IMG/VR virus record: IMGVR_UViG_3300030450_000541
Location: 1 to 25,538 of that record
Direction: 5' to 3' (one strand)
DNA length: 25,538 nucleotides
Origin: a virus
Both the position numbers and the translations under genes were made by a program. The notes beneath the pieces are model-generated. The model was not told the DNA's origin. It did not search any database and saw nothing but the letters and a program-made list of their open reading frames with translations. Positions 1 to 25,538 of the stretch are shown one piece after another; position 1 is the stretch's first letter, and each line of letters opens with the position of its first letter.

Positions 1-333
1 GGGGCGCTGGTTACATTAAATTACTTACCTAAGATTCCGGGCCTTACAAGTGGAGAAAAGCAAGATATTACGTTCCCGGCTTCGCTCCTCGCCTCAAGTT
101 TGGCAAGTTTCGGATTAGATAAGAACGCTAAGAAAAAAGGTGATGGAACATTTGAAGTACCGCCAGAAGATAAGCCAATGACGAAAAAAGAAATGCAAGC
201 GATGATGAGTGAAGGGGGCGGAAACTATCAAACAATTAGGGTATTAACTCCAATTCAAATCCAAGGCGCCGAAGTAGTTAAAACTGACCCAATAACAGGT
301 AAAGAAATTGGCCCTGATGGAAAATTAATCTAA
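1..333 (+). CDS. Hypothetical protein, 5'-truncated at window edge
   Basis: The frame is open from base 1 (it reads GALVTLNYLPKIPG at the left edge) and ends with TAA at 331-333, so the true start lies outside the window. A TTG at 100 is an in-frame codon but there is no reason to prefer it as the start. The visible 110 residues are polar, with a Lys-rich patch (KNAKKKGDG), an acidic or Met-rich helix (MTKKEMQAMM) and a C-terminal DPITGKEIGPDGKLI tail. I see no membrane segment or known motif. Its stop overlaps the start of the next gene (TAATG), so it is the first visible member of a four-gene rightward operon whose other members are secreted proteins. Function unknown. Confidence 0.7.
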   Translation, partial: GALVTLNYLPKIPGLTSGEKQDITFPASLLASSLASFGLDKNAKKKGDGTFEVPPEDKPMTKKEMQAMMSEGGGNYQTIRVLTPIQIQGAEVVKTDPITGKEIGPDGKLI

Positions 334-827
334 TGAAAAAACTATTACCACTTTTGCTTTTAGCTTTTGCACCTCTACAAGCTAGAAGTGATATACATCA
401 CACTATTTCGGCATCTGCGAGTCTGACAACGACAGCGGCTGCAACTCAGGCAACCCGCGTCGGTTCAAGCTTTTCGATTTCGGGCACTGGGGTTGATACA
501 GCGATAGGTGACAACGCTGGGCAATTATCAGCGGGGACAATCACATCAGGAATATATAGCCCCGGCACTGTTGTTAGTACGCAAAATGCGACCGGAGGCG
601 AATCGTTTAGTTTTAGTTCTACTTATTTACAAGGCGATGTCGTCCCAACTTCGGCAATAACAACAGGCGCTGCCCCTAATTTTTCTGACATAATATCAAC
701 CGCCGCAGGATCAGCAGGTGACGCTGCAGCAACCTTAACTTCCGCGCAAGCCGTTGGCCTAACAGCCGGAGGGCCGGGTAGCCAAGTAGTTGGTCAAATA
801 ATTTCAGAAATAAAAATTACCGACTAA
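333..827 (+). CDS. Secreted Ser/Thr/Gly/Ala-rich protein of unknown function
   Basis: A 164-residue protein. The N-terminus MKKLLPLLLLAFAPLQA is a textbook Sec signal peptide, with likely signal peptidase I cleavage after A17. The mature part is low in charge, free of Cys and rich in Ser, Thr, Gly and Ala, as in extracellular beta-rich structural or adhesive proteins. The first mature segment contains an HHTIS motif (residues 22-26), echoed in the next two proteins. The start ATG shares its A with the TAA of the preceding gene, and the stop overlaps the next start the same way, so translation is probably coupled. I do not recognise the family. Export to the periplasm or cell surface is inferred from the signal peptide alone. 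Confidence 0.8.
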   Translation: MKKLLPLLLLAFAPLQARSDIHHTISASASLTTTAAATQATRVGSSFSISGTGVDTAIGDNAGQLSAGTITSGIYSPGTVVSTQNATGGESFSFSSTYLQGDVVPTSAITTGAAPNFSDIISTAAGSAGDAAATLTSAQAVGLTAGGPGSQVVGQIISEIKITD

Positions 828-1249
828 TGCGTTTAATTTGGTTGCTTATATTTTTTGCACCAATAGCAAAAGCAGAAAGGATTGTGCCCAATTTTCAGCA
901 AGGGGTATTAACTCAGCACAGTGAGACACGATCAGTTATTTTACGCGACGTGAAGCAATATGATATGAGGTCAGGTTATCAATTCACAGTAGGCGGCCAT
1001 AACGTAGCGCCTTCAACTTCTAATATTGCACCAACAGGTTTTACAGAACAGACAGGAACAATAGGCGGAACAGCTACAACTTATGTATTACCTGATTTAT
1101 CTAATAAACCTGCTTATTCAATCGTTAATCAAGGCGCGGCGTTCTCATATTATGAAACTCTAGAAACTCCCGGTATTCAGACTTATACTCACATAATTGA
1201 AGAACACACCATAGAAAGTATTACTGACAGTACAAGTACTTTTCAATGA
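827..1249 (+). CDS. Secreted protein of unknown function with C-terminal HTIES motif
   Basis: A 140-residue protein. MRLIWLLIFFAPIAKA is a Sec signal peptide with a perfect A-K-A signal peptidase I site after residue 16. The mature chain has no Cys and is rich in Thr, Ser, Gln and aromatic residues (YQFTVGG, AFSYYETLE). Its C-terminus carries two histidine motifs, THII (about 121) and HTIES (about 127), resembling the HHTIS and HTHTIS motifs of its two neighbours. It is joined upstream by a TAATG overlap and downstream by an ATGA overlap, which puts it in a tightly coupled operon. Function not recognised; a role together with its two secreted neighbours is inferred from co-transcription and the shared motif. 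Confidence 0.78.
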   Translation: MRLIWLLIFFAPIAKAERIVPNFQQGVLTQHSETRSVILRDVKQYDMRSGYQFTVGGHNVAPSTSNIAPTGFTEQTGTIGGTATTYVLPDLSNKPAYSIVNQGAAFSYYETLETPGIQTYTHIIEEHTIESITDSTSTFQ

Positions 1250-1929
1250 AGCGTTTACTATATTTAGCGGCTGTATTTATCCCTGTTAATGCTTCTTTTG
1301 CAAACACGATTAACACTACGAGTCAATCTACCGGGTCGGTCGTTAATCAAGCCGTACAAGTGGTGCCAGCAAGGCAATTTCAGTTTGCAATACAAAATAC
1401 AAGTTGCCAAGGTGCAACATTAAATATCAGCCCATTTCTTTCCACTACCTACGGTTTCGGCTCTCCTTACGAACCTTACTATACCCGCAATATATATTCA
1501 ACAAAAGATATAGTTGGCGATTTCGATGATAACGGGGACCCTATAGGTGACGGCGACCCAGATGAACCAAATTTAATATTAAGGACAGAACAAGTAAGAA
1601 CAGGAATGCAGGCAAGTAATACAAGTTTAAACGGCGGAATTACAGCAACCTTTTCTATACCTATAGGCAACCAATCAGCCTTGAAAAGTTGTAGAAAAGC
1701 AATGAAAAAACAGGTTGAATTATATGAACAACAATTAGCATCAAATAGATTAACGTATGAAATGCAACGCCTCGCCACCTGCGGCAAGCACCTTAAGGCC
1801 GGGTTAGTGTTCGTTGGTGAAATGGCTAAGATCTGCGCCGACGTTCGTTTAGTAACACCGCCCAACGTAGAACATACTCACACTATTTCTTTAACGGAGG
1901 CAAGTTCTTCTTCTGACGATAAAGATTAG
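1246..1929 (+). CDS. Secreted four-cysteine protein with acidic loop and coiled coil
   Basis: A 227-residue protein with a signal peptide (MKRLLYLAAVFIPVNASFA, cleavage probably after A19). The mature part has four Cys (54, 149, 179, 197), consistent with two disulfides outside the cytoplasm. It has a Ca-site-like acidic stretch GDFDDNGDPIGDGDPDEPN (91-109), a helical region with coiled-coil character (about 145-178) and a C-terminal HTHTIS (210-215) followed by a Ser/Asp tail. The ATG overlaps the previous stop (ATGA). The last 47 bases overlap, tail to tail, the membrane protein gene on the opposite strand. I recall similar exported proteins in marine cyanophage genomes but cannot verify this here. 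Function unknown; a secreted structural or surface protein is the most reasonable reading. Confidence 0.8.
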   Translation: MKRLLYLAAVFIPVNASFANTINTTSQSTGSVVNQAVQVVPARQFQFAIQNTSCQGATLNISPFLSTTYGFGSPYEPYYTRNIYSTKDIVGDFDDNGDPIGDGDPDEPNLILRTEQVRTGMQASNTSLNGGITATFSIPIGNQSALKSCRKAMKKQVELYEQQLASNRLTYEMQRLATCGKHLKAGLVFVGEMAKICADVRLVTPPNVEHTHTISLTEASSSSDDKD

Positions 1930-2500
1930 TTTTAATTTCTGAAGGCGTTAATTTCTTTTCTTTTTTACCAATTAATTTTTTTGCTCTAGTAATTAGCTGT
2001 TTAAATATCGGCTTTAAAGCTTTGGTCAAAATTGGCGTTAATGTCGCAGCGGTGACACTAATTACAGTCACGGCAAAAGTAGTACTTGCAACTGAAGCAC
2101 TTGGCAGATATTTATCAGCTATATTTGTCGGCCCCCATATCTCAACGCATTTCTTATTAATAACCTCAAAGCCAATTACCTTTTCTTTTGCTTTTGCATT
2201 TCTTATATCTCCTAATCTGTAGGCCTGATCTTTGGCAGGGCAATCAATTTCCTTTTCTTCTGGTAATACATCCTCACCGGGTAAAGCCGCATCAGGGGTC
2301 TTAGCAGGATCAGGCGGATTAGGTGTTGATGGATCTTGTACGAATTGGATTTTATTAGGGTTATATTCCAGCGGTGTATAAGACGGAATTAAAAAATCTA
2401 TCCCCGGCTTTTGTACGTTTAATTGTCTTGTGATATGGGGCGTATTAATTAAACTGTTGATCTTCGGAAGTTGTATCTTCTCTATCTTTTGAATTTCCAT
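1883..2500 (-). CDS. Membrane protein with proline-rich N-terminus, cyanophage-type hypothetical
   Basis: A 205-residue protein. The N-terminal half is Pro-rich and repetitive (IEKIQLPKINS; DPSTPNPPDPAKTPD). A middle domain holds two Cys (87, 118), and a single strongly hydrophobic helix follows at about 135-158. The C-terminus is very basic (RAKKLIGKKEKK, then LYRQKKNLPPLKK). The layout suggests a membrane-anchored protein with a positively charged cytoplasmic tail. The start is well supported by AGAGG just upstream of the ATG. It is the last gene of the leftward operon and overlaps the rightward operon end by 47 bases. I associate this architecture with hypothetical proteins of marine cyanophages, from memory. 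Role unknown; a lysis or envelope function is possible but unsupported. Confidence 0.8.
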   Translation of the reverse strand: MEIQKIEKIQLPKINSLINTPHITRQLNVQKPGIDFLIPSYTPLEYNPNKIQFVQDPSTPNPPDPAKTPDAALPGEDVLPEEKEIDCPAKDQAYRLGDIRNAKAKEKVIGFEVINKKCVEIWGPTNIADKYLPSASVASTTFAVTVISVTAATLTPILTKALKPIFKQLITRAKKLIGKKEKKLTPSEIKTNLYRQKKNLPPLKK

Positions 2501-2570
2501 CCTCTTTCTTCTTTATTAGCTCATCTTCTTTTAAGCGTAACAATGCCTCTTTGATTGCTTCGGCTTGCAA
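2445..2570 (-). CDS. Possible small helical protein, start uncertain (non-canonical or frameshifted)
   Basis: From a TTG at 2570 this frame encodes 41 residues rich in Lys, Glu and Leu (LQAEAIKEALLRLKEDELI), which reads as a genuine amphipathic helix. It fills the gap between the two membrane protein genes and overlaps the start of the 1883-2500 gene by 56 bases. No good ribosome site precedes the TTG. An ATG at 2582, five bases from the preceding gene's stop and in the usual coupled position, is in another frame; deleting one T from the TTT run at about 2571-2573 would join it to this helix (MGQFLQAEAIKEA...). Either a one-base error or mutation broke the gene, or translation starts at the weak TTG. 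Confidence 0.4.
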   Translation of the reverse strand: MQAEAIKEALLRLKEDELIKKKEDGNSKDREDTTSEDQQFN

Positions 2571-2584
2571 AGAATTGACCCATA

Positions 2585-2794
2585 TTAAAAAGGAAGGGCG
2601 GGGCCTGTCGATGTTGGAAGTTTTGGAACGGCTGGTAGTGGTATTAGCTTCGTGATCTGATTAGTCAAATAAGTTTTAGCTTTGGCTTGATTTGTTGGGT
2701 TCTTTGCGTAGAGATAAAGACCCGCGCCACCTGCTAATAAACCCACTATAAAGACAGTGTTAGCAATAACAAGGCCATCAATAATTTTTCTCAT
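2585..2794 (-). CDS. Small single-span membrane protein
   Basis: A 69-residue protein with a short basic N-terminus (MRKIID), one hydrophobic segment at about 8-29 (VIANTVFIVGLLAGGAGLYLY, slightly Gly-rich), an Ala/Lys-rich linker and a Pro-rich C-terminus (IPLPAVPKLPTSTGPALPF). Size and topology would fit a phage holin, spanin-like or accessory membrane protein, but nothing specific identifies it. It is unusual here in having a 100-base gap upstream, whereas most leftward genes touch or overlap, and no clear ribosome site before its ATG. Its neighbours are another membrane protein and a coiled-coil protein, a small-protein cluster of the kind often found at the end of phage late operons. Confidence 0.65.
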   Translation of the reverse strand: MRKIIDGLVIANTVFIVGLLAGGAGLYLYAKNPTNQAKAKTYLTNQITKLIPLPAVPKLPTSTGPALPF

Positions 2795-2848
2795 TTGTCA
2801 AGTGCTTACTATGAAGACATAATAAACGTAATACCTTGAATGGACTAG

Positions 2849-3019
2849 GTGAAAGAAATTATTAGAGACTCAATTATTAAAGCTCTACCTATAACTATTG
2901 GGATGCTTTCGGCTTTCGTTGTGGCCTTGATGCCTTTGTACCTATGTCTACGTTTCCTGTCTGTCCAAAATTCTTCACCAACATCTCAGCAAATTGAAGC
3001 CCCCCTTCAATCATATTGA
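2849..3019 (+). CDS. Candidate antisense membrane peptide (speculative)
   Basis: A GTG at 2849, directly after an in-frame TAG, opens a 56-codon plus-strand frame: a basic/acidic amphipathic start (KEIIRDSIIKALPITIG), a long hydrophobic stretch (MLSAFVVALMPLYLCLRFL) and a polar Gln/Ser/Pro tail. The first 46 bases lie in the unexplained 100-base gap between two leftward genes; the rest is antisense to the coiled-coil gene at 2895-3131. Its shape resembles a small holin or toxin-like membrane peptide. Against it: no strong ribosome site, and antisense of Lys/Arg-rich coding often looks hydrophobic, as a similar shadow frame at 2022-2222 shows. It should be read as a candidate only. Confidence 0.25.
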   Translation: MKEIIRDSIIKALPITIGMLSAFVVALMPLYLCLRFLSVQNSSPTSQQIEAPLQSY

Positions 3020-3131
3020 TTTTAGTATTAGCTTCATTTAAAACCGCTTGCGCTTGTATCTTGCGTTGTTTTTCTTTGTTTAATTCTTCTTGCCACTCAA
3101 GAGAAAGTTTTTGTATGTTTTCAATATTCAT
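2895..3131 (-). CDS. Small coiled-coil protein of unknown function
   Basis: A 78-residue protein. I prefer the ATG at 3131 (MNIENIQKLS), which overlaps the upstream stop as ATGA, over the one four codons upstream, because most genes here use this coupling. The sequence is almost entirely charged helix with heptad-like spacing (LEWQEELNKEKQRKIQAQAV), followed by MIEGGLQFAEMLVKNFG and a basic disordered tail (KASRPQRKPKASQ). No Cys and no membrane segment. Proteins of this look, following fibre genes, are common unknowns in marine phages; it could be a fibre chaperone or a small accessory protein, but the sequence does not say which. Confidence 0.65.
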   Translation of the reverse strand: MNIENIQKLSLEWQEELNKEKQRKIQAQAVLNEANTKINMIEGGLQFAEMLVKNFGQTGNVDIGTKASRPQRKPKASQ

Positions 3132-3454
3132 AGCACAATCCAAGTATCGCCTGAATCTATAGTAACGGTAATGGAGTTGTTGATTGTTATAGGGCCTGCA
3201 CTCATAGCGTTACAGGCTGCACCGAAAGTATCCCCGATTGTGTAGTTGGCCGTGACTGTTTGGCCGTTTTCTTGAAAAATTTTATCGTTACTTCCACCAG
3301 TTGCACCGCCGCCACCGCCACCAATTTCTTTAACCGTTCCTGAATCATTTATATAAAGTTTTTGCGCCGACGTATCTACCGCAACTTCCCCGCTAGCAAT
3401 GTCACTATTTGACGGGGTGCTAGTTCCTCTTTTTAATTTGATTGTGTTAGCCAT
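3128..3454 (-). CDS. Tail fibre/adhesin-like small structural protein
   Basis: A 108-residue protein. The N-terminus (MANTIKLKRGTSTPSNSDIASGEVAVDTSAQKLYIN, broken here only for naming) has the pattern of the phage tropism-determinant N-terminal domain: a K-x-K-R start, 'SGE(V/L)A', then a 'KLY' strand. A Gly linker (GGGGGGATGG) follows. The C-terminal domain has the ENGQTVTANYTI ... INNSITVTI ... WIVL pattern also present at the end of the fibre at 8398-9024. Start supported by an excellent AGGAGG eight bases before the ATG. The two-domain layout suggests a small trimeric fibre tip or accessory virion protein. Domain naming rests on pattern memory, not on a search. Confidence 0.75.
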   Translation of the reverse strand: MANTIKLKRGTSTPSNSDIASGEVAVDTSAQKLYINDSGTVKEIGGGGGGATGGSNDKIFQENGQTVTANYTIGDTFGAACNAMSAGPITINNSITVTIDSGDTWIVL

Positions 3455-3479
3455 GCCCTCGCCTCCTAATAGTTAGTTT

Positions 3480-5156
3480 TTAATATGTACCTCCATCAAG
3501 AGTAATGCCGTCAATCGTGCCGCCGTCAATGTTAACAGCGTCATTCGCTTGTGTTGCCATTGAACCAAGTCCTAAGCTTGTTCTTGCTGTTCCGGCTGTT
3601 TCGAGTACAAAATTGGAACCGTTACCAACAATAAAACCGCCGTCAGTTACAGCTAAACCAGCCACGTCTGCTAGTTGTGCGTCATAAGCTTGAACGTCTG
3701 TCCCAATTGTTAGACCTAGACTTGCTCTTGCTGTTGAACCAGTTTCTAAAACGAAATTAGAACCATCGCCGACTATAAAACCGCCATCAGTAACCGCTAG
3801 CCCTGCAACATCTGCTAACTGTGCATCATACGCTTGAACGTCTGAACCAATTGCTACGCCTATAGTTGTTCTGACCGCGCTTGCATTTGCATCATCAAGA
3901 ATTGTTCGAGCAAAGGAAGTTAAATCAGTTGTTGAGGCAGCCGTAGAACTGCTGAAATATGGGAGTTTATCTGTTGCTTGTGTTAAACCGGCTAAGTCAT
4001 CAAGAATATCATTATGTGCTTGTACGTTTGAGCCAATCGAAAGACCTAAAGAAGTTCTAACCGTTGCCCCTGATTCAAGAACAAAGGTTGAACCATTGCC
4101 AACAATAAAACCGCCGTCAGTTGTTGCTAAACCTGCAATTGCATTAAGGCCAGCGTCATAAGCCTGAACATTTGAACCAATCGCCAAACCAAGAGCCGTT
4201 CTCGCATCAGATGCACTTGTTGACCCTGTTCCGCCATTGGCCACCGCGAGGGTATTAGTTATCGAGCTTGCTCCCAAGTCAACCGCCAATTCCGTTGATT
4301 CAATTACTAACCCGCCATTACTTTTTAGATCGACACTTAACTCATTTCCCGACTTGTCGAGCCCATCACCGGCCGTGATTGTAGATCCTGAGAATTGTGT
4401 AAAAGTAAGGTTATTAGTTCCTACAACCGCGCTTCCAGTATTAGCAGTTTGGACATAGCCAATATCTTCAGAAACGGTACCAGATTGAACAAAGGTGAAA
4501 GCGCCTGCGGCGTCTGTACCGGCGGCCATGTCCGAAGATCGCGCCCATGAACCGGACTTACAAAGATAGATGCCGTTTTCACTAGCTGTACTTTGATTCT
4601 TAACTAAAACCCTTTCATCAGCACTAACAGAAACACCGTCTATCGTTTGGGTTCCGCTTAAAGTTATGTTTGCAGTAGTCGCTACTTTTACAGAGTCTTT
4701 GATGTCTAAACCCTGAGCTACTCCGTCTACGTAAGATTTAATCGCAAAATGAGCATCAGCCGTTGGGGTAACGCCACTGACCGGGTTGGTGGCCGAAGCC
4801 ATTTGATCAAGCCTGTTAACCCTTACGCCTGTATCAAAATCACTAATCTTTGTGTGCGCTATTGATGGAATATCAGCAGCTACTAAAGACCTAAATGTTG
4901 GCGCCGCTGCGCTTCCTGTAGTAGGGCCGCTAAGAATAGTATTTGCACTTCTTGTATCGGTCTTATTAAAGAAACCGCCACTTCCGCCAATAACTATTAT
5001 TGAACTTGCTTCCCCTGATCCATTATCGCCATAACCGTAATACAGTTTTAAGTCACCTGTATTTTCATTAAAGGCTAACTCTGAAGGCGCCAAAGTAGAA
5101 GGCGCACCCGCCGCACTACTAGATGCCCTTTTTTTGATTCTGATTGTGTTAGCCAT
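3480..5156 (-). CDS. Long tail fibre protein with tandem ~48-residue repeats
   Basis: A 558-residue fibre. Residues 1-60 are a tropism-determinant-like start (MANTIRIKKRASSSAAGAPS, then LAFNENTGDLKLYYG) ending in a Gly-rich hinge. About 140-258 is a beta-rich domain common in phage fibres (SYVDGVAQGLDIKDSV ... ENGIYLCKSGSWARSSD). Residues 319-524 form four tandem repeats of an R-T-S-L-G-L-x-I-G-S-D-V-Q-A-Y-D unit; repeats 1, 3 and 4 are 48 residues, and repeat 2 is divergent and longer. A short partial unit and a DGGTIDGITLDGGTY tip follow. The low-Cys, Ala/Gly/Ser/Thr-rich composition fits a trimeric beta-structured shaft. Three bases separate it from the upstream gene. Probable receptor-recognition component. 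Confidence 0.85.
   Translation of the reverse strand: MANTIRIKKRASSSAAGAPSTLAPSELAFNENTGDLKLYYGYGDNGSGEASSIIVIGGSGGFFNKTDTRSANTILSGPTTGSAAAPTFRSLVAADIPSIAHTKISDFDTGVRVNRLDQMASATNPVSGVTPTADAHFAIKSYVDGVAQGLDIKDSVKVATTANITLSGTQTIDGVSVSADERVLVKNQSTASENGIYLCKSGSWARSSDMAAGTDAAGAFTFVQSGTVSEDIGYVQTANTGSAVVGTNNLTFTQFSGSTITAGDGLDKSGNELSVDLKSNGGLVIESTELAVDLGASSITNTLAVANGGTGSTSASDARTALGLAIGSNVQAYDAGLNAIAGLATTDGGFIVGNGSTFVLESGATVRTSLGLSIGSNVQAHNDILDDLAGLTQATDKLPYFSSSTAASTTDLTSFARTILDDANASAVRTTIGVAIGSDVQAYDAQLADVAGLAVTDGGFIVGDGSNFVLETGSTARASLGLTIGTDVQAYDAQLADVAGLAVTDGGFIVGNGSNFVLETAGTARTSLGLGSMATQANDAVNIDGGTIDGITLDGGTY
3585..4202 (-). repeat. Four tandem fibre-shaft repeats
   Basis: Within the long fibre gene, repeat 1 spans 4059-4202, repeat 2 3873-4058 (divergent, 62 codons), repeat 3 3729-3872 and repeat 4 3585-3728. 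Repeats 3 and 4 share the identical protein core VQAYDAQLADVAGLAVTDGG. At DNA level, a 37-codon comparison shows 21 synonymous codon differences against two amino-acid changes, so these are not recent copies despite near-identical protein. Confidence 0.85.
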
Positions 5157-5159
5157 TGT

Positions 5160-5390
5160 CTAAAATGATCCTCCGAAAACGAGTTTTAAACGGGTTACGT
5201 CGTCGTCGGCTTTGAACTTGCCGGCACTACTGTCATAATAGACAACGCTGCCATTAACCTTTGCCGAACTATCTAAATCAAAATCTGATGTGGCGCCTTG
5301 TGGCCCTTGCGTCGCGACAGTAACAACAGTTGCATCACCTTCATCAACGGTGACAGTGTTTTTAGTTTCTGTGATATTTACTTGTGTCAT
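5160..5390 (-). CDS. Small fibre-associated structural protein
   Basis: A 76-residue protein: MTQVNITETKNTVTVDEGDATVVTVATQGPQGATSDFDLDSS, then a KVNGSVVYYDSSAGKFKADD segment and an RLKLVFGGSF end. The N-terminal alternating Thr/Val strands, a short collagen-like GPQGA turn and the 'VNGSVVYYDS..GKFKADD' hairpin are elements found in the shafts of phage fibres. The coding start overlaps the upstream stop as ATGA. It probably forms a short spike or adaptor within the fibre array. I do not recognise a named family with certainty. Confidence 0.7.
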   Translation of the reverse strand: MTQVNITETKNTVTVDEGDATVVTVATQGPQGATSDFDLDSSAKVNGSVVYYDSSAGKFKADDDVTRLKLVFGGSF

Positions 5391-5728
5391 GTCGTTGTGT
5401 ACCCCTCATCACACGTTACTACGCCTTCTAAATAATATTCTTTTTTACCGGAGGCATTAACTAACAAGACATCGTAATATGATTTATCAGGTAAGATAGT
5501 TGTTTGATCGACTGACAGAGAAATATCTATTGTCCCCGCTGCCCTATTGGTATAAGCAACAGTCCAATCAGCGTACTTCTTGGTGCGATTTTGATTCCAG
5601 CTTTGCACCGCTGCACTCCAATTCGTAAGGTTAATTGCAGTACCGCCAGAATCCTTGAAAATTAATTGAATCGAATGATCAGACCGCCGTTGAACGGTCA
5701 TGTTATACGTTCCCGGTCCTATAGCCAT
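5387..5728 (-). CDS. Beta-sandwich virion/baseplate-like protein
   Basis: A 113-residue protein. The pattern MAIGPGTYNMTVQRRSDHS (a QRRSD..IQLIFKDSGGTAINLT strand pair), then WNQNRTKKYADWTVAY and DKSYYDVLLVNASGKKEYYLEGVVTCDEG, matches small Ig-like beta-sandwich domains seen at the N-terminus of baseplate or fibre adaptor proteins (similar in layout to BppU N-terminal domains). It is preceded by a 42-base gap containing a short motif shared with the 8363-8397 gap, so it may head its own expression unit. Likely an adaptor that docks fibres; function inferred from fold pattern and location only. Confidence 0.7.
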   Translation of the reverse strand: MAIGPGTYNMTVQRRSDHSIQLIFKDSGGTAINLTNWSAAVQSWNQNRTKKYADWTVAYTNRAAGTIDISLSVDQTTILPDKSYYDVLLVNASGKKEYYLEGVVTCDEGYTTT

Positions 5729-5729
5729 T

Positions 5730-5768
5730 TGCTATGTCGGCTTAGTAATTTCTATATTTAGTTTAGCG
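5730..5768 (-). promoter_or_regulatory. Gap motif pair shared with 8369-8387
   Basis: The 42-base gap before the 5387-5728 gene carries, on the minus strand, CGCTAAACT (5768-5760) and CGACATAGCA (5739-5730). Both exact words recur in the only other gap within the fibre array, in swapped order. Function unknown; a regulatory element or a recombination scar between exchangeable modules are both possible. Confidence 0.35.
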
Positions 5769-5770
5769 GC

Positions 5771-5965
5771 CTATTCTGCGGCTTCTGGAACTCCGCCATC
5801 TGCTACCCATTCTAGGTACTCTTGGTAGTCTGTGTTTTCTGTGTCAAATGGTATACAAAGTACTACTCCGTTACTTTCTGCTTTAAAAACACTTGGTTCT
5901 CCTTCTTTTCCCCCAATTGTGACTATTGGAGCTAATTTATAAATAGGATTTGTAGGATAAGTCAT
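5771..5965 (-). CDS. Small acidic fibre-associated protein
   Basis: A 64-residue protein with the order TYPTNPIYK, a short beta segment, NGVVLCIPFDTENTDYQEYLEWVADGG and VPEAAE. The 'IPF...NTDYQ.YL.WVA.G..P' core is a pattern I know from small proteins that follow tail-fibre genes in many phages; it resembles fibre assembly or attachment proteins. The start is coupled to the upstream fibre by an ATGA overlap, supporting a partner or chaperone role for that fibre. Single Cys, no membrane segment. Confidence 0.7.
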   Translation of the reverse strand: MTYPTNPIYKLAPIVTIGGKEGEPSVFKAESNGVVLCIPFDTENTDYQEYLEWVADGGVPEAAE

Positions 5966-7131
5966 AATTCTGCTGAAAAACCTAGTCGAGCAGTAGCGTT
6001 ATTATTAACGCCAAAAACAGCGCCACCTGATGTCAAACTACCATCTAATGTTGCCGATATTTGAGCGTTTGTTTTTCTACCGTTCCAAATAGACCAGTCT
6101 CCATCGACATTTGCACCGCCTCCATTATTAAAAAATCTAAAATAATCTGCTCCACTTACTTGGTAAATAGACGGATTTGCTCTCATCGTAACAGGAAAGA
6201 AATGATGACAATATATAGCTGTAGCAGTGTTCAAAGCTCCTAATCCTATTGGCGAGTTTTCATCGTCTGCCTGCATAAAGAAATACCTCTGACACCTAGC
6301 TAATTCATCACCATACGATCTATGTTCAAAGTCAGTGGCAATGTCTCCTACCTCTAACTGAACGCCTGTCAAATGCCAAGTTGCATCATTTGTTGTGTAC
6401 CAAGTAGTTGTGAAATCTTTTGTTCTATTAGAACTGCTATAAGCTGCCCATGTTTCTTCGACGTTACCTGAATTTGTCCTATCAGTTCCTAAGAAAAGAG
6501 GGAGATATATAGTGAGACCAGATCCATTATTATTATCAATTTGAATATTTGAATTACCTGGTATTTTTTTAGTTACTTTTGTCCATGTATTAGCTGATAA
6601 AGCATAGTTGAAAGACCAAGCTTGACTAGTACCATCCATTGTTCTAAGGAATCCATAGAACGTTTGAGCAACACTTGATTTAACCCAAAAAGAAAGTGTT
6701 AGATAACTTGAAGCTGACGTATAATCCCAACCAGAAGTAGCTAAGTCTTGAGCTTCTATAGAATATTGAGGAATGATATAACCATTTGCATCAGCACCAC
6801 CAGTTTGATTGCCATTTTGTATTTTCCAAGCATTTCTAAATCCTTTTGCCCAAGGTCCAGTATCACTAGAACTTAAAGATTCTTGGGATCTAGTCACGTT
6901 TTCTTCTAGTTGAGAGGAGGTATAATTCCATCTATCTACGGTTGTATAATAATTATTTGATGTATCTGATTGACTGCGTTGAGCCACGATACATGATCCA
7001 TTAATTATCAAATTTCTAAAGCTTCTAGGATTCGTTATATTTGCCGTACACGTTCCATCAGTTGAATTAACAGAGATTGCATCACTTGATGCCCCTGTCC
7101 CTCTGATTGCGTTGACTTTTAATGTGCTCAT
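5962..7131 (-). CDS. Tail fibre protein with jelly-roll carbohydrate-binding-like domain
   Basis: A 389-residue fibre. The N-terminal attachment stem (MSTLKVNAIRGTGASSDAIS) is followed by a hallmark RNLIINGSCIVAQRS segment and a DRWNYTSS motif. A jelly-roll domain (about 100-270) includes SSYLTLSFWVKSSVAQTFYG and WHLTGVQLEVGDIATDFEHR, typical of carbohydrate-binding beta-sandwiches in phage fibres. The conserved ELARCQRYF motif follows, then a C-terminal beta domain. This architecture is common in marine phages and their host-recognition proteins. It is coupled to its upstream neighbour and to its likely small partner downstream by ATGA overlaps. A receptor-binding role is well supported by family knowledge; the ligand is not predictable. 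Confidence 0.85.
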   Translation of the reverse strand: MSTLKVNAIRGTGASSDAISVNSTDGTCTANITNPRSFRNLIINGSCIVAQRSQSDTSNNYYTTVDRWNYTSSQLEENVTRSQESLSSSDTGPWAKGFRNAWKIQNGNQTGGADANGYIIPQYSIEAQDLATSGWDYTSASSYLTLSFWVKSSVAQTFYGFLRTMDGTSQAWSFNYALSANTWTKVTKKIPGNSNIQIDNNNGSGLTIYLPLFLGTDRTNSGNVEETWAAYSSSNRTKDFTTTWYTTNDATWHLTGVQLEVGDIATDFEHRSYGDELARCQRYFFMQADDENSPIGLGALNTATAIYCHHFFPVTMRANPSIYQVSGADYFRFFNNGGGANVDGDWSIWNGRKTNAQISATLDGSLTSGGAVFGVNNNATARLGFSAEL

Positions 7132-7763
7132 GCTGCTACCTCCATAACTGTGATAAAGCTCATGCCTCTTTCATGGCTAGCTGCATCAGAATCATCTGTA
7201 CTTCTATTGACATACCAAGTTTTACTATTTACTGAACAATTCATTTGTACCGTGTATGTAATTTCAGAAGTTGTTGATGGACTATCTAGATAATTACTAA
7301 TGAAAAAATTTGAAGGAGTAGAGGAATTGTCATCCCCAAGATAACTAACAGGGACAACTCCCATACAAGTCGTACGGCTACCGGATGCAGCTCCTTGAAT
7401 AGCGGTGGTAGCACCGCCTACAACTCTTTTAAGTCTATATCTAAAAGCATGATCACCCTCATTTCCTTCTCCCATTCCCATAAACGAGATTAATATTTTA
7501 TTGCTAGCACTTGAAGGTGTAATGGCTACAGTCATATTTGTTATATCATAATAAGATCCGTTTGAAGAAAGAGAAATACTATCAGTAGATGTTGTATCTG
7601 AATTTTGCTTTACTTGAAGAATACAACCTGCTGTTGTATTAGTAAGAATCGTTCCATTTGCATTGCTCGGAACGTATAAAGTTCTGTCAGAAGCAGGGTT
7701 GGATTCTGGAGCCGCAATACTTACGGCATTTCCTGAAGCGTGTTTTAGCTTGATTGAACTCAT
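7128..7763 (-). CDS. Fibre/adhesin-like protein, paralogue of the 7760-8362 gene
   Basis: A 211-residue protein. The N-terminal MSSIKLKHASGNAVSIAAPE-type stem contains DRTLYVPSNANGTILTN. The C-terminal domain begins ILQVKQ and continues with YDITNMTVAITPSSASNKIL and FRYRLKRVVGGATT. The 'QVK...ITPSSASNKILI' pattern is widespread in marine phage virion proteins attached to tails. The upstream gene has the same pattern (IIQVK, ETITLASTSNKLLIS, GMRILVTPSGG), so the two are divergent paralogues. ATGA overlaps link it to both neighbours. Probable receptor-binding or accessory fibre component. Confidence 0.78.
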   Translation of the reverse strand: MSSIKLKHASGNAVSIAAPESNPASDRTLYVPSNANGTILTNTTAGCILQVKQNSDTTSTDSISLSSNGSYYDITNMTVAITPSSASNKILISFMGMGEGNEGDHAFRYRLKRVVGGATTAIQGAASGSRTTCMGVVPVSYLGDDNSSTPSNFFISNYLDSPSTTSEITYTVQMNCSVNSKTWYVNRSTDDSDAASHERGMSFITVMEVAA

Positions 7764-8362
7764 CCTGCTACCTCCTGTAAAAGTAATGTATTGACGCTCG
7801 TATCAGTAAATACTTGAACATTATCACTATTACCACCATACCTTATATACTCAGCTTTAACAGTAAGCTCTGCTGTACTTGAGGGAGAATATAATGCCTG
7901 ATGATGATCAGCAGTTGCTTTCCAGTCATCATCTGTTCTATAAGCCCAATAATCGTTTTGTATTGCTGTTCCTGATGAACCGCCTGAGGGTGTAACAAGA
8001 ATCCTCATGCCATATCTTTGCTCATTTCCACCGTCTAAGTAAGGACTTATACTAGCCGAAATTAATAATTTATTGCTGGTACTGGCTAACGTAATTGTTT
8101 CCGATAAACCAATATCAGACCAAGACGTATTATTGTCATTTAAAGCACTTCCTAATACAGCCATTTTTACTTGAATAATATGCCCCGTAGAACTTAAACC
8201 GTTGTTGTCAATAACTGCCCGTTGTGTTCCACCTGTTGAGAATTTAATTGCGTCCGCAGTATAAAAAATTCCACTATTTGAATCTGAACCGCGAATTGAC
8301 GGACTACCAGCGCTTGCATCAACGCTTGCAATTCCTGATGAACCTGAAATTGTGACTGCCAT
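7760..8362 (-). CDS. Fibre/adhesin-like protein, paralogue of the 7128-7763 gene
   Basis: A 200-residue protein. The N-terminal stem (MAVTISGSSGIASVDASAG, then FYTADAIKFSTGGTQRAVID) is the repetitive beta-stem used in marine phage fibres, where the genome or gene-product tag changes but 'GG.QR..I....G' recurs. The C-terminal domain follows GHIIQVKMAV and shares the STSNKLLISA core with its neighbour. No Shine-Dalgarno sequence is obvious before the ATG. A 35-base gap upstream holds a motif pair shared with the 5729-5770 gap. Likely part of the host-recognition fibre array. Confidence 0.78.
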   Translation of the reverse strand: MAVTISGSSGIASVDASAGSPSIRGSDSNSGIFYTADAIKFSTGGTQRAVIDNNGLSSTGHIIQVKMAVLGSALNDNNTSWSDIGLSETITLASTSNKLLISASISPYLDGGNEQRYGMRILVTPSGGSSGTAIQNDYWAYRTDDDWKATADHHQALYSPSSTAELTVKAEYIRYGGNSDNVQVFTDTSVNTLLLQEVAG

Positions 8363-8368
8363 GTTTAA

Positions 8369-8387
8369 AGTTTAGCGTGCTATGTCG
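8369..8387 (-). promoter_or_regulatory. Gap motif pair shared with 5730-5768
   Basis: In the 35-base gap before the 7760-8362 gene, CGACATAGCA (8387-8378) is followed immediately by CGCTAAACT (8377-8369) on the minus strand. Both words occur exactly in the gap at 5729-5770, in the opposite order. Possible regulatory element or module-junction sequence. Confidence 0.35.
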
Positions 8388-8397
8388 AGGTAGCAAA

Positions 8398-9024
8398 TTA
8401 CATAATGGTCCATGCACTAGTAGCAGGGATTGTTACCGTCACCCCGCTATTAATTACGATTCCATCAGGGCCGCCAAAACTACCAACACCACGCGCAGCC
8501 GTCAAAGTGTAGCTATGCGTAATCGTTGCTTGATTCTCCCAGAAAACAGCATTGTCACCGCCATCACCACCGGTTGCACCTGTTCCACTTCCTACCTCTT
8601 CCCAAGATCCATTTTTATAAGCTTCTACTTCATGTTCTGTACTGTTATATCTTAAATCTCCATTAGTAGGACTGCCCGGTCTTTGGGCGGTTGTACCTGA
8701 TGGCAACTGGATCGAACCAGTAGAATTAAATATTACTTCCCCGGTAAATGTACAGCCGGCTAATAATGCAAGACCTAAATTTGCTGTATTTAATGCGCCG
8801 ATTTCATACCAAGTTGTATTACTAGAAGCATCCCTAATCTTTAATTTGTTATTTGTAGTATCAGCCCATAATTGATAAGCGTGAGTCGTTGCCGCCGTTG
8901 GCTGAGAGGTTCCACTACTTAAAGACGCTAAAGCTTGTAAAGCACCTTGAATATCAGTCCTGACGTTTTGCCCTGAATCATTATCAATTACAAAATCATT
9001 TTGTGAAATTTGCCCGTCCTCAAT
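8398..9024 (-). CDS. Tail fibre protein lacking a standard start codon
   Basis: From 9030 to the TAA at 8398 the frame is open and clearly coding. It begins RIEDGQISQNDFVIDNDSG, a well-known fibre N-terminus in marine phages; continues through HAYQLWADTTNNKLKIRD, LPSGTTAQRPGSPTNGDLRY and a Gly linker; and ends in an INSGVTVTIPATSAWTIM domain like that of the 3128-3454 protein. Yet no ATG, GTG or TTG occurs in frame upstream of 8706, which would cut off the first third. The coordinates use the ATT at 9024 (208 residues); a second ATT at 9009 has a good GAGGA seven bases before it. Alternatively, one excess A in the AAAA run near 9027-9030 hides a GTG start overlapping the end of the J gene (MSKLERIEDG). 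Confidence 0.75.
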   Translation of the reverse strand: MEDGQISQNDFVIDNDSGQNVRTDIQGALQALASLSSGTSQPTAATTHAYQLWADTTNNKLKIRDASSNTTWYEIGALNTANLGLALLAGCTFTGEVIFNSTGSIQLPSGTTAQRPGSPTNGDLRYNSTEHEVEAYKNGSWEEVGSGTGATGGDGGDNAVFWENQATITHSYTLTAARGVGSFGGPDGIVINSGVTVTIPATSAWTIM

Positions 9025-9035
9025 TCTTTTCTAGT

Positions 9036-12000
9036 TTAGACACTCCGCCCATACCCCACGGCCTGCCAAGTAAAGTTTCTATCGACATTACTTCCGTTTG
9101 ACGCTTTAAAGGTCACGGTGAATTGACTACCTGTAACCGTTCCCATTTCGATGTAGTCACCCGTTGCCTGATTATGCGGGATTAACGTAATACTAGGAAG
9201 ATAAGCACTTGCCCCACCTAATGAACTTGTGCCCGTCCAAAAGCTTTTATTGAAAGTTATAGTTTTAGCCGATGTACCACTTGCAACAACTCCTACGCTT
9301 TGTTCTGTTCTTTGTTCCAGCTCGGCAACATATCCAAGTTCATCAATCAGGATATTTTCCGTTGTATCTGCACTTGTTAGATCAGTTTTAAATTGAAAAC
9401 CTCGACCGGTAAAGATTCCATTTTTTAACGACGTCCAATCTCCCCAAGTAGGAGAACTTGAAGGGTTATCATTTGTTGTCCTAACACTTAAAGAAGCGTT
9501 TACATTATCAACTATGTCACCATCCCAATCAGAACGAGCATCTACATCAGGCCAAACATCAACTAAATCACTTGGTCTTATTGCTCTAGTAACAAAACGT
9601 CTTTGAAGATCTAAAGCAAAAACACCCTCTAAATCTAAAACAGATGCAAAAGTATATGATCCTGAACTATTAATATTACTACCGCTAGATGTTAATTTTA
9701 GAGCATCTAAAGATGCGTCATATTCTGTATTTGTTTTGCTACCAGAAAACGGCGTTGGGCTAATTGTATCTTCTCGTTGTGTCTTAACAACTAAAGTTTC
9801 ACCTGTTTGAGATACATTTAAAATTATTATGCTTGCTTCTGTTGTACTAAATCTACCGCCATCATCTGCAAACTTAACTAATATTTCACCGGGTAATTTT
9901 GGTATTATTGCCTCTGTAGAATTACCAGCTATAGCATTAATTAGATCAACTGAATTAGACCATGTTGCAGAGCCATTAGTTAAAGAACTTGATCTAATAT
10001 GTACTTTACCGCCATGTAATACGTCGGCTTCTGTTGATTGCGTCCATGATAAACGACCTGAGTTCAAATTAATACTTTCAAAAGATAAACCTGAAACATT
10101 GGCAGGTTTAGCAGTTTTACCAACTGCGTTTAAAGTTAACTCAGCAGGTATAGCCGATGGTCGTAATGCTGCATTATATGAAAACACCCTTATCTCATAA
10201 ACGCCGGAAGTAGAACCTAAAATTTCATAATCAGAACTAGTGATAGTTTCTTGAATATAATTACCGTTATCTTTACGCCATTGAATCCGGTATTGAGTTA
10301 CCCGATTTTGTGGGGTCCAACTAACTAATATTTTTACCTTAGCTTGATTATTTTCTACATAAATCGTTTCAACAGCACTTAAATTACTAGGAGCTGAAAC
10401 AGGATCAGCTAACGTTGATATTTTTCTTGTACTTAATGGCGCCCCGGTTTCAACATAATTAAACTTAGTTGCGTTATATGTAACCGCTGAAATTGTATAT
10501 AGTTCCTGATCTTCTGCAATACTTACAACGCGCCATTGACTTGTCAAAGTTGTATCATTTTCAAGAATCCAAACTGAATTACTATTGGGCGCACTTGAAA
10601 ACGCAGAAGAAACCGTAATTACAGCGCCACTAATACCGGAAACATCTCTTTGTTCAATCGTCCCATCGGAAAGAATTACAGAAAGTTTAGGGTTGTTTGT
10701 ATTATCTAAATCTGTTTGATCTTCATTATCAACAGTAACTGTAGTTGTAGTAGCTGATTGAATTAAGCCGCCTTTTCTTAAACCACTCCTGACAGGATCA
10801 GCAACATCTATTACATCCCCCGGCGCGATCATTACACCCGCTTCTATTGTCGTTGTAAAGCTAACTACTTCCCCTTCGTTGAAAAGCGTGTAAAGCATCC
10901 ACCGCCCTAATCTATTAGCTTCCCCCCGTGAAGTACACCCCCAAGCTTTCACATTCTTCTGAACAATTCCATACTTTGCTTGATAATTAGCATCTGATAC
11001 CTCTTCCCAGTCTATGCTTTGAGTTTCATTATCAAAGTAGCTAACGTTAATTTGTGTTGCCCTTGTTCTAATAGATGAGCCTGAGTATGTAAAACCCCCA
11101 TCTGCTGTATTAGCCAAAGTAAACAAATAAGATGAATCTTTAGGTGCATCTTGACTAATTGTTATTCCTCCATTTGACCAGTAGGGCATACAACGCATAA
11201 CCCCACAAATTTGATTAACTAATTTATATGCGTCGTGTTGTTGTTGTATTGATACATTTAATGTAAACCTCGCGTGAGTTGTTCCATTACCTGACATATC
11301 ATCTATCTGCTCATTATTATAAACTGAGACAGAATAGAAGGTATATTTATCAATTTGTGATTCTGTTAAATGAGAACCAAACCCATATCTTTCATTGATT
11401 AATAAATCATACAACGCCCACGCCGGACACGTACAAGCTACTTTAGTTGCTGAAAATGTACCGTCCCAAGATCCGCTAAAACTTAAACTTCCATCAGCTC
11501 TAACACTTGCATTACTTGGTATTTTTATTAATGTCCCGCGTAAACGAAACATCCGGGCGGGCACTTGTTTAAATTGCTCAGCATCAAATCTCAAAGCGCA
11601 ATGAGCCGTATTTAAGTAAGGTTTTTGATCATATATTATTTCTGTCCAACTCATCCAATTAAACTTATCAAATAACTTACTAGGATCAGAAGCGTTCGCG
11701 GTATTCCTTATAACTCTTACATTGATAGGAAACGCACCGTTTAGATCTATTTTGTAATCTCTAAAATAAGCATCTGTGCTTCTACCGCTAACAGTATCAG
11801 TAATAATTGTTGAATAGCTTCCGCCGTTATATTGAATTTGAATACTTAACGAAACAGAAGTACCATCAATCTCGCCATCATCTTTATATTTTTGCAGTCT
11901 AGGAAATGCAACTGTAACCCTTACAGCATTAATATTAGTATTAGTAATTGTCCTTGTTATTGGCGCCCCGTTCGTAACTTCCGCCGGTAATAGATCAGTT

Positions 12001-12347
12001 TTCTCAGTTGTAATATCATTTATTCCAGCAATATATGTTTGATTAGATTTACCAAATCTAGGTTCAAAATCTACGCCCCTAAAGTTATAATCACTATCTT
12101 GAACATTAGAAATATTTGCTGAGCTGTTTAATATCTGTGTCCCGTTTAAATAAATATCTTTTAAGGCAGCTAAATTATAATTTGCTGTCCCTTGCGTATA
12201 ACCTCCATCAATAGCCGACGGGAAGCCCGCTAATTCACCTTCTGCTAATGCTTCAACGTATGTAGCAAATTGTTTACTAGCTAAAACGCTTGACGGCAAA
12301 GCCGGATCAGTAAGCCTAGTTGATTCGTTAAATTGTTCTATTGGCAT
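9036..12347 (-). CDS. J: Tail tip host-specificity protein, gpJ homologue
   Basis: At 1103 residues it is close to lambda gpJ in length and sits directly after the I homologue with a TAATG overlap. The N-terminal third has the central-tail-hub pattern (DIYLNGTQILN, YNFRGVDFEPRFG). The middle carries the signature region of tail-tip J proteins: FRLRGTLIKIPSN, then ALYDLLINERYGFGSHL and MRCMPYWSNGGITISQD, with VSFTTTIEAGVMIAPGDVI beyond. Two fibronectin type III domains follow at about 650-740 and 746-830. The C-terminal part (about 860-1103) is variable beta structure and probably the receptor-facing tip. Known role of the family: it caps the tail tip and contacts the host receptor. The low similarity expected at the C-terminus prevents receptor prediction. 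Confidence 0.93.
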   Translation of the reverse strand: MPIEQFNESTRLTDPALPSSVLASKQFATYVEALAEGELAGFPSAIDGGYTQGTANYNLAALKDIYLNGTQILNSSANISNVQDSDYNFRGVDFEPRFGKSNQTYIAGINDITTEKTDLLPAEVTNGAPITRTITNTNINAVRVTVAFPRLQKYKDDGEIDGTSVSLSIQIQYNGGSYSTIITDTVSGRSTDAYFRDYKIDLNGAFPINVRVIRNTANASDPSKLFDKFNWMSWTEIIYDQKPYLNTAHCALRFDAEQFKQVPARMFRLRGTLIKIPSNASVRADGSLSFSGSWDGTFSATKVACTCPAWALYDLLINERYGFGSHLTESQIDKYTFYSVSVYNNEQIDDMSGNGTTHARFTLNVSIQQQHDAYKLVNQICGVMRCMPYWSNGGITISQDAPKDSSYLFTLANTADGGFTYSGSSIRTRATQINVSYFDNETQSIDWEEVSDANYQAKYGIVQKNVKAWGCTSRGEANRLGRWMLYTLFNEGEVVSFTTTIEAGVMIAPGDVIDVADPVRSGLRKGGLIQSATTTTVTVDNEDQTDLDNTNNPKLSVILSDGTIEQRDVSGISGAVITVSSAFSSAPNSNSVWILENDTTLTSQWRVVSIAEDQELYTISAVTYNATKFNYVETGAPLSTRKISTLADPVSAPSNLSAVETIYVENNQAKVKILVSWTPQNRVTQYRIQWRKDNGNYIQETITSSDYEILGSTSGVYEIRVFSYNAALRPSAIPAELTLNAVGKTAKPANVSGLSFESINLNSGRLSWTQSTEADVLHGGKVHIRSSSLTNGSATWSNSVDLINAIAGNSTEAIIPKLPGEILVKFADDGGRFSTTEASIIILNVSQTGETLVVKTQREDTISPTPFSGSKTNTEYDASLDALKLTSSGSNINSSGSYTFASVLDLEGVFALDLQRRFVTRAIRPSDLVDVWPDVDARSDWDGDIVDNVNASLSVRTTNDNPSSSPTWGDWTSLKNGIFTGRGFQFKTDLTSADTTENILIDELGYVAELEQRTEQSVGVVASGTSAKTITFNKSFWTGTSSLGGASAYLPSITLIPHNQATGDYIEMGTVTGSQFTVTFKASNGSNVDRNFTWQAVGYGRSV

Positions 12348-12979
12348 TAGGCAGTCCCGTCAACTTGAACTGTATCTATTTGATTTGAAATAGTAACGCT
12401 TCCTGAAAATATTTCGTAGCCATAGCAAACTTTCAACGGAACGCCCGCCCGTGTTACGTTTTGAATCCCGCTAAATGAATAGTTGCTTTGCGGGTCCATT
12501 TCACTACCAGTAGACGGAACAGGTTGATCAGGTGCCAATAATTCAGATACGCCGCCTAATGCTAAAGAAAGTCCAACAACTGCAACAATCTTACTTACTG
12601 CAATAGCAGAAGTTATCCCAAATGTTCCAACGTACATACCCGCAAAAGCTGGAGCTGCAACAATTAAAGCCGCACCAACAACAATTCTAACAATCGGGTT
12701 TTTAAAGATCCTTTTGATAAAACCAAAAATATTTCCAGCAACAACAGGAACAATAGTTATCTCTCTACCGATTGGATAATTTAACTCTTCATGCCCAATA
12801 GAAAACCCATCGCATTTAATACTGTAAAACTGACTTGCAATATGTTTTTTTAAATGGGGCCAATTAGCAATAAGAAATTTTCCTACTTCCGCCGCTGAAT
12901 GAACGTCAGCAAAATAGACACCATCTTTCCAACCTAAAAGCTTTTTTAACCTCCCGTAAACTTTGATTTTTGTGAGCAT
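12347..12979 (-). CDS. I: Tail tip assembly protein, gpI homologue
   Basis: A 210-residue protein matching the lambda tail assembly protein I layout. An N-terminal ubiquitin-like region (MLTKIKVYGRLKKLLG, then VHSAAEVGKFLIANWP and REITIVPVVAG) is followed by hydrophobic Gly/Ala helices (VRIVVGAALIVAAPAFAG and ITSAIAVSKIVAVVGLSLALGG) and a C-terminal NYSFSGIQNVTRAGVPLKVCYG motif. That last motif ('N..Q.G..vPi.YG') is typical of this family and its J partner. In lambda, I is needed for tail-tip assembly but is not retained in the virion. It lies between K and J as in lambda, and its stop overlaps the J start (TAATG). Confidence 0.9.
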   Translation of the reverse strand: MLTKIKVYGRLKKLLGWKDGVYFADVHSAAEVGKFLIANWPHLKKHIASQFYSIKCDGFSIGHEELNYPIGREITIVPVVAGNIFGFIKRIFKNPIVRIVVGAALIVAAPAFAGMYVGTFGITSAIAVSKIVAVVGLSLALGGVSELLAPDQPVPSTGSEMDPQSNYSFSGIQNVTRAGVPLKVCYGYEIFSGSVTISNQIDTVQVDGTA

Positions 12980-13006
12980 TGTATTCAGTCGTTCCTTAGT
13001 CTTAGT

Positions 13007-13336
13007 TTAACTCGAAGGTTTTATACAATCCCAACTTTCAGATTCAGGGTTGACGATATAAAAAGGCAGATCAACATGATTACAACTTTCAATATCAGTT
13101 TGACTTGCATTAGGTAAAACACCTTGACCGGGGTGTGAATGAAATACAGCAACGGGTTCCCCTTGATCCTCCGCCTCAATCCAAGAATCAGGACAAATTA
13201 AAAATTCTTGTTCAGGCTCTTCTGATAAATTTTTACAAGCAATATAGGTTTCTACACCATCAACCAAACAAACAAGGCCGCAAACTTCTTTACTCGATGT
13301 TTTGGCATGAGCTAATGCCGCTTCTTCCCAACTCAT
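13007..13336 (-). CDS. K: JAMM-domain tail tip protein, reduced gpK homologue
   Basis: A 109-residue JAMM/MPN metalloprotease-fold protein. Visible residues: Glu17 in SKEVCGLV, His66 and His68 in FHSHPG, Ser78 and Asp81 in ASQTD, the set that binds zinc in this family. The spacing from HxH to Ser is nine residues instead of the usual seven. Lambda gpK has this domain plus a C-terminal NlpC/P60 peptidoglycan hydrolase domain of similar size; that half is absent here, and no neighbour supplies it. The start overlaps the L stop (ATGA). In lambda-like phages K acts in tail-tip assembly; here only the N-terminal function can be retained. Confidence 0.85.
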   Translation of the reverse strand: MSWEEAALAHAKTSSKEVCGLVCLVDGVETYIACKNLSEEPEQEFLICPDSWIEAEDQGEPVAVFHSHPGQGVLPNASQTDIESCNHVDLPFYIVNPESESWDCIKPSS

Positions 13337-13908
13337 GAAACGAAAGTACCAACACCGGGGAACTCTGCCCTAGTGATCAAACGCTTAGGTGCTTTAGGCC
13401 CATAATTAAGATCTAATGCGCTTGCTAATTCCCATTCAACATAATCTCTATTTTCTGTTACTTTACGATCTAAAAAATATATCTCTTGCGGCATTTCATT
13501 ATTTGCAGGCGTTCCAAAAGGGTTAACACCATCAGGCCAATTAGCCGCGTCAAGGTAACAAGCGCACGTTCTAATTCTTACTAATTTACTGCCACAAAGA
13601 TCAATAAAAGGCGTAACAGCGTTGGCGTCTAACATCATTGCTGTCATTGTCCCAAATAAATTACTGACCTTTAAAGATGGGCGAGGCAACGCCCCTTTGC
13701 CTGTTCGTTCATAACCGGTACTTTCTATTGGCATTCTTTGATAGCTTTGACCCTGCCAAATAATTTCATTGTTGTTATTTGGTGCGCTGCCATTATGAAA
13801 TCTTGTCGTGTCGCTGTTTCCGTGAAGCGTAGAATCAAGCGTTAAAGTGAACAGCTCAATAATTGCGCTAGGGCTAATTTTTTGTAATTCGCTTACAGGA
13901 ACAGCCAT
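13333..13908 (-). CDS. L: Minor tail protein, gpL homologue without the C-terminal Fe-S domain
   Basis: A 191-residue protein with the L-family pattern: ISPSAIIELFTLTLD at the start, NEIIWQGQSYQRMPIESTGYE, PRPSLKVSN, and QEIYFLDRKVTENRDYVEWELASALDL (shown in part). Lambda gpL is longer and carries a C-terminal domain with four Cys that bind a [4Fe-4S] cluster; here the chain ends at LITRAEFPGVGTFVS with no Cys after residue 117 (Cys at 105, 115 and 117 only). It is coupled to M (TAATG) and to K (ATGA). Role in lambda: tail-tip assembly between M and K. Confidence 0.9.
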   Translation of the reverse strand: MAVPVSELQKISPSAIIELFTLTLDSTLHGNSDTTRFHNGSAPNNNNEIIWQGQSYQRMPIESTGYERTGKGALPRPSLKVSNLFGTMTAMMLDANAVTPFIDLCGSKLVRIRTCACYLDAANWPDGVNPFGTPANNEMPQEIYFLDRKVTENRDYVEWELASALDLNYGPKAPKRLITRAEFPGVGTFVS

Positions 13909-14243
13909 TAAGGTTCGAAGACTTGTCTAAATGTTGTATTAATTGTTGTTCGACCAAACACAGCAATTTCAACCGACCAATCAGAACAAACCCATTTACC
14001 GGCGCTACCTCTAGGAGGTGTCCAATCAAATGATTCAGTGCCTTTTCTAGCTTCTAAGAAAGTAATAATGTTATCTCTTTCTGTATCATCACGATTAGCA
14101 AAAGAAAGGTTCCATGATTTCGGATCTCTTTGCAGGCCGAATTGTAAACGCTTTTCATAGCCTTCATTAAAGGAAACGGTACGAACAGCAGGGGCGCTGT
14201 TTTCTGTTGCTGTATAACTTGGGGTGTAGGAAAAGGTTGCCAT
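13908..14243 (-). CDS. M: Minor tail protein, gpM homologue
   Basis: A 111-residue protein with the full gpM-type pattern: FSYTPSYTATENSAPAVRTV, then FNEGYEKRLQFGLQRDPKSW, ANRDDTERDNIITFLEARKG, the aromatic FDWTPP motif, WVCSDWSVE and a TTFRQVFEP end. Length equals lambda gpM to within a few residues. It follows the tape measure by two bases and overlaps L by one base, as in lambda. In lambda, M is part of the tail tip between the tape measure C-terminus and L. Confidence 0.92.
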   Translation of the reverse strand: MATFSYTPSYTATENSAPAVRTVSFNEGYEKRLQFGLQRDPKSWNLSFANRDDTERDNIITFLEARKGTESFDWTPPRGSAGKWVCSDWSVEIAVFGRTTINTTFRQVFEP

Positions 14244-14245
14244 AA

Positions 14246-15814
14246 TTAAGCAGCTAAAAGGCCCCCCGGTCTTTGTTCTTGAACAATGGTATTTTTAACG
14301 GCTGCCGCGATTACTTGACCTAGCATTTTCCCTTCTTGATCGCCGCTTGTTTCTGTTCCTGAACTATCAACATTAACAACAATATTATTTGTAGTTCCTC
14401 CGCCTTGAGCCTCTACACCTAACCGCCCATCTTTACCACGCTTGAGGGGCATGATTGCTTCGGGGCCTTTCTCAGACATCAACCCCATACCGTTAGCCAT
14501 TGGGAAGAGAGTTGGCTTATTAACTACGCCGCCTTTTGCATAGGCTTTAATCTGTTGCCCGCTATCAATTACACCACCTTTTGCAAAACCTAACGATGTC
14601 ATTATCGGCTTAATGATCATTGCTCTAATTGCGATACGTGCCATATCAGCAATAATTGAACGTGCTAAATCTTTAAATGAAAGTTTCCCGGTCATTACAA
14701 AATCTACTAAGGCGTCCTCCATCCCTTTAATTCCTTTTATCACTACATCCGCCATACCTTCCTCAACTGTTTTAATTGACTTTTTAAAACCTTTTAACTT
14801 AGTCCTCATATGTTCGCCAAAAGTTTTATCTAAAGAATTACCGGTACCATCTGCATTAATACCAAGACTCTTTAACAACTCGTTTATTTCTGTTAAATCT
14901 ATTTTTGTACCTTCTAAACCCTTTAACAAATTAGCTTGAAAGTCTAAATCATCACCTAATTTACTAAAATTATCTTCAATACTATCTACCGTGTCTTTTA
15001 TAAATTTATCTAAACCTGCATAAACAGTTGCCGCCACACCAACGCCAGCGACTATCCCCGCTAAATTTTTAGGCGATGCTAACAAAGCTGTAATTGCTGC
15101 CTGTGCTTTCATATATCCCAGCTTTATCTTTTCTAACGTCAATAATGTTTTTGTTATTGCTACAAGCTTTCCAAAATTAGCAAGCAACGCCACAAAGAAT
15201 TTCCCCGCAGCTATTCCTATTAAAGTTGAAGCCCAAACTTTCGTAATAACTAAAACTATTTTTAAATTTTCAATTAGCGTTGGGATATTTAACAATAAAA
15301 TTCTAATCCCATTGCTTAAATTAATTACTAATTGCTCAGTTGCTTCTAATAAGGGCGTAAGAATTGGCGCTAATAATGTTCCTAATAATTCTTGAAAATC
15401 TCTAAATCTTTGTCCTAATGTATCAAGCGCCCCCGCTAAACCCTCCGCCGCTGCTTTTGCTGCCCCCTTATAACTACCTTCAACGATCCTAAGAATTTCG
15501 GCTTGTGCTTCCATTTCACGCCCTGAGTTTTGCAACTCAAGAATCATTTCGCGTTGTTGTTCCGTAAATATCACACCTGAACGAGATAACGCCGTTAATC
15601 CTCTTGCCGGATCACTTAAAGCTTTTGCTAATTGTAAGAAAGAACTTTTTAAATCAACTTGGTTTATCTGTGCTAAATCCGCCGCCGTTTCTGCTACCCG
15701 GCCATAAGAATCAAGACCAATATTTTTAAAACTAGTTAACAACGCAAACCCTTTTTGAAATGCCTTTTCATCAAATAAAGTTGCAAAACCTAAATCATCA
15801 GCAAGCCCTCTTAA
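14246..15814 (-). CDS. H: Tape measure protein, main part (out of frame with its N-terminus)
   Basis: 522 codons that continue the protein begun at 16118 after a one-base frame change near 15812-15816. It opens LRGLADDLGFATLFDEKAFQ and then has the conserved TMP block DLAQINQVDLKSSFLQLAKAL and LTALSRSGVIFTEQQREMI. Hydrophobic helices lie in the middle (LLAPILTPLLEATEQ, IGIAAGKFFVALLANFG, GIVAGVGVAATVYAGL). The C-terminus is the standard TMP end (FAKGGVIDSG, AKGGVVNKPTLFPMANG, MSEKGPEAIMPLKRG). Independent translation could start only at a TTG at 15742, which would lose part of the conserved block. Joined, the two parts give about 623 residues; at roughly 1.5 angstrom per residue that would set a tail near 90-95 nm (inference). 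Confidence 0.9.
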   Translation of the reverse strand, partial: LRGLADDLGFATLFDEKAFQKGFALLTSFKNIGLDSYGRVAETAADLAQINQVDLKSSFLQLAKALSDPARGLTALSRSGVIFTEQQREMILELQNSGREMEAQAEILRIVEGSYKGAAKAAAEGLAGALDTLGQRFRDFQELLGTLLAPILTPLLEATEQLVINLSNGIRILLLNIPTLIENLKIVLVITKVWASTLIGIAAGKFFVALLANFGKLVAITKTLLTLEKIKLGYMKAQAAITALLASPKNLAGIVAGVGVAATVYAGLDKFIKDTVDSIEDNFSKLGDDLDFQANLLKGLEGTKIDLTEINELLKSLGINADGTGNSLDKTFGEHMRTKLKGFKKSIKTVEEGMADVVIKGIKGMEDALVDFVMTGKLSFKDLARSIIADMARIAIRAMIIKPIMTSLGFAKGGVIDSGQQIKAYAKGGVVNKPTLFPMANGMGLMSEKGPEAIMPLKRGKDGRLGVEAQGGGTTNNIVVNVDSSGTETSGDQEGKMLGQVIAAAVKNTIVQEQRPGGLLAA

Positions 15815-16118
15815 AGCCTGCCGCCTTTGGTGCGTCAGTGCTAACCCTCGTCAAGCCATTCGCTAAGGTTGCAAAATCTGCCTCACGTTCTGCTAATACA
15901 TCAAAACTCTTTCTGATTGCCTGAAATGTTGCCGCAGCTCCAGCAATAGCAACTAATGGCCCTGCTAATTTCTTGAACGACATTGCAAGGTTTTTAGCGC
16001 TGCCTTGCACGCCTTGCATACTGTTTCCAAGACGTTTGATTTTTTCTTGCCCTTTTACATTCGCGGCAATAGTGATCCCGTACTTACTATTTCCAGATCC
16101 GGGGATTCCTCTAGGCAT
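15798..16118 (-). CDS. H: Tape measure protein, N-terminal fragment (frameshifted)
   Basis: Begins at ATG 16118, which overlaps the chaperone stop (TAATG) and has AAGGAG upstream. Contents: MPRGIPGSGNSKYGITIAAN, ITIAANVKGQEKIKRLGNSM, a helical segment with LAGPLVAIAGAAATFQAIRKS and READFATLANGLTRV. The frame ends after 106 residues at TGA 15798; from DAPKAAG onward the last six residues are out of frame, since the family sequence resumes as LRGLADDLG in the +1 frame. Dropping one T from GGCTTTAAGAG (15806-15818) restores one continuous tape measure. A sequencing or assembly error or a recent mutation is more likely than programmed frameshifting, which is not known inside this protein. Confidence 0.88.
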   Translation of the reverse strand: MPRGIPGSGNSKYGITIAANVKGQEKIKRLGNSMQGVQGSAKNLAMSFKKLAGPLVAIAGAAATFQAIRKSFDVLAEREADFATLANGLTRVSTDAPKAAGFKRAC

Positions 16119-16444
16119 TATTTCTTCTCCTTATTCATTTCAGCCATTGCCGTTACTTCTAATATTTGAAGATCTTCAAACACAGCGGGCAAGTCTTCTA
16201 CTGAATAGAGTTTAGCTACACTTATTACGTCTTGATAGCACAAGCCCGTTATTGTTCCCAACCCTCCAACTTGCCAACAAGTTTGAACACGTAAAAATAA
16301 TTCAACAGCAGGCCAATTTTCTTCTAATACCTCAAAATGCTTTTCCGGTTCAGGTTCAGGTAGGTCAACACCTAAAGCTAAAGCATCTGATTGAGTCTCA
16401 TCTATTACGCCACCATTACACCAATGCAAAGCAGCGCCAATTAG
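16118..16444 (-). CDS. T: Tail assembly chaperone T-domain, made as G-T frameshift fusion
   Basis: Counted from the slippage point, 108 codons in the minus-1 frame: LIGAALHWCNGGVIDETQSD and on through NWPAVELFLRVQTCWQVGG to AEMNKEKK. The 'GAALHW..GG..D' start is the usual form of the downstream chaperone domain in lambda-like phages. There is no good independent start (only a TTG at 16429 without a ribosome site), which fits expression only as a fusion to the upstream G protein. The fusion is 114 + 108 = 222 residues. In lambda, G and G-T bind the tape measure and recruit tail tube subunits, and neither is in the finished virion. The gene lies between G and tape measure, as expected. Confidence 0.85.
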   Translation of the reverse strand, partial: LIGAALHWCNGGVIDETQSDALALGVDLPEPEPEKHFEVLEENWPAVELFLRVQTCWQVGGLGTITGLCYQDVISVAKLYSVEDLPAVFEDLQILEVTAMAEMNKEKK

Positions 16445-16785
16445 TTTTTTCTTTTCTTCCCGGCAACACTCTTAAAGAATGCTTCTGAAACACTATTAGC
16501 AAGCATCGGCACTTCTAAAAATCGACTAAGTGCTTTCTGTGAAAATTTAATTGCGTTGCCATCAGGATCAGTTACGCCCTCCCATCCAACCATTACTTCA
16601 CAAACCAAATCAATATCAGTTATTTCACCCTTTTCTACAAGCTCACCAATTTCACGAATCCTTGATTGTGTTGTTCGTTTAAATTCAACATCAAACGTTC
16701 TTTTCTCATGCCTGCCACCGTCCACCGGTACTTCATGCACAACAGGCCATTTATAAGTATCAGATTGATCTAAAACAAAAGACAT
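16441..16785 (-). CDS. G: Tail assembly chaperone, gpG-like
   Basis: A 114-residue protein with the pattern of tail assembly chaperones: YKWPVVHEVPVDGGRHEKRT, FDVEFKRTTQSRIREI, DLVCEVMVGWEGVTDPDGN, KFSQKALSRFLEVPML and a basic GKKRKN end that coincides with the slippery A-run. The 'V..GW.GV.D.DG' core is the family hallmark. It lies between the tube protein and the T frame, at the position of lambda G. It is preceded by a 55-base gap holding one copy of the TAATACG-type 19-base motif. Confidence 0.87.
   Translation of the reverse strand: MSFVLDQSDTYKWPVVHEVPVDGGRHEKRTFDVEFKRTTQSRIREIGELVEKGEITDIDLVCEVMVGWEGVTDPDGNAIKFSQKALSRFLEVPMLANSVSEAFFKSVAGKKRKN
16444..16450 (-). promoter_or_regulatory. 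Minus-1 ribosomal frameshift site A AAA AAC
   Basis: On the minus strand the 0-frame reads AAG AAA AGA AAA AAC TAA, so the heptamer A AAA AAC sits immediately before the G stop codon (16441-16443). Slipping back one base gives CTA ATT GGC and enters the T frame. This matches the X XXY YYZ rule and the conserved location of the G/GT slippery site in siphovirus tails. Confidence 0.85.
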
Positions 16786-16789
16786 TCAT

Positions 16790-16808
16790 TTACTATTAAG
16801 TCGTATTA
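16790..16808 (-). promoter_or_regulatory. 19-base motif, copy 2 (before tail chaperone gene)
   Basis: Minus-strand TAATACGACTTAATAGTAA just before the G start; 17 of 19 bases match the copy at 17823-17841. The first ten bases equal the start of the T7 promoter consensus, but the rest does not, and no phage RNA polymerase gene is in the window. Possible promoter or other regulatory element for the G/T/tape-measure block. Confidence 0.4.
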
Positions 16809-16840
16809 AGAGTAAACCCCTTCAATAGTAAAAGCAATAC

Positions 16841-17782
16841 CTATAAGAATTTTATTTCTAGCTCATCATTACCAGAACTAGGCAATGCAGTAAACGGTAA
16901 ATTCAACATAGTAATTCCGTCTGATTCTTCATATGTCGGCGCTGATATATCTGTGTAAGGGCAACTAAATTGAACTTTGTTGCCTGCTGTTGTTCCGTGA
17001 ATGAATTTATTAGTACCTGTTGCGGTTCCGGTCGCAATTGTGAAAAAGTTTTTTGATGATAAAGTTGGCGCTTCAATTGACAACGAACCTGAAGGCTTGC
17101 GATCAGTAATTAAAACTTCTTTTGATGCAGTCGTTCCAACTAATTCCCTGTAAACCGTATCGTTGTTTATATCCAAAGACCAAGATTGAAGAGCTAAGGA
17201 ACTACCAAATATTTCAAAAGCCGTAACGTTATCTTGTTTGAAAATAACGGGGTCGGCCTGTTTTTGATAGGTACAAGTCGGAACAGTTACGGTAGCCGGT
17301 GCCGCATATTTTCCAGTAAGGGTAAAACTAATTACTCCGATTGAACCAACCTCCTCAGTAACAGTAAAAGTTCCTCTTGCGCCAATTATTGCGTGATTTG
17401 TGCCGTCGTAGTTGCAATAGATCGACACGCTAGACATTGCAGTGGGGTCAGATGTTGGCGCGTATGTATTTGTAGTTGCTGCATCTGTGTGAACCATTCC
17501 GCACGCTTCTAAAGCAGGCCCCCATTGAACAGCGGTCCCGGCGGTTCCACTTCCAGCAATTTCAACATCAAAAGTTACCGTTGCCCTTTGGTTAGCTAAA
17601 TAAACATCACTATTGCCTAAATATCCCCTAACTAAATCTCTTGTTACCTCATCCGATTCAATCGGTGTAACCGTTAATTCTCTTACAAGAACGGCATTGG
17701 CTGACCCTGTAGGAGATGCATCCGTTCCGCTTGTTGTTTCCTTTTTTAGAAGGATCGTTTTCTTTCGGGCTAACTTTGGCAC
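16841..17782 (-). CDS. V: Major tail tube protein
   Basis: A 313-residue protein. The start is GTG (VPKLARKKTILLKKE); no other start is available because an in-frame TAA lies nine codons upstream. The pattern is that of a tail tube protein: SANAVLVRELTVTPIESDEV, RDLVRGYLGNSDVY, ATVTFDVEIAGSGTAG, then GTFTVTEEVGSIGVISFTLTG and KYAAPATVTVPTC. A second half follows with LSLDINNDTVY-like strands and KPSGSLSIEAPTL. Position (after the terminator, before the chaperones) equals lambda V; it is longer than lambda V (246), consistent with an extra domain or a two-domain tube subunit. High expression is expected; both flanking gaps contain the 19-base motif. Confidence 0.87.
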   Translation of the reverse strand: MPKLARKKTILLKKETTSGTDASPTGSANAVLVRELTVTPIESDEVTRDLVRGYLGNSDVYLANQRATVTFDVEIAGSGTAGTAVQWGPALEACGMVHTDAATTNTYAPTSDPTAMSSVSIYCNYDGTNHAIIGARGTFTVTEEVGSIGVISFTLTGKYAAPATVTVPTCTYQKQADPVIFKQDNVTAFEIFGSSLALQSWSLDINNDTVYRELVGTTASKEVLITDRKPSGSLSIEAPTLSSKNFFTIATGTATGTNKFIHGTTAGNKVQFSCPYTDISAPTYEESDGITMLNLPFTALPSSGNDELEIKFL

Positions 17783-17822
17783 AGCTCTAAAAAATATTCC
17801 TATGTCTTCATATTAGACACCG

Positions 17823-17841
17823 TTATTATTAAGCCGTATTA
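17823..17841 (-). promoter_or_regulatory. 19-base motif, copy 1 (before tail tube gene)
   Basis: Minus-strand TAATACGGCTTAATAATAA, beginning in the stop codon of the upstream terminator gene and lying in the 56-base gap before the tube gene. It differs from the copy at 16790-16808 at two positions. The pair brackets the tube gene, usually the most highly expressed tail gene. Confidence 0.4.
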
Positions 17842-18267
17842 CTGCGTTAGATCATCAACCTCTGTTCTATATCTCACTAAGTAGCTGCAATTAATAGCAC
17901 CTAAAGGCTGATCAGCATCGACCGCCTCAAAGCTTTGGTCAGTAGGTTCAACATCAATAGCCTCCCCCCCTAACGTTAAATCTGCCATTATTTTGCTGTG
18001 CATACTGATCAACGTATTATCTGCCTGCGAATCTGGAACATCGCCAGAACTTAAAATTGTTACCGTGACAGAAAGCGACCAATCAAGAGTAGGTAAAGAG
18101 GTGTTTTGTTCTGCTGTATCAGTTGACCAAGAAATTAAAAGGGCTGGTAATTCTGAACGTTGTTGAAGGGGGATAGTTCTAGACCTGTAAATCCTCGTTC
18201 CGACTCCGGTGGTATTAGCAAGGGCCGTCTTGATTGCGTTTAATATGTCTTCCCTTTTACTAGCCAT
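17839..18267 (-). CDS. U: Tail terminator-like protein (gpU-type)
   Basis: A 142-residue protein with REDILNAIKTALANTTGVG, then RIYRSRTIPLQQRSELPALL, ISWSTDTAEQN, a WSLSVTVTILSSGD strand and SYLVRYRTEVDD. The alpha/beta pattern 'I...L....GV..rvyrsr...l...elPal.v' is typical of tail terminators that cap the tube and join it to the head. It overlaps the upstream connector by one base (TAATG). Lambda also has Z at this place; no Z homologue is visible here. Family assignment is by pattern and synteny. Confidence 0.8.
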   Translation of the reverse strand: MASKREDILNAIKTALANTTGVGTRIYRSRTIPLQQRSELPALLISWSTDTAEQNTSLPTLDWSLSVTVTILSSGDVPDSQADNTLISMHSKIMADLTLGGEAIDVEPTDQSFEAVDADQPLGAINCSYLVRYRTEVDDLTQ

Positions 18268-18563
18268 TAGGTTTTCTGTAGAGAAATTTCACAAGTAAGG
18301 CCGTCTAAGCCTTTGTCATTTGATCGGACTGTGTAACCAATATCTTTACCCGCTGCATTTTGAACCGTAATACTGTCGCCACCTTTCAAGGTTCCAAAAT
18401 CTGACGCGGAACAATGCAAAACATAATCAGTAAAAAGTACTTGATCGCCGATGATTGTAGAAGTTGGTTCATCAAGTATTCCATTAGCAGTAATAGACCC
18501 CGCAGTGCATGACACACCGAAGGGCCCATTAAACATGCTTGTTAAATCGTCAGAGAATGACAC
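18267..18563 (-). CDS. Head-tail connector, gpFII-like
   Basis: A 98-residue protein. A short N-terminal helix (MSFSDDLTSMFNGPFGV) is followed by a small beta-barrel: GSITANGILDEP, VLFTDYVLHCSASDFGTLKG, GDSITVQNAAGKDIGYTVRS and a DGLTCEISLQK end. The 'I.GI.de.......g........l.......l..Gd.i.v.g..Y.V......dg' pattern is that of the FII attachment family. Position between head proteins and terminator agrees. Lambda FII is 117 residues. Confidence 0.8.
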   Translation of the reverse strand: MSFSDDLTSMFNGPFGVSCTAGSITANGILDEPTSTIIGDQVLFTDYVLHCSASDFGTLKGGDSITVQNAAGKDIGYTVRSNDKGLDGLTCEISLQKT

Positions 18564-18571
18564 TTAACTAA

Positions 18572-18952
18572 TTAGCTGTACTTCTTAGAAGCAAGAGCTA
18601 CGACCGCGACAGCCCCTGTCCCTGTTCCACCAGCAACAGTGCTACTGATTTTTAGATACTGCTTAAGTTCAGAAACGTTAAGGTAGATCTTTTCAACTAA
18701 AGCTGTGTTTGCAGAAGTAGTTGTAAAAGCGCCGTCTGTAACGTCTGTATAAGTACCGCCTGAAGTGTCGCACTCAGTGATCTTGATGGCGTAAGTAACA
18801 CCAGATCCACCGGCTTCCGCTGTTAAAACAAAAGCTGCTGAACCTTCATAACCTTGAATGTCAACGGCTGAACCTACGGCTGTTGATGCTAAGACGTCAT
18901 TGCCTAGCAAGCTTAGGACTTCGGTTTTTGAACCGAGATTGTGGATGGTCAT
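18572..18952 (-). CDS. Head-associated beta-sandwich protein (possible decoration protein)
   Basis: A 126-residue protein with the pattern AVGSAVDIQGYEGSAAFVLT, YAIKITECDTSGGTYTDVTD, VEKIYLNVSELKQYLKISS and a Gly/Ala-rich end. This 'D..GYEG.a.f.l......y..ki.es....g.y.dv.dg......l...kqYlki' pattern is found in small structural proteins encoded just after capsid genes, and may coat the capsid. Alternatives are a head completion or minor tail protein. The ATG overlaps the preceding gene's stop by four bases. Confidence 0.7.
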   Translation of the reverse strand: MTIHNLGSKTEVLSLLGNDVLASTAVGSAVDIQGYEGSAAFVLTAEAGGSGVTYAIKITECDTSGGTYTDVTDGAFTTTSANTALVEKIYLNVSELKQYLKISSTVAGGTGTGAVAVVALASKKYS

Positions 18953-19161
18953 TCTTCAGATTCCTTTTGAATAGGAGTTGAGGGTTTTTTACGTTTAGGA
19001 GTTGTTTTCTTTTCTACCTTCATTGAACAGACCTCGACGGCCTCTTTTGCTTTACCCATGACTACAAGGGTTTTAGCATTTTCAGAAGATGTTTCAATTA
19101 CATCACCTACTTTTACTAATTCCCCTTGTAACCAAGTTGAGCTAAGGATTTCGATCCTCAT
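18949..19161 (-). CDS. Small head-region protein with Lys-rich tail
   Basis: A 70-residue protein in two parts: a compact beta domain (MRIEILSSTWLQGELVKVGD, then VIETSSENAKTLVVMGKAKE) and a basic disordered tail (KKTTPKRKKPSTPIQKESEE). The first part resembles small proteins that recur next to capsid genes in many siphoviruses ('G..v..GDvie....a..L...GkA'). In lambda the FI protein lies nearby, but no specific similarity to it is claimed. Six bases separate it from the capsid gene, and its stop overlaps the next start (ATGA). Confidence 0.68.
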   Translation of the reverse strand: MRIEILSSTWLQGELVKVGDVIETSSENAKTLVVMGKAKEAVEVCSMKVEKKTTPKRKKPSTPIQKESEE

Positions 19162-19167
19162 TACTTA

Positions 19168-21048
19168 TTAAGTTCCTAAGCAGAAGCTTTCTGGATGTCT
19201 TACCGCTACATCACAATCTTGTAATGCAACAATACGAACAGTTCCAGAAGTTGAGTTGGTATAAGGATCAACTGTTAGATCTAAACCAGACCAGAAGCCC
19301 ATTAGTAGATCAGCAAAGTTTCCAAACCAAACATCACCGGCCGCGACTTGATTAGAAACGAAAGCTCTATAGCCATTCATTTCGCCATCCTGTCCACCTG
19401 TCCAAACAAATTCACCTGAGCCGGCATCTTTCTTAGTGCCTTTTAATGAACCACGCATTGAAGCGTTTGTTATATAGCAAGGTGAACCAAGAAGAGCATT
19501 TGCAGAACCTAAGTCAGATTCCATTGCAATGACTTCAGGGAAAGTAGGAACCGCACCGGCGAATGCTTCCGCACCTATGCCAACTGTGTTCTTAAGTCCT
19601 AAAGGCTCATTAGCTACGCCAGAACCATAAAGACCAGCAAGGTCAATTTTTAGAGCAATAACTCTAGCAAGATCGTTTCTTACGAAATTTTCAATATCAA
19701 TAGATGACTGAAGAAGTAGCTTCCTTGTTACGTCGGTATAAGCACCAACAGTACGAGGAACTAAAGAAACTTGAGTCAAAGTTTGGTCTGATTCTGCTGC
19801 TGCTGCGCCTTCGGCTATCCAAGTTGCACTAGCGGCCCCAGACTGTTTAGGGATCTTTACGTTTCCTTCTAGACCAGAAAGAATAGTTGCGCCAGCTCTT
19901 GCACATGCTGACTCATTGCGTAAAAGGTCGATGAACGAACCAGTCAACAAATCAGTTTTTATAACGTCTCCACCTGCTGAGCCGGGAGATGTTTGCAAGT
20001 CTCTTTGTGCTGTTAAAACATCTTGAGGGATTGTTATACCTCTTGAAGTTCTACCTAGTTTTGCGGCTGCAGCTTCACTAGCTTCTATTTCAAAAGAAGC
20101 CGCCTCGCGTGCGCGTGAATCTGTTGGGTTAGCAAGATAGTTAAGCGCTCTTAAGAAAGAGAAACTACCTGTCTCTTTTTCTGTTAAGCCAATCGTTGCG
20201 TTTGTTTCAGATGCTTGAGAAATCTGATTTCTAGGCTCAAGATCTTTTAAGACTGCTGAATTAAAGTCTGACACTTCTTTTCCTTTGCTTATGTATTCTT
20301 GACCTAATTCTCTTAGGTCATATTTTTCTGCGATCTGTGTAATTTCTTGGATTCTCGCACGCTCAGCCTTTAACAGTTTTTCACCGTCAATAGCTTCTGA
20401 ACGCACCTCCAAGGTTTCTTTCGGAGTAGTGGTCATTGACTCATCTTTAGGGTTTACAGGTGCATCAGAAGATGCTGAAACGTCGGAACGTTCCTCTTTA
20501 GTCATATTAGATATAGTTTCTGAAGCCTCCGCAGCAATAGCAGCCCTTGACACTCCAACGGAACTATCAGCGGGAACAGGCGCAATACTTAATTCATGTA
20601 CCGCGATGTCGGTTCCATAAAAATTACCGTCTGCTCTTTCCTCCATATTGTTGACAACGTAACCAAAGCTCACGCCCTTAATAATGCCGTCTTGAATATC
20701 TCTATAAATAGAACTTGCAAATTCCTCTTTAGAAAAACGAACTTCCGCATAACCTCTTTTATCCTCGTCTGAAATATATGCCTTTTCAACTACACCAATC
20801 GGTCTATCAAAATTATGATTAAACAACAAAGGGCCGCCATCATTTAAACGGGTTAAATCCCAATTCTCTGATTTATGCTCAAGTATTTCTTCACCGTAGA
20901 GGCGTGTCACTGGTGTCTCTGATGAGAACGGGAAAGTAATTGTTCTTTCTTTAACTACGCCTTCTTTACCGACGACCTGTTTTACATCTAATGAAAAATC
21001 ACGTTGGACAAGTTGATTTTCTAAATCACGTAGTTGCTTTTTCTTCAT
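19168..21048 (-). CDS. Prohead protease fused to HK97-fold major capsid protein
   Basis: A 626-residue fusion. Residues 30-170 form a U35-type prohead protease with His78 in LLFNHNFDRPIG, Ser127 in KGVSFGYV and the following HELSIAPVPA strand (about 151-160). About 175-290 is charged, helical and flexible, suiting a scaffolding delta domain that the protease would remove. About 290-626 is the HK97-type capsid: ACARAGATILSG, WIAEGAAAAESDQTL, VGAYTDVTRKLLLQSS, LYGSGVANEPLGLKN, then FVSNQVAAGDVWFGNF and VRIVALQDCDVAVRHPESF. Lambda uses separate C and E genes; a protease-capsid fusion is known in other phages. The start overlaps the portal end by 23 bases. Confidence 0.92.
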   Translation of the reverse strand: MKKKQLRDLENQLVQRDFSLDVKQVVGKEGVVKERTITFPFSSETPVTRLYGEEILEHKSENWDLTRLNDGGPLLFNHNFDRPIGVVEKAYISDEDKRGYAEVRFSKEEFASSIYRDIQDGIIKGVSFGYVVNNMEERADGNFYGTDIAVHELSIAPVPADSSVGVSRAAIAAEASETISNMTKEERSDVSASSDAPVNPKDESMTTTPKETLEVRSEAIDGEKLLKAERARIQEITQIAEKYDLRELGQEYISKGKEVSDFNSAVLKDLEPRNQISQASETNATIGLTEKETGSFSFLRALNYLANPTDSRAREAASFEIEASEAAAAKLGRTSRGITIPQDVLTAQRDLQTSPGSAGGDVIKTDLLTGSFIDLLRNESACARAGATILSGLEGNVKIPKQSGAASATWIAEGAAAAESDQTLTQVSLVPRTVGAYTDVTRKLLLQSSIDIENFVRNDLARVIALKIDLAGLYGSGVANEPLGLKNTVGIGAEAFAGAVPTFPEVIAMESDLGSANALLGSPCYITNASMRGSLKGTKKDAGSGEFVWTGGQDGEMNGYRAFVSNQVAAGDVWFGNFADLLMGFWSGLDLTVDPYTNSTSGTVRIVALQDCDVAVRHPESFCLGT

Positions 21049-22573
21049 CGTCTTGCTTTGGTTTATCTTCTTCTACTTTAGATGCTGTTTCAGTAGCACT
21101 AGCAGGGTCAGAAATAAAACTAAGCCCCAATTGTTTAGCCGTTTCAATTTCCATCTTTCTTTGATTAATTACTTCTTCGAAATCACTTCCCATTTCCTGT
21201 ATTACGTCGGCTTGTGTACGGAACCCGGCCTGTACTGCCATTAATGCAGATTTCGTTTCCTTCTCAGGATCAACCCAATGGAACGGGGGATAGCACCAAC
21301 GAACAGAACGATACATATCAGGTTGCGCCAAATAAGCCGGGAGATCCAACAAGCCTTCTAAATAAGCAAGCTCTAACCATTCGTCATAAACGACCTGCAA
21401 TAATGATTCTTCTAATTGGCGTTGCAAAGCTCTATAACCAGCCTGATCTTGTAGCAATGACAAACGGCTAGAACTGTAATTGCTCATTGAATAATCACGG
21501 CTCAAACTTTCATATGAAATACCCATCGAACTTGCAACCGCCCTAAGCATTGCAGTTAAGAACGGTTGAAACTGCCCATCAGGTGCGTGCAAATCTGGTA
21601 CATGTATTTGTTCGCCCGGTTGAAGTAGTCTTACCGCGCCGGGTTCAAGATCATATACACGCTCACCGTCTTCTACATCATCAGACATTCCCGCTAACTC
21701 AGCTTCAGGGGAACTAACAAATGCAGTTAAAGCACTTGACGCCCTAGCCTTCACTAATTCCGCCTTTTCATATCCGTCTAAATGATGCAGCCTTTGAATT
21801 GCACTTGATAGCCAAGGTGTTCCCCTATGTTGTCCGGGGCGTTCCACCTTATAAAGCATGATCACGTCTTTTGCATCGACAATGACGTGTTGATTTTTCT
21901 GTGCGCTTATATCAGTAGGAAATAAAGTGTCGCCGGGGTGACGAGTAAAGAAAGCATATTTTTTAACGGCTCCATACTTATCAACTAAACAACCCATCCG
22001 CCATTCAAGCCCCTTCGATGGACTCTTACCGGAATAATTCTCGTCAAGCATTTCACTTTCAAGCACTTGCAGCGCCATTGGCACATTTGAGCGCCCGAAC
22101 TTAATACCTCTAATAATTCTGATGATGCACTCGCCACCCTCTGCCATTTGACGAATTGCCGCCCGGTTGATGTCCTCCCATGACATTTTTTGCCCTGCGT
22201 CACAACAATCTTTTCTGCCCCATTTTTTCCATTCACGCTCAATTGCTTGATTACATTTCTCGTCTAACTTTCCGTTTTTTCCTGCTCGTTGCTTCCGAAC
22301 TTGGGCCTGCAATTTAATTCCAGTGCCGACCGTGTTATTAACAATTGTCTGAATAGCGTTTTTTGCATAGTCACTATCTCTTACCAATTGACGAGAACGA
22401 GAACGCAACTTAGATAAACTGCCCTTTATTTCTGAATCAGCAGATGAAACAGAAGTTGCCCAAGAGCTTGTAAGCCTTGAAGTTTCTGCCCCTGCATACA
22501 TGCGCCGCCTTGGTCTTGTCATTGTCGAGGGGTTGGGGCGCCATAATTCGCGCCATGCGTTAGCAATTCCCAT
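21026..22573 (-). CDS. B: Portal protein, lambda gpB family
   Basis: 515 residues against 533 in lambda B. Visible signatures: SKLRSRSRQLVRDSDYAKNA and IVNNTVGTGIKLQAQV near the N-terminus, then WEDINRAAIRQMAEGGECII, ALQVLESEMLDE, VIMLYKVERPGQHRGTPWLS, DGYEKAELVKARASSALTAF, AVASSMGISYESLSRDYS, then WCYPPFHWVDPEKETKSAL and the final KMEIETAKQLGL. These are the conserved blocks of lambda-type portals, in order. It forms the dodecameric DNA channel and contacts the terminase and head-tail connectors. One-base overlap with the gpW-like gene upstream (TAATG). Confidence 0.95.
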   Translation of the reverse strand: MGIANAWRELWRPNPSTMTRPRRRMYAGAETSRLTSSWATSVSSADSEIKGSLSKLRSRSRQLVRDSDYAKNAIQTIVNNTVGTGIKLQAQVRKQRAGKNGKLDEKCNQAIEREWKKWGRKDCCDAGQKMSWEDINRAAIRQMAEGGECIIRIIRGIKFGRSNVPMALQVLESEMLDENYSGKSPSKGLEWRMGCLVDKYGAVKKYAFFTRHPGDTLFPTDISAQKNQHVIVDAKDVIMLYKVERPGQHRGTPWLSSAIQRLHHLDGYEKAELVKARASSALTAFVSSPEAELAGMSDDVEDGERVYDLEPGAVRLLQPGEQIHVPDLHAPDGQFQPFLTAMLRAVASSMGISYESLSRDYSMSNYSSSRLSLLQDQAGYRALQRQLEESLLQVVYDEWLELAYLEGLLDLPAYLAQPDMYRSVRWCYPPFHWVDPEKETKSALMAVQAGFRTQADVIQEMGSDFEEVINQRKMEIETAKQLGLSFISDPASATETASKVEEDKPKQDDEEKATT

Positions 22574-23145
22574 TACCTAAACCTCACGTAAGAAACAGCG
22601 AAATTACCCCTACCGTTTGCTATTGCATTCTTCTGATCTTCTTTATTAACGATGAATTTTAATTGGCTTTCTCTAGCTATCAAATCAGGTAAATCAACTT
22701 TCTTAAATGATCTGCCCCCTATGCTGTATTCCTTCGCGGCGTCTGTCGTTAAAACTCTGATTGCAGTTGTAACAGCATCAAGATCTTTTTTCGCTTGTGT
22801 TCTTTCATCAACAGCAGCCGGGTTAGTTCCTGTATAGGCCAACGACTGCAAAACGGTTAGTTGCCCTGATCTTGTAAATTTCTCAGCACCTTTTGAAAAC
22901 TCAGCTACCCAATACCATTGACCCGGCGTTAATGCTTCTGTTTCTGTAGCCGTGATTGTTGTCTTCCATCCTGTCCCGGTTCCATCTTGAACAGCGGTTG
23001 CAATATGGCCGCCGCCTTCATTCGTTCTGAAATAATATTTTAATGTCCAATCAGGGGATGAAATAGTTTCGTCGAAACCGTCAATTGTGCTTGAGTCTTT
23101 CCATTTCGCTGTAGACCCTGCGCGTATCGTTTCGGGTACGTTCAT
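22573..23145 (-). CDS. gpW-like joining protein fused to an Ig-like beta domain
   Basis: A 190-residue protein. Residues 1-105 are a beta-sandwich-like domain (WTLKYYFRTNEGG, then GWKTTITATETEALTPGQWY and WVAEFSKGAEKFTRSGQLTVL). Residues 113-165 have the pattern of lambda gpW, a small head-joining protein: a helix 'A...L..v...I..L', the hairpin EYSIGGRSFKKVDL and a second helix LPDLIARESQLK. It lies between the terminase large subunit and portal, exactly where lambda places W (68 residues). So the W function may be carried in the C-terminal half, with the N-terminal half an added domain. Alternative: an unrelated head protein with a chance resemblance. Confidence 0.75.
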   Translation of the reverse strand: MNVPETIRAGSTAKWKDSSTIDGFDETISSPDWTLKYYFRTNEGGGHIATAVQDGTGTGWKTTITATETEALTPGQWYWVAEFSKGAEKFTRSGQLTVLQSLAYTGTNPAAVDERTQAKKDLDAVTTAIRVLTTDAAKEYSIGGRSFKKVDLPDLIARESQLKFIVNKEDQKNAIANGRGNFAVSYVRFR

Positions 23146-23154
23146 CGCAACCCC

Positions 23155-25029
23155 CTACCAATGATCAACATAAGATTTTTTCGACTTCTTCTTAGAGTTT
23201 AGACGTTGTTTTTTAGCTAAATTAGCGGAATTTAAGAGCCGATTAGTGAAGATTTGGAAGATTTTAGAACGAGGAAAGCGTTGATAAAGATGATTAAGGG
23301 CCGAATAAGCATATACGGCACAATCGAGCGCCTCAACCTTTTGATTTCTCTTTTGAACGTATTCCGTACCTCTCCCGCTTTTCTTTAAAACCTTCTTTTC
23401 CCCCGTCAATTGTTTGAAATATTCCTGATCAGTTTCGCAGTGAAAATGTAATTTATTGTTGAACTTTAACCTACTATACAACACATCTTTAATTGTGTCA
23501 GATCCAACCATATAAACAGTTGCCCCGCCTTTTATTGCTCTACCTTTATAGTTCAAGTCAACTTTAGAACCGCGACCGATTGCGGGTTGAGCTGGCCGGC
23601 TACTTCCTTTAATTCCAATAACATTCATACTCTTTCTTTCTCTGCAATAGTTATAAACAGAGTTAGTAGCCATTCCGCCGGTATCTATTGCACAACAATC
23701 AACCTTTAATGTTCCGCCTTTAGGGTGTGACCATTCCGCCGTCAACAAAATATCTAAACCTTTCCAAACTGTCCCTTGATTTGGATCTCCATAAATAACG
23801 TCATGCTGAATTAAATACATATGTTCCTCTGGGGCAATTCCCCAAGTTGAAACTTCTATGCGTTCGTCTTTCGTTCCTGATCCACCTTGAACATCAACCC
23901 CTTGAACTAAACAAACAACCTCTTCCGGTATTGTTCCGGGTTTATATTTTTCACACTTCTCTAATAACTCTTCCGCTGATAGTTGCGATTGGTAAGACTC
24001 GTCATATGTTTCAGCTAAACGGGTATTAACAAAGGTCTTAAACAAAGGGGCATCATCCTTAGACCTTAAAAATTCCTCTACAATTTCCGGCCAAGTCAAC
24101 CAACCCGCCGGACTATATAAAGAACTCATTTGAAACCCTGCTGTTCTCCTTGTCATTGGTTTCTCTGCCCTCCATTCCCCTTGTCTAAGCATTGAGGTTT
24201 TATGTGATTCGTCGAATCTTTCCCCGCAATGTGAACATTCATATTTAGCCGTCGAGGCGTCGCGGTTTTCCCATTTCATTTGACCCCAAATTAAAACTTG
24301 ATATTCATTACACGCGGGACAGGGAACAAAATATTTTCTACGATCAGAAGTTAAATATTCATTTTCGACGCGGCTAAATTCTTTTAACGTTGGCGTGCTT
24401 GTCATCAATATTTTTTTACGGCTAAAAGTTGAAGTTCTTTTTATGGCAAGTTCTACCGGGTCGCCTTCACTTACTCCGCCGGAGGTGGAAATATCTAGAT
24501 TGTACGAATCCGTTTCATCCATAAAAAGGTATCTGACCGGGGCACTTCTAAGCCCTGCGGGCGAGTTACTACCTGTGAGCATCAATATGCCATTTGGGTA
24601 CTCTTTTATGAACATTGAATTGCTCGCGTCCCTTGATCTTTGCGGTGCAATCTTCGCTTTGATTACGGGCGTTTCTTCAAATGCAGGTTCAAGCCTTTGA
24701 CGGCTCATTCTTTTCACCATGTCTAAAGACGCGGCAACACAAAGTATGGGAGCCGGACAATGATCGATTGTATAAAGCAAGAAGTTGATACCCATTTCTG
24801 TTTTCCCAAGTTGCGCTCCGAACATCACAACAACTCTTTCAACATCCGTATTTGTCACGCCTAAACAATCCATCGGCTCTTTTAAATAAGGCGTTCGGCT
24901 TGTCCTCCACGGCCCCGGCTCACTAGATCCTTTAGAACTTAAACGCCTGTGCTTATCGCTCCATTCGCTTACCGTCATTGGTGGCGGCGGAATAATGCCC
25001 TCTAGAAATCCTTTTGCAAATGGGTTCAC
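23155..25029 (-). CDS. A: Terminase large subunit, GpA family
   Basis: A 624-residue packaging motor. I choose GTG 25029, which follows GGAGG by four bases and overlaps the small subunit stop (GTGA), over a TTG nine codons upstream with no ribosome site. ATPase: Walker A-type GAQLGKTE (71-78) and Walker B LFMDETD (168-174). A Cys4 cluster CPAC (237-240) and CSHC (265-268), typical of GpA-family enzymes, follows. C-terminal nuclease: LVQGVDVQGG and CCAIDTGG with the expected acidic residues. The GpA family usually recognises cos sites; the cos site would be beyond the right edge. Confidence 0.93.
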   Translation of the reverse strand: MNPFAKGFLEGIIPPPPMTVSEWSDKHRRLSSKGSSEPGPWRTSRTPYLKEPMDCLGVTNTDVERVVVMFGAQLGKTEMGINFLLYTIDHCPAPILCVAASLDMVKRMSRQRLEPAFEETPVIKAKIAPQRSRDASNSMFIKEYPNGILMLTGSNSPAGLRSAPVRYLFMDETDSYNLDISTSGGVSEGDPVELAIKRTSTFSRKKILMTSTPTLKEFSRVENEYLTSDRRKYFVPCPACNEYQVLIWGQMKWENRDASTAKYECSHCGERFDESHKTSMLRQGEWRAEKPMTRRTAGFQMSSLYSPAGWLTWPEIVEEFLRSKDDAPLFKTFVNTRLAETYDESYQSQLSAEELLEKCEKYKPGTIPEEVVCLVQGVDVQGGSGTKDERIEVSTWGIAPEEHMYLIQHDVIYGDPNQGTVWKGLDILLTAEWSHPKGGTLKVDCCAIDTGGMATNSVYNYCRERKSMNVIGIKGSSRPAQPAIGRGSKVDLNYKGRAIKGGATVYMVGSDTIKDVLYSRLKFNNKLHFHCETDQEYFKQLTGEKKVLKKSGRGTEYVQKRNQKVEALDCAVYAYSALNHLYQRFPRSKIFQIFTNRLLNSANLAKKQRLNSKKKSKKSYVDHW

Positions 25030-25538
25030 GCTGCCTCCACAAAACTTTCTAGACAACTATGAATTTCTTTCCTCAATACCCCATCTATTGCCGTTGCATC
25101 TGTTTCACTAGCAAATAAATTACTAACACGATCAGGCAACGTTAAAAATGCCTCACGAATACCAACCGCCAACTCAAAACTTTTCTTTTCTACTTCCTTT
25201 GCACTAATTAATTCTTTCTTTTGCTGCAACACCTGTATTCTTGCCAACTCCGCCTTATAAAATTCGTTCTTCGCACGAGATATATTGAACTCCGGTATTT
25301 GATCCGCTGGCATTTCCTGAACTTGTTTCTTTAGTTCTTCTCTTGTCTGCGTAGGAATATTAACTTTATGCGTGATAGGAGTCGTTTGATCCCACAACTC
25401 CAAACCTAGATCTTTGTCAATAAACTTTTTCTTTCCTCTGTTGACAACTGCGCCCTCTAACTTTCCCATTTGCACAGCCTTAGAAACCCGTTGCCGCGAC
25501 AAGCCTTTTACCTTTGCAAAATCAGTAATACTTAAAAG
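25026..25538 (-). CDS. Terminase small subunit, Nu1-like, 5'-truncated at window edge
   Basis: The frame is open to the last base, so the real start lies outside. The visible 170 residues begin with SITDFAKVKGLSRQRVSKAV, a helix-turn-helix whose recognition helix contains SRQRVSKAVQMGKL, then a GKKKFIDKDLG wing. A TTG at 25502, within this motif, would cut the HTH in half and is not a credible start. The middle (NISRAKNEFYKAELARIQ, then QQKKELISAKEVEKKS) is a coiled coil used for oligomerisation, and the C-terminal third should contact the large subunit. Known role: binds cos/pac DNA and loads the large subunit. Symbol withheld because the family name varies. Confidence 0.85.
   Translation of the reverse strand, partial: LLSITDFAKVKGLSRQRVSKAVQMGKLEGAVVNRGKKKFIDKDLGLELWDQTTPITHKVNIPTQTREELKKQVQEMPADQIPEFNISRAKNEFYKAELARIQVLQQKKELISAKEVEKKSFELAVGIREAFLTLPDRVSNLFASETDATAIDGVLRKEIHSCLESFVEAA

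Follow-up and report, generated by a model that had tools for sequence, protein, structure and literature searches.

A fibre-like structural protein of 203 residues is very probably translated from AUU, a very rare start codon, in the marine phage studied here, with the help of a strong Shine-Dalgarno (SD) sequence that follows the tail gene J. We base this reading on the analysis of a 25,538-base IMG/VR virus record (the window, hereafter), in which the inferred start lies at 9007..9009 on the minus strand and aligns with the ATG, GTG or TTG of related genes. The putative use of AUU or AUC recurs in the same gene of diverged relatives.

The fibre frame and its neighbourhood

The stop-to-stop frame 8398..9030 (minus strand) has 210 codons and adjoins the end of a lambda-J-type tail gene. 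The preliminary description had stated that this frame lacks a standard start before position 8706, and a frame scan of the window gives the same result: there is no ATG, GTG or TTG before TTG 8706. It is also the longest such run, 108 codons, among the stop-to-stop frames on the minus strand of the window that have 60 codons or more. The same scan flagged four other frames, namely the tape-measure frame at 14246-15850 (36 codons) and three short ones (67, 71 and 63 codons). Of these three, the frame at 21-224 is wholly devoid of canonical starts. The tape-measure-like gene (14246-16118, minus strand) looks split into two frames between about 15798 and 15850, by an assembly error or genuinely.

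The ATT codon at 9009-9007 is preceded, 7 nt upstream, by the SD motif GAGGA (9017..9021), exactly where these elements had been described before. The gene that would start there (8398..9009) has 203 codons and a stop, and its product would probably begin with fMet; this delimitation rests on the frame itself, on a family alignment that begins at the ATT, and on substitution patterns (pN/pS). Upstream, an in-frame TAG (9031..9033) closes the frame within the 26-nt spacer (9010..9035) that separates the ATT from the J stop codon, TAA 9038-9036. J itself (9036..12347, minus strand) is a central tail fibre or host-specificity protein, matching PHROG 31 'central tail fiber J' (E 1.7e-188) and the Pfam families FNIII-A_GpJ and Phage-tail_3. 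A GTG at 9043-9041 overlaps the end of J, out of frame with the fibre gene, and its own frame ends at TGA 9022-9020. The next gene downstream (7760..8362, minus strand) has an ordinary ATG, and neither PHROG nor Pfam yielded a family for it at the limits applied.

The assignment of the protein to the tail follows from its position after J and from its sequence relation to phage tail proteins. The PHROG search matched it to PHROG 21249 'tail protein' (E 5.3e-6), the other 19 of the 20 families being of unknown function, and no Pfam family was found at E 0.1. It also matches, each time partially, features annotated as 'tail fiber protein' in Methylophilales phages and in Roseobacter phage CRP-831. 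The AlphaFold model (mean pLDDT 53.5, pTM 0.24) was too poor for a fold search. A small protein encoded elsewhere in the window (3128-3454, minus strand) weakly resembles the C-terminal half of the fibre-like protein (30% identity, E 4e-10), and has a match to Pfam Mtd_N that falls below the curated cut-off.

The window J is about 44% identical to the J proteins of the Prochlorococcus siphophages MED4-117 and MED4-184, and the terminase resembles that of Synechococcus phage S-CBS1 (43%). The two Prochlorococcus phages are identical over the compared stretch and thus count once. Their gene after J resembles the window fibre gene in position and has a homologous N-terminus, although the match spans query residues 7-77 only, and, unlike the window gene, it has an ordinary ATG.

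Start codons in the relatives

We compared the window with relatives drawn from viral contigs, collected by protein and alignment searches, from five genome contigs and from loci found by sequence patterns. Since each of the three relative searches retained its best 80 hits, out of 545, 537 and 288 confirmed relatives respectively, the counts below describe the nearer relatives rather than the whole family. The survey included 318 loci in addition to the window; a usable N-terminal match was present in 313, corresponding to 220 distinct stretches. Leaving out the 20 that lack the anchor motif [HN]D gave 200 anchored sequences, window included. Among the matches listed, 145 of these start with ATG, 36 with GTG and 5 with TTG, while 14 have no canonical start. 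All 14, again among the matches listed, have ATT (12) or ATC (2) as the third codon before [HN]D, which is the very codon used as the start in 156 of the 186 canonical sequences. Five pattern matches (L157, L159, L421, L424 and L425) were discarded as chance hits to short or unrelated frames.

An alignment of 17 proteins places the isoleucine of the ATT opposite the initial methionine of relatives, and the annotated ATG of the MED4-117 and MED4-184 gene falls at the position homologous to the ATT. Hence, near the homologous N-terminus there is no canonical start, and AUU or AUC stands where the relatives have ATG. The preliminary description had put forward two explanations, an ATT start at 9009 or an excess A that hides a GTG, and had proposed a comparison with homologues; this comparison favours the first and speaks against the second. 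In one ATT relative, L252 (the same gene as in L004-L006), none of the 200 codons of the gene is ATG, GTG or TTG. All 15 ATT or ATC genes listed have a stop in the same frame at 6, 8 or 9 codons before their start; this number includes L163, a cut copy of L256 (both from contig 3300030333_002136). The fibre frame of L163 ends at 143 codons, where the fetched stretch ends (the gene starts at 11306, and the locus has 11734 bases), and L256 gives 197 codons.

The unusual start codons appear to be confined to this gene. Among the 121 frames in 24 loci that are 100 codons or longer, 16 have no canonical start in their first 26 codons: 11 are the fibre gene, and five run on the opposite strand, four facing the region upstream of the fibre gene (J) and one, in L095, lying downstream. 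On the fibre strand, only the fibre gene thus lacks an early canonical start in the 24 loci. The scan is blind to frames truncated at a locus end (L163, L258), and the ATC genes are not flagged, having an early internal GTG. As a control, we used the tail gene at 13908-14243; all 64 distinct relatives have ATG as its start (80 loci, 16 of which were dropped as duplicates), with some bias towards ATG as one of the six search patterns demanded an initial Met. In 3300044448_002013 (L361) and 3300044270_001203 (L364), which are identical over the compared stretch and counted once, the fibre gene starts with ATT and the control gene with ATG. A second control, the portal gene, has ATG in L403-L405, as read by eye in three near-complete matches only. 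Loose start use across the genome was seen neither in the 24-locus frame scan nor in the tail-gene control. Judging from these comparisons, the putative AUU or AUC start is gene-specific and kept across diverged phages.

Ribosome binding and alternative accounts of the missing start

The SD sequence of the fibre gene is strong and suitably spaced. Counting GGAGG, GAGGA or AGGAG as a strong SD 5-mer, after removal of duplicates, we found one in 13 of 13 distinct ATT or ATC starts against 32 of 166 canonical ones among the matches listed (Fisher p 3.7e-9, a value that overstates independence because the sequences are related). By start codon, again among the matches listed, the figures are 19/132 for ATG, 11/29 for GTG and 2/5 for TTG. 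The nearest ATG relatives also have a strong SD, so part of the excess reflects shared descent and not compensation. Within the window, the predicted duplex energy of the fibre SD (-8.9 kcal/mol) ranks 7th of the 28 starts scored and is not the strongest; this ranking covers only part of the window's genes, leaves out start 2790, and uses a generic anti-SD that may not be the host's. We found no special or occluding RNA fold at the window start (z +0.89), and among the five loci folded L004 alone leaned towards structure (z -1.59). In some relatives (L256, L250, L162, L251 and L258) a tiny frame, ATG AAT TGG AGG TAG or similar, overlaps the SD and ends just before the ATT. It is missing in the window group, in L252 and in L244, and is probably incidental.

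The lack of a canonical start could in principle be an artefact. The second of the earlier explanations held that one excess base in an AAAA run masks a GTG overlapping the end of J, whether by sequencing or assembly error or by a programmed +1 frameshift, and a slip of one base would indeed take the short frame opened by GTG 9043-9041 into that of the fibre. Yet the stretch from the J stop to the ATT is identical in four other IMG/VR contigs. The proteins of three of them (L001-L003) are 95-97% identical to that of the window, and the fourth (L420) was found by pattern search. L420 differs from L001, L002, L003 and the window by 16, 27, 15 and 23 bases per 328 aligned; although it comes from the same metagenome as L001, the 16 differences make them separate sequences. 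With four distinct contigs sharing the stretch, an error at the AAAA run is very unlikely.

The distant ATT and ATC relatives also lack the arrangement that such a slip would require, as their frame is closed by a stop 6 or 9 codons ahead of the ATT or ATC, with no canonical start in between. Moreover, among the matches listed, none of the 200 anchored sequences has an N-terminus like the proposed one. Only 2 of these 200 (L152 and L280) have ATG, GTG or TTG in frame at a distance of over 5 codons upstream of the anchor; L152 carries a signal-peptide-like extension on a bacterial contig, and neither resembles the extension in question. The hidden GTG is therefore contradicted both by the four contigs and by the N-termini of the relatives, and we regard it as very improbable, although a programmed slip limited to the window's own group keeps a small probability. 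The sequences thus indicate that the missing canonical start is neither chance nor, very likely, a sequencing error.

A start at TTG 8706, with the upstream half as a decayed remnant, is more improbable still. It has in its favour that TTG 8706 is the first canonical start, the one that gene callers limited to ATG, GTG and TTG would choose, and the preliminary description had considered that the mature protein might begin there. Across 11 pairs of ATT or ATC relatives, which share sequences and are not independent, pN/pS is 0.05-0.33 in codons 2-101 and 0.02-0.26 in the C-terminal half. For the four pairs that involve the window, the N-terminal half gives 0.08-0.31, and 0.08-0.11 against its three closest relatives. 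The region upstream of TTG 8706, on these ratios, evolves as coding sequence, with purifying selection on the N-terminal half. The first downstream canonical codon also shifts, from codon 102 in the window to 83 in L073 and 82 in L074 and L075, and is absent in L252, so that a protein beginning at 8706 is unlikely. Finally, the mere 26 nt between the two genes might suggest that the fibre is made by extending J, through readthrough or a frameshift. This can be practically dismissed, since the fibre frame differs from that of J, TAG 9033-9031 lies in frame between them, and the 15 listed ATT or ATC genes are all closed by a stop in their own frame 6, 8 or 9 codons ahead of the start.

Origin and possible role of the probable AUU start

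The start codon and the spacer go together. The J stop and the start are exactly 26 nt apart in all 12 distinct ATT sequences (L162 included) and 39 nt apart in the two ATC loci. Among 12 chosen ATG loci, all nine with a related spacer have 25 nt, and L096, L097 and L021 have 27, 27 and 45. This pairing suggests that spacer and start are inherited together. When the ATT/ATC label is placed on a protein tree of the gene body, built from the 35 genes, out of 201 distinct ones, that encode 150-260 residues and contain the motif FWEN, it changes seven times, three of these changes being forced by starred branches. We do not count them as seven origins, because recombination at the fibre locus may scatter the labels, spacer and start being linked. 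There were perhaps two origins instead, ATT with the 26-nt spacer and ATC with the 39-nt spacer.

In the mechanism that we propose, GAGGA, 7 nt upstream of the codon and 26 nt past the J stop, would place the ribosome on the AUU, with which the initiator fMet-tRNA would pair despite the mismatch at the third position. The strong SD, possibly together with ribosomes finishing J, would let the AUU work at moderate strength. By analogy with infC, described below, such a start is expected to be of low efficiency and sensitive to IF3.

AUU starts are already known in bacteria. The gene infC, which encodes IF3, starts with ATT in Escherichia coli and ATC in Streptomyces and is under IF3 autocontrol, according to the available part of PMC5472188; it shares the type of start with the fibre gene, but it is cellular, and its own product is the discriminating factor. 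In Staphylococcus aureus, the starts of cvfC1 (AUU) and of ccpN and citZ (AUA) were mapped experimentally and combine a non-canonical codon with an extended SD. The available text of that source (PMC13009471) states that the cvfC1 start and SD are conserved among staphylococci and that non-canonical starts with extended SD lower the yield. The fibre gene has a similar combination, but its start is predicted from the sequence. The same excerpt cites E. coli pcnB, another cellular gene, as limited in translation by its AUU start. For Yersinia rcsD-Hpt, the portion of PMC10191623 at hand describes an AUU with a predicted ribosome-binding site, and the change of AUU to AUG raised function; unlike that of the fibre gene, this start is internal and belongs to a cellular gene with a frameshift. 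In E. coli, an excess of IF3 reduced re-initiation, and did so less with an SD present (PMC2268962, in excerpt). In phages, the genome announcement of f18SE reports, in its available part, ten predicted genes with an AUU start (PMC4599075). We found no phage fibre gene for which a conserved AUU start is described in the open-access literature searched, outside which lie most subscription journals, and the accessible sections of PMC10974468, PMC9915841, PMC9083414, PMC6316719 and PMC9845219 (the last on chloroplasts) contain no relevant case.

What the AUU start is for is a separate matter from its use. We see an even chance that it is functionless, i.e., a slightly harmful change that was tolerated thanks to the strong SD and spread through recombination. 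This is a sub-case of the AUU-start explanation, as it concerns purpose and not the start itself. It would account for few origins, with spacer and codon moving together (26 nt with ATT in 12/12, 25 nt with ATG in 9/9 relatives with a related spacer), and for the start labels scattered over the gene-body tree in seven changes, three of them forced. Against it, ATT is retained at N-terminal pS values up to about 0.6, although a single base change would turn it into ATG. A more tentative and rather unlikely reading is that AUU and AUC act as a translational throttle, kept to set the dose of fibre relative to J and to make fibre synthesis respond to IF3 and the translation state of the host. Such a throttle would have arisen at least twice in marine phages (ATT with 26 nt, ATC with 39 nt), the strong SD being kept so that the weak codon works.

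Gene callers restricted to ATG, GTG and TTG would halve this protein or miss it, the latter in cases like L252, where no canonical start exists. The occurrence of ATT, ATC, ATG, GTG and TTG at the same homologous position, together with varying SD strength, offers a natural test bed for the trade-off between start codon and SD, and the same set of genes is suited to asking whether phages set the dose of their fibres by weak starts.
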